DNA of 64,000 bases. It comes from Paenibacillus polygoni. GTDB lineage: Bacteria > Bacillota > Bacilli > Paenibacillales > Paenibacillaceae. Under the pieces are notes generated by a model, which was not told the origin of the DNA, did no database searches, and was given only the letters and a program-made list of their open reading frames with translations. How positions within the stretch are numbered: the stretch's first letter is position 1; every line of letters begins with the position of its first letter. The translations under genes were made by a program, and so were the position numbers. Positions 1 through 64,000 of this stretch are shown here, piece by piece. Location: NCBI RefSeq assembly GCF_030263935.1, contig NZ_CP127162.1, forward strand, positions 1,435,501 through 1,499,500. The letters are read 5' to 3'.

Positions 1-216
1 CCGATCTTGAATGCTCCGCAAGTGGGAATCTTGGGTATGCATAAGATTCAGGTCCGCCCTGTAGCTATTGATGATGAACGTATGGAGAATCGCCCAATGA
101 TGTATATTGCTCTATCTTATGACCACCGTATTATTGACGGCAGTGAAGCAGTTCGCTTCTTGGTAACGGTGAAGGAATTGTTAGAGGATCCAGAATCACT
201 GCTGCTTGAAGGATAA
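1..216 (+). CDS. odhB: 2-oxoglutarate dehydrogenase E2 (dihydrolipoyl succinyltransferase), 3' end only
   Basis: The gene enters from outside the window; only its last 71 codons are present, open from base 1. E2 transfers succinyl groups from lipoamide to CoA in the 2-oxoglutarate dehydrogenase complex of the TCA cycle. The fragment holds the acyltransferase C-terminus: the ILGMHKI segment, [12 protein letters not shown], and the catalytic DHRIIDG motif (His and Asp) at about residues 41-47 of the fragment. The ending [14 protein letters not shown] is typical of the succinyl (OdhB/SucB) branch rather than the pyruvate dehydrogenase E2. A terminator follows closely, so this is the end of its operon, presumably odhAB. 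The 5' half cannot be judged. Confidence 0.93.
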
Positions 217-237
217 GAAAGCGGAATATTGAATAAT

Positions 238-285
238 AAGAAGAACAGATACGCGCATCTTATGTGGCGATTTGTTCTTCTTTTT
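238..285 (+). terminator. Intrinsic terminator after odhB
   Basis: AAGAAGAACA (238-247) pairs with TGTTCTTCTT (273-282), followed by a T-run. A possible GTG start for the next gene at 264 lies inside this hairpin, which argues for the later ATG at 315. Confidence 0.8.
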
Positions 286-314
286 ATATTACTTTTAGCA
301 GGGGGAAATGGAAA

Positions 315-848
315 ATGCTGAGTATCGCAGAGTTACAATATCCTATTGGGCAAGAGGAAGACATGCCCGTAACGGAGGATAACCTCAAAGAATGGATTGA
401 AAACTTGGTAGAGTTACCTCAGAAGCTGAAAGAAGCGGTAGCCGGTTTATCTGATGAACAGTTAAATACTCCTTATCGCCCGGATGGATGGTCGGTTAAG
501 CAAGTTGTGCATCATGTGGCAGACAGCCATATGAATAGTTATATTAGATGTAGACTTGCTCTAACTGAGCGGAACCCCACCATTACACCTTACGAAGAGA
601 CATTATGGGCAGAAATGATTGACGCAAGCTTAATGCCGGTAGCACCTTCCTTACAGATCCTAGAAGGGCTTCATGCACGCTGGACTTCACTGCTTCATTC
701 TCTGTCTTTAGAAGATTATCAGCGTACATTTTATCACCCTGGTACCCAGAAAACCTTAACCATTGGAGAGTGTGTACGTCTATATTCGTGGCATAGCCTA
801 CACCATACTGCTCATATTACTTCCCTTCGAGGGCGTATGAATTGGTAG
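315..848 (+). CDS. YfiT/BstA-type DinB-fold bacillithiol transferase-like protein
   Basis: This 177-residue protein resembles the YfiT family, DinB-like four-helix metalloproteins annotated as bacillithiol S-transferases or metal-dependent hydrolases. They act in the cytosol on thiol conjugates or stress substrates. It begins with the family pattern LQYPIGQ and contains GWSVKQVVHHVADSHMN, whose histidine is one metal ligand. Near the C-terminus SWHSLHHTAHI supplies the HxxxH-type ligands, so the three-His site looks intact. I chose ATG 315 because GGGGGAA precedes it and the upstream GTG lies in the odhB terminator. The gene stands alone between two terminators. The substrate is not shown by the sequence. 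Confidence 0.85.
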   Translation: MLSIAELQYPIGQEEDMPVTEDNLKEWIENLVELPQKLKEAVAGLSDEQLNTPYRPDGWSVKQVVHHVADSHMNSYIRCRLALTERNPTITPYEETLWAEMIDASLMPVAPSLQILEGLHARWTSLLHSLSLEDYQRTFYHPGTQKTLTIGECVRLYSWHSLHHTAHITSLRGRMNW

Positions 849-863
849 AAGTAAGATAACGAC

Positions 864-916
864 AAAAAACCTCTCTTGTCATTGAATGATGAGTTCAATT
901 TCAAGAAAGGTTTTTT
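864..916. terminator. Bidirectional terminator between yfiT-like gene and hydrolase
   Basis: AAAAAACCTCTCTTG (864-878) pairs with CAAGAAAGGTTTTTT (902-916), with one mismatch. The A-tract and T-tract let it work for the rightward gene and for the leftward hydrolase that ends at 931. Confidence 0.8.
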
Positions 917-930
917 GGTGTGATTATAGA

Positions 931-1884
931 TCATACCGAAGGAGAAGGAGAAGGAGAAGGAGTAACATGACGAAGGAGCCAATCGGCCACATGTTCTTCT
1001 ACTTCTTTGCGGTTAATTTCATGCAGCATTTCATGCCTGCCTTCTGGGTAAATTCGGTATTCCAAATCTCTTATCCCTAGTTCTTTATACATTTCCACTA
1101 GGTTCAGTACACCTTTGCCATACATACCCACAGGATCATTTCCTCCTGAGAAGATGTAGACAGGTTTATCTTTAGGTATATCAGCTAAATGATGTGGAAG
1201 GTGAATCTCCATAAGCAGTTCGAAAAAACCTTGGTAAAAGCGGGCAGTGCATAGTGAGCCGCATAAAGGATCATCTATAAACTTCCTTACTTCTTGCTCA
1301 TCTCTTGATAACCAGTCAAAAGGAGTAGCAGCAGGACGGAATGATCGGTTAAATCCACCGAACACGACGGCATTGAGAAGAAAACTTCGACGTTGTTTTC
1401 CCTGAATAAGACTTTGGAGTTGAGCAAGGAGTTGACCGAACTTCAGTAAACTCCTTTTTCCGTTGGAACCGGTTAGAATATAGCCTGCATACAGATCAGG
1501 ACCTGTATACATTACCTTTTGGGTAAGGAAGGAACCCATACTGTGTCCTAGTAGAAAAATAGGTAAGCCAGGATGCTCCTGTTGTATGAATTTTCCTAGT
1601 TCGCCCATATCTTTGACCATCCATTTAAAAGCATCTGGTCCGCCGTCTCCTAACATCCCTTGATCAAAGGCTGTCTTACCATGACCACGATGATCATTGG
1701 CATAAATGATGAACCCGTGATTAGTTAAGCATTCAGCCAGTTCTTTATAGCGTTTCGCTGTTTCGGACATCCCGTGTGCAACCTGGACAATTCCTTTGAT
1801 AGGCATTTCCTCTTCCGGAGCCCACCGATACACAAAGACATTGACCTCATCGCTGTCCAGCATTTGAAACGTATATTCCTGCAT
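931..1884 (-). CDS. Alpha/beta hydrolase (lysophospholipase / monoglyceride lipase type)
   Basis: This is a 317-residue serine hydrolase of the Hydrolase_4 family, whose members cleave lysophospholipids or monoacylglycerols. The HGMSE segment near residue 37 probably forms the oxyanion region. The nucleophile elbow GHSMG places Ser115, and the likely triad is completed by Asp250 (GGNDPVG) and His284 (EGRHEM). There is no signal peptide, so it should be cytosolic. GGAGGACTCACC directly before ATG 1884 is a strong ribosome site. The last residues form an (SP)n tail encoded by a GGAGAA hexamer tract, which looks like slippage expansion rather than a domain. It lies downstream of manA on the same strand with a gap of about 50 bases, so co-transcription is possible. 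Confidence 0.85.
   Translation of the reverse strand: MQEYTFQMLDSDEVNVFVYRWAPEEEMPIKGIVQVAHGMSETAKRYKELAECLTNHGFIIYANDHRGHGKTAFDQGMLGDGGPDAFKWMVKDMGELGKFIQQEHPGLPIFLLGHSMGSFLTQKVMYTGPDLYAGYILTGSNGKRSLLKFGQLLAQLQSLIQGKQRRSFLLNAVVFGGFNRSFRPAATPFDWLSRDEQEVRKFIDDPLCGSLCTARFYQGFFELLMEIHLPHHLADIPKDKPVYIFSGGNDPVGMYGKGVLNLVEMYKELGIRDLEYRIYPEGRHEMLHEINRKEVEEHVADWLLRHVTPSPSPSPSV
941..963. repeat. Short GGAGAA hexanucleotide tract in the 3' end of the hydrolase gene
   Basis: Nearly four GGAGAA units are read on the opposite strand as alternating Ser-Pro codons in the hydrolase C-terminus. The tract stays in frame for any unit number because the unit is six bases long. Confidence 0.85.
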
Positions 1885-1935
1885 GGTGAGTCCTCCTTCC
1901 AGAGAGAATGTCGGTAAAATAATGAAAATAATAAA

Positions 1936-2907
1936 TTAGGGGAGATAAGAGCGTAAAACCGTTGTATTTCCATCAAGTTGGTAATTTCCCAGGCTAGAAG
2001 GCAGTAAATAACACTGTCCCGCTTTTAGATCAAGTACTTCCGTATCATTCCAGAATAATTGACCGCTGCCTTCACAGACAACGAGGATCGTAAAACTATC
2101 TTCACTAGTCGACAGGTTCCAAGAACGATTTACCATTCCTTTTTCAACGACAAAATAAGGGCAGGAAGCAAGAGTAAGCCATTCACCAGGAACAGCCTGA
2201 TTTGTTTTCATTGAAGTAGCTCCTGTATTTTTGAACACGGTTACGTTTAAAGAATCTTCGATATGAAGTTCACGAGGTTTGCCGTCAAGACCAGGTCGGT
2301 TGTAATCAAAAATACGGTAGGTTGTGTCAGAGTTTTGCTGAATTTCAGCAACTAACACGCCGGCACATAAGGCATGAACCGTACCTGCTGGGATAAAGAA
2401 GGAGTCTCCTGCTTCTACGGGGACTTCCTGCAGGGTATCCATTACCGTACCGTTTTCTAGCGCATCACGAAGCTGATCGTGAGTAACATTTTCTTTTAAT
2501 CCATATATAATTTTTGCATCCGGTTTGGCATCAAGCACATACCACATTTCTGTTTTGCCGAGTTCTCCTTTTGGAAGTCCCGCGTAATCATCGGTAGGAT
2601 GAACCTGTATGGATAGATCATCATTACAATCAAGCAACTTAATGAGTAGAGGGAAGCGGCCTCCTTGTTCGGAAACTCCCTTGTTACCAAGCCAATCCCG
2701 TCCGTATGTTTCTCTTATTTCGTCAAGTCCAAGACCAGCGAGTTCCCCGTTAAGCACTTTTGTTGTTCCATTGGGATGATCAGCAATCATCCAACCTTCC
2801 CCAATATGTCCATCAGGTATCGTAAGACCAAATTGTTCTAAAGCACGACCGCCCCATACTCTTTCCTTAAACTCGGGCTGAAATTGCAACGGGTAAGGCT
2901 TATGCAT
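1936..2907 (-). CDS. manA: Mannose-6-phosphate isomerase, class I
   Basis: This 323-residue cupin enzyme interconverts mannose-6-phosphate and fructose-6-phosphate, linking mannose use and GDP-mannose supply to glycolysis. The sequence shows the class I zinc site: QVHP with His103, KTEMWY with Glu120, and GTVHAL with His178. It also has the family N-terminus ERVWGG. Its length matches the short Bacillus ManA/Pmi type. The ribosome site AAGGAGA lies eight bases before ATG 2907. No sugar transporter is adjacent, so a housekeeping role in cell-wall or polysaccharide precursors is as likely as mannose catabolism. Confidence 0.95.
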   Translation of the reverse strand: MHKPYPLQFQPEFKERVWGGRALEQFGLTIPDGHIGEGWMIADHPNGTTKVLNGELAGLGLDEIRETYGRDWLGNKGVSEQGGRFPLLIKLLDCNDDLSIQVHPTDDYAGLPKGELGKTEMWYVLDAKPDAKIIYGLKENVTHDQLRDALENGTVMDTLQEVPVEAGDSFFIPAGTVHALCAGVLVAEIQQNSDTTYRIFDYNRPGLDGKPRELHIEDSLNVTVFKNTGATSMKTNQAVPGEWLTLASCPYFVVEKGMVNRSWNLSTSEDSFTILVVCEGSGQLFWNDTEVLDLKAGQCYLLPSSLGNYQLDGNTTVLRSYLP

Positions 2908-2964
2908 GATTATTCTCTCCTTATGATATGAATTTAGTCTTTCTTCTACCCATATTAGATTCTG

Positions 2965-3549
2965 TTACTTTTTCTCAATAGCGATGAGATAAGGGGAAGT
3001 AGCTCTCTGCAACTGTCTGTATGTAACTGCTTGACCAATAGCTATAGGAAGTTTTGCAGCCCATTCACTAACTGCATGTGCTTCTTCATCGCCGCCTTTG
3101 TGTCCGGGATACAATACGACAGTCAGGATTCCTTTGGGTCGAAGTAAATCAAGGGATACTTCCAAAGCAGAAATCGTAGTTGCAGTAAGCGTAATAACAG
3201 AAGGATCAGCTTGATCCGCCGGCAGATATCCAAGATTGAACATGATGGCCCCGATATGACCATGGAAATGGGAAGGGATATAATTTCTCATATCCCCATG
3301 ATTTTGTCTAAAAAAGGTAACGGGAGCAAATTTATCTTGATCAGCGGCACCCGCAAATCTATTTTTTGCAAGGTCAATTGCTTGTTCTTGGATATCAAAG
3401 CCAAAGACGTGCCCCTTAGATCCAACGGTCCGTGCCAAAAATAAAGTGTCTGCTCCTGTCCCTACTGTAGCATCAATAGCTGTGTCTCCAGGACGCAGCC
3501 TCTCCGCTGTCCAAAGATGTGCACAACTAAGAATGGATCGAAAACCCAT
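2965..3549 (-). CDS. mnmM: YtqB-type SAM methyltransferase (MnmM, tRNA nm5s2U34 methylation)
   Basis: This 194-residue class I methyltransferase matches Bacillus YtqB, older annotations of which read 'rRNA methylase'. YtqB has been characterised as MnmM, which methylates the aminomethyl group of tRNA wobble uridine to give mnm5s2U. SAM motif I is DATVGTGADT at residues 26-35, followed by the acidic FDIQE segment. A family NLGYLP motif lies near residue 107. It starts four bases after the stop of the upstream radical SAM gene, with GGAGGGG as ribosome site, so the two are certainly co-transcribed. The pairing with YtqA supports the tRNA role. I assign the symbol by homology and context. Confidence 0.87.
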   Translation of the reverse strand: MGFRSILSCAHLWTAERLRPGDTAIDATVGTGADTLFLARTVGSKGHVFGFDIQEQAIDLAKNRFAGAADQDKFAPVTFFRQNHGDMRNYIPSHFHGHIGAIMFNLGYLPADQADPSVITLTATTISALEVSLDLLRPKGILTVVLYPGHKGGDEEAHAVSEWAAKLPIAIGQAVTYRQLQRATSPYLIAIEKK

Positions 3550-3552
3550 AAA

Positions 3553-4503
3553 TTAATATCCCCTCCAGTATTTCCCTTGCCAAGTATTACGAGCTTTTAG
3601 CTCGGCGTCAATACCATTTAATACTTCCCACTTTTTAAGGGACCACATGGGACCAATTAAAAGATCTCTTGGAGCATCCCCGGTTAGGCGGTGAACAATC
3701 ATGTCCGGCGGCAAAATCTCCAGTGAATCTACAATAAGTTTTATATATTCATCTTGCTCCAGAAAACGAAGAAGACCTGCTTCGTATTGTTTTACCATCG
3801 GTGTCTTGCGCATAAGATGAAGAAGATGAATCTTGATTCCTTGTACACCCATGTTTGCTACTGCTCTTGTTGTCTCAAGCATCATTTCATGGGTCTCTTG
3901 AGGAAGTCCGTGAATAATGTGTGTACATACACGGATATTGTGTTTTCTTAACTTTTCAACAGCTTCAATATAGCATTTTGTATCATGTGCCCGGTTAATT
4001 AACTGTGAAGTTGAATCATGGATCGTCTGCAGACCCATTTCAATCCATAGGTAGGTCCGTTCATTGAGTTCAGCAAGATACTCAACCACGTCATCTGGTA
4101 AACAGTCGGGACGTGTCGCGATCGATAAGCCAACGACTCCCGGCTGTTTTAAAATCACTTCAAAATATTCTCGCAGTTCTTCAACAGGAGCATAAGTGTT
4201 TGTATACGCCTGGAAATAACCAATGTATTTTGCATTCGGCCACTTTTGATGCTGGCGATCGCGGATCGTATTAAACTGCGTTACCAAATCGTTTCGTCTT
4301 GATCCCGCAAAATCGCCAGACCCTCTCGCGCTGCAGAACGTACAGCCGCCTTTGGCGATCGAGCCGTCTCGGTTCGGACAAGTAAAACCAGCGTCAAGCA
4401 TGACTTTAAATACCTTATTGTCAAACTGCTCCCGCATTTCATAGTTCCATGTGTGGAATCGTTTATCTCCCCAGAGTAGTGGGGAGGAAGTTGGTAAATT
4501 CAT
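3553..4503 (-). CDS. mnmL: YtqA-type radical SAM protein (MnmL, wobble uridine modification)
   Basis: This 316-residue protein is a TIGR01212-family radical SAM enzyme. The cluster cysteines are C42, C54 and C57, a Cx11CxxC spacing typical of this Elp3-like group rather than the classical Cx3Cx2C. A central IATRPDCLPDDV segment and the EMGLQT segment are conserved in the family. The Bacillus orthologue YtqA has been placed with MnmM in a Gram-positive route to mnm5s2U34 in tRNA and named MnmL. AAGGAGC precedes ATG 4503. The gene opens a two-gene leftward operon with mnmM. I am sure of the family and less sure of the exact reaction. Confidence 0.85.
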   Translation of the reverse strand: MNLPTSSPLLWGDKRFHTWNYEMREQFDNKVFKVMLDAGFTCPNRDGSIAKGGCTFCSARGSGDFAGSRRNDLVTQFNTIRDRQHQKWPNAKYIGYFQAYTNTYAPVEELREYFEVILKQPGVVGLSIATRPDCLPDDVVEYLAELNERTYLWIEMGLQTIHDSTSQLINRAHDTKCYIEAVEKLRKHNIRVCTHIIHGLPQETHEMMLETTRAVANMGVQGIKIHLLHLMRKTPMVKQYEAGLLRFLEQDEYIKLIVDSLEILPPDMIVHRLTGDAPRDLLIGPMWSLKKWEVLNGIDAELKARNTWQGKYWRGY

Positions 4504-4805
4504 TGTAGTGCTGCTCCTTTTGACTAAGTTCTTTCTGTATATAAATATAAAAAGATAAAGTTGAAAATGAGTTAACGATAACCTTTACCATTGTATCAAA
4601 AAGCTTTACAAAAAGGGAATTCATCTCCCAAATAATACAGAAAAAGATCACAGACAAAATTAAAAAAATAAGCGCTTTCCTATTGTAAACCTTACACAGT
4701 AATGTTATATTATAACTAGGTCAGACCTTAATATTATTGCTTACAAATTTCGCTAGAATTCATACATTTTGCTCGTCTCGGCCATACTAATAATGAGGTG
4801 ATAAC
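4504..4805. other. Intergenic region between mnmL and the small ORF at 4806
   Basis: This AT-rich gap carries the divergent starts of mnmL and the rightward small gene. It contains one clear sigma-A type promoter (listed separately). A partial cre-like core TAAGCGCTTTCC lies at 4669-4680 directly upstream, but the flanking TG and CA of a good CcpA site are missing. I see no gene or RNA structure. Confidence 0.6.
4683..4711 (+). promoter_or_regulatory. Sigma-A type promoter for the 4806 gene
   Basis: TTGTAA (4683-4688), a 17-base spacer and TATATT (4706-4711). It leaves a leader of nearly 90 bases before ATG 4806. Confidence 0.55.
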
Positions 4806-5003
4806 ATGAATTCGATAATAAAAGCAGGACAGCACAAAGTAACGGTTGAGCTTACAGCGGATGAAGCACTAGCACTTACGGGAGTAAGGTTCAATAACAA
4901 CCCGCAAGTAGAAACAATTGCTAAGAAAAAAATACGCAGAGCCTTCGAAAAGACATTTGATTTTTCTACCCAAGATAAGGTAGACTATGAACTGTTAAAG
5001 TAG
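4806..5003 (+). CDS. Small conserved-looking protein of unknown function (65 aa)
   Basis: I do not recognise this 65-residue protein. It is soluble and highly charged, with a beta-like start (HKVTVELTADEALALTG), then a basic stretch AKKKIRRAFEK near residues 40-50 and an acidic end. There is no signal or membrane segment. Coding is supported by GAGGTGAT before ATG 4806, a promoter about 90 bases upstream and a dedicated terminator after the stop. That makes it a single-gene transcription unit. The basic helix could bind nucleic acid, but that is only a guess. It sits upstream of trmB with no sign of co-transcription. Confidence 0.7.
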   Translation: MNSIIKAGQHKVTVELTADEALALTGVRFNNNPQVETIAKKKIRRAFEKTFDFSTQDKVDYELLK

Positions 5004-5027
5004 TTGGACCCCAATTCCAAATAAATG

Positions 5028-5082
5028 AAAAAGGAATTATATGCCGTGCCTATTGGGTACAGTGTGTAATTCCTTTTTCTTT
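5028..5082 (+). terminator. Terminator after the small 4806 gene
   Basis: AAAAAGGAATTA (5028-5039) pairs with TAATTCCTTTTT (5067-5078), followed by more T residues. Confidence 0.8.
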
Positions 5083-5152
5083 TATCTTTACTTTTCACTG
5101 ATATTTAGGCACAATTAATGCCGATGAATTTTTTATATAACGGAGGAGAATT

Positions 5153-5902
5153 ATGCGTTTAAGGGGCAGAAAAGGGATTCGCGAAAATTTAGAAGAACAA
5201 AAAGATCTTGTTATTCTGAATCCTGCTGATTATAAAGGGAAATGGTCAGAATTGTTTGGAAACGATAGACCAATTCACGTGGAATTCGGTATGGGTAAAG
5301 GACAGTTTATCAGTCAGATGAGTTATCGCAACAAGGAAGTCAACTATATCGGAATCGATATGTATGATGAACTTGTTCGTCGTGCAAGTGATAAGGCTAG
5401 ATCAGCTTGGGAGCCAGAAGGTGTCGAAACTCCGCCAAACCTTAAATTGGCACTCGCAAACATTGAAGATATTCTTGATGTCTTTGAAAAAGGGGAAGTG
5501 GAACGGATTTACTTAAACTTTAGTGATCCGTGGCCTAAATCCAAACATGCAAGAAGAAGACTGACTCATCCGCGTTTTCTTGATAAGTACAAAGAGGTGC
5601 TGAATAGTTTGGGGCAGATTCACTTCAAGACGGACTCGGAGACTCTATTTGAGTTTTCACTTAACTCATTTGCTGATTATGGTCTTCAAATGACGAATAT
5701 CTCTCTTAACTTGCACCGGGATGGAATCAATGAAGAGCATGTAATGACCGAATATGAACAGAAATTTATGGGCAAAGGAATGAACATTCACCGCGTAGAG
5801 GTTATTATCGGAGAACAAGCCCTTGCTGAATATAATGCTTCGCGTCTGAAGAAGTATCGTTTAACAGAAAGTACAGGCAAACAAGACCCAGAACAAAATT
5901 AA
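5153..5902 (+). CDS. trmB: tRNA (guanine-N7-)-methyltransferase
   Basis: TrmB methylates G46 in the variable loop of tRNAs using SAM. This 249-residue protein has the full family pattern: N-terminal MRLRGRKG, SAM motif I in VEFGMGKGQF (about residues 44-53), IGIDMYDELV, the NFSDPWPKSKHARRRL catalytic segment (about residues 122-137), and FKTD near residue 162. CGGAGGAG lies six bases before ATG 5153. It is a single gene, ended by a bidirectional terminator. The length is slightly more than the usual 210-220 residues because of a C-terminal tail. This is a housekeeping enzyme with nothing unusual in its motifs. Confidence 0.96.
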   Translation: MRLRGRKGIRENLEEQKDLVILNPADYKGKWSELFGNDRPIHVEFGMGKGQFISQMSYRNKEVNYIGIDMYDELVRRASDKARSAWEPEGVETPPNLKLALANIEDILDVFEKGEVERIYLNFSDPWPKSKHARRRLTHPRFLDKYKEVLNSLGQIHFKTDSETLFEFSLNSFADYGLQMTNISLNLHRDGINEEHVMTEYEQKFMGKGMNIHRVEVIIGEQALAEYNASRLKKYRLTESTGKQDPEQN

Positions 5903-5954
5903 AAAATGGGAATATTTACTTGCCTGTCCTCATAAGATTTGAATAGTGGAAAAT

Positions 5955-5990
5955 AAGAAAGGTGCCTTTTTAGAAAGGCACCTTTCTTGT
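5955..5990. terminator. Bidirectional terminator between trmB and the leftward glycosyltransferase
   Basis: AAGAAAGGTGCCTTTT pairs with AAAGGCACCTTTCTT. The hairpin overlaps the last codons of the leftward gene ending at 5970 and serves both strands. Confidence 0.85.
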
Positions 5991-7142
5991 TTCTACCATT
6001 TCAATGATGCTTTTTGCACTCTGCATCGGGTGGAATTTTTCAATCTCTTTTAAATGACGCTCTCTTGTTTCGACAATGGTCTCATACTCACTAAGAAGAC
6101 GGTTCATCCATTTCTCGACAACTTCTAAAGAAGTGATGGGTTCACCAAGTCCTTGTTCTGTGAAATACAGACAATTTTCTTCTTCCTGACCCGGTAAGGG
6201 GTTATGAAACAGCATTGGAATTCCTTTAGCGAGTCCTTCTGAACAAGTCATTCCGCCAGGTTTCGTCACTAGAACATCGGATACTTCCATTAGCTTGTCG
6301 ATTTCTCTCGTGAATCCCATGATATGGATGTTGGGTTTTTGATAAAGAGGATTTTGCTCCATATGGGCTCTCGCTTTGTCGTTATTCCCCAGCACGTAGA
6401 TTAATTGAACCTGTTGTTGCCACTGAGCAAGGTACTCATTGACAATTTCATCGGTCATCAGACCCCAGCCGCCATCCATAACTAGAACCGTAGGCATATC
6501 TTTCAGCTCAAATTTGAGACGGATCTCTTCACGGCTTGGATGTTCCCAAAAATTAGGATGGACCGGAATGCCGGTTACCTGAATTTTACTTTTTGGAACA
6601 CCGCGGTTTATAAGCTTGAGCTGGACTTCCGTGGTTGAAACGAGATAACGATCAACTTCTGGGCTGATCCATGTTCCATGAACGTCGTAGTCCGTAATAA
6701 CCGTACATAACGGAACCTCAACTCCAAGGCGCTTAAGACGAGCGATGACAGCACTTGGTATTGGATGAGTGCAAACAATGATATCAGGTTTAAGCTGTCT
6801 TACAATGCTTCTAGTATGGGTGTAAAACAGCCTGTGTAATGCGAGCGTTGCGAAACGATTAATTGGTTTTTTATACTGTTTTCGATACATAAGTGCAACA
6901 AGCTTGGGTTGTTTTGTAATCGTTCTTTTGTAAGCATTTATAATGAGGGGAGCAACATGCGGGTTGAGAAAACTCCCTAATTCAAGCACTTTCGTCTGCA
7001 CATCAGATGAGAGTCTCCTTAAACTGCTCGAGAGTGCGTATGCTGCTTGAGTATGTCCGGCTCCGAAACCTTCAGATAATAACAACACTCTTTTTTTGGT
7101 CACTCTCAGCTCACCTGTTCCTTGCTCTTTGTTTTCTGTCAT
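5970..7142 (-). CDS. MGDG synthase/UgtP-like glycosyltransferase (GT28 type)
   Basis: This is a 390-residue GT-B fold glycosyltransferase of the MGDG_synth/GT28 group, which includes the Bacillus diglucosyl-diacylglycerol synthase UgtP. The N-terminal SEGFGAGHTQAA motif is the acceptor-domain glycine loop. The nucleotide-sugar half contains MGFTREIDKLM, KPGGMTCSEGLAKGIP and NPLPGQEEEN, all hallmarks of the family. There is no transmembrane segment; such proteins are peripheral. A GTG at codon 14 has a better ribosome site (AGGTGA) than ATG 7142, so the true start may be later. It follows the PAP2 phosphatase by 16 bases. The pair suggests lipid glycosylation or undecaprenyl/diacylglycerol phosphate metabolism, although the acceptor is not proven. 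Confidence 0.85.
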   Translation of the reverse strand: MTENKEQGTGELRVTKKRVLLLSEGFGAGHTQAAYALSSSLRRLSSDVQTKVLELGSFLNPHVAPLIINAYKRTITKQPKLVALMYRKQYKKPINRFATLALHRLFYTHTRSIVRQLKPDIIVCTHPIPSAVIARLKRLGVEVPLCTVITDYDVHGTWISPEVDRYLVSTTEVQLKLINRGVPKSKIQVTGIPVHPNFWEHPSREEIRLKFELKDMPTVLVMDGGWGLMTDEIVNEYLAQWQQQVQLIYVLGNNDKARAHMEQNPLYQKPNIHIMGFTREIDKLMEVSDVLVTKPGGMTCSEGLAKGIPMLFHNPLPGQEEENCLYFTEQGLGEPITSLEVVEKWMNRLLSEYETIVETRERHLKEIEKFHPMQSAKSIIEMVETRKVPF

Positions 7143-7158
7143 TCAAAGATACTAAACA

Positions 7159-7686
7159 TTATGGCCAAAATGCAACCGTTCCGAGTGCAACGGAAGTCCC
7201 AATTACTGCTCCAGCGAGTACGTCAGAAGGATAATGTAATCCAAGATAAATTCTTGAGAAACCAACAATGCTTGCTAATGGCAGTAGGACGGAGGTTACA
7301 CTGGGTACGATCATCATAAAAGGAACCGTGACAGAAAAAATCGCGGTGGTATGACCGGACGGGAAAGAATGATCAGATAAGGGATTACGAAACGTATTTG
7401 TACCAGGCAGCGCTAGATAAGGTCTAATCCTAGGATACAGCTTCTTTGCTGCTGCAACAGGGATATGACTAATCGCTAAGGCGGCACAAGCCATATAACC
7501 AGCTTGTTTCCATGGCTGAGGTGCGAGTGTAGCTATGAGAAGAGAAGCTGCAATCGTAAACGTTGCCCCACCCAAATGAGTTAAGTAGTAAAGCCAAAAA
7601 TTCAGGAAACGGTTATGAAGACGTCCGTTAATCCACATAAAAATTTTTTGTTCGAATGCTTGTAGTCTTACGAAAAAACGGCTCAT
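7159..7686 (-). CDS. PAP2-family membrane phosphatase
   Basis: This 175-residue integral membrane protein is a type 2 phosphatidic acid phosphatase, acting on lipid phosphates such as phosphatidate, phosphatidylglycerol phosphate or undecaprenyl pyrophosphate. All three active-site motifs are visible: KKLYPRIRP, FPSGHTTA and SRIYLGLHYPSD. About five hydrophobic helices separate them. I chose ATG 7686 because GGGGGATG precedes it; a longer reading adds ten residues without a ribosome site. It heads a leftward two-gene unit with the UgtP-like glycosyltransferase. Both partners act at the membrane lipid stage of envelope synthesis. The substrate cannot be read from the sequence. Confidence 0.9.
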   Translation of the reverse strand: MSRFFVRLQAFEQKIFMWINGRLHNRFLNFWLYYLTHLGGATFTIAASLLIATLAPQPWKQAGYMACAALAISHIPVAAAKKLYPRIRPYLALPGTNTFRNPLSDHSFPSGHTTAIFSVTVPFMMIVPSVTSVLLPLASIVGFSRIYLGLHYPSDVLAGAVIGTSVALGTVAFWP

Positions 7687-7866
7687 ATAACATCCCCCTG
7701 CATCAATTGCGTCCACAATAAGTATTAATCCTAGTTTATCACATTTTTAAATGTTATCCCTTTCAATAATAACCCATTTACACCCTGTAAAAAAACAGTG
7801 CTTTTGACTTTACTCAAGAAAAAAATATAAAATGATTCAAGCCACTGATTCTGGTTTAAAAAGTTT

Positions 7867-7888
7867 AAAGGTTTGTTTAAACCTTTTT
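7867..7888 (+). terminator. Terminator-like hairpin in the 7.7-8.2 kb gap
   Basis: AAAGGTTT (7867-7874) and AAACCTTT (7879-7886) enclose a GTTT loop, with T residues after it. No rightward gene precedes it, so it may end a short leader or small RNA, or act as an attenuator for the glycosyltransferase at 8245. Confidence 0.45.
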
Positions 7889-7995
7889 CCTGCTTTTTGC
7901 GTTTAATATTTAGATCTTATTCCTGCATTTAGAAATAAATAAAAATGAAGAAGGAAAAGATCAAATAAAAAACGCGTAAATGGATGAAAATAAGA

Positions 7996-8133
7996 CTTAA
8001 CTGCTTTGAATGAAGGCTTGAAGTAGTTCTTTTAGCGAAATCAGCCCAAAAGAACGCTTTATTGCCGAGATGCTGTCATTTGAGGATTTTGACAAAACTT
8101 CAGAAAGCATACAAAATCGAGTAGGCAGTTAAG
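7996..8133 (+). ncRNA. Candidate structured leader RNA upstream of the GT2 glycosyltransferase
   Basis: The gap from 7687 to 8244 has no gene. Within it CTTAACTGC (7996-8004) pairs perfectly with GCAGTTAAG (8125-8133) and closes a domain with two further helices: GTTCTTTT (8026-8033) with AAAAGAAC (8048-8055), and ATGCT (8070-8074) with AGCAT (8106-8110). This is a three-way junction layout about 110 bases upstream of the next start codon. I could not match it to a riboswitch class I know. Treat it as a prediction made by eye. Confidence 0.4.
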
Positions 8134-8244
8134 AATAGTGGTGAAGATATAGAAAAGAAACAAAAAACGGGTCATGTACTACAAAAAAAAAGATGTGCGT
8201 AAAAAAAGAGAAGCTCATATTAAAGAGGGGGTAGCAGAGAACAA

Positions 8245-9483
8245 ATGTTTAATGCGATATTTGTGACGTTCCAAGTGATCTTGGCGTTTCTTGCTGTGTA
8301 TCAGTTTAGTTTTTCTCTGTTCGGTCTGATTAAAAAGAAAAAGAAACAACAGTTTCCGCCGAACAAGTCATTTGCTGTATTGGTTGCTGCTCACAATGAG
8401 GCAGAAGTTATTGGAGCATTGCTTGAGAATATGAAGAAGCTTGATTATCCAAAAGAGTTGTACGATGTGTTTGTAATCTGTGACAACTGTACAGATAATA
8501 CAGCTGAAATTGTTAGAGAACATGGAATGAATGCTTGTGTCAGAGTGAACCCAGAACAACGCGGTAAAGGTTATGCGATTGAATGGATGCTCAAAGAACT
8601 ATGGAGCATGCCAAAACAATATGATGCAATCGTTATGTTTGACGCAGATAATTTGGCAGCTACAAATTTCCTTCAAGAAATGAATAATGATTTAAATCGC
8701 GGAGCTCGCGTTATCCAAGGATATATCGATACTAAGAATCCGGAAGACTCCTGGATTACAGCTGCTTACGGTATTTCTTACTGGTATATTAACCGTTTGT
8801 GGCAGTTGTCCCGTCATAACCTGAATATGGCTAACTTTTTAGGTGGTACGGGTATGTGTTTTGAAAGTAAACTCCTTAAAGAAATGGGCTGGGGAGCTAC
8901 ATCCCTGGTAGAAGATCTTGAGTTTACGATGCGTGCTGTTGAACGTGATGTGTATCCTGTATTCAACTATGACGCGAAGGTGTTCGATGAGAAGCCACTT
9001 ACGTTCAAAGCATCTGCAAGACAACGTCTACGCTGGATGCAAGGTCACTTCACGGTAGCAAGAAGATATTTCTTCCCGCTGATTTGGAAGAGTATCAAAC
9101 AGGGCAGCTTGGTTAAATTTGACCTTGCTGTATATAGTGCGAACGTGTATGTCGTATTACTGACGTTTCTGATGACGGCGGTCAGCTTGATCGATATTAC
9201 GTTGTTTAAAGGTCCGAATATCATCAATATTTACGGATACTTGCCATTATGGGTAGGATTTACTGCGATTTTGGCAAACGTTGTGACGTTCCTAGCGTCT
9301 CTTGCACTGGAGAAGGTGAAAATCAAGAAGGTGTATACCTCACTTATCTTGTTCCCGATCTACCTATTATCCTGGTATCCAATTACGCTGTACGCGTTCT
9401 TTACACAGAATAACAAACAGTGGAGCCACACGAAGCATACACGTGTTGTTCGCTTGGAAGAAGTACAAAGCAAACAGGGATAA
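8245..9483 (+). CDS. Membrane family 2 glycosyltransferase (processive, BcsA/HasA-like core)
   Basis: This 412-residue inner-membrane protein transfers sugar from a nucleotide sugar, probably to a polysaccharide or lipid acceptor. One N-terminal helix (about residues 5-27) precedes the cytosolic catalytic domain. That domain contains CDNCTDNT near 80, the metal-binding DAD at 133-135, the base region ED at 223-224 and QRLRW at 260-264. Three C-terminal helices lie at about 301-322, 335-353 and 365-385. The QxxRW motif and topology fit processive synthases, though the protein is shorter than cellulose or hyaluronan synthases. The ribosome site GAGGGGG is 13 bases from ATG, which is unusually far. 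A structured leader lies upstream. Confidence 0.87.
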   Translation: MFNAIFVTFQVILAFLAVYQFSFSLFGLIKKKKKQQFPPNKSFAVLVAAHNEAEVIGALLENMKKLDYPKELYDVFVICDNCTDNTAEIVREHGMNACVRVNPEQRGKGYAIEWMLKELWSMPKQYDAIVMFDADNLAATNFLQEMNNDLNRGARVIQGYIDTKNPEDSWITAAYGISYWYINRLWQLSRHNLNMANFLGGTGMCFESKLLKEMGWGATSLVEDLEFTMRAVERDVYPVFNYDAKVFDEKPLTFKASARQRLRWMQGHFTVARRYFFPLIWKSIKQGSLVKFDLAVYSANVYVVLLTFLMTAVSLIDITLFKGPNIINIYGYLPLWVGFTAILANVVTFLASLALEKVKIKKVYTSLILFPIYLLSWYPITLYAFFTQNNKQWSHTKHTRVVRLEEVQSKQG

Positions 9484-9502
9484 AAAAATATAGATTTTAT
9501 GC

Positions 9503-9531
9503 TTGACGGTTTTGATAAGCTATGTTATATT
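9503..9531 (+). promoter_or_regulatory. Sigma-A promoter of the infC-rpmI-rplT operon
   Basis: TTGACG (9503-9508), a 17-base spacer and TATATT (9526-9531). Transcription should begin near 9538, just before the L20 leader. Confidence 0.8.
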
Positions 9532-9537
9532 AATCAA

Positions 9538-9694
9538 GTGATTGTTTACGGAATCATAAGAAGAAGGTACGACTTCTCACCTGATCGGCTGAAGCTGACG
9601 GGTACGATCCCAATGATTTATGAAACTTGATTTTTCATGAAGAATTGACGATTGTTCAGGGATGTCGGTAGCCTACCGGCATCCCTATTTTTTT
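9538..9694 (+). promoter_or_regulatory. L20-type autoregulatory leader with attenuator terminator
   Basis: The leader of infC-rpmI-rplT carries the conserved AAGAAGGTACGACTTCTC hairpin region around 9560-9580. It ends in a strong terminator, GGGATGTCGGTAG (9659-9671) pairing with CTACCGGCATCCC (9673-9685), then a T-run. In Bacillus, ribosomal protein L20 binds such a leader and promotes premature termination, so excess L20 shuts the operon down. Position, sequence and terminator agree with that known system. Confidence 0.85.
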
Positions 9695-9731
9695 CGAATG
9701 GGTATCGATAACGACATGGAGGTGGACAGTT

Positions 9732-10241
9732 ATTAGTAAAGAACACATGATTAACGATGAAATTCGGTCGAAGGAAGTTCGTTTGGTTGGAGCTGAAGGG
9801 GAGCAAATTGGAATAACACCAATTCGCGAAGCATTGCAGATGGCTGCAGATCTCAACTTAGACTTGGTGAATGTAGCACCGCAAGCGAAACCGCCGGTAT
9901 GTCGTATTATGGACTACGGTAAGTTCCGTTATGAGCAACAAAAGAAAGAAAAAGAAGCACGCAAGAATCAAAAGATTGTGGACATTAAGGAAGTATGGTT
10001 CCGTTCTAACATTGAGGAACACGACTACCAAACAAAACTTCGCAATGTAGTTAAGTTCTTGAAGGACGGCGACAAAGTGAAGTGCTCCGTCCGCTTCCGC
10101 GGACGTGAGATTGCCCATGCGGATATCGGTCAAAAGATTTTGGAACGCGTTAAAGCAGAAGTTGCTGAGATCAGCAGCATCGAACGCCAACCAAAACTTG
10201 AAGGTCGAAGCATGATTATGATTTTGGCTCCTAAAGCTTGA
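9732..10241 (+). CDS. infC: Translation initiation factor IF-3, with an ATT start codon
   Basis: IF-3 binds the 30S subunit, blocks premature 50S joining and proofreads the start codon. The reading frame extends upstream of the first ATG (9747) to ATT 9732, which gives the family N-terminus ISKEHMINDEIR. GGAGGTGGA sits at the right distance from the ATT and not from the ATG. A rare AUU start is characteristic of infC and is used for IF-3 autoregulation in enterobacteria. The 169-residue product has the N-domain, the basic helical linker (KKEKEARKNQK, about residues 74-84) and the C-domain. It is first in the infC-rpmI-rplT operon under L20 leader control. Confidence 0.95.
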   Translation: MSKEHMINDEIRSKEVRLVGAEGEQIGITPIREALQMAADLNLDLVNVAPQAKPPVCRIMDYGKFRYEQQKKEKEARKNQKIVDIKEVWFRSNIEEHDYQTKLRNVVKFLKDGDKVKCSVRFRGREIAHADIGQKILERVKAEVAEISSIERQPKLEGRSMIMILAPKA

Positions 10242-10271
10242 GCCAGTTAAACTTGGAGGAGGAAATACAAA

Positions 10272-10472
10272 ATGCCTAAAATGAAAACTCACAGCAGTCT
10301 GAAGGGTCGTTTCAAAATTACAGGTACTGGTAAAGTGAAACGTTACAAAGCATACAGAAATCACTTGCTTTCCCACAAATCCAAACGTACAAAACGCGTT
10401 CTTGCTGGTAGCCCTGTAATGGCACCTGGAGATGTTAAACGTTTGAAACAAGGTTTAGCTAACCTTAAATAG
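10272..10472 (+). CDS. rpmI: 50S ribosomal protein L35
   Basis: This 66-residue, very basic protein has the L35 signature: MPKMKTHSSLKGRFKITGTG at the start and SHKSKRTKR in the middle. L35 is a structural component of the large ribosomal subunit. TTGGAGGAGG precedes the ATG. It is the second gene of the infC operon, 30 bases after the infC stop, in the order conserved across Bacteria. Its length is normal and nothing is unusual. Confidence 0.98.
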   Translation: MPKMKTHSSLKGRFKITGTGKVKRYKAYRNHLLSHKSKRTKRVLAGSPVMAPGDVKRLKQGLANLK

Positions 10473-10545
10473 TCGCGTAATGCCAACAACTGCATGTAAG
10501 CAGTATAACTACTAAACATATATATTTTCTGGGAGGTCTTCTAAT

Positions 10546-10905
10546 ATGGCAAGAGTAAAGGGCGGATTCGTTGTTCGTCGTCGTCATAAAAAAGTATTGA
10601 AACTTGCTAAAGGTTATTTTGGTTCTAAACACCGTATCTTTAAAACTGCTAATGAACAAGTAATGAAATCCATGGTATATGCATACCGTGACCGTCGTAC
10701 TACAAAACGTAACTTCCGTAAATTGTGGATCGTTCGTATCAATGCAGCAGCTCGCATGAACGGATTGTCTTACAGCAAATTCATGCACGGTTTGAAACTC
10801 GCTGGAGTAGACATGAACCGTAAAATGCTCGCTGATCTTGCAGTGAACGATATCAATGCATTCAACTCTTTGGCTGTTGTAGCTAAAGAAAAAGTGAACG
10901 CATAA
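10546..10905 (+). CDS. rplT: 50S ribosomal protein L20
   Basis: This 119-residue basic protein is L20, an early 23S rRNA assembly protein and the repressor of its own operon. The N-terminus [16 protein letters not shown] and the [21 protein letters not shown] segment (about residues 49-69) are diagnostic. GGGAGGTC precedes the ATG. It closes the operon, and the gene product should bind the leader at 9538-9694 to cause attenuation. A compact terminator follows 12 bases after the stop. Confidence 0.98.
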
Positions 10906-10917
10906 TTTAATAATATG

Positions 10918-10943
10918 TTGCCGCCGTTATAGGCGGCTTTTTT
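10918..10943 (+). terminator. Terminator of the infC-rpmI-rplT operon
   Basis: GCCGCC pairs with GGCGGC around a six-base loop, followed by TTTTTT. Confidence 0.92.
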
Positions 10944-10956
10944 ATGGACATCTTTA

Positions 10957-10978
10957 AGTTCATTTACATAAATGAACT
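10957..10978. repeat. Perfect inverted repeat downstream of rplT
   Basis: AGTTCATTT and AAATGAACT flank the four bases ACAT. There is no T-run, so it is not a terminator. It could be a protein-binding site. Confidence 0.6.
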
Positions 10979-11135
10979 AGGTCTTCTGACATAATGTGCT
11001 AAATCATTCTCTTTGTATAATACCTAAAATAGTGCAAATAATAATTGGGACTTAAGGAAGTAAAAGGGATGATAAAGATACTTATATGGCAAGGAAAGTC
11101 ACATGTAAGTTACATTAACGTGTTAAATCACGAAA

Positions 11136-11151
11136 GTAAAAACGCTTACAT
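11136..11151 (+). promoter_or_regulatory. Possible cre (CcpA) site upstream of the BMP operon
   Basis: GTAAAAACGCTTACAT matches the cre consensus at the AARCG core and the WWWCAW end but misses the first W and G. It lies about 70 bases above the TATAAT element. Confidence 0.3.
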
Positions 11152-11217
11152 TACTTTTTTCCTATAAAAACTTAAAATTAAGTGATGAAACTGCTGGATT
11201 TTAAAAAAGGATGATTG

Positions 11218-11223
11218 TATAAT
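11218..11223 (+). promoter_or_regulatory. -10 element of the BMP/nucleoside importer operon
   Basis: A perfect TATAAT. The -35 region (TGGATT at 11195-11200, spacer 17) is poor, so an activator or a weak basal level is plausible. Confidence 0.6.
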
Positions 11224-11230
11224 CACACCT

Positions 11231-11247
11231 AGTAGGACAGTCCTACT
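11231..11247. promoter_or_regulatory. Candidate operator at the BMP operon transcription start
   Basis: AGTAGGAC and GTCCTACT are perfect complementary arms around a single A. The repeat begins eight bases after the -10 element, exactly where a repressor would block RNA polymerase. Confidence 0.6.
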
Positions 11248-11367
11248 TGAACTTCTCATTCGGTTAAACTACAAACGCCTCGATTTAGATTCAAAATGAA
11301 TTGTGGCAGGTAGATGAGCGAACGAAAGAATCAAGAAGGCAATATTTTAAGGGGGAACAATTCCAAG

Positions 11368-12402
11368 ATGAAGAAAGTATTGAGTTTGTCTCTAAGTATG
11401 ATCCTTGCAGCATCAGTTGCACTTGCCGGTTGCGGTAATGACAACAGTGGCAGTAACTCGCAAGGTAGCGATGGTAACGAAGGAGCAGCAAAATCTGACG
11501 TACAAATCGGTATGGTAACGGATGTCGGCGGTGTAAACGACAAATCCTTTAACCAATCTGCTTGGGAAGCTCTGCAAGCTGTAGAAGCGGAATCAGGCGC
11601 AAAAGTTAAATATTTGCAGAGTAAATCGGATAGTGACTATAACACAAACCTAAACGAGTTCGTACAAAACAATTATAATCTTACTTGGGGAATTGGCTTC
11701 CAACTGGCCGATGCAATTAAAACGGTAGCTGAACAAAACCCAGAATCAAATCTAGCGATTATTGACAGCGTTGTTGATGCACCAAATGTGAAATCTGTTA
11801 CTTTTGCAGAAGAACAAGGTTCTTTCCTCGTAGGTGTGATCGCTGGTAAAATGACAAAAACAAATAAAGTTGGTTTTGTCGGCGGTATGAATAGTCCGCT
11901 TATCAAGAGATTCGAAGTTGGTTTTAGAGAAGGTGTTAAAGCTGTAAATCCTGATGCTAAGTTTATTCCTACGTACACTGGTAACTTTGATAAACCGGAC
12001 GAAGGAAAAACGGCAGCAGCAACACTTTACAACGATGGAGTAGATATTATTTTCCACGCTGCTGGTGCTACAGGTACTGGGGTGTTTAACGAAGGTCTCT
12101 CCCGTAAAAAATCCGGCCAAGATGTGTGGGTAATCGGTGTAGATAAAGACCAATCTATCGAGTTTGGTGATGAAATCACACTGACGTCCATGATCAAAAA
12201 AGTAGACGAAGCAGTAAAAAAAGTATCACTTGAGTTAGTAAACGGTACTTTCGAGGGTGGAATTGAAGAGCTTGACCTTGCCGACAACGCTGTAGGTATT
12301 GCTGAGACTTCAACAGCTAACGTTCCTGAAGATGTTCTGAAACTCGTTGACGAGTATAAAGAAAAAATCATCAGCGGCGAAATTGTTGTTCCAACTGAGT
12401 AG
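11368..12402 (+). CDS. BMP-family substrate-binding lipoprotein (nucleoside-type ABC importer)
   Basis: This 344-residue extracellular lipoprotein is of the basic membrane protein / PnrA / NupN family, which captures purine and other nucleosides for an ABC importer. The signal peptide begins MKKVLSLSLSM and ends in the lipobox ALAGC, so the mature protein starts at that cysteine. The family start QIGMVTDVGGVNDKSFNQ and the later VGFVGG and GATGTGVF segments are present. I chose ATG 11368 because GGGGGAAC precedes it and the signal peptide then has normal length. It is the first gene of an operon with an ATPase and two permeases, in the same order as Bacillus nupNOPQ (yufNOPQ). An internal hairpin follows, which may raise its mRNA above that of the membrane genes. 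Confidence 0.93.
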   Translation: MKKVLSLSLSMILAASVALAGCGNDNSGSNSQGSDGNEGAAKSDVQIGMVTDVGGVNDKSFNQSAWEALQAVEAESGAKVKYLQSKSDSDYNTNLNEFVQNNYNLTWGIGFQLADAIKTVAEQNPESNLAIIDSVVDAPNVKSVTFAEEQGSFLVGVIAGKMTKTNKVGFVGGMNSPLIKRFEVGFREGVKAVNPDAKFIPTYTGNFDKPDEGKTAAATLYNDGVDIIFHAAGATGTGVFNEGLSRKKSGQDVWVIGVDKDQSIEFGDEITLTSMIKKVDEAVKKVSLELVNGTFEGGIEELDLADNAVGIAETSTANVPEDVLKLVDEYKEKIISGEIVVPTE

Positions 12403-12431
12403 TATAACTAAGTAGTACAACTGAGTAGTTC
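12393..12431 (+). repeat. Three tandem 13-bp repeats across the BMP gene stop codon
   Basis: The units AACTGAGTAGTAT, AACTAAGTAGTAC and AACTGAGTAGTTC follow one another directly. The first contains the TAG stop codon at 12400-12402. Confidence 0.75.
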
Positions 12432-12483
12432 AAGTTTTACTGTTTCTTACGTAAAAGTAGATACGATGTAAATAAGCATAATG

Positions 12484-12512
12484 ACAAGGCTGGTTATTAG
12501 AACTAGCCTTGT
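12484..12512 (+). terminator. Intra-operon hairpin between binding protein and ATPase genes
   Basis: ACAAGGCTGGTT (12484-12495) pairs with AACTAGCCTTGT (12501-12512) with one wobble. Few T residues follow, so partial termination or mRNA 3'-end protection is more likely than full termination. Confidence 0.6.
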
Positions 12513-12563
12513 TCTCACGTCTAGGGCCATAATTACTAATAAATTCTATATAAGGGTGATCTC

Positions 12564-14102
12564 ATGGGTGCAGCAACTCCTGTTGTAGAGTTAAAGCAAA
12601 TTACAAAACGCTTCCCAGGTATTGTCGCCAATGATTCCATAAGTTTGCAGCTGCACAAGGGTGAAATCCATGCGCTGCTAGGGGAGAATGGTGCGGGTAA
12701 ATCAACGTTGATGAATATTGTATTTGGATTGTATCAGCCTGATGAAGGCAGCATCGAAGTTAACGGCAAGCCTGTATTAATTGATAGTCCAAACAAAGCA
12801 ATTGAACTGGGAATTGGAATGGTCCATCAGCATTTTAAGCTGGTGCAACCTTTTACTGTAGCTGAGAATATTATACTGGGTTCTGAACCAAGAAAAGGGC
12901 TGGGTATTAACTATAAAAAGGCAGTAGCAGAGGTTACACGTTTATCAGAGATGTATGGATTACAAGTAAATCCAAACGCCAAGATTGAAGATATATCTGT
13001 AGGTATGCAGCAACGTGTTGAAATTCTTAAAACACTGTATCGAGGAGCAGAGATTCTCATCTTTGACGAACCAACAGCAGTGCTAACACCACAGGAAATT
13101 ACGGAATTGCTTGTGATTATGAAGAAGCTCGTTGCTGAAGGAAAGTCCATTATTTTGATTACTCATAAACTGAAAGAAATTATGGAGATATCAGATAAGG
13201 TTACCATTATCCGCCGCGGGAAAGTAATTGATACGGTTAAAACTTCTGAAACTTCTCCAAATGATCTAGCAGCTAAAATGGTAGGACGAGAAGTGACTTT
13301 CAAGGTAGATAAGAAACAGGCCGAGCCTAAAGAAGTAGTTCTGGATATTCAAAATCTTACATCCAAGAATCAAGATCACATCGCTGTTCTTGATCAATTG
13401 AATCTGAAAGTGCGAGCTGGCGAAATTGTCGGAATTGCCGGGGTAGACGGTAATGGTCAAAGTGAACTGATCGAGGCTATTACTGGACTGCGTAAAGTTG
13501 ATTCAGGAAGTATCAAGCTCAACGGCAAAGAGATTAAGAATCAAACTCCTCGTAAAATTTCAGAGTCAGGTGTAGGCCATATACCGGAGGATCGTCATAA
13601 ACATGGTTTGGTACTTGACTTCTCTGTAAGTGAAAATATGGTACTCGAATCTTACTACAAAGAACCATTTTCAAAGAAAGGTTTCTTGGATTTTAAAGAG
13701 ATCGATAAGCATACGGTGAAATTGGTAGAAGCATTTGATGTTAGAACACCAAGCATTGATACGAAATCTCGTGCACTCTCTGGTGGTAATCAGCAGAAAG
13801 CGATTATTGCGAGAGAAGTGAATAAAAATCCGGACCTGCTTATCGCTGCACAGCCGACACGCGGACTTGACGTTGGTGCAATTGAATTTGTACAAAAACA
13901 ACTCATTGCTCAGCGCGATCAAGGGAAAGCTGTTCTTCTTATTTCTTTTGAACTAGATGAAATTATGAATGTATCAGACCGGATCGCTGTTATCTATGAA
14001 GGACATATCGTAGGTGAAGTCCTGCCAGAGGAAACAAATGATCAAGAACTCGGACTTATGATGGCAGGCAGCATGAAGAAGAGAGGTGCAGCGGGTGAAT
14101 AA
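12564..14102 (+). CDS. ABC importer ATPase, tandem domains (NupO/YufO-like)
   Basis: This 512-residue cytosolic ATPase has two fused ABC domains and drives the BMP-type nucleoside importer. Domain one has Walker A GENGAGKS (40-47), a signature within SVGMQQRVEIL and Walker B LIFDEPT. Domain two has a degenerate Walker A, GVDGNGQSE, the signature LSGGNQQK, and AAQPTRGLD in place of a normal Walker B. That asymmetry is usual for the sugar/nucleoside (RbsA, YufO) group, so one site probably does most of the hydrolysis. AGGGTGAT precedes ATG 12564. Its end overlaps the start of the first permease, which shows translational coupling. Confidence 0.94.
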   Translation: MGAATPVVELKQITKRFPGIVANDSISLQLHKGEIHALLGENGAGKSTLMNIVFGLYQPDEGSIEVNGKPVLIDSPNKAIELGIGMVHQHFKLVQPFTVAENIILGSEPRKGLGINYKKAVAEVTRLSEMYGLQVNPNAKIEDISVGMQQRVEILKTLYRGAEILIFDEPTAVLTPQEITELLVIMKKLVAEGKSIILITHKLKEIMEISDKVTIIRRGKVIDTVKTSETSPNDLAAKMVGREVTFKVDKKQAEPKEVVLDIQNLTSKNQDHIAVLDQLNLKVRAGEIVGIAGVDGNGQSELIEAITGLRKVDSGSIKLNGKEIKNQTPRKISESGVGHIPEDRHKHGLVLDFSVSENMVLESYYKEPFSKKGFLDFKEIDKHTVKLVEAFDVRTPSIDTKSRALSGGNQQKAIIAREVNKNPDLLIAAQPTRGLDVGAIEFVQKQLIAQRDQGKAVLLISFELDEIMNVSDRIAVIYEGHIVGEVLPEETNDQELGLMMAGSMKKRGAAGE

Positions 14103-15174
14103 TGTATTAAAATGGTTTACGAAGGACTCATTTATCTATCCTGTAGTCGCTATTATTATGGGTCTATTCTTGGGTGCATTCGTTATGCTGATTGGTGGAT
14201 ATAATCCTATTACCGCTTATGGTGCACTGATTGATAAAGTTTTTGGAAGTACCTATAACTTTGGTGAGGCAATTCGTGAGATGACTCCGCTCCTAATGAC
14301 GGGTCTCGCTTTCGCTTTTGCTTCACGAGCAGGTTTGTTTAATATCGGGGCTGAAGGTCAGTATATCGTAGGTATGACCGCAGCTACGTTTATCGGAATT
14401 AAATTTACTAGTTTACCCTTAATCATTCATGCACCGCTTGCTCTCATTGCTGGGGCGATTGCAGGTGGACTTTGGGCTTCTGTAGCGGGTTTTCTTAAAG
14501 CGACACGCGGAGTTAACGAAGTTATCACCAGTATTATGATGAACTGGATTGCTCTTTATATGGCTAATCTTGTAGTCAGACAGTTCTTACTTATGCCTGG
14601 TGAGAATCGCTCAGAGCAAATTCAGCCTAGTGCGTCGATCGCGATCGGCTGGTTGTCTGAACTGATGAACAATTCACGTGTTCACTGGGGAACGTTAATT
14701 GCTCTTGTCGCAGCCTTGTTTTTCTATATTTTCATGTGGAAGACGAAGCAAGGTTTTGAGCTGCGTGCCGTTGGTTTCAACCATCATGCCGCACAATATG
14801 CCGGGATGAGAGTAAACCGAAATGTAGTAAAAGCGATGTTTATCAGTGGGATATTTGCTGGTCTTGGCGGTGCGTTCCAAGTACTAGGGGTATTTGGATA
14901 TCAAACGGTGTTCCAAGGTTCTCCAGGTATCGGATTTGACGGAATTGCCGTTGCTCTGATTGGTATGAATCATCCACTTGGTGTTGTACTAGGAGCCATT
15001 TTATTTGGCGGATTAACCTATGGTTCTTCCGGAATGAGCTTTGCTGCGGATGTTCCACCGGAATTGATCCGAATCGTAATCGGTTCGATCATCTTCTTTA
15101 TAGCTGCACAAGGGATTGTGCGCTGGGTGCTTAAACCCTTTAACTCCAAGCGCAAGAAAGAGAAGGTGTTGTAA
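14095..15174 (+). CDS. ABC importer permease, first subunit (NupP/YufP-like)
   Basis: This integral membrane permease of the BPD_transp_2 (branched-chain amino acid / ribose / nucleoside) superfamily is 359 residues with about ten hydrophobic helices. The family segment SRAGLFNIGAEGQY lies near residue 78, GVNEVITSIMMNWIA lies further on, and EAA-loop-like glycines occur in GVFGYQTVFQGSPGIGFDGIAVALIG. GTG 14095 is preferred because AGAGG lies eight bases upstream; an earlier GTG at 14086 would overlap that site. It overlaps the ATPase gene by eight bases and is followed by the second permease after two bases. With the latter it should form the membrane channel. Confidence 0.9.
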   Translation: MNNVLKWFTKDSFIYPVVAIIMGLFLGAFVMLIGGYNPITAYGALIDKVFGSTYNFGEAIREMTPLLMTGLAFAFASRAGLFNIGAEGQYIVGMTAATFIGIKFTSLPLIIHAPLALIAGAIAGGLWASVAGFLKATRGVNEVITSIMMNWIALYMANLVVRQFLLMPGENRSEQIQPSASIAIGWLSELMNNSRVHWGTLIALVAALFFYIFMWKTKQGFELRAVGFNHHAAQYAGMRVNRNVVKAMFISGIFAGLGGAFQVLGVFGYQTVFQGSPGIGFDGIAVALIGMNHPLGVVLGAILFGGLTYGSSGMSFAADVPPELIRIVIGSIIFFIAAQGIVRWVLKPFNSKRKKEKVL

Positions 15175-15176
15175 AC

Positions 15177-16151
15177 ATGGACTTCATAACCCTTTCTGGA
15201 CAACTGATTAATACTACACTCGTTTTCGCAACTGCGCTTGTTTTTGCTGCGCTAGGCGGTATTTTTTCCGAGCGTTCCGGGGTAACAAATCTCGGGATCG
15301 AAGGTTTTATGATTTTCGGAGCTTTTGCAGCAGGTGTTACGGCTCACTATGCACAAGATGCAGGCATGTCGGGAGGAGCCGCAGCGGTGATCGGTCTTAT
15401 TGCTGCTGCCGTATTTGGACTGATTGTATCTCTTATTCACGCAGTAGCTTCGATTACATTTAAAGCAGACCAAATTATCAGTGGTATCGTTATTAACTTC
15501 CTGGCGGCAGGAAGTACCCTATATATGGTTAAGTTACTCTTTGATGGTTCGGGGGAAACTCCGCTTATTTTAGGTTTTGAAAAATGGGATCCAACTTTGT
15601 TCGGTATTAAGTTAGCTGAAATTCCGTTCTTTGGAAGTGTATTTATTAATCATTATCCGACTACGTTCTTGGCTATATTGTTCGTTATTATTGCTTACTA
15701 CTTCCTGTATAAAACGCCTTATGGACTGCGTCTTCGTTCAGTCGGGGAGCACCCTAGTGCCGCAGATACAATGGGAATTAACGTAACGAAATATAGATAT
15801 GTTGCAGTTATGATTAGTGGAGCACTAGCAGCGATTGGTGGTGCAACACTGACTCTTACTACAACAGGAGTATTCTCACACAATACCATTTCCGGACAAG
15901 GATACATTGCAATTGCTGCGATGATCTTTGGTAAGTGGAATCCGATTGGTGCATTTGGTGCTGCCTTGTTCTTCGGATTGTCTCAAGCCGTTCGTAACTA
16001 TATTCAAATATTCGAATGGTCTCAGGCTATTCCCCAGGAAATTATTTTCATGTTGCCGTATGTACTTACCATTGTCGTATTGGTCGCTGCCGTAGGTCGC
16101 TCTTCTGCTCCTGCTGCACTCGGTCAACCATACGATCCAGGCAAACGATAA
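15177..16151 (+). CDS. ABC importer permease, second subunit (NupQ/YufQ-like)
   Basis: This second BPD_transp_2 permease has 324 residues and eight or more helices and pairs with the previous gene. GIFSERSGVTNLGIEGFMIFGAF near residue 27 is the conserved family segment, and ADQIISGIVINFLAAG is its partner further on. The start lies two bases after the previous stop, with GAAGGTG upstream. It completes the binding protein-ATPase-permease-permease order of nucleoside importers such as Bacillus NupNOPQ. The exact nucleoside specificity cannot be read from the permeases. The operon ends in a strong terminator. Confidence 0.93.
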   Translation: MDFITLSGQLINTTLVFATALVFAALGGIFSERSGVTNLGIEGFMIFGAFAAGVTAHYAQDAGMSGGAAAVIGLIAAAVFGLIVSLIHAVASITFKADQIISGIVINFLAAGSTLYMVKLLFDGSGETPLILGFEKWDPTLFGIKLAEIPFFGSVFINHYPTTFLAILFVIIAYYFLYKTPYGLRLRSVGEHPSAADTMGINVTKYRYVAVMISGALAAIGGATLTLTTTGVFSHNTISGQGYIAIAAMIFGKWNPIGAFGAALFFGLSQAVRNYIQIFEWSQAIPQEIIFMLPYVLTIVVLVAAVGRSSAPAALGQPYDPGKR

Positions 16152-16170
16152 TATTAGAAAATGGACAGAT

Positions 16171-16217
16171 AACCCGAAGGTGTTCGCATTTATGTGTGCA
16201 CCTTCGGGTTTTTTTGT
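16171..16217 (+). terminator. Terminator of the nucleoside importer operon
   Basis: AACCCGAAGGTG (16171-16182) pairs with CACCTTCGGGTT (16199-16210), followed by a run of T. Confidence 0.92.
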
Positions 16218-16297
16218 ACATGCAGGACATAGGAACAGGCAAATCTCTGATCTATGAATAAAATAATAGTGAATTCTACTCAGAAGGAGGGAGAAAG

Positions 16298-16720
16298 ATG
16301 AGTAAATCTGTGAGCGCTAATGAAGCGAAAAAATGGATTGGACAGGAAATTGTAGCACTTCGGAAAGATGGAACACAGGTTGCAGGCAAGCTGGTATCTG
16401 TATCGGGTAATAAACTTATACTCGAACCAGTGGGTGGAAAAGAGGCAGCTACCCGGGCCATTCTTCCTTTGGTATTATTTGATCTTCTCGCAATTGGAAC
16501 ATTACCTTTTGCAGGGGGCGGCTTTGGCGGTCCATATGGCGGTGGCGGTTACCAAGGCGGGTATAATGGAGGAGGCTACCAGGGCGGCGGATATCCTGGC
16601 GGCGGTTATGGCTACGGTGGCAAACCAGGCGGAGGTTATGGATATGGACCAGGTCCAGGACCGGGCCCAGGCCCAGGTTTTGGAGGCGGATATGGATTTA
16701 AAAATAAATTTTTCTACTAG
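16298..16720 (+). CDS. Small beta-domain protein with Gly/Tyr/Pro-rich tail, possible spore or surface protein
   Basis: I do not recognise a named family for this 140-residue protein. Residues 1-70 are an ordinary soluble part with an SH3/LSm-like pattern (EIVALRKDGTQVAGKLVSVS) followed by a hydrophobic stretch ILPLVLFDLLAIGTLPFA. From about residue 71 it is low-complexity: repeated GGGY/GGYQGG units, GYGYG, then an uninterrupted PG repeat and a final KNKFFY. AGAAGGAGGGAG gives a strong ribosome site. Gly/Tyr-rich tails occur in coat and exosporium proteins of spore formers, which is a plausible but unproven role. It is a single gene between two unrelated operons. Confidence 0.8.
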   Translation: MSKSVSANEAKKWIGQEIVALRKDGTQVAGKLVSVSGNKLILEPVGGKEAATRAILPLVLFDLLAIGTLPFAGGGFGGPYGGGGYQGGYNGGGYQGGGYPGGGYGYGGKPGGGYGYGPGPGPGPGPGFGGGYGFKNKFFY

Positions 16721-16771
16721 AAAATCCATTGCATCATACCTGATTCCTGAAAGTCACTCTTTTCATTCATT

Positions 16772-17224
16772 TCAATAAATTTCTAAATTCTTTCCCATCT
16801 CATAACAACGGCCAATGTCCATATAACGAATCAATTCGTAACCCGATTTCTTATAGAAAAGCACTCCTTTATGGTTGCCTTCGTCTACCATCACTTTTGA
16901 TTTTTTACACCCTCGTGAGATTCCAAATTGTTCTGCTTTGAGTAACAATTCTCTACCGTGATTCTTCCTCTGCTGTTTTGGCGAGACAGCCATCATGTCG
17001 ATATAAAGCAGATCCCCATGCATCATAAAGTGAATGAAGCCAAATAAATCTGAATCGTATGTCGAAGAGGATACCAAAGAAATTCCCCTTGATAATCTGA
17101 AGGGGATTTCTTTTATGACTTGATCGATGTCCTGCTTGCTCATGTGAGAAAGAGGGACCAATTGGGTTTTAATGAGGTCCATGATAGCAGAGTCATCTTG
17201 TTTAGGTCTTCGATTTCGAATCAT
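16772..17224 (-). CDS. GNAT-family N-acetyltransferase
   Basis: This 150-residue acetyltransferase has the GNAT core: a central strand LLYIDMMAVSPKQQRKNHGRELL, where QQRKNHG is the acetyl-CoA pyrophosphate loop (Q/RxxGxG/A variant), then a helix and the strand-helix FYKKSGYEL typical of motif B. The substrate, which may be a small molecule or a protein amine, cannot be deduced. I chose ATG 17224 because CAAGGAGGTATTTTCC precedes it; a longer frame adds 20 residues without support. It is a leftward single gene next to the divergent ilvB leader, so their promoters lie back to back. Confidence 0.85.
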   Translation of the reverse strand: MIRNRRPKQDDSAIMDLIKTQLVPLSHMSKQDIDQVIKEIPFRLSRGISLVSSSTYDSDLFGFIHFMMHGDLLYIDMMAVSPKQQRKNHGRELLLKAEQFGISRGCKKSKVMVDEGNHKGVLFYKKSGYELIRYMDIGRCYEMGKNLEIY

Positions 17225-17363
17225 GGAAAATACCTCCTTGTTGAGCAAGTTTTTGTTGAAATAGTATATGTATAGACGGGACAACAGGTGCTGTTTTCCA
17301 GGGCAAAACAGTTGTTACAGCAAGGTTTGTCCAAAAACTGTAATACTTTTGAAAAATAAAGTG

Positions 17364-17393
17364 TTGACTATTTCCATAAATGAATCATATAAT
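17364..17393 (+). promoter_or_regulatory. Sigma-A promoter of the ilv-leu operon
   Basis: TTGACT (17364-17369), an 18-base spacer and TATAAT (17388-17393). Transcription should begin near 17400 at the head of the T-box leader. Confidence 0.8.
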
Positions 17394-17399
17394 GTTCCT

Positions 17400-17751
17400 A
17401 ACATTTAACCGCTATAGTTCATCGGCAATGATGAGGACGAAGTTGTAAGGGCGCTTATGCTCAGAGAGTGGACGGAATATGCTGCAAGCTCCACCATAAT
17501 CCCTTATATACGAGCTCACCTCGGAGCTGTTTTCCTGAAAGGCATTTGCTTATTAGGGAAAATCGTAAAGTCTACGTTACAGACTAGGTAAGAAGATGGG
17601 GTGGGGTTATTTCCCTTACTATTCTTCTACTTGCTAAGGTCAGATTCTGTGAGGAATCCGACAAAACTGGGTGGTACCACGGAAGAAACAACCTTTCGTC
17701 CCTTGCGAGGCACATATTGTGTCCGCTTGAGATGAGAGGTTTTTTTATTTT
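17400..17751 (+). promoter_or_regulatory. T-box riboswitch controlling ilvB-ilvN-ilvC-leuA
   Basis: The leader contains GATGAGGACGAAGTT near its start, an AGAGAG element at 17463-17468, and the T-box core ACTGGGTGGTACCACGG at 17667-17683. A terminator ends at a T-run at 17740-17747. Uncharged tRNA pairing with the specifier and the T-box bulge stabilises the antiterminator. The most likely specifier is CTC at 17515-17517, in a GAG-CTC-ACC context. That would sense leucine, as the Bacillus ilv-leu T-box does. I infer the codon by position and did not fold Stem I. Confidence 0.9.
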
Positions 17752-17798
17752 CTAGTTTGCAAGTTCAATGTAGTTTTTTAGAAGGGGGAGATCTTAGA

Positions 17799-19544
17799 GT
17801 GAATGCACATAATTCTGAAATGCGGTCAACAGATCAACTACGAGAAAAATGGATGAAGCCGGAAGTCATTACCGGTTCGGATATCTTGCTACGAAGCTTG
17901 CTTCTTGAAGGTGTTGAATGTGTGTTTGGTTATCCAGGCGGTGCAGTACTTTATATTTATGATGCGATGCATGGATTCGAAGATTTCAATCATCTTCTTA
18001 CACGCCATGAACAAGGAGCTATTCATGCGGCTGATGGTTATGCACGAGTAAGTGGAAAAGTTGGGGTGTGTATTGCTACTTCAGGTCCGGGCGCTACGAA
18101 CCTTGTTACCGGAATTGCAACAGCGTATATGGATTCCGTACCTCTTGTTGTCATCACAGGAAATGTCGCTTCAACCCTGATTGGTACCGATGCATTCCAA
18201 GAAGCTGATATTACGGGGATCACCATGCCAATCACGAAACATAGTTATCTGGTACGTGATGTTGAAGATTTGCCTCGCGTCATTCACGAAGCATTCCATA
18301 TTGCAAACACAGGTAGAAAAGGGCCGGTACTCATTGATATCCCTAAAGATATTTCTTCAGCGAAGACCCTTTTTAAACCGCATACCGAACCAGTGCAGAT
18401 GAGAGCTTACAATCCGAAAGTAATTCCAAACCGGATTCAGCTTGATAAACTGCAACAAGCCATTCAAGAAGCAGAACGTCCAGTGATTCTAGCTGGTGGC
18501 GGGGTTGTATATTCGGGAGGACATGAAGCACTGTATGAATTTGTTAAGCAAACGGAAATTCCGATTACAACTACACTTCTTGGACTGGGAGGCTTCCCAA
18601 GCGGTCATGAATTGTGGATGGGGATGCCGGGTATGCACGGAACCTATACAGCAAATCAAGCTATCCAACAAGCAGATCTCCTAATCTGTATCGGTGCAAG
18701 ATTTGATGACCGGGTTACTGGTAAGCTGGATGGTTTTGCACCTAAAGCAAAAATTGTTCACATCGATATTGACCCAGCTGAGATTGGCAAAAACGTCGCT
18801 GCCGATATTCCAATTGTGGGTGACGTAAAAACCGTATTAGAAATTCTTAATCAAGATGCAGCTCGTGCCGATAAGGCAGATGCATGGCGGGAACAGATCA
18901 AAGAATGGAAAGGCGATCGTCTCTATCATTACAAAGATTCAGATGAAGTCTTAAAACCACAGTGGGTTATTGAAATGTTGAATGAGACCACAAATGGCAG
19001 CGCCATTGTTACAACAGATGTAGGTCAACATCAGATGTGGGCTGCGCAATATTACAAATTTAATCAACCGCGTTCATGGGTTACTTCTGGCGGGCTTGGT
19101 ACCATGGGATTTGGTTTCCCTTCTGCGATTGGTGCACAAATGGCTCATCCAGATCGACTGGTTATTTCCATCAATGGAGATGGCGGAATGCAAATGTGTT
19201 CTCAAGAACTTGCCATCTGCGCGATAAACAAAATTCCGGTTAAGATTGTAGTCATTAACAATCAGGTACTTGGAATGGTTAGACAGTGGCAGGAATTAAT
19301 TTATGAAAATCGATATAGCCATATTGATTTAGCCGGTAGTCCTGATTTTGTAAAATTGGCCGAAGCATACGGAGTAAAAGGCTTGCGTGCAACAAACAAA
19401 GAGGAAGCTCAGCAAGTTTGGGAAGAAGCAATGAATACGGATGGTCCTGTACTTGTCGAATTTGTAGTTAATAAGGACGAAAATGTATATCCGATGGTAA
19501 TGCAGGGTTCGACAATTGATCAAATGCTGATGGGAGATGCATAA
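17799..19544 (+). CDS. ilvB: Acetolactate synthase large (catalytic) subunit
   Basis: AHAS condenses two pyruvates to acetolactate, or pyruvate with 2-oxobutyrate, using ThDP and FAD, the first shared step of valine, leucine and isoleucine synthesis. The 581-residue protein shows VFGYPGGAVLYIYDA, the catalytic glutamate in RHEQGAIHAADGYAR, and the ThDP motif GDGGMQMCSQELA extended to VINNQVLGMVRQWQ. GTG 17799 is preferred: GAAGGGGGAG lies ten bases upstream, and earlier in-frame codons run into the T-box terminator. It begins the ilv-leu operon under the T-box leader, and the regulatory subunit gene follows after three bases. Confidence 0.96.
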   Translation: MNAHNSEMRSTDQLREKWMKPEVITGSDILLRSLLLEGVECVFGYPGGAVLYIYDAMHGFEDFNHLLTRHEQGAIHAADGYARVSGKVGVCIATSGPGATNLVTGIATAYMDSVPLVVITGNVASTLIGTDAFQEADITGITMPITKHSYLVRDVEDLPRVIHEAFHIANTGRKGPVLIDIPKDISSAKTLFKPHTEPVQMRAYNPKVIPNRIQLDKLQQAIQEAERPVILAGGGVVYSGGHEALYEFVKQTEIPITTTLLGLGGFPSGHELWMGMPGMHGTYTANQAIQQADLLICIGARFDDRVTGKLDGFAPKAKIVHIDIDPAEIGKNVAADIPIVGDVKTVLEILNQDAARADKADAWREQIKEWKGDRLYHYKDSDEVLKPQWVIEMLNETTNGSAIVTTDVGQHQMWAAQYYKFNQPRSWVTSGGLGTMGFGFPSAIGAQMAHPDRLVISINGDGGMQMCSQELAICAINKIPVKIVVINNQVLGMVRQWQELIYENRYSHIDLAGSPDFVKLAEAYGVKGLRATNKEEAQQVWEEAMNTDGPVLVEFVVNKDENVYPMVMQGSTIDQMLMGDA

Positions 19545-19547
19545 ATC

Positions 19548-20030
19548 ATGAATAGACATACGATTGCCGTGCTGGTAAACGATCAGCCAGGAGTACTTCA
19601 ACGGGTATCAGGTCTGTTCGGTCGCCGTGGATTTAACATCGAAAGTATTACAGTAGGTCAATCGGAAGAAGCAGGTTTATCTCGAATGGTCATTGTAACA
19701 CTTGGAGACGACAAATTACTCGAGCAAATTGAGAAGCAACTTTACAAATTAATTGATGTAATTAAGGTAGTCAATCTTAGTTCAAATCCAATGGTAGGAC
19801 GCGAACTAGCGTTGATAAAAGTAAAAGCAGATCCTTCAGAACGACCAGAAGTAATGGGACTCGTTGAGACTTTCCGCGCTTCAGTCGTGGATATCGGAAA
19901 CACCTCATTGATGGTACAAGTTGTAGGGGATACAGATAAGATTGATGCAATGATTGAGCTTCTGAAGCCTTACGGAATCCGTGAATTATCCAGAACCGGA
20001 GTTACCGCAATGATTAGAGGCAATGTATAA
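19548..20030 (+). CDS. ilvN: Acetolactate synthase small (regulatory) subunit
   Basis: This 160-residue subunit binds valine and stimulates the catalytic subunit. The N-terminal ACT domain (about residues 3-75) reads HTIAVLVNDQPGVLQRVSGLFGRRGFNIESITVG. The C-terminal ALS_ss_C domain follows, with LIKVKADPSERPEV near residue 86. It starts three bases after ilvB, in the standard ilvB-ilvN arrangement. Firmicute nomenclature also uses ilvH for this gene. A weak hairpin and a long structured spacer separate it from ilvC. Confidence 0.95.
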   Translation: MNRHTIAVLVNDQPGVLQRVSGLFGRRGFNIESITVGQSEEAGLSRMVIVTLGDDKLLEQIEKQLYKLIDVIKVVNLSSNPMVGRELALIKVKADPSERPEVMGLVETFRASVVDIGNTSLMVQVVGDTDKIDAMIELLKPYGIRELSRTGVTAMIRGNV

Positions 20031-20040
20031 AAAATTATTA

Positions 20041-20084
20041 GGATGAATAGTTAATTCATGGAATTGTCATTCATTCTCTTTTTT
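20041..20084 (+). terminator. Weak terminator-like hairpin after ilvN
   Basis: GGATGAAT (20041-20048) pairs with ATTCATTC (20069-20076), followed by TCTTTTTT. It may reduce, rather than stop, read-through into ilvC. Confidence 0.45.
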
Positions 20085-20112
20085 AAAATTATAATTTAGT
20101 CATTCACCGCGA

Positions 20113-21259
<1,147 letters not shown>

Positions 21260-21300
21260 GAATTGATCTTACCCGAAAAATAATGATTTAAAATATTTCT

Positions 21301-21340
21301 TCCTAAGCGGCCGTGCGATTATGCGTGAGCCGCTATAGGA
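21301..21340 (+). promoter_or_regulatory. Hairpin in the ilvC-leuA spacer
   Basis: TCCTaAGCGGC (21301-21311) pairs with GCCGCTatAGGA (21329-21340). The 3' arm includes an AGGAGG-like sequence, but the leuA ribosome site used (GGAGGT, 21361-21366) lies 20 bases further on. Confidence 0.55.
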
Positions 21341-21373
21341 GGTTAAACATAACATTTTTTGGAGGTGCTGAGT

Positions 21374-22915
21374 GTGCGCAAAATTCATATCTTTGATACT
21401 ACACTGCGTGACGGAGAGCAATCTCCTGGCGTCAATCTGAACACGCGGGAGAAACTGGAGATCGCTTATCAGCTTGAAAAATTAGGAGTGGACCGGATGG
21501 AGGCTGGTTTTCCGGCTGCCTCCCCGGGCGACCTCGCTGCCGTAAATGCCATTGCTAGAGCGGTAAAAAACTCAACGGTTATTGGACTTTCACGTTCTAG
21601 AGAACAGGATATTGAAGCTGTTCGGGAAGCGCTTCAAGGAGCACAAGATCCGTGTATCCACCTGTTTCTAGCTACTTCGCCAATACATCGTCAGCATAAA
21701 CTTCGCATGGACAAAGCACAGGTGCTTGATACAGCAAGATCTGCCATTCGGTATGCGAAACGTTATTTTTCCAAAATCGAATTTTCACTTGAAGATGCCG
21801 GCCGTACAGAACACGACTTTTTAGTTGAAGTGACTTCGATGGCAGTCCAAGAGGGAGCAGCCGTTGTAAATATTCCGGATACGGTAGGTTATTTATATCC
21901 TGAAGAATATGGTAATCTGTTCAGAATATTAAAAACGCAAGTACCGGATATTGAGAAGGTGCAACTCAGCGCTCATTGTCATAATGATTTGGGAATGGCG
22001 ACTGCCAATACACTGGCTGCGATTATGAATGGGGCAGATCAAATTGAAGGTACGGTTAATGGAATTGGGGAACGTGCCGGAAATACAGCTATTGAAGAAA
22101 TAGCGATGGCTTTAGAGACAAGACAAGAATTATTTGGGGCAAAAACAACACTTGAGTTATCTGAGATTGCTCGGACCAGTCGGCTCGTCAGCAGATTAAC
22201 GGGGATGGTCGTCCCTGGTAATAAGGCGATCGTCGGTGCTAATGCATTTGCTCATGAGTCAGGTATTCATCAAGACGGTATGCTCAAAGAAAAAACAACC
22301 TATGAAATCATGACACCAGAAACCATTGGACTGAAAGAGAGCAAACTTGTACTTGGTAAACATTCAGGTCGGCATGCTTTCCGTGAGAAATTGGTTGAGC
22401 TTGGGTTTATCCTTGAAGAAGATGAAGTAAACCGAGCTTTTGCACAGTTTAAAGATCTTGCAGATAAGAAAAAAGAAGTGACGGACGACGATCTAATTGC
22501 GCTCTTAGAAGAAAAATTAGTCGATAGTCCCGAAGTATTCAAACTTCAAGAGATGTATGTCACTTATGGAAATGCCTCTGTTCCCTCCGCTAGAATCAGC
22601 CTTTGCTTGGAAGACGGGAAGTATGTGACATCAGAAGCTGAAGGAAATGGCTCGGTAGATGCGATCTATAATGCGATTGATAAAGCAAGTGGAGAAGATG
22701 TGATCCTTGCTGATTATTCTATTAAGTCCGTTACTCACGGTAAAGACGCCTTGGGTGAAGTACATGTCGTCCTAAAACAGGATAAGATGACGGTGCAAGG
22801 ACGCGGAGTGAGTACCGACATCCTTGGAGCCAGCGCCCGTGCTTATGTAGATGCTCTCAACCATCTTGTTGAAAAACGTAAAACATATACAGAGCGCATT
22901 AATGTAAATTTATAA
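21374..22915 (+). CDS. leuA: 2-isopropylmalate synthase
   Basis: LeuA condenses 2-ketoisovalerate with acetyl-CoA, the first committed and leucine-inhibited step to leucine. The 513-residue protein has the DRE-TIM catalytic start DTTLRDGEQSPG, the metal-binding HCHNDLGMA segment and GNxAxEE-type GNTAIEEIAMAL. It also has the C-terminal LeuA dimer (allosteric) domain from about residue 370. GTG 21374 is chosen because GGAGGT is seven bases upstream. It follows ilvC in the same operon and is ended by a terminator. leuB comes only after an inverted gene, and leuC and leuD are not in this window. Confidence 0.96.
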   Translation: MRKIHIFDTTLRDGEQSPGVNLNTREKLEIAYQLEKLGVDRMEAGFPAASPGDLAAVNAIARAVKNSTVIGLSRSREQDIEAVREALQGAQDPCIHLFLATSPIHRQHKLRMDKAQVLDTARSAIRYAKRYFSKIEFSLEDAGRTEHDFLVEVTSMAVQEGAAVVNIPDTVGYLYPEEYGNLFRILKTQVPDIEKVQLSAHCHNDLGMATANTLAAIMNGADQIEGTVNGIGERAGNTAIEEIAMALETRQELFGAKTTLELSEIARTSRLVSRLTGMVVPGNKAIVGANAFAHESGIHQDGMLKEKTTYEIMTPETIGLKESKLVLGKHSGRHAFREKLVELGFILEEDEVNRAFAQFKDLADKKKEVTDDDLIALLEEKLVDSPEVFKLQEMYVTYGNASVPSARISLCLEDGKYVTSEAEGNGSVDAIYNAIDKASGEDVILADYSIKSVTHGKDALGEVHVVLKQDKMTVQGRGVSTDILGASARAYVDALNHLVEKRKTYTERINVNL

Positions 22916-22933
22916 AATCATAATGATTCGATA

Positions 22934-22991
22934 AAAAAGCCCTTTTTGGAACTTTTCTCAGATGAGTAAAGATTCCTAGAAAGGGCTTTTC
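22934..22991. terminator. Terminator after leuA
   Basis: AAAAGCCCTTT pairs with AAAGGGCTTTT around a partly paired loop. The A-tract makes it usable for the leftward gene as well. Confidence 0.8.
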
Positions 22992-23090
22992 GGGTACTTT
23001 TATATTTATTTAAAAATCAAATGAATCTAAGTTACAAATGTATCCTTTTATTGAATGATGAAAATAACACAATTAACTGTTTATATAGGT

Positions 23091-24071
23091 CTACCAAGCA
23101 TATGCATTAGGTGCATGTCCGCCAGGTCCTGGGAAAATTTCATCTAGGCGTTTCATCGTGGATTCATCAAGGTTTACATCTAGTGCATCCAGTGTACTTT
23201 CAAATTGCTCCATGGTTCGAGGTCCGATAATCGGAGCAGTTACTGCAGGATTTGCCAGCAGCCAAGCAAGAGCAACGTTATCTTGAGGTTCACCAAGTTC
23301 ACGGCAGAGTGCAGCAAACTCTTCCAACTGCTCCCGGTGCTGATCGATGTAAGCTGCATTATTACCGGTACGAGTCCCTTCGAGTTTTTTTAGGGCATTC
23401 CGGCCAAGCAATCCACCATCCAGCGGACTCCAAGGAATAATCCCAAGTCCTAAATGTTGAGCTGCAGGAAGGACTTCAAGTTCTGGTAGCCGGCAATTGA
23501 GGCTGTATTTATGCTGTTCTGAGATAAGTCCGAGGAAATGCCGCTGTTTGGCAGCACTTTGGGCAACCGCAATTTGCCAGCCTGCAAAATTACTAGAGCC
23601 AACATAGCCGATTTTCCCCTGTGCAATGCTGACTTCGAACGCTCCCCAAAGTTCCTCCCATGAAATGACGGGATCGACGTGGTGCATTTGGTAAAGTTCA
23701 ATATGATCCGTTTGTAGACGCTGTAATGATCCTTCCAAGTGACGACGAATTTTATAGGCAGATAAACCTGCGTCATCGTTAGGGCCATCCGACTGATCCT
23801 GCATGGAACCATAGACTTTTGTAGCGAGTACCACTCTTTCACGGCGGCCTCCACCTTGTTTGAACCATCTGCCGATAATTTTTTCAGTTAAGCCGGAATG
23901 TTCACCCCAACCGTATACATTTGCTGTATCAAAAAAATTGATTCCTGCATCAAGAGCGGCATCCATAATTCGGAATGCCTCTTTTTCATCTGTTTCGGGA
24001 CCAAAGTTCATTGTACCAAGACATAGTTTACTTACTTTTAAACCAGACTTACCCAGGTAACTGTACTGCAT
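23091..24071 (-). CDS. Aldo/keto reductase
   Basis: This 326-residue NADP(H)-dependent oxidoreductase of the AKR superfamily (YajO/Tas-like, with similarity to voltage-gated potassium channel beta subunits) is a TIM barrel. Visible catalytic elements are DAGINFFDTANVYGWG (Asp and Tyr), KVYG with the lysine, and YQMHHVDP with the histidine. The cofactor end is PIIGPRTMEQFE. ATG 24071 is chosen for GAAGGATGAG upstream and the family start MQYSYLGKSGLKVSKLCLG. It lies in reverse between leuA and leuB, where these genes are usually contiguous, so it is probably a later insertion and not part of leucine synthesis. Confidence 0.9.
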   Translation of the reverse strand: MQYSYLGKSGLKVSKLCLGTMNFGPETDEKEAFRIMDAALDAGINFFDTANVYGWGEHSGLTEKIIGRWFKQGGGRRERVVLATKVYGSMQDQSDGPNDDAGLSAYKIRRHLEGSLQRLQTDHIELYQMHHVDPVISWEELWGAFEVSIAQGKIGYVGSSNFAGWQIAVAQSAAKQRHFLGLISEQHKYSLNCRLPELEVLPAAQHLGLGIIPWSPLDGGLLGRNALKKLEGTRTGNNAAYIDQHREQLEEFAALCRELGEPQDNVALAWLLANPAVTAPIIGPRTMEQFESTLDALDVNLDESTMKRLDEIFPGPGGHAPNAYAW

Positions 24072-24247
24072 AGTCCACTCATCCTTCCTCATAGGAACCA
24101 AATTTACCTTTCTATGTTATTGTAAACGGTTAATTCAAGTTCAATCAACTGATTTACTTACAATCCTTTGAATGAATTAGGAAATTGAATGCAGCGGTTA
24201 TAGTCTAAACCTATTAAAGCAATAGATTCTATATCTTGGTCAAATCC

Positions 24248-24261
24248 ACCATATCTATGGT
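24248..24261. repeat. Short palindrome upstream of leuB
   Basis: ACCATA and TATGGT flank TC in the 270-base gap before leuB. It could be an operator for leuB or the divergent reductase gene, but it is short enough to arise by chance. Confidence 0.3.
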
Positions 24262-24338
24262 ACAAAGATATATAAGAAGTTTACAACGTCGAGAAAATTG
24301 AAATTTATGATTTTACATAAAAAAGGAGCGTGTTGTTC

Positions 24339-25442
24339 ATGTCAGATGTGAAGAAAATAGCAGTCATTTCAGGTGATGGGATCGGCCCTGAGGTTGTTGC
24401 GGAAGCAGAGAAAGTATTAAAACGGACAGAGGAGCTGTTCGGTTATACGTTTGAAACGAGCCATGCCTTATTCGGCGGGATTGCTATTGATCAAAAAGGA
24501 ACACCGCTTCCGGAAGAAACGCTCGAAGTATGTCAGAATGCAGATGCAGTTCTGCTTGGAGCAGTGGGTGGTCCGCAGTGGGATAATAACCCTAAAGAAC
24601 TTAGACCAGAGACAGGATTACTGGGAATTCGCAAGGCACTTGGTTTATTCTCTAATTTACGCCCGGCTGTTGTATTTGATTGTTTGAAAGATGCATCTAC
24701 CTTGAAACCAGAAGTTCTAGAAGGAACGGACTTAATGGTCGTAAGAGAACTGACCGGCGGGATCTATTTCGGTGACAAACTTCGCAGACAAGGAGAGCAT
24801 GGGGAAGAAGCAGTTGATACCTGTGTTTACAACGTAACAGAAGTGGAACGCATTGTTAGACAGGCTTTTGAAATTGCACAAAAACGGAAAAAGAGACTTG
24901 CTTCAGTAGACAAAGCTAATGTACTGGAAACATCGAGACTATGGCGTGAAGTGGTAAACCGTGTAGCTCCTGACTATCCTGATGTAGAAGTAGAACATGT
25001 ACTTGTTGATAACTGTGCAATGCAGCTTTTACGGAGACCAGCGAGCTTTGATGTCATTGTAACCGAGAATATGTTTGGAGATATCCTAAGTGATGAAGCA
25101 GCCATGTTGACGGGTTCGATCGGGATGTTATCTTCTGCATCTTTGGGAGAAGGCAGCTTCGGGTTGTATGAACCAGTTCATGGTTCCGCTCCTGATATTG
25201 CGGGACAGGGAGCAGCAAACCCTATTGCAACGATCCTATCTGTCGCTTTAATGTTCCGAATGACTTTTGGATATGAAGATGCAGCAGATGCCATTGAAAA
25301 AGCAGTAGCTAAAGTGCTGGATGAAGGTCATCGTACAAGCGATATCGCAGTAGATAAGAGCCAAGCAATCAGTACTTCAGCGATGGGAGATTTAATCGTG
25401 AAGAATATGGAGAAATCGACACTAGTTTCTTCTATTAAATAA
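24339..25442 (+). CDS. leuB: 3-isopropylmalate dehydrogenase
   Basis: LeuB oxidises and decarboxylates 3-isopropylmalate with NAD+ in the leucine pathway. The 367-residue enzyme has [12 protein letters not shown] at the start, the substrate loop [32 protein letters not shown], and the metal and cofactor region [20 protein letters not shown] followed by [20 protein letters not shown] 24339 follows AAAAGGAGCG; an earlier GTG at 24330 lies inside that site. It is separated from leuA by the reversed reductase gene, so it needs its own promoter in the 270-base gap, which I could not pin down. Confidence 0.96.
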
Positions 25443-25898
25443 GTAACACGATAGAGAGTAGATATTCTTTAGATTCCGTATATATTTACGGAGAAGAGAG
25501 TAGCTGCTCTCGATCCTTTTCATGTACTGCCCATTTGACTTTGAGTTAAACGAGTGATAGGATCTATATATTATTCGTAGAATGGGCTAAGGATCTTAAT
25601 ACATTTTCTTTTTCCTAAGCCGATCAGTAACCTATAAATTTCCGCATTTTTCAAAAATAATAGACAAGCCCTTACAGCATTTCTTATGTTGTGAGGGCTT
25701 TTTTCACCAAATAACGCGGGTGCCTTTTTTTTACAAAAAATGCGTTTAAGAACTGGGAAAAAGGTGTTATAAGGGGTATGGAATCTTTTTTATTATAAAG
25801 AGGAAAACGAACTGTCATAACGAATAGGGTAAAAGAATACGCTATTGAACATAATGTAAATAATGCATCCGGTGCGTTTCTACAAGGAGGGTGAACAA
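25443..25898. other. Gap between leuB and the zinc protein gene
   Basis: It contains an inverted repeat TCCGTA (25475-25480) with TACGGA (25487-25492), then a strong terminator at 25668-25704 about 230 bases after the leuB stop. No gene with a ribosome site is visible between them. leuB mRNA therefore appears to have an unusually long 3' tail, unless a small RNA lies here. Confidence 0.6.
25668..25704 (+). terminator. Terminator 226 bases downstream of leuB
   Basis: GCCCTTACAGCAT (25668-25680) pairs with ATGTTGTGAGGGC (25686-25698) over 13 positions, followed by TTTTTT. Confidence 0.88.
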
Positions 25899-26321
25899 AT
25901 GAGTTTTTGTTGTGGAGCAAGTATGATTGGAACGAAGGGAACATTAAAACATTACCGTACGCAGGTCCACAATGTTCCCCTGCTCTTTTGTCCAGTATGT
26001 CATCGGGTAGAAGTCCATTACAAAGTAGAAAATGAATATGAAATTTTAGCTGAATATGCACATGGTGACGGTGCCTCTGAGATTGACTTTCAAGATTATG
26101 TAATGGAAGACGAAGATACGATTTATGAGAACTGTGTAAACCGTGAGAATGAAGATCCGCTCGAAGTCGTCCAAAGACAAATCGATACGTCTCTTGACTT
26201 GTTGTCCATAGCCAAAAATATAAAAGACGAGAAGTGGGAGAGCGAATTAAAGCGCAGGCTTGCTGTCATGAGTAAAAAACGCTCAAAGCTGAAGCACAAT
26301 CAACCGGGAAGACAACCATAG
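25899..26321 (+). CDS. Small protein with YgiT-like zinc-ribbon motif, unknown function
   Basis: This 140-residue soluble protein starts with a CCGASM segment and has CPVC about 27 residues later. That gives a CC...CxxC arrangement like YgiT-type zinc fingers. The middle is acidic and the last third is a charged helix ending in basic residues (KKRSKLKHNQPGR). AAGGAGGG before ATG 25899 is strong, and a terminator follows 17 bases after the stop, so it is a single-gene unit. I cannot assign a function. YgiT proteins are antitoxins, but no toxin gene is adjacent here. Confidence 0.7.
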   Translation: MSFCCGASMIGTKGTLKHYRTQVHNVPLLFCPVCHRVEVHYKVENEYEILAEYAHGDGASEIDFQDYVMEDEDTIYENCVNRENEDPLEVVQRQIDTSLDLLSIAKNIKDEKWESELKRRLAVMSKKRSKLKHNQPGRQP

Positions 26322-26338
26322 TATGTTTGCAAAGACGA

Positions 26339-26366
26339 CCTTTGCCCTAGGGCAAAGGTTTTTTTT
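26339..26366 (+). terminator. Terminator after the zinc protein gene
   Basis: CCTTTGCCC (26339-26347) pairs with GGGCAAAGG (26350-26358), followed by eight T residues. Confidence 0.93.
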
Positions 26367-26695
26367 ATGGAGAAGTCATCCTTTATACCTGAACGAAAAG
26401 GATTTATCTCAATTATTTCTGTTTATTCGACAGTATCTCTGATTGACTAGGATTGGTAACCTTGTCTATGATAAAATAGACTTCTTTCAAAGCGGAATCA
26501 GCTAATTTATAAACATTGGCTCACATTATCGCTATTCCGTAACGGAAAATAGATCAGCGAAAGTCTTATGATAGGCAAATCTAATGCCCTTCTGATTGGA
26601 AGATCACATACTTCAAGGTAGACGGTCTTACTGTTCTGCGACCATTGCTAGTCCGATCGGCAAGTTCCATTTAAGTAAAAAGGGGGAACCTGAGT
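26367..26695 (+). promoter_or_regulatory. Promoter and long leader of the PAS histidine kinase
   Basis: TTGACT (26443-26448), an 18-base spacer and TATGAT (26467-26472) form a promoter. The resulting leader is about 215 bases and can pair internally: CGGAAT (26493-26498) with ATTCCG (26534-26539), and AGACTT near 26478 with GAAAGTCT (26559-26566). No gene is present. Confidence 0.5.
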
Positions 26696-27799
26696 ATGAT
26701 CAGTGAGTTTCAGGACACTTTGATTTCTGCCAATGAGGCTTTTCCACTAAGGCATCTTGATAATAGTAATTATGAGAACATTTTGGAACATTTGGACAGT
26801 GGAATTATGCTGTTTGATAGCGAAGGTTTTCTAACTTTTATCAATGTACAGATGGCAAAATTGCTGGAGCTTCCAAGGCAACAGTTACTAGGATGTAACG
26901 TCCTTCAATTAGTTCAACATCCTTATATCAGCCGGTTCAAAAAGAAGAAAATTCTTAGGATATATCGAGAGACCATCTTCCATCGTAAGCGCTATCATGA
27001 ACTGCTGGATGAGTATGGAAAACATTGGCTCATTACAATGACCTATGGGGATCAGATGGATGGGAATTTTCTGCTGAGTGTAAAAGATGTATCAGATTTT
27101 AAACAAATTGAACAGACCGCGTATCAGAATGACAAGCTTGCGATGCTCGGCCAAATATCCGCTTCCATTGCACACGAAATTCGAAACCCGCTTACCGCGA
27201 TTCGGGGGTTCATTCAACTGCTTCGTCCTCATTTGCTGCAGCTGGGTAAGGATGAATATGCGAAAATTATTTTGACAGAAATTGACCGAGCTAACGATAT
27301 TATTTATGAATTCTTGAATTCCTCAAAACCATCTGCACCTCAGAAGACGGTCATTCCTATCCAGTCTTTACTTAAAGAAATTGTTCTTCTTACGGAGAGT
27401 GAAGGTTTAATGAATGGCTGTGAGATCCAGCTGAATAATGATCTGACTCCGCTTTATGTCTCCATAGATATTAAACAGATTAAACAAGTCATGCTGAACA
27501 TAGTGAAAAATGCGATGGACGCTATGGACCCTGTAGGAGAAGACTATTCTGGCATCATTCAGATTGCTACGCATGAGGAGCAAAGCCATGTAATCATTTC
27601 TATAAAAGATAATGGTCATGGGATGGACAACAACACACTAGTTCGATTATTTGATCCGTTTTTTACAACAAAAGAGACAGGGACGGGACTTGGACTTTCT
27701 GTCAGCTATCGCATCATCAAGAACCATGGCGGGACTATAGATGTACATAGCAAATTAGGAGAAGGGACCACGTTTAACATTTCTTTGCCTCTCGTGTAG
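26696..27799 (+). CDS. Soluble PAS-domain sensor histidine kinase (sporulation-kinase type)
   Basis: This 367-residue kinase has one PAS domain (about 27-138), a HisKA domain with the phospho-accepting His160 in SIAHEIRNPLTAIRGF, and a HATPase domain. The HATPase shows the N box NIVKNAMDAM, G1 DNGHGM, the F box FDPFFTTK and G2 TGLGLS. There is no membrane segment, so it senses a cytosolic signal. No response regulator is adjacent, making it an orphan. Orphan kinases with this layout in spore formers often feed the Spo0 phosphorelay, as KinA or KinE do. That is inference. AAGGGGGAAC lies ten bases before ATG 26696. Confidence 0.9.
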   Translation: MISEFQDTLISANEAFPLRHLDNSNYENILEHLDSGIMLFDSEGFLTFINVQMAKLLELPRQQLLGCNVLQLVQHPYISRFKKKKILRIYRETIFHRKRYHELLDEYGKHWLITMTYGDQMDGNFLLSVKDVSDFKQIEQTAYQNDKLAMLGQISASIAHEIRNPLTAIRGFIQLLRPHLLQLGKDEYAKIILTEIDRANDIIYEFLNSSKPSAPQKTVIPIQSLLKEIVLLTESEGLMNGCEIQLNNDLTPLYVSIDIKQIKQVMLNIVKNAMDAMDPVGEDYSGIIQIATHEEQSHVIISIKDNGHGMDNNTLVRLFDPFFTTKETGTGLGLSVSYRIIKNHGGTIDVHSKLGEGTTFNISLPLV

Positions 27800-27832
27800 A
27801 TTGTTTTTTACGAATTTTCACTTCATCATTAA

Positions 27833-27876
27833 AGCAGGCCTGGAGCTTGACCCGCTTCCGGCCTGTTTTGTTTTTG
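27833..27876 (+). terminator. Terminator after the histidine kinase
   Basis: GCAGGCCTGGAGC pairs with GCTTCCGGCCTGT around a short loop, with T residues after. Confidence 0.85.
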
Positions 27877-27919
27877 TACATGTGACGAAGGGTATATATG
27901 AGTAGTATGGAACACGTGT

Positions 27920-29518
27920 ATGAATGAATTGAATTCTAAATACCTTTCGTTGCTTTATTCAGAACGATATACCGATTGGGAGATGAAGAGATTGATGTAC
28001 AACACATTAGAGATCACATGGAAAACGGCAGCTCCTGTAGAATCAATTGAGGCACATGCCGTCATATGTATGGTATCAGAAGCCGAGTGGATTACAGGAC
28101 ATTTTCCGGAATCATGGAAGCAAGCGATTACTTCCGTAAAAGAAAGAGGACTTTTTAATGGTTCCGAGAATCAACTGTTCACCATCCCTGTAAAGCAGGG
28201 GAGTGCAGCTGCTACACTCGTTTTAGCAGGAACAGGGGAGCATCCCATGAGCGTGGATGAGCTCCGTAATCTCGCTGCAAAAGCAGCCAAAGCTTCACTG
28301 CAGGTGAGTGCAGATGAAGTGGTATTTGCTATGCCTTCGTCACTGGTGTCCTATTCCGATACACTTGATGTTTCTAAAGTAGCGCACGCGTTAACGGAAG
28401 GTTTTATTTTAGGAGTATACCAAAGAAAAAACTATAAACAGAAACAAAAAGCTTATATAGGACCAAGTAAATTAACTTTCCATCAAGAAAAAGTCACAGA
28501 TCCTGATTTTCAAAAAGAATGGGAGAAAGGGATCGAGCGGGGTCAAGCTTTTGCGGCAGGAACCAATTATGCCAGAGATTTAACCAATCTTCCAGGGAAT
28601 ATGCTCGTTCCTGAAGATCTTGCCATAGCCTCCAAACAACTAGCTGAGAAACATGGACTAGAGTATTCCATTTTAGATGAAAAAGAACTCGAGAAAAAAG
28701 GGATGGGCGGAATTCTCGCTGTAGGAAAAGGCAGCATCCATCCGCCCAAAATGATCGTCATTAAGTATCAAGGAAAAGAAACATGGGATGGCGACATTGT
28801 GGGACTTGTAGGAAAAGGAATTACCTTTGACACAGGCGGTATTTCGCTCAAACCTCGTGTCGGTATGGAAGAAATGATCAGTGATATGGGCGGTGCAGCT
28901 ACCGTGCTCGGCGCACTTGAGACCTTATGCATTCTTCGTCCGAAACTAAACGTACTAATCGTTATTCCGACCGCTGAGAATATGCCTTCTGGCAGTGCAT
29001 TCAAACCAGGTGATGTCATTACCACACTTAGCGGCAGAACCGTTGAAATTCTGAATACAGATGCAGAAGGAAGAGTTGTACTTGCTGACGGTATGACCTA
29101 CGCGAAGGAATTAGGTGCAACTCGTCTTATTGATGTAGCAACGTTAACAGGGGCTGTATTATCAGCACTTGGAGATGTTGCCACTGGTGCGGTAACGAAT
29201 GATGAGACGTTTTTGAGTCGGTTTATTTCAGCTTCTAGACGAACCGGTGAAAGAGTATGGCCGCTTCCTGCGTATCCCGAATTCCAAGAGATGCTGAGAA
29301 GTGATGTGGCTGACTTACGGAACAGCACAGGAAGAAATGCAGCTTCAAGTACGGCTGGTTTGTTTATAGGGACCTTTGCTGACGGGATCCCTTGGATTCA
29401 TCTGGATATCGCTGGAACTGCATTTCTTTCGAAAGAGCGAGGCGTAAATCCGAAAGGAGCCACAGGTGTCATGGTCCGGACCATTGTAGAGTGGATCACA
29501 AGTGAGGAACAAGAATAG
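27920..29518 (+). CDS. Leucyl aminopeptidase, M17 family
   Basis: This 532-residue cytosolic metallopeptidase removes N-terminal residues from peptides using two metal ions. The M17 C-terminal domain is complete: VGKGITFDTGGISLKP (Lys and Asp ligands, about residues 296-311), the EMISDMGGAA aspartate, and the signature NTDAEGRVVLADG (about 380-392). The N-terminal 170 residues are the variable macro-like domain. The length is slightly above the usual 480-510. ATG 27920 has only a weak ribosome site. The gene lies alone between two terminators, so it is probably expressed from a promoter in the short upstream gap. Confidence 0.94.
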   Translation: MNELNSKYLSLLYSERYTDWEMKRLMYNTLEITWKTAAPVESIEAHAVICMVSEAEWITGHFPESWKQAITSVKERGLFNGSENQLFTIPVKQGSAAATLVLAGTGEHPMSVDELRNLAAKAAKASLQVSADEVVFAMPSSLVSYSDTLDVSKVAHALTEGFILGVYQRKNYKQKQKAYIGPSKLTFHQEKVTDPDFQKEWEKGIERGQAFAAGTNYARDLTNLPGNMLVPEDLAIASKQLAEKHGLEYSILDEKELEKKGMGGILAVGKGSIHPPKMIVIKYQGKETWDGDIVGLVGKGITFDTGGISLKPRVGMEEMISDMGGAATVLGALETLCILRPKLNVLIVIPTAENMPSGSAFKPGDVITTLSGRTVEILNTDAEGRVVLADGMTYAKELGATRLIDVATLTGAVLSALGDVATGAVTNDETFLSRFISASRRTGERVWPLPAYPEFQEMLRSDVADLRNSTGRNAASSTAGLFIGTFADGIPWIHLDIAGTAFLSKERGVNPKGATGVMVRTIVEWITSEEQE

Positions 29519-29535
29519 GATTAGAATGGTAGATA

Positions 29536-29577
29536 GGTATATGCCTGGGAGAAACCAGGGGTATACCTTCTTTTTTT
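29536..29577 (+). terminator. Terminator after the aminopeptidase
   Basis: GGTATAtgCCTGG pairs with CCAGGggTATACC, followed by CTTCTTTTTTT. Confidence 0.88.
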
Positions 29578-29667
29578 ACATAAAATGCATGTTTTCTGTC
29601 ATTGTGATAAAATAAAAACACATATATGAAAACGTTTCCTCATTATAAGTATAAAGGTGGTCTTTCT

Positions 29668-30648
29668 GTGGTCGAGGCTGAAATCAAGGCAATTGCGAAC
29701 ATGGCACAAGAACTGAGAACAAATATAGCAAAGTACATGATCGGCAAAGAAGAATCGGTAGATTTATTGCTGACCGCACTCATCGCTTCAGGTCATATCT
29801 TATTGGAAGATGTTCCCGGGACAGGTAAGACGATGCTCGCTAAAACGGTAGCTGCTTCGATGGAATGTTCATTTCGGCGGATTCAGTTTACTCCCGATTT
29901 ATTACCGTCGGATTTGACGGGAATTCATTTCTACAACCAGAAAGAGGGACAGTTTGAATTTAGGCCAGGCCCCTTATTTGCAAATATCGTATTAGCGGAT
30001 GAGATTAATAGAGCAACGCCGAGAACACAATCCAGTTTGCTAGAGTGTATGGAGGAGAGGCAAATAAGTGTGGATGGACAAACTCATGTACTATCCAAAC
30101 CTTTTATTGTCATAGCAACGCAGAATCCAGTTGATAACCAAGGAACTTTTCCGCTGCCAGAAGCGCAAATGGATCGATTCATGTTAAAAATGAATTTGGG
30201 TTACCCTTCCCAAGCCGAAGGCATTGAAATCTTAAAACGGACGATAGAAGGCGGTTTTCAGTCTCCTATAACCCCTGTGATCACACAGGAGGATATGATT
30301 TCAGCCCAGCAATCCTTTAAGTCCGTACAAGTCGAGCAAGATCTCCTCCAGTATATGATTGCAATAGCAGAGGCTACAAGACGTCATCCTGATATTGCCC
30401 TTGGTGTAAGCCCGAGAGGAACACAGGCACTGGTTAGAGCTGCCCAAGCCAGGGCTGCCATAAGAAATAGGGACTACGTCCTGCCTGACGATATCAAAGC
30501 GCTCGCTCTGCCTGTTTTATCTCATCGACTTGTGCTCCACCAAAGATCAAGACAACAGGAAGGGAAGGCGGCAGCCCTGCTTCAAAGTATCATTGAACAA
30601 ATCCCAGTCCCGAGTGAAAACATGGCTTCAGAAAGCAGCATAGGCTAG
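29668..30648 (+). CDS. MoxR-family AAA+ ATPase
   Basis: MoxR ATPases are chaperone-like AAA+ proteins that usually act with DUF58 and von Willebrand-type partners in envelope or stress processes. This one shows Walker A EDVPGTGKT, a Walker B region VLADEINRATPRTQSSLLECMEE, and sensor 1 in FIVIATQNPVDNQGTFPLPEAQMDRF. The C-terminal lid contains SPRGTQALVRAAQARA. I chose GTG 29668 (326 residues) because AAAGGTGG is seven bases upstream; the frame also has ATG 29626 without a ribosome site. It begins a three-gene operon with a DUF58 protein and a DUF4129 membrane protein. Confidence 0.92.
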   Translation: MVEAEIKAIANMAQELRTNIAKYMIGKEESVDLLLTALIASGHILLEDVPGTGKTMLAKTVAASMECSFRRIQFTPDLLPSDLTGIHFYNQKEGQFEFRPGPLFANIVLADEINRATPRTQSSLLECMEERQISVDGQTHVLSKPFIVIATQNPVDNQGTFPLPEAQMDRFMLKMNLGYPSQAEGIEILKRTIEGGFQSPITPVITQEDMISAQQSFKSVQVEQDLLQYMIAIAEATRRHPDIALGVSPRGTQALVRAAQARAAIRNRDYVLPDDIKALALPVLSHRLVLHQRSRQQEGKAAALLQSIIEQIPVPSENMASESSIG

Positions 30649-30651
30649 CTG

Positions 30652-31752
30652 ATGGATCTCTTATGGTTTATTGTTGTCGGTCTTTTGCTAATTATGGTGG
30701 AGCAAGCGATATTTGGACTTCCTGTACTTAGGCGCGTTACGTATTCGAGAGAATTTGAAAAAGATCGCTGTTATGCAGGTGATCAGTTAGTTATGACGGA
30801 AAAGATTGCTAATGAAAAAAGACTGCCTATTCCTTGGCTGCGTCTAGAAGCGATGATGCCTGCTTCCTTTTCTTTTCAAACCGGAGAAGAAATGGGGATC
30901 AGTAAAGGAAATATTTATCAAAATCATCAAAGCGTGTTTACGATGAGACCCTTCACTAAAATCTCAAGAAGACACTTCGTGGTATGTCAGAAACGAGGTG
31001 TTTATCAGATGGAGACGGTCACGATGACGGGAGGAGATCTCTTTAATATCTACTCTACAAGTCAAAAATTGCCCGTATCCATTGCTTTGACTGTATATCC
31101 GGAAATCCTCTCCGATCATGAAATGCCGTCAAACTTCGAAGTATGGCAAGGAGAGCTGGAAGTATCCAGGTGGATCGTGGAAGATCCTTTTTTAATCGTA
31201 GGGGTTCGTCCTTATGGGGAAAGTGATCCAATGAATCGTATTCACTGGAGTGCTACCGCAAGGACAGGTGATCTTCAAGTATTTAAACAGGGCTTCAGTT
31301 CTGACCCACAGACGATGATTCTATTTAATATACAGGAATCGGAGGAGATGTGGAGTGTAGTGACTAGACCGGAACTTGCGGAGCGAGGCTTGTCTTATGC
31401 ATCCACAGCAGTTAGTTATGCTGCCAGCAGAGGACTGAAGGCAGGGTTTGCACACAATGCTTATTCGGAACAGGGAGATACAGCTATTTGGATTGATACA
31501 GACTATGGCTCTGTTCATGCCGAATATATTATGCAGGCTATGGCTGAGGTTCAATTAAAGTGCCTTATGCCAATGGAACAAATGCTGCGGGATGAAGCTG
31601 ACCGGCAAGAAGATGAGGAACGGAAGCTCGATTATTTACTGGTTACCGCCTATGTGTCACAAGCGATGGAAACCCAGTTAGCAAGACTGCGAACCGCTGG
31701 TAACCGGATTACCGTTCTGTTCATAGAGGATAAGGAGGGGGGCAATGGATAA
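30652..31752 (+). CDS. DUF58 domain membrane-anchored protein (MoxR partner)
   Basis: This 366-residue protein has one N-terminal membrane helix (LLWFIVVGLLLIMVEQAIFG), a beta-rich middle part and the DUF58 core GESDPMNRIHWSATARTGDLQVFKQ (about residues 187-211), which is the family hallmark. It begins three bases after the moxR stop and overlaps the next gene by eight bases. The three are therefore translationally linked. In other bacteria MoxR-DUF58 pairs sit beside a transglutaminase-like protein and are linked to cell-envelope functions, but the biochemical role is still unclear. Membrane anchoring with a cytosolic body is likely. Confidence 0.9.
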   Translation: MDLLWFIVVGLLLIMVEQAIFGLPVLRRVTYSREFEKDRCYAGDQLVMTEKIANEKRLPIPWLRLEAMMPASFSFQTGEEMGISKGNIYQNHQSVFTMRPFTKISRRHFVVCQKRGVYQMETVTMTGGDLFNIYSTSQKLPVSIALTVYPEILSDHEMPSNFEVWQGELEVSRWIVEDPFLIVGVRPYGESDPMNRIHWSATARTGDLQVFKQGFSSDPQTMILFNIQESEEMWSVVTRPELAERGLSYASTAVSYAASRGLKAGFAHNAYSEQGDTAIWIDTDYGSVHAEYIMQAMAEVQLKCLMPMEQMLRDEADRQEDEERKLDYLLVTAYVSQAMETQLARLRTAGNRITVLFIEDKEGGNG

Positions 31753-33085
31753 GCAACAAACCTTTACTTTTCCTGTTCAGGCTATAGTACAAGGCGCTGC
31801 CGAATTAATCTATGGCTATGCTCTTATTGTTATTTTATCTGTCTATGTTCTGGGAGTTTCTCCTATGTATGTGCTCTGTATTGGTTTTGTTACGATCAGT
31901 GTCGGGGTATTGAGCGGCAGGGTGCTATCTATGAAGAGTTCAGCATTTGCTGTTGCTACAGCAGTACTTGGTGGAATGGTAATTACCACTGCGGCTTTTA
32001 TGGCAGGATCTACGGAGAATCGTTTACCCTTCATCATAGCAGGTGTCGTTCTTGGCGGAACTATAGGCTGTCGGGGATTTTACTTGCAGAAGCATATCAA
32101 GCATACGATTTTTATATCGGAAAAATATCGGGTCGTTGGTCTCGTATCATTGGTAGTACTCAGTTTTTTTGTGGGAAGATATTCTTCGCTTACGCCATAC
32201 AGTGCGGGGGTTTATGTAAGCGGACTGGCTAGTTTTATATTACTGCTTTGGGATCGCCATACCCAGGAAATGCGGAAGGTTACGCTTGATTTCAAGGGGC
32301 AAAGGCCGCTTGTAAGAAGTTTTACGAAGATTAATCAATTACGTACCTTACTCTTTCTTATGATCGTTTTACTTGTCGGAGGCTTTCAGCGTTTATCTGA
32401 AGTTGCTGCCTCTGTATGGAGTTGGTTTACTGCCTGGGTGAGAAATCTATTCAGCGGTGAGACGCAGCAGCAGAATATCCCCAATTCCACGGGTGTAACG
32501 GAGTCTCCTCCTCCCTTTCTGCCAAATGAGGAGAGAATTCCGAAAGAACCATCACCGATTTGGGAATTTTTACTGAGAGCAATTGTTTTCTTAGCAGCTG
32601 TCGCATTGCTATGTTTTATATTCTATAAGGCTTGGAAATTATTTGTGAAATTCACTGAGTATTTAGAACATCGTAAAAAGAATTCAGTGCCGGTCATCCC
32701 GCCTAAAACGGCATATATTGATATCATTGAAACGATTGAAGAAAAGCCGAAGAACAAGAAGAGCTGGCTTCGCTTCTTTCAAAGAGAGTCCGTGCCGAGC
32801 GATCCTAAGGAGCGCATTCGGTATTATTATCGAGAGTATGTTCTCCGGGTCAAAGGACAGGGACTTGAGATCCCAGCTCATCTAACCCCTTTTGAAGTAA
32901 AACAAGAGCTCGATAAGATAAAGACGACAGCTAAGATAGAAAGAACAAATAAAAGACATAAGGATGAGTTGGGAGCAGTTTCAGATGAACTATTCCCCTT
33001 ATATAACGAAGTTAGGTATGGAAAGAAAAATGTAAGTGAAGAAGTGATTCAACAAATAGATAGGCAATGGAAGTCAAATGAGTAG
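31745..33085 (+). CDS. Multi-pass membrane protein with C-terminal DUF4129, no transglutaminase core
   Basis: This 446-residue protein has about seven hydrophobic helices in its first 220 residues, a further helix at about 280-300, and a charged cytosolic tail. The tail segment RIRYYYREYVLRVKGQGLEIPAHLTPFEVKQEL is typical of DUF4129. In the usual MoxR-DUF58 operons of Bacilli the third gene (YebA type) carries an extracytoplasmic transglutaminase-like domain before DUF4129. That domain is missing here: the loop between helices is only about 60 residues and has no Cys-His-Asp core. It is either a degenerate or a distinct scaffold version. The gene overlaps the DUF58 gene and ends the operon. 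Confidence 0.8.
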   Translation: MDKQQTFTFPVQAIVQGAAELIYGYALIVILSVYVLGVSPMYVLCIGFVTISVGVLSGRVLSMKSSAFAVATAVLGGMVITTAAFMAGSTENRLPFIIAGVVLGGTIGCRGFYLQKHIKHTIFISEKYRVVGLVSLVVLSFFVGRYSSLTPYSAGVYVSGLASFILLLWDRHTQEMRKVTLDFKGQRPLVRSFTKINQLRTLLFLMIVLLVGGFQRLSEVAASVWSWFTAWVRNLFSGETQQQNIPNSTGVTESPPPFLPNEERIPKEPSPIWEFLLRAIVFLAAVALLCFIFYKAWKLFVKFTEYLEHRKKNSVPVIPPKTAYIDIIETIEEKPKNKKSWLRFFQRESVPSDPKERIRYYYREYVLRVKGQGLEIPAHLTPFEVKQELDKIKTTAKIERTNKRHKDELGAVSDELFPLYNEVRYGKKNVSEEVIQQIDRQWKSNE

Positions 33086-33163
33086 GTAAACCTTCTCTTT
33101 ACTTTTCCTTCTACGTTCAAGTATCATGGTAGAAATAGATAAAGATGCCAAAGGAGCTTATGC

Positions 33164-34123
33164 ATGAAGACATTGACGAACACAAGCAAAATTGTAGATT
33201 GCACGATTCGAGACGGCGGTCTCGTAAACAATTGGGATTTCAGCGTTGAGTTTGTCCAAGGACTTTATGAAGGGCTGAATGAAGCAGGGGTAGAGTACAT
33301 GGAGATTGGTTATAAAAACTCTCCCAAGTTGCTAAAAGGAGCAGATAAAGCAGGACCATGGCGCTTTTTGAATGATGATTTTCTGCGTAAAGTGATCCCG
33401 CAAAAAGGAACTACGAAATTATCTGCTTTAGTTGATATTGGCAGAGTAGACGAAGCTGATATTTTACCTCGCAGCGAAAGTATGCTGGATTTAATTCGTG
33501 TTGCTTGTTATATCAAGGATGTGGACAAAGGTCTAGAGCTTGCACAGACATTCCATGACCGCGGTTACGAGACAACGCTGAATATCATGGCTCTTTCTAA
33601 CGTGATGGAGAATGAACTCTTAGAAGCTTTTGAAATGATTAATGAGAGTGTTGTAGATGTAGTCTACATCGTAGACTCATACGGCAGCCTGGATCATAAC
33701 GATATGAAATACCTCGTTGAAAAATTCAAAAAGCATCTTCCTAATAAACGACTTGGTGTACATACACATAACAATATGCAGCTAGCTTTCTCAAATACAC
33801 TGATTGCCTCAGAACTTGGTGTAGAACTTCTTGATGCATCTGTATACGGAATGGGACGTGCAGCCGGCAATTGTCCGACAGAACTGCTTATTGCTCATTT
33901 GAAGGGAACCAAGTACAAATTGCGTCCGGTTCTAAACGTGCTGGAGAACTGGCTTGTGCCTTTACGGGAAAAGGAAGAATGGGGTTACCTTCTGCCTTAT
34001 ATGGTCACAGGACATCTTGATGAACATCCTCGTTCAGCAATGGCTCTTCGAGCTTCGGAAAGCAAAGATCAGGTCGTAGATTTTTACGACAAGCTCACTA
34101 CACCCGAAGTTAATTTTGAATAG
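33164..34123 (+). CDS. DRE-TIM family aldolase (4-hydroxy-2-oxovalerate aldolase-like)
   Basis: This 319-residue TIM-barrel protein belongs to the HMGL-like / DRE-TIM metallolyase group. The N-terminal metal motif reads DCTIRDGG instead of DTTLRDG, and the second metal motif is HTHNNMQLAFSN (about residues 200-211). That variant is seen in the 4-hydroxy-2-oxovalerate aldolase branch and in aldolase domains of polysaccharide or natural-product clusters. No matching dehydrogenase is adjacent, so the pathway is unknown. AAAGGAG precedes ATG 33164 by six bases. It is a single gene with a strong terminator. Confidence 0.85.
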   Translation: MKTLTNTSKIVDCTIRDGGLVNNWDFSVEFVQGLYEGLNEAGVEYMEIGYKNSPKLLKGADKAGPWRFLNDDFLRKVIPQKGTTKLSALVDIGRVDEADILPRSESMLDLIRVACYIKDVDKGLELAQTFHDRGYETTLNIMALSNVMENELLEAFEMINESVVDVVYIVDSYGSLDHNDMKYLVEKFKKHLPNKRLGVHTHNNMQLAFSNTLIASELGVELLDASVYGMGRAAGNCPTELLIAHLKGTKYKLRPVLNVLENWLVPLREKEEWGYLLPYMVTGHLDEHPRSAMALRASESKDQVVDFYDKLTTPEVNFE

Positions 34124-34160
34124 ATAACCAATTCGCAAAAAAAATTAGCTTATAACCAGG

Positions 34161-34191
34161 CGCTCTATGTGGATTCACATAGAGCGTTTTT
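34161..34191 (+). terminator. Terminator after the aldolase gene
   Basis: CGCTCTATGTG (34161-34171) pairs with CACATAGAGCG (34176-34186) around GATT, then TTTTT. Confidence 0.94.
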
Positions 34192-34381
34192 CTTTGTGTT
34201 TAATCGTTTTGTTATGAGTCTTTAGAACTATAAATTACGTTGATATGCATCGTTGTTCACAAAAAAAGATACACGATCTGCTTAAAAAATGGTATTATAG
34301 TCCAGGAAAGTGGAAGGGAATTGTTGAAATGTGTCAAATTAGAATGAATATTGAGCAAAAGTAAGTTGGTTTTAGATATAG

Positions 34382-36529
34382 ATGAATGGAGGCATGGAAA
34401 ATGTTATGAACTTAAAAAGTGGATATTACAAATCCATCAAAATGGTGACAGCGGGTTTGTTCTTATGTTTGCTGACTCCTTGGATACCAGGTTCATTATC
34501 ATCAATCGTAAATCAAGAATTTTTTCATCTATTAGGTCTTGGAATTTCATTAGTTTCGATGATTATTTGTTTATCTGCTTATAACCAGAGCAGAATGCAG
34601 GCAAAAGGGGATCGAACCAGGAATGGTCAATACTTTTCTTACGTCTTCTTTGCGGGAGGACTGCTTGAACTTTTGCTGTTTCTTTATTATGGGGAAATAA
34701 AGATCGGCTATAAACTGTTGGTGGATTCCATAGATGTACTTGTCATTATTTTTATGGCTCGCTTAATCTGTGTGGTGTGTATGTTGTTTCTCGGATTTAA
34801 GCTGCCTGCAAAGCAAAAGCCATTCCCAAGATGGGTAAGTATTACGATGGGGACCCTGTATATCAGTTTTCTTATGTTGGTTCTATACAATAACGGCATA
34901 ACAGAATCTGTTCTTAGCCGTTCTGATCCGTGGGCACAGTCGATCAATTCAACTCATTATGTTATGCATGCATCGCTTCTTTTATTTTTTGTGTTCGCGT
35001 TAGCCGGTATTATTTTCTCACGAAAGAAGCGCAGTAAGGAAATTAATTTCCGGCTGATCCTGGGCGTTTGTTTTTGTATTATAAGCCAAAGCTTTATACT
35101 TCAAGTTACTTATGTTCAGGATGTATACTTTACCTTTTCGATGTTGTTTCAATTGATTTCGTATATTATTTTTCAAAATATTTATTATAACGTCTATATT
35201 AAGAGTCCGTTAGAAGAACAAAAAGTAACAAGAAAAAAATTAGACTACATGGCTCATTATGATGAGACCACTGGGCTTGGTAACCGGAGATCTTTGCTTC
35301 ACTATGTGAGTGAATGTCTAGAAAAATTAGAGGCTGATGGGGCACTGTTAGGTTTGCTTGTTATTAACATTAGTCGATTTAAGATCATTAATGATTCCCT
35401 TGGTTATATACTCGGGGACCAGCTGTTGAAACAGACAGGGGAACGCTTGCTTAACGATCAAGGGGGAAAAGAAGTGTTTTCTCTTGGAGGAGATCGATAT
35501 GCAATCGTTTTGACCGGAATAGAAAGCGTAGAAATGTTACATAATCGGGTTTATGAAATTTTAGAGCGTGTAAAAGATCCTATTTTTATAAATGAACGAG
35601 AACTATACATTACCCCTTCGGCAGGAGTTAGTATATATCCTTATGATGGTGCTAAGCCGGACGAACTTCTTCGTAATGCAAATACAGCTTTATATTTTGC
35701 CAAGAATGAAGGACAAGATTTCAATAGATATACCTTATCTATGAAGAGAGAAGCTCAAGAGAGCTTACAGATGGAACACGATATACGCAAAGGCCTAGAA
35801 CGTAATGAATTCTATCTTGAGTATCAGCCGCAGATGAATCTCGCTACCGGTGAAGTGGTTGGAGTTGAAGCGCTTGTTCGGTGGAACCATCCGGTGAGAG
35901 GACGTATATCACCCATCGATTTTATCCCGATTGCTGAAGAATGCGGACTTATTGTCCCGCTCGGAGAATGGGTGCTTAAAGAAGCGTGTCATCAGAACCG
36001 AATGTGGCAAAATCAAGGATACAAACCTTTGACGATATCCGTGAATTTATCGATCCAACAATTTCAGGAAGTACAGCTTGCAGAACGAATTGAGCGTGTG
36101 TTGCAGGACACAGGCCTTGACCCTGTATACTTAGAACTTGAAATAACAGAAAGTACGATGTTTGATATGACGCAAGGCATGAGAGTACTCGAACGTATTA
36201 AAAAGCTTGGAGTGCAGATCAGTATTGACGATTTTGGTACAGGATACAGTTCACTTCATTATCTGAAAAATCTGCCTATCGATCGTCTTAAAATCGATCA
36301 GTCCTTTGTGCGGGAGCTGATGGTAGATCGGAACAATAAAGCAATCGTATCCACGATTACCTCTATGGCAAAGCATCTTCAGCTCAAAGTGACTGCGGAA
36401 GGGGTAGAGAACGAAGACCAGCTTTTATTTTTACAAGAACAGCACTGTAATGATGCGCAAGGTTATTTCTTCAGCAGACCGCTTGCATCGATTGATTTCG
36501 AATCTCGGTTTTTAAAAGCTATCGCCTAA
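34382..36529 (+). CDS. Membrane GGDEF-EAL protein, degenerate GGDEF, intact EAL (c-di-GMP phosphodiesterase)
   Basis: This 715-residue protein has about seven helices in residues 20-270, then a GGDEF domain (about 285-455) and an EAL domain (about 465-710). The cyclase signature is GGDRY (369-373), so the two residues needed for catalysis are replaced. The EAL domain keeps EAL (496-498), NLS, EITES, DDFGTGYS (Asp616, Asp617), KIDQSFV and EGVE, so it should hydrolyse c-di-GMP. The GGDEF part may be a GTP sensor. The start is uncertain: ATG 34382 has no ribosome site, while ATG 34406 has GGAGG 14 bases upstream. It is a single gene. The N-terminal sensor domain is not one I recognise. Confidence 0.9.
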   Translation: MNGGMENVMNLKSGYYKSIKMVTAGLFLCLLTPWIPGSLSSIVNQEFFHLLGLGISLVSMIICLSAYNQSRMQAKGDRTRNGQYFSYVFFAGGLLELLLFLYYGEIKIGYKLLVDSIDVLVIIFMARLICVVCMLFLGFKLPAKQKPFPRWVSITMGTLYISFLMLVLYNNGITESVLSRSDPWAQSINSTHYVMHASLLLFFVFALAGIIFSRKKRSKEINFRLILGVCFCIISQSFILQVTYVQDVYFTFSMLFQLISYIIFQNIYYNVYIKSPLEEQKVTRKKLDYMAHYDETTGLGNRRSLLHYVSECLEKLEADGALLGLLVINISRFKIINDSLGYILGDQLLKQTGERLLNDQGGKEVFSLGGDRYAIVLTGIESVEMLHNRVYEILERVKDPIFINERELYITPSAGVSIYPYDGAKPDELLRNANTALYFAKNEGQDFNRYTLSMKREAQESLQMEHDIRKGLERNEFYLEYQPQMNLATGEVVGVEALVRWNHPVRGRISPIDFIPIAEECGLIVPLGEWVLKEACHQNRMWQNQGYKPLTISVNLSIQQFQEVQLAERIERVLQDTGLDPVYLELEITESTMFDMTQGMRVLERIKKLGVQISIDDFGTGYSSLHYLKNLPIDRLKIDQSFVRELMVDRNNKAIVSTITSMAKHLQLKVTAEGVENEDQLLFLQEQHCNDAQGYFFSRPLASIDFESRFLKAIA

Positions 36530-36549
36530 AATGATTCTCAAGGGATGCT

Positions 36550-36593
36550 CAGCACATGCATTTATTTTTTGTTTGCCTGAACTGCATGTGCTG
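36550..36593. repeat. Perfect 11-bp inverted repeat after the GGDEF-EAL gene
   Basis: CAGCACATGCA (36550-36560) pairs with TGCATGTGCTG (36583-36593) around a 22-base loop. No T-run follows on either strand, so it is not a normal terminator. It may protect the mRNA 3' end. Confidence 0.6.
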
Positions 36594-36630
36594 TGACTGA
36601 GAAAAATACATTGTAGTTATAAACTTAGGG

Positions 36631-36659
36631 TTGCAGAGAAAGCAGAGTTATGATATATT
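36631..36659 (+). promoter_or_regulatory. Promoter of the tRNA-Pro/tRNA-Gly unit
   Basis: TTGCAG (36631-36636), a 17-base spacer and TATATT (36654-36659). Transcription would start about 30 bases before the first tRNA. Confidence 0.7.
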
Positions 36660-36696
36660 ATTTCTTGTCACTAATGAATGGCGCTCATTCATTTGA

Positions 36697-36770
36697 CGGG
36701 ACGTAGCTCAGCTTGGTAGAGCACCTGGTTTGGGACCAGGGGGTCGCATGTTCAAATCGTGTCGTCCCGA
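36697..36770 (+). tRNA. tRNA-Pro (anticodon TGG)
   Basis: The acceptor arm CGGGACG pairs with CGTCCCG and the discriminator is A. The anticodon stem CCTGG/CCAGG encloses the loop TTTGGGA with anticodon TGG. The T loop TTCAAAT is standard. The 3' CCA is not encoded and must be added by the nucleotidyltransferase. Confidence 0.96.
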
Positions 36771-36780
36771 TCGTCACTGT

Positions 36781-36851
36781 GCGGGTGTAGTTCAATGGTA
36801 GAACTTCAGCCTTCCAAGCTGATAGCGTGGGTTCGATTCCCATCACCCGCT
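36781..36851 (+). tRNA. tRNA-Gly (anticodon TCC)
   Basis: The acceptor arm GCGGGTG pairs with CACCCGC and the discriminator is T. The anticodon stem TCAGC/GCTGA encloses CTTCCAA with anticodon TCC. The T loop TTCGATT is standard. The CCA end is not encoded. It lies ten bases after tRNA-Pro in the same transcript. Confidence 0.96.
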
Positions 36852-36862
36852 TCATAGTAAGA

Positions 36863-36894
36863 GTCTCTTGCCTAAGGCAAGGGGCTTTTTTTGT
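36863..36894 (+). terminator. Terminator of the tRNA unit
   Basis: GTCTCTTGCC pairs with GGCAAGGGGC around TAA, followed by seven T residues. Confidence 0.88.
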
Positions 36895-36992
36895 TTTCCA
36901 AGAACCTAATTCATAATCAATTATAACCAAAGCTTTAGTATAATAGATTTACGATCGTTTTATTTTACATAATGAGGAGGAATGAGCGGGAA

Positions 36993-38141
36993 ATGGAAGG
37001 TGAATATGGATCGGCAACAGCCGTTTCTACGGCAACTAATTTCATCTTGGAGCAGGAAACAGCCTCTACACGTACCTACCGGACATACCTAAGACTGAGA
37101 GAAACAGGTCAGCTTGATTTAAAGTTTTGGCATAGTAATGCGGTAGACTCGACTTGGGATGTAGGGAACACGGCAAAAGGAAGTATGCCTGGCGGTGTGT
37201 GGGTTATTGAAAGCGCTTATGTAGCGGTCAGTGGGCATAAACGAGATGGCAGTATTATACCTGGCAGCGCAGAAAAGGTGACATTTGATGGAGAAGTGAG
37301 TAAAGAAGTCACTCCTGCAGAGAAGTTCTGGAGTGATTCAGTACATATAGATGTTCCGGCAGGACATGATTTAGTGTTCTCATGGACAATTTCAGCTCCA
37401 GCAGGAAAATCATTTCCATATAATACGGAGGGGCTGCTTGTATCTGCTTTTGAAGCAGAGGGGAATAAGGCAGATGAAGAAGGTGCGCTCTTTACAGCTT
37501 CTGAGAATCGGCTAGTTCTGCCTGCTTTTATAGGATATAAAAGACAACGGAAGGAAGAGATTGTTTTCTTGGGAGATTCCATAACGCAGGGAGTAAGAAC
37601 AGGGCAGGACGGCTATGAGTACTGGGTTTCTCGCATAGCTGATGGTCTTGGTCCTGAATATAGTATTTGGAATATCGGTTCCGGATGGGCAAGAGCCTAT
37701 GATGCAGCAACGGACGGCCCGTGGCTTGCTAAATCCAAACAGGGCAGTATCGTGGCCATTGTCCTCGGGGTGAATGATATGGATATTGGAAATCGAAGCA
37801 CAGATGAATTGCTTGCGGACTTATCATTTATTATCCGAAAAATAAAGCAAAATCCCGAGCGAAGGGGTGTGCGGGTGGTCTTATTTACGGTGCCGCCGTT
37901 TAATTTTACAGAGGATAGAGAGAAAGTGTGGCGAACTGTCAATGAAACGATTCGGACGTGTCAACCCGAAGGAACGGATGCAGTGTTTGATATTGCCAAA
38001 GTTTTATCCTGCCCTGCACCACAGGAACACCGGATTCAGCCTAGATTTATGAGTAATGAATTTGACCCGCATCCAAACGGCATTGCGGGAAAAGAAGTCG
38101 CAGATGCTTTTCTAGAGTGGTTTCGCGAACAAAATTTATGA
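36993..38141 (+). CDS. SGNH-hydrolase family esterase (two-domain GDSL type)
   Basis: This 382-residue protein has a beta-rich N-terminal region (about 1-180), like the accessory domains of carbohydrate esterases, and a C-terminal SGNH hydrolase domain. The nucleophile motif GDSITQG gives Ser196, the oxyanion asparagine is in GVND (258-261), and the Asp-His pair is in DPHPNG near residue 356. Such enzymes deacetylate polysaccharides or hydrolyse esters. No signal peptide is visible, so it would be cytosolic unless exported by another route. I prefer ATG 36993, because the earlier ATG 36972 is part of the GAGGAGG ribosome site. Single gene. Confidence 0.87.
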   Translation: MEGEYGSATAVSTATNFILEQETASTRTYRTYLRLRETGQLDLKFWHSNAVDSTWDVGNTAKGSMPGGVWVIESAYVAVSGHKRDGSIIPGSAEKVTFDGEVSKEVTPAEKFWSDSVHIDVPAGHDLVFSWTISAPAGKSFPYNTEGLLVSAFEAEGNKADEEGALFTASENRLVLPAFIGYKRQRKEEIVFLGDSITQGVRTGQDGYEYWVSRIADGLGPEYSIWNIGSGWARAYDAATDGPWLAKSKQGSIVAIVLGVNDMDIGNRSTDELLADLSFIIRKIKQNPERRGVRVVLFTVPPFNFTEDREKVWRTVNETIRTCQPEGTDAVFDIAKVLSCPAPQEHRIQPRFMSNEFDPHPNGIAGKEVADAFLEWFREQNL

Positions 38142-38159
38142 AGCGCAAAAAATTACATG

Positions 38160-38188
38160 TTTAGAAATAAATGATGCTGTGCTATACT
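38160..38188 (+). promoter_or_regulatory. Promoter of the ABC-F leader transcript
   Basis: TTTAGA (38160-38165), a 17-base spacer and TATACT (38183-38188). Transcription should begin near 38195. Confidence 0.65.
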
Positions 38189-38194
38189 AACTAA

Positions 38195-38356
38195 CAATTA
38201 AAGATGAATGAGAGGTAACCACACGTCCCATGAAGTAAAGCACATGAAATCCTACGGATAACTGCAAACCGATGGTGAAGCAGGTTAGCTGTTTGCGGCT
38301 GACGACCCTAGGATAAGTGTGCCTACATTCAGTCATGGGAATGGTGTGGTTTTTTT
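38195..38356 (+). promoter_or_regulatory. Attenuator leader RNA of the ABC-F gene, with tiny ORFs
   Basis: The transcript can form a long closing stem, 38218-38233 with 38333-38350, directly followed by TTTTTT (38351-38356), which makes a terminator. Inside it GCACA and ATCCTA near 38239-38253 pair with TAGGAT and GTGTGC near 38310-38322. Deeper still, CTGCAAA pairs with TTTGCGG. Two short reading frames overlap the 5' arm: a 17-codon frame from ATG 38208, and ATG-AAG-TAA at 38230 with AGAGGT upstream. A ribosome stalled there would hide the 5' arm and prevent termination. Such drug-responsive leaders are known for ABC-F resistance genes. The mechanism here is inferred. Confidence 0.65.
38208..38261 (+). 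CDS. Possible 17-aa leader peptide upstream of the ABC-F gene
   Basis: The frame ATG...TAA encodes MRGNHTSHEVKHMKSYG. Its codons 4-9 cover the 5' arm of the leader terminator. There is no good ribosome site and the 5' end of the mRNA would lie only about 13 bases upstream, so translation is uncertain. The alternative two-codon frame at 38230-38238 has AGAGGT 13 bases before it. Confidence 0.35.
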   Translation: MRGNHTSHEVKHMKSYG

Positions 38357-38545
38357 GTGCTTTTTGTACCTTGAATAAGTTCTGTTCATTAACTATGGCA
38401 GAGTAAGGTAGCACATTTAGACCTGGACTTATTTTACCTACCACCCATCTTTAGGTGCATTCATTTCTATAGGCTCTCGTCTTCGCTGCAGGCTGCTTGC
38501 TTGCAGTGTTTTAGCTTGCGCGAAGAGAAAGAGGGAGATATTCAT

Positions 38546-40447
38546 ATGACGACACTAATTCATATGCATGAAATAAGTAAAGAATGGAACGGTAGACAGC
38601 TGTTTGAACATGTAAATATGGAAGTGAACGAGCATGAGCGAATTGCTATATTTGGCCGTAATGGATGTGGTAAAACGACCTTACTGCACATTTTGACGGG
38701 AAGCGAACAGGCATCAGAGGGGACGCTTACCATTCACTTAGAACAGGAAGAGATTGGATTTATGCGGCAAGATTTCAAAGCAGATGCGGTGGAATCAGTA
38801 CAAGAAGTTGCCTATAAGGAAAGCGGGGCTTGGGGAAGCTTGAAACTGAAATTGCAGAAAGCGGAGGCAAACCTTGCATCAGGCGATCAAGATAAGATCT
38901 CAGAATTCATGGAGCAGTATGAACAGATTACGGAACAATATGAAGTACACGGCGGCTATGCTAGAGAAATAGAACTTGAAAAAATGATGACGCACCTTGG
39001 GATTGGAGCAGAGTTATGGAACCGTCCTTATGTATCACTCAGTGGTGGGCAAAAGACTAGACTGCGTCTAGCCGCTTTATTAACCAGAAAACCGCGTCTT
39101 CTTATTCTGGATGAGCCAACCAATCATCTGGATCAAGAAAGTTTGATTTGGCTTGAAAACTGGATTTTATCTTATGAGGGCACCCTCATATTTGTCTCAC
39201 ACGACCGGACATTCTTAGATCATGCAGCGACATCGATCTGTGAACTCAGCAAAGACGGTGTTCGTAAATATCCCGGAGGATATGAAGATTATAAGAAGCA
39301 GAAGAAGCGTGAGGGCAAAGAGCAGGAAACGAAGTATCGCAAACAAGAACTTGCAAAAAAAGCATTAGAAGAATCCATTCGTAAATATCAGGAGTGGTTC
39401 GTAAAATCTCACAATAATGCAGGTAATGTGACTGAAACGAGAGCAGCTGCAAGCTATTACAAGGCGAGAGCGAATAAAAACATATCAAGATATCATGCCA
39501 AGCAGAAACAGCTGGAACGATTAGAAGGAGAGCGTGTGGAACGACCGCGTTTGGAACCGAAAGTCAGTATGGAACTCAAGGATGGTGAGTTCGAAGCCCG
39601 CACTTTTGTTCAGCTTCAGGATGTAGAATATCGATACGAAGAAAGTGGAAAACCTGTCATCACAGGAGCTACTTTTTCGGTCCAACGCGGGAAGCGATTA
39701 GTCCTTCGGGGTCCGAACGGAGCAGGAAAAACAACACTGCTTAAGCTGATCACGGGTAGTTTGACCCCGCAAAAGGGAAATGTAGTTCTTCATCCGAAGA
39801 CGAAGATCGGCTATTTCTCTCAGGAGCTGGAAGGTCTTCATACAGAAATGACATTACTGGACAGTTTACTCGTTAATCCCTATATGACGCAGACCGAAGC
39901 TCGTACTGTACTCGGTAATTTTTTATTCTCAAAAGATGATGCGTTTAAGAAGATAGGTGATCTGAGTATGGGGGAAAAATGCAGAGCGGCATTTATTCGT
40001 CTATATTTCAGCGGAGCAAACTTACTTGTTCTGGACGAACCGACTAACTATTTAGATATTGATACGCGCGAAGTGATGGAGACGGCTCTGCTTCGTTACG
40101 AAGGATCTCTGGTATTTGTATCCCATGACCGTACGCTTGTTAGAAAGATTGCTAATCAGCTGATTGAGCTAAGCGGGGATGAACAAGGTCGGCTCGATAT
40201 ATATGATGGAACTGTGGAAGAGTATGAAGACCATCTGGACCGCAAAAATAAAGCTCCGGCAGAGCGTGAGGAAGATAATCGGCGTATGCATTTGCAGCAC
40301 CGTTTGCATGAATTACTGACAGGATCAGTCGTTTCAAATCATCGTAACGGTCAGCCTGCGGATGTAGAGTCTTACTACATGGGAGAGTCTGTTCTAGAGG
40401 AAATCCGCCAAATACGTGCACAGCTTGATGCATATGAGAAGAAGTAG
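38546..40447 (+). CDS. ABC-F ATPase of the antibiotic ribosomal-protection type
   Basis: This 633-residue cytosolic protein has two ABC domains and no membrane part. Domain one has Walker A GRNGCGKT (37-44), signature LSGGQKT (about 165) and Walker B LLILDEPTNHLD. Domain two has GPNGAGKT (about 389-396), LSMGEK and LLVLDEPTNYLD. A long charged interdomain linker (about residues 225-310) is where Vga, Lsa and VmlR proteins reach the peptidyl transferase centre to dislodge drugs. The LSMGEK signature is typical of that group. ATG 38546 follows AGAGGGA. A drug-type attenuator leader upstream supports a resistance role to lincosamide, streptogramin A or pleuromutilin classes, but specificity is unknown. 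Confidence 0.9.
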   Translation: MTTLIHMHEISKEWNGRQLFEHVNMEVNEHERIAIFGRNGCGKTTLLHILTGSEQASEGTLTIHLEQEEIGFMRQDFKADAVESVQEVAYKESGAWGSLKLKLQKAEANLASGDQDKISEFMEQYEQITEQYEVHGGYAREIELEKMMTHLGIGAELWNRPYVSLSGGQKTRLRLAALLTRKPRLLILDEPTNHLDQESLIWLENWILSYEGTLIFVSHDRTFLDHAATSICELSKDGVRKYPGGYEDYKKQKKREGKEQETKYRKQELAKKALEESIRKYQEWFVKSHNNAGNVTETRAAASYYKARANKNISRYHAKQKQLERLEGERVERPRLEPKVSMELKDGEFEARTFVQLQDVEYRYEESGKPVITGATFSVQRGKRLVLRGPNGAGKTTLLKLITGSLTPQKGNVVLHPKTKIGYFSQELEGLHTEMTLLDSLLVNPYMTQTEARTVLGNFLFSKDDAFKKIGDLSMGEKCRAAFIRLYFSGANLLVLDEPTNYLDIDTREVMETALLRYEGSLVFVSHDRTLVRKIANQLIELSGDEQGRLDIYDGTVEEYEDHLDRKNKAPAEREEDNRRMHLQHRLHELLTGSVVSNHRNGQPADVESYYMGESVLEEIRQIRAQLDAYEKK

Positions 40448-40469
40448 TGCCTATTTTTGAGGCGAGGAC

Positions 40470-40498
40470 TTGATTGGGACTTGTCATTTGCGTATAAT
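40470..40498 (+). promoter_or_regulatory. Promoter of the pheS-pheT T-box transcript
   Basis: TTGATT (40470-40475), a 17-base spacer and TATAAT (40493-40498), giving a start near 40505. Confidence 0.75.
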
Positions 40499-40504
40499 AA
40501 TGTA

Positions 40505-40922
40505 GCAAACAATGTAGAAAAACTAACGGAATGAAGCAAAGATTTGTGACGGCCTTTAGTTTCATCTATATATGAGATTTTTATGAGCAAAATGCATGGA
40601 TGGAGAAGAGTACACAGTGCTTTTGTACAGGGAGGAAGCGCCGCTTAGATTGAGAGCGTTTCTACGAAATCAGGCTGTCGAAGTTCGCTCCGGAGCAGTT
40701 CCTTGAACAGCAGATAGGGTGTCTATGTAAATGCCTTATTTCATGGTCAGTAGAGGATACCGGTTCACGACCGTTACAAACGTGCTAAAGTGAGATTGAA
40801 TTCGTACAGACTAGCTCGGTTTTATTATAAAACCGTAGATTTATTTTAGTCGTACATGAATCTAACAAGGGTGGTACCACGGTCTTTTCGTCCCTTTTTT
40901 GGGGGAGAAAAGGCCTTTTTTA
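40505..40922 (+). promoter_or_regulatory. T-box riboswitch controlling pheS-pheT
   Basis: The T-box core AAGGGTGGTACCACGG lies at 40867-40882. A terminator follows, pairing 40881-40894 (GGTCTTTTCGTCCC) with 40901-40914, then a T-run. Stem I occupies roughly 40590-40720. The likely specifier is TTC at 40684-40686 (phenylalanine), as expected for a phenylalanyl-tRNA synthetase operon. The frame of pheS runs open through this terminator, but the real start is the later ATG. Confidence 0.92.
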
Positions 40923-40963
40923 TTGGTCAAAATCTAAAGAGTTACGAAGGGAGTAACCGCAAC

Positions 40964-41998
40964 ATGAAAGAAAGATTGGAAGCACTGCAAGTTGAAGCTC
41001 TCGCTGAGCTTGCAAACGTAGCCGATGATAAGGCGCTAAGTGAAATACGTGTGAAATATTTAGGTAAAAAAGGAGCACTCACTGAGATTTTACGCGGTAT
41101 GGGTGCCCTGAGTGCAGAGGAACGTCCGGTTATCGGGCAAGTGGCGAATGAAGTACGCGGTGCGATTGAGTCTGTTATTCAGGAAAAACAAGATGCTTTC
41201 CAAAAAGAAGAAACAGCAAGACGTCTTTCTAAAGAAAAAATTGATATTTCCTTGCCAGGACGCCGTATGCCTGAGGGAGGTCTTCATCCGTTAACAAAAG
41301 TAATTCAGGACCTTGAAGATATCTTCGTTGGGCTTGGTTACAAAGTAGCAGAAGGACCAGAAGTGGAAACGGATTATTTTAACTTTGAAGCACTTAACTT
41401 GCCGAAGAACCACCCAGCTCGTGATATGCAGGATTCGTTCTATATTACAGATGACATCCTCATGAGAACACATACTTCTCCCGTGCAGGTTCGTACCATG
41501 CAAGCAATGCAAGGTGAATCCCCGGTAAAAGTAATCGTACCAGGAAAAGTATATCGCCGAGATGATGACGACGCGACTCATTCCTTCCAGTTCCATCAGG
41601 TAGAGGGAATCGTTGTAGGCAAAAACATCCGAATGAGTGACCTGAAAGGTACCCTTTTGCAATTTGTTCGTGAAATGTTTGGTGCTCATACCGAGATCAG
41701 ACTTCGTCCAAGTTTCTTCCCGTTTACAGAGCCGAGTGTAGAAGTTGACGTTACTTGCATTAAATGCGGCGGTGAAGGATGCAGACTTTGCAAACAAACA
41801 GGTTGGATTGAGATTCTTGGAGCAGGAATGGTACATCCAAAAGTGCTGGAGATGGGCGGATACGATCCGGCTGAATACAGCGGTTTTGCATTTGGTATGG
41901 GTGTTGAGCGTATAGCCATGCTGAAATATGGTGTGGATGATATCCGTCATTTTTATAACAGCGATATGTCATTCTTGAAGCAATTTGCAAGATTATAG
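40964..41998 (+). CDS. pheS: Phenylalanyl-tRNA synthetase alpha subunit
   Basis: PheS and PheT form the alpha2beta2 enzyme that charges tRNA-Phe. The 344-residue protein has the N-terminal tRNA-binding coiled coil (1-85) and the class II catalytic core. Motif 2 lies in [22 protein letters not shown], and motif 3 in [22 protein letters not shown] at the C-terminus. [18 protein letters not shown] cysteine segment (about residues 266-282) is a zinc-ribbon-like insertion common in Firmicutes. ATG 40964 follows GAAGGGAG. Expression is controlled by the T-box leader, and pheT follows after 59 bases. Confidence 0.97.
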
Positions 41999-42057
41999 AT
42001 TATTCGTAATTACAAATAACAAGGTAAACCTATTTTTATAGAAGGAAGTGAACGTCC

Positions 42058-44508
42058 GTGAGAGTATCTACAGAGTGGTTGTCTGATTATATATCTCTTG
42101 AAAATGTAGCTCCGGAAGATCTGGCTGAGCGTATTACAAGAGCGGGGATTGAAATTGATGCAGTGGAAAACCGTAACCAAGGAATTACGAAAGTTGTAGT
42201 CGGTTACGTGAAGAGTAAAGAAAAACATCCGGATGCGGATAAACTTAATATTTGTAAAGTCGATGCAGGTCTTGAAGAAGAACTTCAAATTGTATGCGGC
42301 GCGAAAAATGTAGATGCAGGTCAAAAAGTACCGGTAGCTATGATCGGAGCCAAACTTCCCGGCGGTCTTGATATCAAAAAAGCAAAACTGCGCGGGGTAT
42401 TATCCCAAGGGATGATTTGTTCTGCGAAAGAGCTGGGACTGAATGATAAATTGCTGCCAAAAGAACAACAAGAAGGCATTCTTGTTCTGCCTTCCGATCT
42501 TGAACCAGGTACGCCGATCGAACAAGTACTCGGTCTTAATGATCAAGTGCTCGAACTTGATTTGACACCAAACCGTTCTGACGCATTATCAATGATTGGT
42601 GCAGCTTACGAAGTGAGCGCGATTTTAGGCAGAGAAATTACTTTGCCAAAACCGGAAGAACAATTGACAGAATCGGGTTCCCCAGCAGCGGAGCATATCT
42701 CAGTAACGGTGAATGCGCCTGAGCTCTGCACTCACTACGCTGCTCGCTATATTACCGGAGTACAGATTGCTCCTTCTCCACTGTGGATGCAAAATCGTCT
42801 TATGGCAGCGGGTATTCGTCCAATTAATAATATTGTGGATATTACGAACTATGTCATGCTTGAATATGGACAGCCTTTACATGCATTCGATGCAGATAGC
42901 CTTGCTCACGGTAACATTGTTGTACGTACGGCAGCTGAAGGCGAAACAATGGTGACCCTTGACGGACAAGAACGCAAGTTGAAAGAAACGATGCTTCTTA
43001 TTACCGATGGTGAAAAACCGGTTGCAATCGCAGGGGTGATGGGCGGAGAAAACTCCGAAGTAACAAGTAGTACGGTTAACCTGTTGCTCGAATCTGCTAA
43101 ATTTGATGGAACAACGGTTCGTAAAACATCTCGTGATCTTGGGCTTCGCTCGGAATCTAGTCTTCGTTTTGAGAAAAATGTAGATCCGAACTCCGTCATT
43201 CCAGCACTGAACCGCGCAGCATCTCTGATCGCTCAGTATGCAGCGGGTACGGTACATCCAGGGGTTGTAGAATCTGCACCCGCTCAAACAGAAGAGCTTG
43301 TGATTTCTTTATCTACTGATAAAGTGAATCAATATCTGGGAACCCTGCTCACAACAGAAGAGATTAAAGCGATCTTCGATCGTCTTCATTTTGCATATGA
43401 GGTATCATCTGGTGATGAAATTAAAGTAACTGTTCCTACCCGCCGCGGTGATATTACCCGTGATGTAGATTTGATTGAAGAAGTAGCAAGGTTATATGGA
43501 TATGACCTTATTCCAACAACCGTAATTGAAGGTCCAACTACACCAGGTTCCTTCACGAAGGAACAAACGATTCGCCGTGCGCTTCGCGCTCTTCTTTCAA
43601 ATGGCGGTTATCATGAAGTGATCAGTTACTCTTTCGTAAATCCGGTGCGCGGTTCATTGTTCTCGGAACTTACCAAAGGCAGTCACTCTGTTAAACTGGC
43701 TATGCCGATGAGTGAAGAGCAAAGTGTGCTGAGAACTAGCATTTTGCCGCAGATGCTTTCCGCAGCAGAATACAACCGAAATCGTAAACAGGACAGTCTG
43801 GCACTTTTCGAGATCGGAAATGTGTTCTATACAGAAGAAGAAAGCTTGACAAAACAGCCGCGTGAAATTCCTGCACTATCCCTGCTTCTTAGTGGGAATC
43901 GTGTAGAAAAACAGTGGAATACGTCTGTACAAAAAGTAGACTTCTTTGATCTTAAGGGAGCTATTGAGACTATTTTTGCTTACCTTGGTCTTGATAAAAA
44001 CGTGTCCTATGTTGCAAATGAACCGAAGGACTTCCATCCGGGACGTTCAGCCTCTATTTATCTAAATGTAGAAGGTAAAGATGCGATCCTGATCGGAACA
44101 TTGGGGCAGGTTCATCCTGAAATTCAAAACAGCTATGATCTGGCGGATACGTATGTTGCCGAATTATCGCTTGAAGCAATCTATGAATATGCTAGACCTG
44201 CACTTGTGTATCGGGAGCTTCCTCGTTTCCCTGCTGTTGAACGTGATATTGCAGTTGTCGTTGAGGAGAATGTTGAAGCAGGAGCAATGCTTGCATCGAT
44301 TCGCGATTCGGCAGGAGAACTGTTACAATCAGTTCAGGTGTTCGATATCTTTACTGGAGAAAAACTAGGTCTTGGTAAGAAAAGTGTTGCTCTTGCCCTG
44401 ACATACCGTCACCATGAACATACGCTGACAGAAGAAGAAATTACAGCCGTTCATAGTAAAGTAGTAGAAGATCTTTCTACTCGTTTTGGAGCCGAACTCC
44501 GAAAATAA
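42058..44508 (+). CDS. pheT: Phenylalanyl-tRNA synthetase beta subunit
   Basis: The 816-residue beta subunit contains, in order, the B1 core start (MRVSTEWLSDYISLE), the OB-fold tRNA-binding domain (about 40-150), the B3/B4 editing domain with QPLHAFDAD near 275, the B5 domain with the DVDLIEEVARLYGYD motif near 472, and the C-terminal anticodon-binding FDX-ACB domain (about 720-815). It edits mischarged Tyr-tRNA-Phe and binds tRNA. It starts with GTG 42058, preceded by GAAGGAAG. Its length is normal for the family. It is the second gene of the T-box operon and is followed by a strong terminator. Confidence 0.97.
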   Translation: MRVSTEWLSDYISLENVAPEDLAERITRAGIEIDAVENRNQGITKVVVGYVKSKEKHPDADKLNICKVDAGLEEELQIVCGAKNVDAGQKVPVAMIGAKLPGGLDIKKAKLRGVLSQGMICSAKELGLNDKLLPKEQQEGILVLPSDLEPGTPIEQVLGLNDQVLELDLTPNRSDALSMIGAAYEVSAILGREITLPKPEEQLTESGSPAAEHISVTVNAPELCTHYAARYITGVQIAPSPLWMQNRLMAAGIRPINNIVDITNYVMLEYGQPLHAFDADSLAHGNIVVRTAAEGETMVTLDGQERKLKETMLLITDGEKPVAIAGVMGGENSEVTSSTVNLLLESAKFDGTTVRKTSRDLGLRSESSLRFEKNVDPNSVIPALNRAASLIAQYAAGTVHPGVVESAPAQTEELVISLSTDKVNQYLGTLLTTEEIKAIFDRLHFAYEVSSGDEIKVTVPTRRGDITRDVDLIEEVARLYGYDLIPTTVIEGPTTPGSFTKEQTIRRALRALLSNGGYHEVISYSFVNPVRGSLFSELTKGSHSVKLAMPMSEEQSVLRTSILPQMLSAAEYNRNRKQDSLALFEIGNVFYTEEESLTKQPREIPALSLLLSGNRVEKQWNTSVQKVDFFDLKGAIETIFAYLGLDKNVSYVANEPKDFHPGRSASIYLNVEGKDAILIGTLGQVHPEIQNSYDLADTYVAELSLEAIYEYARPALVYRELPRFPAVERDIAVVVEENVEAGAMLASIRDSAGELLQSVQVFDIFTGEKLGLGKKSVALALTYRHHEHTLTEEEITAVHSKVVEDLSTRFGAELRK

Positions 44509-44584
44509 GGATATGACGAGCTTGACGTGTAAGTTTCTATGTTTCTCCTTTATTTTTTGAGGAATTAATTGAAGGAATTGCTCT

Positions 44585-44630
44585 AAGTCACATCGAATCC
44601 TTAAAGATAAAGGCTTCGATGTGACTTTTT
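44585..44630 (+). terminator. Terminator of the pheS-pheT operon
   Basis: AAGTCACATCGAA (44585-44597) pairs perfectly with TTCGATGTGACTT (44615-44627), followed by T residues. Confidence 0.92.
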
Positions 44631-44721
44631 GTTTAGGGATCTTTATACTTACACTTATAACCTAATAAATAGGGTTACATCATCTAAGAATCAACATACA
44701 GACTTGAAGGAGGGCACAACT

Positions 44722-47700
44722 GTGACTACACCTGATCGTACACGCGTTACCGTAGAGATCTACGGAACTACTTATAAATTGGTCGGCAGCAGTGCCGAAT
44801 ATATGAAACAAGTGGCCAGTATGGTCGATGAAAGAATGAACACCATTTCTAAAAATCATGCCAGACTGGATACTCCAAGACTTGCAGTACTCACTGCAGT
44901 ACATATGGCAGAAGAGTCTCTTCAGGTTCAGCAAGTAAAGAATGAACTGAAGATGGTCACTGGTGAACGTACTCAGCTTGTTACTGAGCTGGATAAACTC
45001 AAAACGACTTATGAACAACAAAAAGAAAAATTAGAGCAGTTTGAAACGGCTGCGAAAGAGATGGAGAAAGAAAAGCAATCTGCTCAGCAAGCACTGGCTC
45101 AGCTTGAGAGTGTTCGTGCCGAAGAACAAAAAGCACTCAAAGCTCAGCTTGAAGAAGCTCTTGCGAAGGTTTCACTTCGGGAGGGAGAATTAAAACAGGC
45201 GAAGCAAAATAATACGGAACTCTCTACTCGTATGCAGCAGAACGATAAAAAGTGGCAGCAACAATTATCGGACAAACAAAAAGAGCATACGGCAGCGCTT
45301 GAGGCTCGGCGTAAGGAAGTGCTGGCTGAAGCAGAGCAAAAGCAGAAGAAACTTCAAGAAGAAGCAGATCAAAAGCAAAGGAAACTTCAAGAAGAAGCAG
45401 ACGCAAAAGTGAAAGAGCTGAATGTACTCCTGAGTCAGCGTTCGGCTGAACTAAATAAAGTGGTTCAAGAACGTAAAACACTTGAAACTAAATTCCAGAC
45501 CGATCAACAGAATTGGGAAAAACAACTTAAGGCAAACAAAGAACATTGGGAGAAACAGCTCCAAACAGATAAACAAAATTGGGATAAAGAACTTCAAATT
45601 AAACTTAAAAACCTTACGGAGCAACACCAGCGTAAACAGCAGGAACTTGAGAACAATTGGCAACAATTGAAAAAAGACCTTGAGAAGAAATTGGAACGTA
45701 AGGAACAGGAACGTGCGGCTGCAGATCAAGCGCTGCAAGATTATAAACAGCAAGCTGCAGAAGAATTACAAACCATGCAGGAACTGGCTGACACCGAAAT
45801 TCGTGAAGCTCGCACCGCAGCTGACGAACAGATTCGCCTTGCAGAAGCACAGCTGCAATCGAAGCTTGAACAATGGCAAGAACAGCATGCGCTTGATATC
45901 GAATCCATCAAAGCAGAGGCTCAGGCAGAAGCAGAGAAGAGTATTAATGAAGTTATGGAAATGCTCACGGAGACCGAAGAAAAGCATGCAAATGTAATTT
46001 CATCACTTAAAGCAGATGCGCTAGAGCGTACAGAACAGCTGGAACATCGTCTTCAACAAGCAAATGATGATCTGGAAGCAGAACGCGAAAGATCAGAAGA
46101 ACAGCTTCAAGAATTGAAGAAGGAAATGGAAGCTAAAGTGCAAGAGGCTGAGCGCCTTGCGTTGGAAGAAGCAGAGAAAGCCGAGACAGAAGCGTATGAA
46201 CTGTACAAAACAGAACTGAATAACACGAAACAGCAAATGATGGCTGATCATGATAAGAAAGAGCAGAAACTTCTTCAAGAATTGGCTCAATTGCAGGAGA
46301 GTCTCGAAAACGAGCGAAAAGAAGCGAGTTTACAGCTTGAAGAAGCGATGAGGGTACTATCTGAAGAAGAAGAAGGGCGCAAACAATTGACGGCTGTATT
46401 AGAAGAGGAGAAGGCTCGAATCCAGAAACTTGAATCTTTGAATGTTGCTGCGGAAGAGAACATTTCAAAACATACGCGCCGAATACAGGAACTTGAACAA
46501 CAGATTACGGAAACCAAAGAAAACAGTGTTGCTCTGCAGAGAAAGCTTCATGCAGCTGAACAAGATCGTTCGAAAGCACAGGAAAGAATAGAAGAGCTGA
46601 AACAAAAAGTACAACAAGCAGCTGAAAGGGAAACAGCGAGTACTGCGCTCATCCGTAAATTGCAGGAGCAACAAGCGACTAGCCAGCAGGAATTGAATAA
46701 AATGAAACAAGCGGGAGTCAAAGCGGAAGAGGAACAGCGCCGATTGCAAAAAGTACTCGAACAAGCTCATGCGGCAACCCGTAAATTACAAAGTGAAATT
46801 GCAACACTTACGGAAAGTGAAAAAAATTGGAGAATCATTGCGGAACAAAGAAAACAGGAGATTAGTCAGCTGGAGAATGACGTCTTAGAAAGTGCAGAGC
46901 AATTGGAGTCTGCAGAAGCGCGTCATCGCGAATTACAGCAGAAGCTGAATAGCGCTCAAGAGGAAGCACAAAAAGCGCAACAGCAGGCCGATCATCTTAG
47001 AGAACAGTTGTCTGTTCTTGACGGTAAGTATGCTGAACTGAATGATCAATTTGAATCTTCTGTAGAAGAGGCTCAGCAGCATCTTCAAATGTCAGAGCAA
47101 TACGAACAAGAGTTGCAGCGGCTTCGTAAAGATCTAAATATTCGTGAAGCTGAACTGAAAGATACCAAAGAAGAAGTGAATAATACGCAGTCTCTGCTCA
47201 ATAAAGCTGAAGAAGAAGCGATTGAATGGCAATTAAGATGTGAAGAGCTTACAGAAGCGGAGTCCAAGCTTCAGCAGGAACGCAAACAATTGGAAGAGGA
47301 ACAGAAACAACTTCGCAGTCAACTTAGAGATTGGGCTGAGAAAGAACAGGAATGGACAAATCAGCAGGAGCGAATGGATCAAGAGAATAAGGAACTTCAG
47401 CGCGAATATCAGTATCTCATGAACCAACAAGCTGATTGGGAAGCAAATCGCAAGCATCTAGAGGAAGAAGTGAAGAGCTGGCAGAAACAAATTGCAGCTG
47501 GTAATGATAGATTGCTTGAATTATCCTATGAGAAAAATGAAGCGATCTCTCGTTCTTCTTCACTCGAAAGCGATAAAAAAGCACTTGAAACCGAACTTCA
47601 GGAAATTATGGAGCGTTATGAAATAACCGCACACCAGTTGAGGCTCCTAGAAGTTGAACGTGAAATGCATCAAGATAAATCAGAAGATTTGGCGAGTGAA

Positions 47701-47784
47701 TACCGTAAACTGCAAGAAGAGTATGCTAAACTCCAAACGGAGTATAATGAATGGATTGAACTGATTGAGCAGGATCAAAACTAA
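44722..47784 (+). CDS. zapA: Giant ZapA: cell-division ZapA domain fused to a very long coiled coil
   Basis: Residues 1-75 are a ZapA domain (TRVTVEIYGTTYKLVGSS, EYMKQVASMVDERM, LDTPRLAVLTAVHMAEESL). ZapA promotes lateral association of FtsZ filaments at the division septum and is normally about 85-110 residues. Here the frame runs on without interruption for about 950 more residues of Glu/Lys/Gln/Ala-rich coiled coil, 1020 in total. Two 11-residue repeat blocks are visible: KLQEEAD units near residue 210-225, and tryptophans at 265, 276 and 287. GTG 44722 is chosen because AAGGAGGG precedes it and the ZapA domain begins there. It sits after pheT, its usual place in Bacilli. I infer a septal scaffold. 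A fused gene error seems unlikely because no frameshift signs occur. Confidence 0.88.
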   Translation: MTTPDRTRVTVEIYGTTYKLVGSSAEYMKQVASMVDERMNTISKNHARLDTPRLAVLTAVHMAEESLQVQQVKNELKMVTGERTQLVTELDKLKTTYEQQKEKLEQFETAAKEMEKEKQSAQQALAQLESVRAEEQKALKAQLEEALAKVSLREGELKQAKQNNTELSTRMQQNDKKWQQQLSDKQKEHTAALEARRKEVLAEAEQKQKKLQEEADQKQRKLQEEADAKVKELNVLLSQRSAELNKVVQERKTLETKFQTDQQNWEKQLKANKEHWEKQLQTDKQNWDKELQIKLKNLTEQHQRKQQELENNWQQLKKDLEKKLERKEQERAAADQALQDYKQQAAEELQTMQELADTEIREARTAADEQIRLAEAQLQSKLEQWQEQHALDIESIKAEAQAEAEKSINEVMEMLTETEEKHANVISSLKADALERTEQLEHRLQQANDDLEAERERSEEQLQELKKEMEAKVQEAERLALEEAEKAETEAYELYKTELNNTKQQMMADHDKKEQKLLQELAQLQESLENERKEASLQLEEAMRVLSEEEEGRKQLTAVLEEEKARIQKLESLNVAAEENISKHTRRIQELEQQITETKENSVALQRKLHAAEQDRSKAQERIEELKQKVQQAAERETASTALIRKLQEQQATSQQELNKMKQAGVKAEEEQRRLQKVLEQAHAATRKLQSEIATLTESEKNWRIIAEQRKQEISQLENDVLESAEQLESAEARHRELQQKLNSAQEEAQKAQQQADHLREQLSVLDGKYAELNDQFESSVEEAQQHLQMSEQYEQELQRLRKDLNIREAELKDTKEEVNNTQSLLNKAEEEAIEWQLRCEELTEAESKLQQERKQLEEEQKQLRSQLRDWAEKEQEWTNQQERMDQENKELQREYQYLMNQQADWEANRKHLEEEVKSWQKQIAAGNDRLLELSYEKNEAISRSSSLESDKKALETELQEIMERYEITAHQLRLLEVEREMHQDKSEDLASEYRKLQEEYAKLQTEYNEWIELIEQDQN
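45348..45401 (+). repeat. 33-bp direct repeat in the ZapA coiled coil
   Basis: A nearly identical 21-base stretch coding KLQEEAD occurs at 45348-45368 and 45381-45401, one 11-codon unit apart. It is recent enough for the DNA, not just the protein, to match. Confidence 0.8.
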
Positions 47785-47827
47785 TGCAGCTTTTATTCAC
47801 TAGAAGAAGCATTGTATAATTCATTGT

Positions 47828-47873
47828 AAAAGACCCTCGTGCCAGGCTAGTCAGCCTTGCGCGAGGGTCTTTT
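47828..47873. terminator. Bidirectional terminator between zapA and the cupredoxin gene
   Basis: AAAAGACCCTCG (47828-47839) pairs with CGAGGGTCTTTT (47862-47873), with A- and T-tracts on both sides. Confidence 0.9.
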
Positions 47874-47879
47874 GTATTG

Positions 47880-48263
47880 CTATTCTTCCACAATAATTTT
47901 AGATATCATTGAGGAGTGACCTTTACCGCAGAAAATAGAACAGGCAACTTCAAATTCGCCAGTCTCTTTCGGGGTAATCACAGTAGAACTCTCTTTCGTG
48001 TCGAGCTGCACGCCGAGTCCTGGTACAATAATTCCATGGTTCCCTTCTACGTTTTCAAAAACAATACGAACGGGAACTCCTTTTTTTATACGGTATTCAG
48101 GTTGATCAAATTCGTAATTTGTTGCTTTAATAGTAATTTCTTCACTTGCTGCCACATCTGGTTCCGTAATTCCGCTGTCTGAACCCGATTTCGAGTCTTG
48201 ACCGCATGCAGCAAGTACGAATAGTAACATTGCACTGAGAAGTAGTACGATTGCTTTTTTCAA
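47880..48263 (-). CDS. Lipoprotein with stand-alone CuA-type cupredoxin domain
   Basis: This 127-residue lipoprotein starts with KKAIVLLLSAMLLFVLAAC (lipobox cysteine about residue 20). A cupredoxin fold follows, with GNHGIIVPGLGVQLD and then ACSIFCGKGHSSM. The spacing Cx3Cx3HxxM plus the upstream His is the complete ligand set of the binuclear CuA centre of cytochrome oxidase subunit II, including the GLGVQLD region that follows the first His. There are no membrane helices of a true CoxB and no oxidase genes nearby. It may carry electrons or copper at the outer face of the membrane. I chose TTG 48263 because GGGAGGTTC lies upstream and the signal peptide is then correct; an upstream ATG lacks a ribosome site. 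Confidence 0.87.
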   Translation of the reverse strand: MKKAIVLLLSAMLLFVLAACGQDSKSGSDSGITEPDVAASEEITIKATNYEFDQPEYRIKKGVPVRIVFENVEGNHGIIVPGLGVQLDTKESSTVITPKETGEFEVACSIFCGKGHSSMISKIIVEE

Positions 48264-48376
48264 GAGTGAGAACCTCCCATAAAAATATTTTAGGTACATA
48301 CATCTTTATGATACCGTAGTTCTTCTCGGGGTGAACGTTCCAATTACGTCATATTTTTGAATTATCGAACAATAAA

Positions 48377-48423
48377 AACAGCAAAAAGGTCTCCTTCATG
48401 AAGAAGAAGACCTTTTTGCTGTT
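48377..48423. terminator. Bidirectional-looking hairpin after the YvlD-like gene
   Basis: AACAGCAAAAAGGTCT (48377-48392) pairs with AGACCTTTTTGCTGTT (48408-48423). It lies 13 bases beyond the leftward stop at 48436. Confidence 0.85.
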
Positions 48424-48435
48424 ATGTTCCATTGA

Positions 48436-48783
48436 TTAATGTTTTTTGGCTGCATCGAATGGAGTTGGGACAAAAATATCAATGATCCCAATCACAAGGG
48501 CTGCTAGAAGAGCACCGAGAATACTTGCGGATACATCGTTAACAATATATTGGGATAACCAGATGACAAGCGCACTAACTAGGAATCCCACGATCCCCCG
48601 ACCAAAGGGAGATACTCTCTTGCCGAAAATACTTTCGACCACCCATCCGAGTAGTGCGATGACCAGTGCTAACAGTAGTGCACTGCCAAAACCGTGTACA
48701 GAGAAACCAGGAACGATCCAACTTACCAGCAACAATACAATTGCTGCCACAATAAAACGAACAATTGCCCCTAAAATTGACAT
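48436..48783 (-). CDS. Small membrane protein of the phage_holin_4_2 / YvlD family
   Basis: This 115-residue protein consists of about four hydrophobic helices with short loops: FIVAAIVLLLVSWIVPGF, LLLALVIALLGWVVESIFG, IVGFLVSALVIWLSQYIV and ILGALLAALVIGIIDIFVPTPF. That is the PF04020 (phage holin family 4) pattern, found chromosomally in most Firmicutes as YvlD. There is no phage context here, so the name should not be taken to mean a prophage. ATG 48783 has TAGGAGG eight bases upstream. YvlD proteins are linked to envelope stress regulons, though their function is not settled. Single gene, divergent from mutS2. Confidence 0.85.
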   Translation of the reverse strand: MSILGAIVRFIVAAIVLLLVSWIVPGFSVHGFGSALLLALVIALLGWVVESIFGKRVSPFGRGIVGFLVSALVIWLSQYIVNDVSASILGALLAALVIGIIDIFVPTPFDAAKKH

Positions 48784-48939
48784 ATCATATAACCTCCTAA
48801 GATTTTGATGTATTCTTGGGTATGCAGAACCTATTATGTAGCAAATCGACACAAATTATGTGTAGATTTGATTTCTCAAATGGCGCAAGTCCTGCTCATT
48901 CGGTATAATGAAATATAGAGCCTGAGAGGAGTTGTCACA

Positions 48940-51297
48940 TTGGATTCGAAAATTTTGCATACGTTAGAATATCGTAAAATTTTAAATACAATATCTCTAT
49001 ACACACAAACCGAGATAGGTAAACATAAAGCGGAAAGTTTAATGCCTGTATCTGATCTTGAAGAAGTGAAATCTTTGCTTACCGGAACAGACCAAGCTGT
49101 GGCTGTAGATCGTTTAAAAGGGATTCCTTCTTTTACGGGAGTGACCGATATTACATCGGCTGTGAAAAGAGCTCGAATCGGAGGAACACTCAGCCCTCAT
49201 GAGTTGCTTGCAGTTCATAATACGGTTCATACGGCACGCAGGATTAAACGAATCCTTCACAGCATGGAAGATGAGATTGAGATCAGCAAGTTGTCATTTT
49301 TAAGCGAACAGATTTCAGAACAAAAACCGCTGGAAGATGCCATTAAATCTTGTATCAGCGAAACAGCAGAGGTGCTGGATTCTGCGAGTTCCGCATTATC
49401 ACAAATCCGAAGAGAACTTCGGTCAGGTGAATCACGGATTAGAGAAAAACTTGACTCCATGATTCGTTCATCTACGGTTTCTAAAATGTTACAAGATCAG
49501 CTGATTACGATTCGCGGGGATCGGTTTGTTATCCCTGTAAAAGCGGAGTATCGCGCCCACTTCGGTGGTATTGTTCATGACCAATCAGGATCGGGGGCTA
49601 CTTTGTTTATAGAACCGGAATCCATCGTTGCGATGAACAACAAGCTGAGAGAGACACGTTTAGCAGAAGAACGCGAAATAGAAGTTATTTTGCAGAAATT
49701 GACTGCTCTTGTAGGCGAACAATCCGAGTGGCTCATTGATGATGTCGAATTGTTGGGAACCCTTGATTTCATTTTTGCGAAGGGTCGGGTTGCCCGTGAA
49801 ATGAAAGCGACACTGCCAATCATGAATGATCGCGGGTTTATGAAGATCAAAAAAGGGCGTCATCCTTTAATCCCACTGGATAAAGTGGTACCGACGGATC
49901 TTGAACTTGGAAATTCATATAGTTCGATCATTGTGACAGGACCGAATACAGGAGGGAAGACGGTTACCCTTAAAACGGTTGGTCTCCTCAGTCTTATGGC
50001 GATGTCAGGGTTATTTGTGCCTGCTGAAGATGGAAGTCAGCTATGTGTTTTTGATGCGATCTATGCTGATATCGGTGACGAGCAAAGTATTGAACAAAGT
50101 CTCAGTACGTTTTCAAGCCATATGACGAATATCATTCGCATTCTATCCCAGATGACACCGAAAAGTTTGGTTCTTTTGGATGAGCTGGGCGCAGGGACAG
50201 ATCCTGCTGAAGGTTCTGCGCTTGCGATCTCTATTCTTGAGCATATTCACTCTACAGGTTGTCGTATGATTGCAACAACTCATTATAGTGAACTAAAAGC
50301 ATATGCATACGAACGAAAAGGAATTATTAATGCGAGCATGGAGTTTGATGTCGCGTCACTAAGTCCGACGTACCGCCTATTAATTGGTGTACCTGGCCGT
50401 AGTAATGCCTTTGCGATCGCTGAACGTTTAGGTCTGCAATCGGACATTCTCGACTATGCACGCGGTGAAGTGAAAGAGGAAGATCAGCGTGTTGAGAATA
50501 TGATCGCATCCCTTGAAGATAACCGGCTTAAAGCCGAGCAGGAACATGATAAAGCTCAGCAAATTCGTGCAGAACTGGAGCAGCTTCGAAGTCAGCATGA
50601 ACATGAAATTAAAAAACTGGAAGAACAACGTGAGAAATGGTTAACGAAGGCGGAACAAGAAGCTCGCGATATCGTAGCCAAAGCACGTCAAGAATCCGAA
50701 AAAATCATTCATGATCTTAGAAAAATGGCACTTGAAGAAGGTGCTTCTGTCAAAGAGCATAAGTTGATTGCTGCACGTAAAGGGCTCGAAGAAGCGGAGC
50801 CGGCAGAACGCAAGAAAAAAGTGAAGAAGGCAGCGGAGACCAAAAAAATTGGTCTTGGTGATGAAGTGAAGGTCAGCAGTTTGAATCAAAAAGGTCATGT
50901 GGTTGAATTGTCTGACAAAGAGGCACTTGTTCAAATAGGCATTATGAAGATGAAAATAGCTGTCTCCGATCTGGAACTAATTGAAACATCGCAAAAAGCA
51001 TCGACTCAGGTCCAGCGCCATGTTACCGCGGTGAAACGGACTCGTGATGATAATGTGCGTTCTGAACTTGATTTGCGTGGAGCGAATCTTGAAGAAGCAC
51101 TGATTGAAGCAGATCGTTTTATTGACGAAGCATTTTTATCTAACTTAGGACAAGTGTACTTAATTCACGGTAAAGGAACAGGAGTACTCCGTACAGGAAT
51201 TCAGGATTATTTAAGAAAACACAAAAATGTCAAAAGCTATCGTCTTGGAAATTATGGAGAAGGCGGTTCCGGTGTGACCGTTGTTGAACTGAAATAA
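48940..51297 (+). CDS. mutS2: MutS2 ATPase/endonuclease (Smr domain)
   Basis: This 785-residue protein is MutS2, which lacks the mismatch-recognition domains of MutS1. It acts on recombination intermediates and, in Bacillus, on collided ribosomes. It shows the MutS core helices, the ATPase with Walker A TGPNTGGKTVTLKT (about residue 334), Walker B SLVLLDELGAGTDPAEG and the following TTHYSELK. A charged coiled coil (about 520-620) comes next, and then the C-terminal Smr nuclease domain with LDLRG and the HGKGTGVLR motif. TTG 48940 is the start, with GAGAGGAG upstream. In Bacillus the order is zapA-cvpA-polX-mutS2. Here cvpA and polX are missing and two inverted genes occupy the spot. Confidence 0.95.
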   Translation: MDSKILHTLEYRKILNTISLYTQTEIGKHKAESLMPVSDLEEVKSLLTGTDQAVAVDRLKGIPSFTGVTDITSAVKRARIGGTLSPHELLAVHNTVHTARRIKRILHSMEDEIEISKLSFLSEQISEQKPLEDAIKSCISETAEVLDSASSALSQIRRELRSGESRIREKLDSMIRSSTVSKMLQDQLITIRGDRFVIPVKAEYRAHFGGIVHDQSGSGATLFIEPESIVAMNNKLRETRLAEEREIEVILQKLTALVGEQSEWLIDDVELLGTLDFIFAKGRVAREMKATLPIMNDRGFMKIKKGRHPLIPLDKVVPTDLELGNSYSSIIVTGPNTGGKTVTLKTVGLLSLMAMSGLFVPAEDGSQLCVFDAIYADIGDEQSIEQSLSTFSSHMTNIIRILSQMTPKSLVLLDELGAGTDPAEGSALAISILEHIHSTGCRMIATTHYSELKAYAYERKGIINASMEFDVASLSPTYRLLIGVPGRSNAFAIAERLGLQSDILDYARGEVKEEDQRVENMIASLEDNRLKAEQEHDKAQQIRAELEQLRSQHEHEIKKLEEQREKWLTKAEQEARDIVAKARQESEKIIHDLRKMALEEGASVKEHKLIAARKGLEEAEPAERKKKVKKAAETKKIGLGDEVKVSSLNQKGHVVELSDKEALVQIGIMKMKIAVSDLELIETSQKASTQVQRHVTAVKRTRDDNVRSELDLRGANLEEALIEADRFIDEAFLSNLGQVYLIHGKGTGVLRTGIQDYLRKHKNVKSYRLGNYGEGGSGVTVVELK

Positions 51298-51325
51298 GAA
51301 GGTTCTATAAGTACAGGAGGATCTC

Positions 51326-51406
51326 ATGAAAAATTTAACCCGGATTTTGTTTGCTGCTGCCATCATTTTTTTTGCAGCAGGAATCGTGTATATGATGAAC
51401 GGGTAA
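51326..51406 (+). CDS. 26-residue single-helix membrane peptide after mutS2
   Basis: This tiny reading frame begins at ATG 51326 with a near-perfect AGGAGG six bases upstream. It encodes MKNLTR, then one hydrophobic helix of about 17 residues rich in Ala, Ile and Phe, and ends YMMNG. The ribosome site, codon choice and typical basic-then-hydrophobic pattern of small membrane proteins support coding. It is 28 bases after mutS2 and probably on the same mRNA. No function can be given. It occupies the place where Bacillus has the small membrane gene yshE, but it is far shorter and I do not claim homology. Confidence 0.65.
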   Translation: MKNLTRILFAAAIIFFAAGIVYMMNG

Positions 51407-51447
51407 TGGGCTAAGATGAAATGGGAGAGTATGAAAGGATGAATGAA

Positions 51448-52071
51448 ATGGAAACAACAGTATGTCCATGGTGTCAAACAGAAATCGTATGGGATGAGGA
51501 ACTGGGTCCAGAAGAAGAGTGCCCTTATTGCAATAATCCTCTATCAGCCATACCAGACCAAGAAGAACCTGACACCACTGCAGATGCGTTACAAACGGGT
51601 AACCAAAAAGAAGATCTTCCTAAAGTGAATCTTGAAGGATATCGTACGGTGAACGTGACGCTCACAGAGGAAGAGGAACTTTTACAAGAAAGAGCAGCTG
51701 CGGAAGTAACCGAAGAAGATTATGATCAGCTTTGGGAGGACGAAACAGATACACTTCTTCCTACTGCCAGAGTGCTTGATCAATATGAAGATTCCGGGGT
51801 TGATTTGGCTAAATATTCTGATGCTGTGCAGTCTATTCTCGATTTACAAGAGGAAGCACCTGAATGTCCAAACTGCCGAGAATTTTTGCTTCATACCGGT
51901 GTACAGACGGTAACAAGAGACAGCTTCACAAAAATTCAATCCGTGATGCCTCCGCTCGAAGCACCATTTGGTTTGAATATCTATGTTTGTCCTTCCTGTT
52001 TTCATACAACACAAAGTCTAGCCTCCGAGGATCGACTGCGTATGGTGAAACGCTTAAGTCAAAGTAAATAA
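51448..52071 (+). CDS. Protein with two zinc-ribbon pairs, unknown function
   Basis: This 207-residue soluble protein has four CxxC knuckles: CPWC and CPYC near the N-terminus and CPNC and CPSC near the C-terminus, so it should bind two zinc ions. The middle 110 residues are strongly acidic (EEEELLQERAAAEVTEEDYDQLWEDE) and probably helical or disordered. I do not recognise a named family. ATG 51448 is preferred because GAAAGGA lies eight bases upstream; ATG 51421 has no such site. It follows the 26-residue peptide closely and may share its transcript. A strong terminator follows. Confidence 0.75.
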   Translation: METTVCPWCQTEIVWDEELGPEEECPYCNNPLSAIPDQEEPDTTADALQTGNQKEDLPKVNLEGYRTVNVTLTEEEELLQERAAAEVTEEDYDQLWEDETDTLLPTARVLDQYEDSGVDLAKYSDAVQSILDLQEEAPECPNCREFLLHTGVQTVTRDSFTKIQSVMPPLEAPFGLNIYVCPSCFHTTQSLASEDRLRMVKRLSQSK

Positions 52072-52088
52072 AAAATATGTAATACACG

Positions 52089-52131
52089 GGAATACATGCC
52101 GCTTCTTCAAGGTATGTGTTCCTTTTTTTTT
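52089..52131 (+). terminator. Terminator after the zinc-ribbon gene
   Basis: GGAATACATGCC (52089-52100) pairs with GGTATGTGTTCC (52111-52122), followed by nine T residues. Confidence 0.92.
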
Positions 52132-52213
52132 GTTTCCAATTTTACGAAATTGATAAATAGGGACAAGTTTTCTGTGAAGAGAGGACATATTAGTTTTGTT
52201 ACTTATGGTAGTC

Positions 52214-52233
52214 CTGCTTCCTATAGGAAGCAG
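52214..52233. repeat. Perfect 20-bp palindrome in the MFS gene leader
   Basis: CTGCTTCCTATAGGAAGCAG ends six bases before the ribosome site AAGGAGGG. As RNA it folds into an 8-bp stem with a TATA loop; as DNA it would suit a dimeric repressor. Confidence 0.7.
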
Positions 52234-52253
52234 AGCGTAAGGAGGGAAACGAA

Positions 52254-53447
52254 ATGAAAAAAGCGATGCTTGACGGGCAATCCAAGCTGCTTCTATTTGT
52301 GAATGGTCTATTTGTTCTTGCGAGTGCCTTATCGGGCACCTTTATTAATGTGTTTCTATGGAAAAGCCGGCAAGATTTCACCATGATTGGCTGGTTTACC
52401 ATCAGTCAGCAGATCGCGCTTGTCCTTACTTTTTGGCTGGCTGGAAAGTGGGTGAAAGAACATAACAAAATGAATGTCATCAGGGTCGGCATTTTATTAT
52501 CTGCTGTATTCTATCTCCTTGTACTCTGGCTTGATCAGCAGGCCGTATCGTATATTTGGCCTTTAGGGTTGTTACTCGGAACTTCGCTTGGTTTGTTCTG
52601 GATCTCCTTTAATGTGGTTTATTTTGAAGTGACGAGTCGAGATAACCGTGACTTATTTAATGGATGGGTCGGGCTTATTGGTTCACTTGTTGGGATCGTG
52701 GGTCCCTGGGCATCGGGTCTTGTCATTTCGCTATCGAAGGCAAATCAAGGTTACAGAATCATTTTTATGATTTCGATGGTTGTTTATGGAGTAGGCGTCA
52801 TTGTCAGCTTCTTTTTGAAAAAAAGAAAGACAGAAGGGACTTACTACTGGATAGAACCTTTTCGCCAACTAAAGAATACAGCGAGTCCGTGGCGTCATGC
52901 AGCACCTGCTCTTGCTTTCCAAGGGATCAGAGAAGGCGTGTTTTCATTTTTAGTAAACCTCTTGGTATATATCGCTACAACTCAAGAAGTAAAATTAGGA
53001 CAATTCTATCTGTATACATCTTTAGTGGCACTAGTCAGTTATCATTTTGTTGGAAAATGGTATAAACCAGCTCACAGGTACTATGGTTCCTTAGTGGGGG
53101 CTTTGCTGCTTTCTTTGCTTACACTGCCTTTATTATGGGCTGTTAATTACAGCACCTTACTCATTGTTGGTATTGGATCAGCGTTATTTATGCCGTTTTA
53201 TATTTTGCCGATGATCTCTTCTGTATTTGATCTCATGGGCACAAGTGAGGAAATGGTGTCAAAAAGAGTCGAACTTGTCGTATTACGTGAAATTTGTCTA
53301 AGCGCAGGGAGAATTGCAGGAGTTCTTATCTTTATCCTAGTCCTATCTATTCATGATTCAAGCAAAACCATGACATGGCTTATGGTCATTCTCGGGTTTT
53401 CTCCGGTTCTTAGTTGGCTGTTTCTTCGTAAGCTCGTTCGTATCTAG
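52254..53447 (+). CDS. MFS transporter (YqgE-like)
   Basis: This 397-residue membrane protein has twelve predicted helices in two sets of six, separated by a cytosolic loop near residues 190-220 (KKRKTEGTYYWIEPFRQLKN). There is no clear drug- or sugar-transporter signature; the overall look recalls Bacillus YqgE-type permeases. GTAAGGAGGG before ATG 52254 is a strong ribosome site. A perfect palindrome lies directly upstream and may regulate it. The substrate is unknown and no catabolic or biosynthetic gene is nearby to suggest one. Confidence 0.85.
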   Translation: MKKAMLDGQSKLLLFVNGLFVLASALSGTFINVFLWKSRQDFTMIGWFTISQQIALVLTFWLAGKWVKEHNKMNVIRVGILLSAVFYLLVLWLDQQAVSYIWPLGLLLGTSLGLFWISFNVVYFEVTSRDNRDLFNGWVGLIGSLVGIVGPWASGLVISLSKANQGYRIIFMISMVVYGVGVIVSFFLKKRKTEGTYYWIEPFRQLKNTASPWRHAAPALAFQGIREGVFSFLVNLLVYIATTQEVKLGQFYLYTSLVALVSYHFVGKWYKPAHRYYGSLVGALLLSLLTLPLLWAVNYSTLLIVGIGSALFMPFYILPMISSVFDLMGTSEEMVSKRVELVVLREICLSAGRIAGVLIFILVLSIHDSSKTMTWLMVILGFSPVLSWLFLRKLVRI

Positions 53448-53520
53448 CAGTACATAAAGGTCTTGAATACGGGCAAGCTATCAAACGAGAATGAAGAGTC
53501 ATACCTAAAAGGAGGTAAGA

Positions 53521-53760
53521 ATGATGCAAAATGGATCAATGCAGCCGATCACCGGTAAGGAACTCGAGTACATTGCGGATTGTTTATCGAATGAGGATTT
53601 ATTGACCAAACAGTGTGCAGCAACCGCATCAAGTACTCAAAATCCAGCACTGAAGCAAGTTTTAAGTCAGCATATTCAAATGCATAAACAGCATGCGGAT
53701 AAGCTTATTGGCGCTTTGCAGCAACATCAGCCGCTCGCACCCACACAACCATCTAATTAG
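53521..53760 (+). CDS. Small CotF-like helical protein, probable spore coat
   Basis: This 79-residue helical protein contains ITGKELEYIADCLSNEDLLTKQCAATASSTQNPALKQVLSQHIQMHKQHADKL, the ferritin-like two-helix pattern of short coat F-domain proteins. AAAGGAGG lies five bases before ATG 53521, with a second ATG directly after. It is paired with the longer CotF-like gene 51 bases downstream, so the two are probably one sporulation operon. No sporulation sigma-factor promoter could be named with confidence. A coat role is inferred from the family. Confidence 0.75.
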   Translation: MMQNGSMQPITGKELEYIADCLSNEDLLTKQCAATASSTQNPALKQVLSQHIQMHKQHADKLIGALQQHQPLAPTQPSN

Positions 53761-53811
53761 CAGATATCTAAACCATTTTACATTTAAATATTGAGAGGGA
53801 GGCAGAATAAG

Positions 53812-54210
53812 ATGAATTCATCTTCCACTGGTTCATTTATGCCTGATGCAGATTTAGCGTATACCATCTTAGCCGATTTAAAAAGAACGGTACGAGAATA
53901 CAGTACGGCAACTACCGAATCTAACTGTCCAACTGTTCGCCAAATGTTTACGGATCTAACGAACAGTACTTTGAAATTACAGGGCGAACTTTATAACGTT
54001 ATGCAACAAAATAATTTGTATCCAGCTCCAGGGAAAGCACTCCAATCGGATATTAATAAACAAATACAGACAGCAAATCAAACAAAACAAGAATGTGAAC
54101 AGTTCGTACAACAAAAAAATATCAATACAGTACCCGGCTCACCAATGGGTCAGTCTTATGGGTCACCATTAAATACAAGTGAATATTCCTCCAACCCATA
54201 CGTACGGTAG
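53812..54210 (+). CDS. Spore coat protein, CotF family
   Basis: This 132-residue protein starts with MPDADLAYTILADLKRTVREYSTATTES after a short lead. It has the CotF core CPTVRQMFTDLTNSTLKLQGELYNVMQQNNLYPAPG. CotF-family proteins are abundant in the coat of Bacillus and relatives. The C-terminal 50 residues are Gln/Asn/Ser-rich and end NPYVR. I chose ATG 53812 because GAGGGAGG precedes it; the seven-codon longer frame starts before that site. It follows the short CotF-like gene and is ended by a terminator. Confidence 0.85.
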   Translation: MNSSSTGSFMPDADLAYTILADLKRTVREYSTATTESNCPTVRQMFTDLTNSTLKLQGELYNVMQQNNLYPAPGKALQSDINKQIQTANQTKQECEQFVQQKNINTVPGSPMGQSYGSPLNTSEYSSNPYVR

Positions 54211-54229
54211 GAACTATGTTTATAGGAAA

Positions 54230-54265
54230 ACAGCACCTCGCTAACAATGAGGTGTTGTTTTTTTT
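54230..54265 (+). terminator. Terminator after the coat protein genes
   Basis: ACAGCACCTC (54230-54239) pairs with GAGGTGTTGT (54249-54258), followed by T residues. Confidence 0.9.
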
Positions 54266-54383
54266 ATTTGCAGTAATATTCATTTCATGTCATATTATAT
54301 TTAATCTGCTTAACGAAAAGGCACTGCATGGCCCGTAACACGGACCCGCTTACTGAAGATGTACACTCTCTGGAGGGAAATGC

Positions 54384-54884
54384 ATGATAGAACTTAATGA
54401 TTTGAAATTAAAAGTACTTAATTTGTTAAAAGAAGACGCGAGAAGAACCCCAGCACTCCTTGCTACTTTACTTGGGACTTCAGAAGAAGAAATCAAGAAA
54501 GCGGTATCGGAACTGGAGAAAGACAATGTAATCGTAAAGTATGCGACCGTTGTGAACTGGGAAAAAGTCGATGATGAGAAAGTAACCGCCTTGATTGAAG
54601 TTCAAATTAGTCCTGAACGCGGTCGTGGTTTTGAAGGAATTGCAGAGCGCATTTATTTGTATCCACAAGTAAAATCAGTGTACCTCATGTCAGGAGCGTA
54701 TGACCTCCTAGTTGAGATTGAAGGACGCAATTTACGTGAAGTCGCTAATTTTGTATCGGAAAGACTTTCTACGATTGATTCTGTATTGTCGACCAAGACA
54801 AACTTTATTCTTAAAAAATATAAACAAGACGGCATCATTTTTGAGCCACATCAAGAAGATAAACGGCTCCCTATTTCGCCATAA
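54384..54884 (+). CDS. alaR: Lrp/AsnC-family regulator (AlaR/YugG-like)
   Basis: This 166-residue transcription factor has an N-terminal winged helix (LKLKVLNLLKEDARRTPALLATLLGTSEEEIKKAVSELEKDNVI) and a C-terminal RAM ligand-binding domain (VTALIEVQIS...VYLMSGAYDLLVEIEG). It lies 15 bases upstream of an aminotransferase gene, as in the Bacillus yugG-yugH pair, which has been named alaR-alaT and serves alanine metabolism. It would sense an amino acid, probably alanine, and control its own operon. CTGGAGGG precedes ATG 54384. The family is certain; the alanine assignment rests on synteny. Confidence 0.87.
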   Translation: MIELNDLKLKVLNLLKEDARRTPALLATLLGTSEEEIKKAVSELEKDNVIVKYATVVNWEKVDDEKVTALIEVQISPERGRGFEGIAERIYLYPQVKSVYLMSGAYDLLVEIEGRNLREVANFVSERLSTIDSVLSTKTNFILKKYKQDGIIFEPHQEDKRLPISP

Positions 54885-54899
54885 AAGGAAGTATGAGAG

Positions 54900-56120
54900 A
54901 TGATAGTTAACCAAGATAAAAAAGATAATAAACCCGCTTCAAAATCAATGAGCTCGTATCTAAATCCAGGGGCTCAGCAAATACCGCCGTCAGGGATTCG
55001 TAAGTTTTTTGACCTCGTTGGTCCTAACAAAGGGATTATTTCTCTTGGCGTAGGAGAGCCTGATTTTATTACACCATGGCATATGCGTGAAGCTTCTGTA
55101 TACTCGCTTGAACGCGGATTTACGAGTTATACGTCAAACGCCGGAATGATTGAACTTCGAGAAGCGATCAGTGATTACCTTGAGCGAGGATTTCATACTC
55201 CATACGATCCTGAAGATGAAATTCTCGTTACGGTAGGTGGAAGTGAAGCGATTGACCTGGCATTACGTGCACTGATCGTGGCGGGTGATGAAATTTTGGT
55301 TCCTGAGCCTTGTTATGTAGCTTATTCGCCTATTATTGCGCTTGGCGGCGGCGTTCCCGTAGGTGTAGAAACGGTAGCAGAAACCAATTTTAAGCTGACT
55401 CCGGAAGCACTTGAAGCAAAAATTACGCCAAAATCCAAAGTGTTAATTCTCTGTTATCCAAGCAATCCGACAGGGGCTACCATGACTTATGAAGATTGGC
55501 TGCCCATTGCTGAGATCGTAGAGAAGCATGATCTTATCGTCATTTCAGATGAAATCTATGCAGAGCTTACCTATAATCAAAAGCATGTAAGTTTTCCATC
55601 GATCCCTGGGATGAGAGACAGAACCATCCTGGTAAGCGGGTTCTCTAAAGCTTTTGCAATGACAGGTTGGAGAATTGGTTACATGTGCGGAAATTCGGAT
55701 CTGATTTCAGCCATGCTTAAAATTCACCAATATACAGTAATGTGTGCTCCGTCCATGGGGCAAGTTGCTGCTTTGGAAGCTTTGCGTAATGGGATTGAGG
55801 AAAAGGATCGAATGGTCGAGTCCTACAATCAGCGGCGCCGATTAATTGTTCAAGGATTTCGGGACATTGGACTTGATTGTCATGAACCTCAAGGTGCATT
55901 CTATGCATTTCCAAGTATACGCAAAACAGGTCTTACTTCAGAGGAGTTTGCCCACAGGTTATTAACGGAAGGTAAAGTTGCAACGGTTCCAGGCGGCGTT
56001 TTTGGTTCGGGTGGAGAAGGTTATTTACGGTGTTCCTATGCAACTTCTCTAGCTCAATTAAACGAAGCTTTAGAAAGAATCGGAAATTTTGTTTATAAAC
56101 TCGAACAAGTGGGTAAATAA
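54900..56120 (+). CDS. alaT: Class I/II aminotransferase (AlaT/YugH-like)
   Basis: This 406-residue PLP enzyme of fold type I has SLGVGEPDF at the start, SYTSNAGMIELR, the cofactor-binding PSNPTGATMTYEDW, ISDEIYAELTY, and the Schiff-base lysine in SGFSKAFAMTGWRIGY. It is probably alanine transaminase by similarity to Bacillus YugH and by its regulator neighbour, though related enzymes use aromatic amino acids or aspartate. AAAGGAAG lies about nine bases before ATG 54900. No clear terminator follows, and the next gene has its own promoter. Confidence 0.9.
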   Translation: MIVNQDKKDNKPASKSMSSYLNPGAQQIPPSGIRKFFDLVGPNKGIISLGVGEPDFITPWHMREASVYSLERGFTSYTSNAGMIELREAISDYLERGFHTPYDPEDEILVTVGGSEAIDLALRALIVAGDEILVPEPCYVAYSPIIALGGGVPVGVETVAETNFKLTPEALEAKITPKSKVLILCYPSNPTGATMTYEDWLPIAEIVEKHDLIVISDEIYAELTYNQKHVSFPSIPGMRDRTILVSGFSKAFAMTGWRIGYMCGNSDLISAMLKIHQYTVMCAPSMGQVAALEALRNGIEEKDRMVESYNQRRRLIVQGFRDIGLDCHEPQGAFYAFPSIRKTGLTSEEFAHRLLTEGKVATVPGGVFGSGGEGYLRCSYATSLAQLNEALERIGNFVYKLEQVGK

Positions 56121-56212
56121 AAATAGTATCTGATTTTTTCCTTTGCAGCTGGTATAAATAAAGCCAAAATGTAAACAATTCAACAATTTCCGTAAATTGT
56201 AACAATTGGTAC

Positions 56213-56240
56213 TTGGGTTTATTCGTTTTTATGCTATAAT
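56213..56240 (+). promoter_or_regulatory. Extended -10 promoter of the Spo0E-like gene
   Basis: TTGGGT (56213-56218), a 16-base spacer and TATAAT (56235-56240), with TG one base upstream of the -10. Confidence 0.65.
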
Positions 56241-56275
56241 CTGTAAGGATATAGATTTCTAGGGAGGGATTTACC

Positions 56276-56539
56276 TTGTTTTGTGCCGATTATGATTTGC
56301 CGACATACCGAGGTCAATATGCTGTGGATACCGATAGCAGCACCTCTTGGCTTATAAACTCGGAGAAAGCATCATCACGCAATCTTTCCTTGGAAGATGA
56401 AATCCATATCCTGCGCAGCAAGATGGAAAGAATCTTTTTAGAAGAGAAGTCTTTTACTTCAGACATAGTGATCGAGATCAGCAGTTTGCTTGATTTAAAG
56501 ATCAATGAATATATGAAGACCTATCCTAAGAAAGCATAA
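56276..56539 (+). CDS. Spo0E-like sporulation regulatory phosphatase
   Basis: This 87-residue protein carries the Spo0E helix-loop-helix: LEDEIHILRSKMERIFLEE for helix one and TSDIVIEISSLLDLKINEY for helix two. The latter includes the SxxxD core (SLLD) that inserts into the Spo0A-P active site. Spo0E family members dephosphorylate Spo0A-P and restrain sporulation. A 38-residue N-terminal extension, rich in Ser and Asp, precedes the domain, longer than in most small members. TTG 56276 is the start, with AGGGAGGG eight bases upstream. It is a single gene with its own promoter and terminator. Confidence 0.87.
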   Translation: MFCADYDLPTYRGQYAVDTDSSTSWLINSEKASSRNLSLEDEIHILRSKMERIFLEEKSFTSDIVIEISSLLDLKINEYMKTYPKKA

Positions 56540-56561
56540 AAGCGTGAGCTCATTTTACAGG

Positions 56562-56591
56562 AGAAGACCCTTTTGAGGGTCTTCTTTTTTT
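56562..56591 (+). terminator. Terminator after the Spo0E-like gene
   Basis: AGAAGACCC (56562-56570) pairs with GGGTCTTCT (56577-56585), followed by T residues. Confidence 0.93.
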
Positions 56592-56646
56592 GTGAAGCAG
56601 TATTGTGATATGATGTGAAATAAGGGAAAAAGGAGGAATCATTAAA

Positions 56647-57213
56647 GTGGCTAACAGAAGCAGATGGGCTCTAGTTGCATTATTATTCATGGTATTACTT
56701 ACGGCATGCGGCAAAGAGGAAGATACGGCGTTCCGGATTTTTATGACAGATGATCAAGGCAGTATTGCCAGTATTGAAGAAGAACTTCAATCTAAGTTAC
56801 AAGAAAAGTATGGGGACAGAATAAAGATAGAAGTCATATCGAGTCCGATCTATAATCAACAAAAACTTCTGCTTGAATACGTTGGAAAAGCGAATGATCT
56901 GATGATTATGCCCGAAAATGACATGAAAGCATATGGTAGTCAAGGATCACATATTGAACTTGAAGATACATTTAACCCGGAAACTTATAGTCGTGGTTTT
57001 TTTAAGGGCGGTACATATGAGATTGATGAAAATGGAGATATGTCTAAAGATATGGTGATGGGTGATCATTTGTTTGGAATTCCACTAGATGAAATGAAGA
57101 TATTCCAAGAGTTGAACTATCCAGCAAAAAATTTGTTCGCAACCATCCCGGTTTCTACATCTGATATCGCATTAGCAAAAGAAGTTCTTAAGTTTATGAC
57201 GGAATTAAATTAA
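56647..57213 (+). CDS. Lipoprotein of unknown function
   Basis: This 188-residue protein has a lipoprotein signal: RSRWALVALLFMVLLTAC, with the acylated cysteine near residue 21. The mature part begins acidic and includes FRIFMTDDQGSIASIEEELQSKL and a LMIMPENDMKAYG stretch. That pattern vaguely resembles one lobe of a periplasmic binding protein, but it is too short to be a full one. GTG 56647 follows AAAGGAGG. It precedes the cobU-like gene by 49 bases on the same strand. A link to cobalamin is not shown. I cannot assign a function. Confidence 0.8.
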   Translation: MANRSRWALVALLFMVLLTACGKEEDTAFRIFMTDDQGSIASIEEELQSKLQEKYGDRIKIEVISSPIYNQQKLLLEYVGKANDLMIMPENDMKAYGSQGSHIELEDTFNPETYSRGFFKGGTYEIDENGDMSKDMVMGDHLFGIPLDEMKIFQELNYPAKNLFATIPVSTSDIALAKEVLKFMTELN

Positions 57214-57262
57214 TTTATAATGAACGGACAAAGTGATATACCAGTAGGAGGGGGGCCGAGGG

Positions 57263-57805
57263 ATGCTCATTATGGTAACAGGGGGAGTAAGCAGCGGTAA
57301 AACTCAGTTTGCACTATCCTATGCCTCAACACTTGCACGGGAAGGCATTTATATAACAGATGAATATGCAAAACCTTTGCCTGAAAAAATGAGAGCCCCG
57401 TCCAAACTGCGCAGAGTACATATCTCTTCACACCAGACACTTCCAGATACACTTGATCATATCAACAGGGAATCTAACTTGTTCCGTGCGGATCGTCGAA
57501 TTGTTATTATTGATAGTTTGACCAGCTGGATGATGAGTGAATGGAGAAACTGTTGGAATAGTGCGGATCAAGCTCGTATTATAGCAAGGTTGGAGAAATT
57601 AAAGGAAGTTATTTTATCTTATCAGGGATTACTGCTGATTATTACTAACGAAATGCAGGGGAGTTTTCATCCTTCTGAGGAGGAAAAACAATTCATTTCT
57701 TCAATGGCTGAGATGAATCGTATAATTGCAGTCAGAAGCGACCAAGTGTTTCAGCTCACTTCGGGCATTGCAAGCGAGATCAGCAGGAACAAAATCAGAT
57801 ATTAA
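57263..57805 (+). CDS. CobU-like nucleotide-binding protein, catalytic motif incomplete
   Basis: This 180-residue P-loop protein resembles CobU, the adenosylcobinamide kinase/guanylyltransferase of nucleotide-loop assembly. It has GGVSSGKTQFAL (Walker A), IVIIDSLTSWM (Walker B region) and the later ITNEMQGSFHPSEEEKQF and NRIIAVRSDQVFQLTSGIA, matching the NEVG and AD.V..V.AG elements. The CobU HRxxRPxxW motif, whose histidine is guanylylated, is not recognisable; RRVHISSHQTL is at that place. It may be only partly active or do a related job. AGGAGGGGGG precedes the ATG. The corrinoid adenosyltransferase gene follows after 12 bases, which supports a cobalamin role. Confidence 0.75.
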   Translation: MLIMVTGGVSSGKTQFALSYASTLAREGIYITDEYAKPLPEKMRAPSKLRRVHISSHQTLPDTLDHINRESNLFRADRRIVIIDSLTSWMMSEWRNCWNSADQARIIARLEKLKEVILSYQGLLLIITNEMQGSFHPSEEEKQFISSMAEMNRIIAVRSDQVFQLTSGIASEISRNKIRY

Positions 57806-57817
57806 GTGGAGGATATA

Positions 57818-58387
57818 ATGAAGATCTATACTAAATCAGGTGATAAAGGACAGACTTCGGTAATTGGAGCAAGAGTATCAAAAGACGATGACCGGGTCGA
57901 GGCTTATGGCACGATTGATGAACTGAATAGTTTTGTCGGTCAGGCCATCAGTATCATAACGAACGAAGAAAAATATGAGGACTTGAAAGAAGAACTGGAG
58001 ACCATTCAGCAGGAATTATTTGATTGCGGATCAGATCTTGCTTTTGTCAAACTAGAAGAAGGAAATTATAAAGTGTCTGGTGATATGGCAGAACGTTTAG
58101 AACAGTGGATCGATCTTCATCAAGCGGAAAATCCACAAATCGAACGTTTTATTATTCCGGGAGGGTGTGCTTTATCTTCTGCACTTCATGTGTGCCGTAC
58201 CGTAAGCCGGAGAGCAGAACGCCGAGTCGTAACGCTTGGGTCTCACACTGAAATTAATCCTAGCGTCAGACTATATATGAATCGTCTGTCTGATTACTTT
58301 TTTGTAATCGCCCGTACGGCAAATGTTCGTGCTGAAGTTCCCGATGTTGAATATCTTCGCAGCAAAAAGGTGTTTCGAAGCAAATGA
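57818..58387 (+). CDS. Cob(I)yrinic acid a,c-diamide / cobalamin adenosyltransferase, PduO type
   Basis: This 189-residue enzyme attaches the adenosyl group of ATP to reduced cobalamin to make coenzyme B12. The PduO pattern is complete: KIYTKSGDKGQTS at the start, DDRVEAYGTIDELNSFVGQA, and the C-terminal CRTVSRRAERRVVTL and LYMNRLSDYFFVIAR. ATG 57818 follows GTGGAGG by five bases, better than a GTG that lies inside that site. It overlaps the next gene by four bases (ATGA), so cobU-like, pduO and rluA genes are one unit. Bacillus YvqK is the nearest well-known homologue. Confidence 0.94.
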   Translation: MKIYTKSGDKGQTSVIGARVSKDDDRVEAYGTIDELNSFVGQAISIITNEEKYEDLKEELETIQQELFDCGSDLAFVKLEEGNYKVSGDMAERLEQWIDLHQAENPQIERFIIPGGCALSSALHVCRTVSRRAERRVVTLGSHTEINPSVRLYMNRLSDYFFVIARTANVRAEVPDVEYLRSKKVFRSK

Positions 58388-59343
58388 TGTCTTACTATGA
58401 TCCTATTGTGTATGTTGTTCTTCCAGAAGATGAAGGGATGCTTCTAAAAACGGTTTTGCAAAACAGATTAGGAGTTTCCCGCAAATTAATGTCCAAAGTG
58501 AAACTGACCGAATATGGAATTCAATTAAATGGTCAGCGTGTCTATATCAGCGAGAAAGTAAAGGGCGGAGATCGAATTGAACTTCGAATGGAGAAAGAGA
58601 CTTCGGAAGATATTTTACCGGAACCGATTCCTTTTGATATCCTATATGAGGATGCGCATCTGCTCGTTGTGAATAAACCTGCTGGACTTATTGTACATCC
58701 AACAAGTGGTCACTATACGGGCACTCTTGCCAATGGAGTGGTACATTACTGGCAGGAAAAAGGTGAACAGGTGCGTTTTAGACCTGTCCACAGGCTGGAT
58801 CAAGACACCTCAGGAGTGCTGTGTATTGCAAAGAACCCATACGTGCATCAACATATCTCCGAGCAAATGATACAAGGAACGGTAGATAAGTATTATACAG
58901 CGATTGTGCATGGTTATCCTGAACCTGCAGAAGGAATTATTGACGGACCTATTGACCGAGACCCACTAGAGCCGCATCGCCGGATCGTTACACCGGATGG
59001 TTATCCAGCTCGCACATTGTATCATATCGTGGAACGTTATCCACATGGAAGCATGGTGCAAATAAAGCTTGAGAGTGGACGAACCCACCAAATCAGGGTG
59101 CATATGAGTTCAATTGGTTGTCCGCTTATAGGAGATACCTTTTATAGTGCTGATCAGCTGACACATGTTGAATTTAACCGTGAACAGGCACGGCTAACGG
59201 ATACATGGATAAATAGACAGGCTTTACATGCCAGCAAGCTCTCTTTAACACACCCGCTTTCGGGGGAAAGAGTGACATTTACTGCGGATTTACCAGCAGA
59301 TATGGCACAGTTAAAAGCACAACTTGAACAATCGCAAGATTAA
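58384..59343 (+). CDS. RluA-family RNA pseudouridine synthase
   Basis: This 319-residue protein has an N-terminal S4-like RNA-binding region (SRKLMSKVKLTEYGIQLNGQRV) and the RluA catalytic domain. The essential aspartate is in HRLDQDTSGVLCIAK (about residues 138-152). LLVVNKPAGLIVHP, SGRTHQIRVHMSSIGCPLIGD and ALHASKLSLTHP are the other family blocks. It converts uridines to pseudouridine in rRNA or tRNA; which positions cannot be told. The start ATG overlaps the stop of the adenosyltransferase gene. The functional link between the two is probably only co-transcription. Confidence 0.93.
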   Translation: MMSYYDPIVYVVLPEDEGMLLKTVLQNRLGVSRKLMSKVKLTEYGIQLNGQRVYISEKVKGGDRIELRMEKETSEDILPEPIPFDILYEDAHLLVVNKPAGLIVHPTSGHYTGTLANGVVHYWQEKGEQVRFRPVHRLDQDTSGVLCIAKNPYVHQHISEQMIQGTVDKYYTAIVHGYPEPAEGIIDGPIDRDPLEPHRRIVTPDGYPARTLYHIVERYPHGSMVQIKLESGRTHQIRVHMSSIGCPLIGDTFYSADQLTHVEFNREQARLTDTWINRQALHASKLSLTHPLSGERVTFTADLPADMAQLKAQLEQSQD

Positions 59344-59389
59344 CAAAGATCATAACAATAGAGCTATCGATGTAGGAGGACCGTAGTAT

Positions 59390-59749
59390 ATGAGTAAACT
59401 CACCGTATATCAATATGCGAAATGCGGCACTTGCCGTAAAGCAGTAAAATGGCTGGAGGCAGCTGGACATGATCTAACGCAAATTCCAATTTTTGAAGAG
59501 CCGCCTACAGTAGAGGAATTAGCATCCCTTGTTGAAAACAGCGGACTAGAGCTGAAAAAGTTTTTCAATACAAGTGGAGAAGTCTATAAGGAAATGAATC
59601 TTAAGGACCAGCTAAAAGGAATGAGCAGAGAAGAACAGTTACAACTGTTGGCCTCTAACGGCAGACTGATTAAACGTCCGATTGTGACGGACGGAAGCAA
59701 GGTAACCGTTGGTTTCAAAGAAGAACAATTTCAAGAAACTTGGGGTTGA
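59390..59749 (+). CDS. ArsC/Spx-fold protein
   Basis: This 119-residue thioredoxin-like protein belongs to the ArsC family, nearest to Bacillus YusI/MgsR-Spx type. It has the redox pair CGTC at residues 13-16, then the helix KAVKWLEAAGHD and the cis-proline KRPIVTDG near residue 95. Spx-like members bind RNA polymerase, while ArsC reduces arsenate. The arsenate-binding arginines are not clear and the basic polymerase-contact residues cannot be judged by eye. TAGGAGGACC precedes ATG 59390. Probably a stress or redox protein. Confidence 0.85.
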   Translation: MSKLTVYQYAKCGTCRKAVKWLEAAGHDLTQIPIFEEPPTVEELASLVENSGLELKKFFNTSGEVYKEMNLKDQLKGMSREEQLQLLASNGRLIKRPIVTDGSKVTVGFKEEQFQETWG

Positions 59750-59826
59750 CCTGATCACCCCTTTTTAGAAGCGTGACTTTGGTATGCTTTCCAGTGTTTT
59801 ATCCCCAAACCTAGTGCAGCCTGTGC

Positions 59827-59832
59827 TATAAT
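59827..59832 (+). promoter_or_regulatory. Extended -10 element before the exonuclease gene
   Basis: TGCTATAAT gives TG one base before a perfect TATAAT. No good -35 is needed for such a promoter and none is evident. Confidence 0.6.
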
Positions 59833-59881
59833 ACAGGTATTATAAATATAGGTATGGAATAGAACAGGAGCGTTATCATAA

Positions 59882-60781
59882 GTGAGTAATGAAACAAAAG
59901 AACAACAATCGGTATTGATCGTCGACGGTATGGCCGTCTTATTTCGTGCGTATTTTGCTACAGCTGCTGGCGGGTATATTCGTCGTACAAAAGACGGGCT
60001 GGCCACAAATGCAGTTTATGGCTTTATTCGGTATTTTTGGGATGCAGTTCAGACATTTAACCCGACACATGTGGTATGCTGCTGGGATTTAGGTGGAGGA
60101 ACTTTCCGAGGCGAGCATTATGCGGCATATAAGGGGAATCGTCCGGAAGCGCCGGAAGATTTAATTCCTCAGTTTACCATGATTCAAGAAGTAATGGAGA
60201 GTCTCGGTATTCCAAACATTAGTGCTCCAGGTTATGAAGCTGACGATTGTATTGGAACGTTAAGTCGTCTATATAGCGAAGATCTTGGTATGAATGTGAT
60301 GATTCTGTCTGGAGATCACGATCTTCTTCAGCTTGTAAATGATCGTACCAGTGTGATTATAATGAAAAAAGGGCATGGTAATTATAAAGTATATACTCCT
60401 GATTCCCTATATGAGGAGAAGGGGCTGCGTCCTCGTCAAATCATTGATATGAAGGGGCTTATGGGGGATGCAAGTGATAATTACCCGGGCGTTCGAGGAA
60501 TTGGCGAAAAAACAGCGATGAAGCTAGTTCAAGAGTATGAATCGATTGAAGGGATTCTTGAACATCTGGATGAACTTAGTCCTTCTATTCGCAAGAAGAT
60601 TGAGAATGACTTGGAGATGTTACATCTATCTCGCAAATTGGCTGAGATCCATTTGGAAGTTCCCGTTGCTTGTTCTCTGGAAAGTTGTGTTCTAAGTTTA
60701 GACCATCATCAGGTTATTGCGAAATTTGAAGAGCTTGAAATGAAAAGCTTGTGTTCACTGATCGGGGTTGCGATTAGTTAA
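59882..60781 (+). CDS. 5'-3' exonuclease, PolA N-domain type (YpcP-like)
   Basis: This 299-residue protein is a free-standing flap exonuclease similar to the 5' domain of DNA polymerase I and to Bacillus YpcP. It would remove RNA primers or flaps. Metal-binding acidic residues occur in LIVDGMAVLFRAYFA, YEADDCIGTLSR, LSGDHDLLQLV and KGLMGDASDNYPGVRGIGEKTA. The last includes the helix-3-turn-helix for DNA. GTG 59882 follows CAGGAG at 12 bases, rather far. Length agrees with the family. A second copy inside polA would be usual but is outside this window. Confidence 0.92.
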   Translation: MSNETKEQQSVLIVDGMAVLFRAYFATAAGGYIRRTKDGLATNAVYGFIRYFWDAVQTFNPTHVVCCWDLGGGTFRGEHYAAYKGNRPEAPEDLIPQFTMIQEVMESLGIPNISAPGYEADDCIGTLSRLYSEDLGMNVMILSGDHDLLQLVNDRTSVIIMKKGHGNYKVYTPDSLYEEKGLRPRQIIDMKGLMGDASDNYPGVRGIGEKTAMKLVQEYESIEGILEHLDELSPSIRKKIENDLEMLHLSRKLAEIHLEVPVACSLESCVLSLDHHQVIAKFEELEMKSLCSLIGVAIS

Positions 60782-60791
60782 AGATAGAATG

Positions 60792-60824
60792 AGATACGGA
60801 AGATTCTTTTCCGTATCTTTTTTT
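60792..60824 (+). terminator. Terminator after the exonuclease gene
   Basis: AGATACGGAA (60792-60801) pairs with TTCCGTATCT (60809-60818), followed by T residues. Confidence 0.92.
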
Positions 60825-60941
60825 GTGTATTTAGGCATTGACCTAAAACCGATTTCGGGGGATGATTAGATAAAGCCGGATCCTATCCTTATAAAGCGAT
60901 AATTAACTTCTTGGTATCTAGAAAAAATGGAGGCGTTACCA

Positions 60942-61612
60942 TTGAATGATATAGAGTCAGTTTTATATCGGATCGTATCTCTGAACGTGGGAACCAAGAA
61001 ACGGATGAAAAGCGGCAGGCAAGAGTTTTATTCAGCCATCGATAAACATCCTGTTTCAGATCGTATATATTTATCAAAACAGGGTTTGCCCGTGATGAAC
61101 AGGCTGATCTGATACACCATGGAGGCGTGGATAAGGCCGTATGTGTATTTGACTATCTTGCCTATCCTTCGTATGAAGCTTTTTTGGGACAAAACTTACA
61201 GCCAGGTGCATTTGGTGAGAATATTACGGTATCCGGCTGCAGTGAGCAGGACACATATATCGGTGATATATGGAAGCTTGGAGAAGCAACAGTACAAGTG
61301 AGTCAGCCGCGCGAACCTTGTTTTAAACTAGGTGTGAAACACAACAATAAGGAGCTTCCTTTGAAGTTTCAAACCACTGGAATTACAGGGTACTATTTTC
61401 GAGTGCTGGAAGAAGGATATGTCTCTGCTGAAAGTGAACTTGTTCTCTATTCACGTGCAGTAAGCAGTGTAAGTGTAATGGAGGCAAACTACATTATGCA
61501 TCAGAATAAAGATGATGTTCATGCAGTACATAAGCTTCTTTCTGTGGATTCTCTATCAGCGAGCTGGAAATCCACACTGACAAAAAGATGGGAAAAGCAA
61601 CAACTCAACTAG
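60942..61612 (+). pseudogene. MOSC-domain protein gene split by a one-base deletion
   Basis: MOSC proteins bind sulfur and molybdopterin-type groups; small ones (YiiM type) protect against N-hydroxylated bases. Here the N-terminal part (VLYRIVSLNVGTKKRM, SAIDKHPV, LSKQGL) is read in one frame from TTG 60942. The rest (RDEQADLIHHGGVDKAVCVFDY, then PGAFGENITVSG, IGDIWKLGEATVQVSQPREPCFKL) is in another. Between TTG 61086-61088 and CGT 61091 there are two bases where one codon is expected, so one base is missing. The cysteine in REPCFKL is kept. Both halves are otherwise well preserved, so the lesion is recent or is a sequencing error. GGAGG lies eight bases before the TTG. Confidence 0.87.
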
Positions 61613-61634
61613 AATCATACGAAAGGGTGTTAAT

Positions 61635-62516
61635 GTGCGAGTATTAGGTGCTATTGAAGCTGGTGGAACAAAATTTGTATGCGGGATCGGTAATGAAGAG
61701 GGTGAAATTTTTGAAAGGGTTAGTTTTCCGACCACAACGCCTGAAGAAACGATGGCCCAAGTGATTGCTTATTTTGAAGACAAGAAATTCGATGCACTTG
61801 GTGTAGGTTCCTTTGGACCAATCGATCCCATTAAGAATAGTCCTACCTATGGACATATTACGACAACACCTAAACCGTTTTGGGGCGGTTATGATATGAT
61901 TGGCAAGCTAAAAGAACACTTTGATGTACCTATGAATTTCGATACAGATGTAAATGGAGCTGCGCTTGGTGAGTATACTTGGGGCGCTGCAAAGGGATTA
62001 GACAGCTGTATTTACATCACTGTCGGTACGGGAATCGGCGCAGGAGCCGTTGTTGGAGGACAACTGGTTCATGGTCTATCACATCCCGAAATGGGACATA
62101 TCAGTGTAAGACGCCATCCGAATGATACCTTTGAAGGCTTCTGTCCATTTCATGCTGATTGTCTTGAAGGGATGGCAGCCGGGCCTGCGATCCTTAAACG
62201 CTGGGGAAAAGCTGGCGCGGAACTGGCGGCCGATCATCCGGCTTGGGAGATGGAAGCTTATTATTTGGCTCAGGCTTTGGTCAATTATGTACTTATACTT
62301 TCACCGCAAAAAATTATTATGGGCGGCGGTGTAATGAAACAGGAGCAATTGTTCCCTGAGATTAGACGCCAATTGAAGACACTCTTAGGGGGATATGTAC
62401 AACATCCGAGTATTACCGAACACATCGATCAGTATGTCGTGTATCCGGAACTCGGAGACAATGCGGGTATTTGCGGTTCACTCGCTCTTGCCAAGCTGGC
62501 ATTAGAAGAACTATAA
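61635..62516 (+). CDS. ROK-family fructokinase (GmuE/ScrK-like)
   Basis: This 293-residue sugar kinase begins with LGAIEAGGTKFVCGIG (phosphate loop 1). It contains FGPIDP, the catalytic segment DTDVNGAALGE, GTGIGAGAVVGG, and the ROK zinc motif region HPEMGHISVRRHPNDTFEGFCPFHADCLEGMAAGPA. It should phosphorylate fructose or a related hexose with ATP. The short 290-residue form matches Bacillus YdhR/GmuE. GTG 61635 is preceded by GAAAGGGTG. It follows the MOSC pseudogene by 22 bases but is not functionally related. A strong hairpin 72 bases downstream may terminate it. Confidence 0.92.
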   Translation: MRVLGAIEAGGTKFVCGIGNEEGEIFERVSFPTTTPEETMAQVIAYFEDKKFDALGVGSFGPIDPIKNSPTYGHITTTPKPFWGGYDMIGKLKEHFDVPMNFDTDVNGAALGEYTWGAAKGLDSCIYITVGTGIGAGAVVGGQLVHGLSHPEMGHISVRRHPNDTFEGFCPFHADCLEGMAAGPAILKRWGKAGAELAADHPAWEMEAYYLAQALVNYVLILSPQKIIMGGGVMKQEQLFPEIRRQLKTLLGGYVQHPSITEHIDQYVVYPELGDNAGICGSLALAKLALEEL

Positions 62517-62524
62517 AAAGTAGT

Positions 62525-62552
62525 TTGAAATTATTTACATTTATGATATAGT
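62525..62552 (+). promoter_or_regulatory. Possible promoter upstream of the HRDC gene
   Basis: TTGAAA (62525-62530), a 16-base spacer and TATAGT (62547-62552). Confidence 0.5.
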
Positions 62553-62587
62553 ATTCGGTAACAGAACAGCGCGGAGTTACATGAGGA

Positions 62588-62628
62588 AGCACCTCTCTCA
62601 CATGGATATGTGAGAGAGGTGCTTTTTT
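62588..62628 (+). terminator. Strong terminator between fructokinase and HRDC genes, possible attenuator
   Basis: AGCACCTCTCTCACAT (62588-62603) pairs perfectly with ATGTGAGAGAGGTGCT (62608-62623), followed by T residues. It ends the fructokinase transcript, but a promoter and a ten-codon reading frame (ATG 62581 to TGA 62613, GGAG upstream) lie between, so it may also attenuate the HRDC gene. Confidence 0.92.
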
Positions 62629-62676
62629 GCGTGTTACTTTTGTACTGTCTGATTTTGAGAGAAGGCTGGGAAGAGG

Positions 62677-63681
62677 ATGAATATTGTATTTATGAATCAA
62701 TTATCTGTAACTTCAGAGCAGAGCGAAGCAAAGTATGCACGGTTATGGATAGGGGAAGAAGAAGACTTGTGGCAGCTTGGCTGGAGCAGTATGAATACGG
62801 GGGAAGAACAGGTCGATATTTGGTATGAGGGCGGTTCTTGGAATGAGCTATTGCATATCTATCGTTTTCAGCTGGCAATCAAGATGAGTGAAGGCTACAG
62901 GCCGCTTATTGACGGCATATTTCATGAAACCGAAGAAGTGAAACAGCGAAATCAGCATACGCAGAAACTACAATGTTATAGCGAACTATATAGTCGTGAA
63001 GAGTTATATCAAGCTTTATGTATATGGCGGCGAAAGAAAGCATCAACGGAGCGCAAAGCGCCTTATTTTATCGCGAGTAATCGATTGCTTCGGATGATTA
63101 GCACCTTTGTGCCTCATACCTTGGAAGAATTGCGGGAATTACCTGGTGTAGGTGAGAATAAGTTGGCTGAATATGGCGAGGAATTGCTGGAAATCACCAC
63201 GAAAGAAACAAGAGAACATGGTTTCCCGCTTAATTGGGTAGCTACAAAGCTGTCGGAAGAAGAATATGAGTCATGGAATTATCGGCAAAAAGAGCAAAAG
63301 TATAAACAGGAGCTGGAAAAATTCAATCTAAAGAAATCCGTTCTAACAGGGATAGTTGAGGGTCAGTCTCTTGATGATCTCAGTACACTTACAGGTGTCA
63401 ACCGTAGAGAACTCGTTGATTTTCTGGAGGAACTTGATAAGAGTGGTTATGATACAGAGATACTGATCGGAAAAGAACTAACATGGATGACAGATGATGA
63501 GCAAGAGCTGATCTGGAATGCTTATGATGAGCTGGGAACAAGCTTTTTAAAGCCTGTATTACACCGAGTGTATGGTGAAGATCCTGCAGGAGCCGGCTCC
63601 CTTGATCAATTGTATGAGCGGCTGCGTATGGTTCGTATTCGTTACCGGAGACAGACGGAGACAAGCAAACAGGTTGGATAA
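62677..63681 (+). CDS. HRDC-domain protein, unknown role
   Basis: This 334-residue soluble protein has an HRDC domain at about residues 105-175 (REELYQALCIWRRKKA, PYFIASNRLLRMISTFVPHTLEELRELPGVGENKLAEYGEELLEI). That fold binds nucleic acid at the C-terminus of RecQ helicases and RNase D. No helicase or nuclease core is present. The following LTGIVEGQSLDDLSTLTGVNRRELVDFLEEL segment resembles the helicase-associated HTH seen after HRDC in RecQ-like proteins. It may therefore be a stand-alone RecQ-type C-terminal adaptor. ATG 62677 has GGGAAGAGG just upstream. A leader with a possible attenuator precedes it. Confidence 0.8.
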   Translation: MNIVFMNQLSVTSEQSEAKYARLWIGEEEDLWQLGWSSMNTGEEQVDIWYEGGSWNELLHIYRFQLAIKMSEGYRPLIDGIFHETEEVKQRNQHTQKLQCYSELYSREELYQALCIWRRKKASTERKAPYFIASNRLLRMISTFVPHTLEELRELPGVGENKLAEYGEELLEITTKETREHGFPLNWVATKLSEEEYESWNYRQKEQKYKQELEKFNLKKSVLTGIVEGQSLDDLSTLTGVNRRELVDFLEELDKSGYDTEILIGKELTWMTDDEQELIWNAYDELGTSFLKPVLHRVYGEDPAGAGSLDQLYERLRMVRIRYRRQTETSKQVG

Positions 63682-63758
63682 AAGGAGGAAGGTCACGATA
63701 CATATAACTTCTGTAAATAACTCAGTCTGAGGATATAAAAAGGCAGGGTGGATTATAT

Positions 63759-63794
63759 AGCAAAGGTTCCTCCACAAATGAAGGAACCTTTGCT
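63759..63794. terminator. Inverted repeat between the HRDC gene and corA
   Basis: AGCAAAGGTTCCT (63759-63771) pairs perfectly with AGGAACCTTTGCT (63782-63794). The following bases are AT-rich rather than a T-run, so it may be a weak bidirectional terminator. Confidence 0.65.
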
Positions 63795-63865
63795 ATATAT
63801 GATATTTAGATGAAGATTAGATGAAGAATTAGTGATAATATCGGTGAAAGTGATCGCTAAAATTT

Positions 63866-64000
63866 CTAAATCCAATCTTTTTTACGGAATATCAGGTACA
63901 TCGTGATCCCAAGCGCTGCTATAATTCCAATGACGATAAAATATGAATATTCATAATCGAGCTCAGGCATATTTTTAAAGTTCATTCCATAGATCCCGGT
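63866..64000 (-). CDS. corA: CorA magnesium/cobalt transporter, C-terminal 44 residues
   Basis: The gene runs leftward and enters from beyond base 64000; only the last 44 codons and stop are here. It starts TGIYGMNFKNMPELD, containing the GMN selectivity motif at the mouth of the CorA pore. The second transmembrane helix (YFIVIGIIAALGITMYLIF) and the basic end RKKDWI follow. CorA is a pentameric Mg2+ (and Co2+, Ni2+) channel. The rest of the protein cannot be assessed. Confidence 0.95.
   Translation of the reverse strand, partial: TGIYGMNFKNMPELDYEYSYFIVIGIIAALGITMYLIFRKKDWI

Follow-up and report, generated by a model that had tools for sequence, protein, structure and literature searches.

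ZapA, as described in the accessible text of two reports, is a dumbbell-shaped tetramer with FtsZ-binding domains at both ends (PMC12216130; PMC7246612). In the E. coli and Klebsiella proteins, the coil makes the tetramer, and the I83E substitution in this coil yields dimers that are sparse on FtsZ filaments and fail to substitute for ZapA in vivo (PMC12216130; PMC7246612). The B. subtilis ZapA, according to the available part of a third report, is a 9-kDa protein that promotes the assembly and lateral association of FtsZ (PMC6126333). Within the window, the 64,000-nucleotide stretch of Paenibacillus polygoni DNA analysed here, we observe a zapA gene (44722..47784, plus strand) whose product resembles these proteins (NF010724/PF05164; structures 2mmv, 9isj, and 4p1m) in the sequence and fold of its head, in its locus after pheT, and in a tail-like C-terminus, but differs from them in having ~915 coil residues between head and tip, in scoring below the cut-off of NF010724, and in carrying a tryptophan in the tip. 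As read from the sequence, the frame starts with GTG, remains stop-free over 1020 residues that include only two prolines, and is preceded, 8 bases upstream of the GTG, by the ribosome-binding site AAGGAGG (44707..44713, plus strand); both its start and its end are conserved in relatives.

The locus is arranged in the order pheT, zapA, two small minus-strand genes, and mutS2, with pheT (42058-44508) directly 5' of zapA, the classical place that a first-pass annotation of this DNA had assigned to the gene. pheT adjoins zapA in 60/60 long loci and in 19/20 short loci of neighbouring families, while mutS2 is found downstream, within the stretch fetched, in 55/60 and 11/20 of these loci, respectively. 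By position (pheT-zapA ... mutS2), the long zapA is orthologous to the short zapA of other orders. Terminator-like hairpins, judged by eye, lie on both sides of the gene: one between pheT and zapA that is followed by a T-run (44580..44640, plus strand; z -5.85) and one 3' of zapA (47825..47880, plus strand; z -7.77). Because both hairpins are strong, the long zapA is probably transcribed alone, as its own transcription unit; a simple promoter and terminator scan returned no more hits than shuffled sequence and listed neither hairpin. The two minus-strand genes encode a membrane protein of the Phage_holin_4_2 family (PF04020; 48436-48852), which sits between zapA and mutS2 and occurs with both long and short zapA, and a cupredoxin-like lipoprotein with weak CoxB and NosZ-type matches (47880-48299). 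The holin-type gene and mutS2 are found together downstream, within the stretch fetched, in 10/20 neighbouring short-zapA loci. The lipoprotein gene lies near zapA in 45/60 long loci. None of the 20 short-zapA loci of neighbouring families has it at the corresponding position; their sole match (L195) is a longer plus-strand frame.

The ZapA head occupies residues 1-80 (44722..44961, plus strand), with a beta-beta-alpha-alpha arrangement whose last helix continues into the rod. The first-pass annotation had recognised a ZapA domain at the N-terminus, and this is borne out by profile searches: the NCBIfam ZapA model NF010724 matches residues 3-78 with an E-value of 6.4e-17 (61 bits, under the curated cut-off of 80), and in a genome search, Pfam PF05164 matches the head with an E-value of 7.5e-15 (57.3 bits, above the cut-off of 23.8). 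A Pfam search of the full-length 1020-aa protein at 1e-3 listed nothing. The head can be aligned to 50 short ZapAs from outside the order, which were read by script and have lengths of about 82-109 aa (20 of them counted from just before the head), and it is the sole ZapA-type match in its own genome. In its head domain, its orthologous locus, its status as the only ZapA of the genome, and a C-terminal tail helix, the protein agrees with the family, and it departs from the family in lacking small size and a short coil (about 82-109 aa, versus 1020 aa here). Judging from sequence, it is most likely the ordinary zapA product of its lineage.

The AlphaFold model of the full protein is of low confidence (mean pLDDT 64.4, 22 sequences); it places strands at residues 7-13 and 16-22 and helices at 25-45 and 52-223, and is mostly helical from residue 52 onward with four breaks. 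The model of a 149-aa relative (L150; mean pLDDT 84.9, 13 sequences) shows a ZapA head, a second helix at 53-108, and a separate tip helix at 116-148. With this shorter model as the query, the top Foldseek match is Geobacillus stearothermophilus ZapA (2mmv; E-value 2.5e-5, the sole match under 0.001), followed by the Klebsiella (9isj; 9.7e-3) and E. coli (4p1m; 5.3e-2) proteins.

Between head and tip lies a coiled-coil rod of ~915 residues (about residues 81-997; 44962..47712, plus strand), which is delimited by its periodicity and by lengths in relatives and varies in length between species. The coiled coil had been proposed to run through to the end of the frame, and we find a spectral power of 4.47 at a period of 3.545 residues, compared with 1.34 +/- 0.18 in shuffled sequences. 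Windows within residues 131-550 peak at 3.58-3.71, which is hendecad-like, those within residues 516-970 peak at 3.48-3.52, as expected of heptads, and in the final window (936-1005) only a weak peak, at 3.84, is seen. A coiled coil rises 0.1485 nm per residue, and the rod would be ~136 nm long if all ~915 residues are coiled coil.

Long ZapAs are the rule among relatives. A ZapA match is present in 60/60 genomes of the genus, the present one included, and a search across the family finds one match in each of 148/148 genomes (19 genera), with open frames of at least 275 and up to 1616 codons. In the order Paenibacillales, 244/246 genomes have a match, some frames being cut by contig ends among the places listed. 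Across the class, 132/141 genomes match; 11 of these are from Paenibacillaceae, and the other 121 have frames of 74-258 codons. The open-frame column overcounts one member (G015; 1561 versus 686 when read), so lengths that rest on this column, as in much of the family, order, and class surveys, are approximate. We therefore read by script 61 long proteins, namely that of the window and those of 60 fetched loci covering genera and families, with none dropped, and find lengths of 149-1892 aa; compared with the 50 short ZapAs, the 1020-aa protein has roughly ten times the family length, as had been claimed for it. Two further proteins from the order are shorter still, at about 123 aa (G466) and 138 aa (G481). 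In one genome of the genus (G059; locus L217), zapA is spread over three frames, of 369, 511, and 157 codons.

On a pheT tree inferred by a quick method from 78 of 81 loci, those with a frame over 600 aa (L149, L168, and L194 were dropped), the long-ZapA loci form one clade with a support of 99, consistent with one change. Two deep branches hold forms of 160 and 220 aa, the second being a long branch whose place is unsure. The family itself is already known in that some public names say ZapA: a database search with the head, confined to proteins 0.55 to 1.75 times the query length, returned six proteins of 621-674 aa, and the three named ones are from Paenibacillus and annotated as ZapA or hypothetical. 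A search with the last 61 residues found none among targets in the same range of relative lengths. No description of a long ZapA, nor any record of one with a known function, was found in the open-access literature searched, as far as the accessible text of that literature goes.

The C-terminal tip comprises residues 998-1017 (47713..47772, plus strand) and resembles the tail of short ZapAs by both tip and tail profiles. It is a variant of a 20-residue consensus, QEEYAKLQTEYNEWIELIEQ, and such variants stand at the end of 61/61 long proteins read. All 61 contain the pattern [NDH]EW within their last 45 residues, which was used to line them up, and an L, two E residues, and the W of the tip are identical throughout. 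The N and W are specific to the order, with NEW occurring where neighbours show EEL or similar. In 22 aligned long proteins, 15 of the 25 invariant columns fall in residues 1-60, one is at E135, and nine are in the last 24 residues; the conserved parts of the long ZapA are its head and its tip. The same ending is found in 30 loci of the genus (L002-L031, with L002 being the present genome and several also among the 61). A tip profile (A3) built from 23 of these endings matches 244/246 genomes of the order, of which 240 have a single match and 4 have two, and it matches none of 130 genomes from elsewhere in the class. The two misses are a 68% complete genome (G605) and a 99% complete genome of family f53 (G466). 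The latter genome is 2.5 Mb in size, and its ZapA of about 123 aa (L222) has a degenerate tip.

The tails of short ZapAs from neighbouring families are of the type ADEYFRLKEEYDELVKLLEE. With a profile built from 20 of these tails, the terminal 35 residues outscore all rod windows in 59/61 long proteins; the exceptions are L127 and L145, where the tip is not the best window. In L141, L144, and L146, the highest-scoring terminal window sits further upstream than the tip. Among 39,356 rod windows, none reaches the median tip score. Since 200 column-permuted tail profiles, with a mean of 7.2, reach at most 51 of 61, the signal is partly, but not entirely, one of composition. A wider profile with 30 Bacillus-type ZapAs added is no better than its own permuted control (tip best in 53/61; permuted mean 9.6, maximum 54). 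In the reverse search, the best match of the tip profile is exactly the tail in 20/20 neighbouring short ZapAs, with scores of -21.1 to 26.6 (median 6.3). Thirteen of these 20 exceed 3.2, the best score among 1172 other frames, and seven fall under it, while rods score at most 1.0. Among the Bacillus-type ZapAs, the same profile reaches the tail in 15/30. The tip is most likely the ancestral ZapA tail relocated to the far end of the protein. The helix adjoining the head is also tail-like in several members (e.g., L142, L150, L151, L160, L165, and L166), a pattern more in keeping with a duplicated tail and growth between its two copies than with a simple insertion. The rod would have grown inside the ancestral tail or behind its duplicate, with duplication being favoured. 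The first-pass annotation had described a ZapA domain fused to a coiled coil; fusion to an unrelated coil was rejected, since the distal end is similar to the tail of ZapA itself, and the gene looks stretched from within. What is new here is that the long ZapA is most likely not a head with an arbitrary coil, but a rod with a ZapA tail at its tip.

Taken with the literature on the ZapA tetramer and the I83E variant, this architecture can be read as a long-reach crosslinker made of a head dimer, a spacer, and a joining tip. The head would dimerise and bind FtsZ, and the rod, which we take to be parallel and two-stranded, would act as a spacer that largely tolerates changes in length and sequence provided that it stays a coil. 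The tip would join two dimers, much as the coil of E. coli ZapA does; with the rods touching close to their tips, or else overlapping, the two sets of heads would be held tens to hundreds of nanometres apart. That the long ZapA is a zapA stretched from within that crosslinks FtsZ at long reach, with the tip joining dimers, is the reading that we prefer, although we hold it at about even confidence. If it is correct, the distance at which the long ZapA holds division filaments may greatly exceed the reach of ordinary ZapA.

The conservation of the tip appears to exceed what a coil-joining element needs, and a specific partner would fit it equally well. The long ZapA may then be an adaptor, with its head on FtsZ and its tip on a lineage-specific division, nucleoid, or cell-wall factor, that tethers the Z-ring. 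The order-specific N and W of the tip, its four residues identical in 61/61 proteins, and the concentration of nearly all invariant columns in tip and head would all suit such a role, as would the precedent of E. coli, where, according to the accessible text of PMC7246612, ZapA forms part of a chain that leads to the chromosome. The long ZapA resembles the ZapA-ZapB-MatP system of E. coli, by analogy only, in that a ZapA head on FtsZ is combined with a coiled coil reaching outward; it differs in being one polypeptide, with no match to ZapB (PF06005) in the 1020-aa protein at 1e-3 and no known chromosome partner. Against an adaptor stand the apparent derivation of the tip from a normal ZapA tail, the fact that no candidate partner surfaced, if only in an unsystematic survey, and the net charges of the rod (-60) and tip (-5), since such acidity speaks against binding to DNA or membrane. 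The earlier suggestion that the protein tethers the Z-ring to membrane or nucleoid likewise finds no support in the sequence. On balance, we consider an adaptor possible but unlikely.

Sister loci on the pheT tree encode proteins of widely different lengths (246/1323, 251/621, and 924/1729 aa, with supports of 91, 96, and 94, respectively), and the rod itself contains two 33-bp (11-residue) tandem repeats, of 2.7 copies (45328..45416, plus strand) and 3.0 copies (45494..45593, plus strand). At residue 209, the site of the first repeat, the near relatives L003, L004, and L005 lack exactly 11 residues. Growth of the rod is thus visible in the DNA. The uneven lengths of sister loci, the 33-bp tandem units, and this single 11-residue step would all be expected if the rod were nearly neutral ballast, lengthened by tandem duplication and selected only to remain a soluble coil while the head works as usual. 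However, the rod is under purifying selection (dN/dS of 0.146, 0.159, and 0.097 in three pairwise comparisons to relatives, the third with a dS of 1.7, near saturation), no member of the order was read back at 82-109 aa, the shortest being about 123 aa (L222), and a tip kept in 244/246 genomes would be needless; we therefore regard ballast as improbable. Among 37 distinct proteins of the genus, 179 alignments with at least 60% identity contain 280 gaps, most commonly of 4 (120), 1 (37), 11 (23), and 2 (21) residues and of 29, 33, and 111 residues (19 each). Several of these lengths are near multiples of the helix phase, but 1, 2, and 111 are not, and gaps are also shared by descent and in some cases located after the tip; we do not take them as proof of phase-keeping indels.

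EzrA (PF06160) is likewise a long helical division protein of related bacteria, and EzrA-like properties had been ascribed to the present protein; its N-terminus is instead a ZapA head, and it has neither a match to PF06160 at 1e-3 nor a visible membrane anchor. The PF06160 screen scored part of its candidates, and among the 11 of 25 scored in the present genome, none matches at 1e-3, while 89/141 genomes of the class have a match above the cut-off. This seeming absence raises the possibility that the long ZapA replaces EzrA, which we consider very improbable. In the order, 14/109 genomes do match PF06160 above the cut-off (best 71.9 bits), genomes of other families without an EzrA match have short ZapAs (e.g., G197 of family f6, G198 of f7, G206 of f15, G208 of f17, and G209 of f18), and a membrane anchor is not visible in the long ZapA. 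EzrA matches within the order are weak. The best, in L116 (997-3690, minus strand), appears by eye to be a TPM-type protein with a signal peptide and a helical C-terminal half, and another, in L117 (1066-2721, plus strand), is a 551-aa membrane-anchored helical protein. The likeness to SMC (TIGR02168) that had also been proposed comes down to coil stretches: only coil positions of the model are matched (47.7 bits versus a cut-off of 567.35), and the long ZapA has no ATPase head or hinge. We set aside both ZapB and SMC likeness as generic coil scores. An assembly or frame artefact, for which the gene in three frames in one genome of the genus (G059) might be cited, is practically negligible, as the gene is intact in a single-contig genome, the rod is under purifying selection, and each of the 61 long proteins, the present one included, is read in one frame with no stop or break after the ZapA domain.

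Elongated ZapAs also occur outside the order, in two other families of the class. In family f19, where L193 and L215 encode proteins of 94-95 residues, L209 encodes a coil-bearing ZapA of 242 aa. The end of L209, ELRIEYEDFLKLLDD, is its best match to the tail profile (5.4), with a proximal copy scoring 5.1. Its coil also contains a weak match to ZapB (PF06005; 1.2e-4, below the cut-off). Family f25 includes L212 (104 residues) and L213 (99 residues), both with the tail LDEVYELLEEET, as well as three elongated members, L214, L211, and L210, which measure 133, 175, and 219 residues from a point just ahead of the head. Near their ends, these carry IDALYALLDEQSA, RELYLLLDEKTA, and RDELFLLLDETSA, respectively, the likeness to the tail being one seen by eye; the general tail profile does not pick the ends of these three proteins. 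L210 also contains repeated RRERDEL heptads. Elongation in f19 and f25 is apparently independent, and the tail seems to be kept at the end in both.

A broader form of the crosslinker reading can be put forward tentatively, with the balance somewhat against it: the whole order would build its Z-ring with a ZapA whose heads sit on FtsZ and whose tips meet, so that neighbouring filaments or ring layers could be as much as a few hundred nanometres from each other. Short coil units duplicated in tandem would determine the spacer length, and the same stretching, with the tail kept at the end, would have arisen, apparently, at least three times. Nature has varied the spacer more than 10-fold with both ends kept, which bears on how ZapA crosslink spacing affects Z-ring order and constriction and on whether the Z-ring needs a fixed distance between filaments. 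If the crosslinker reading is true, the order, whose ZapAs span about 123 to 1892 aa, is a natural length series of one crosslinker. The family also illustrates how a protein that is small and oligomeric may turn into a giant rod while retaining its ends.

In a search of the phylum, the frames listed outside the order included those of 666 (G630 and G746), 354 (G669), 286 (G650), 267 (G623), 266 (G707), and 205 (G681) codons, and these were rejected as long coiled-coil ZapAs. That of G630 is a ZapA of ~105 codons followed by a stop and then PolX, and G746 has a 95-residue stretch of the same kind. The tails of G669, G623, and G707 are rich in Gly, Pro, and Ala and form no coils, the protein of G650 is about 90 aa, and that of G681 is doubtful and rich in Pro and Ser. 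In another family of the phylum, L204-L206 encode ZapAs with long Gly/Pro/Ala-rich C-terminal tails.
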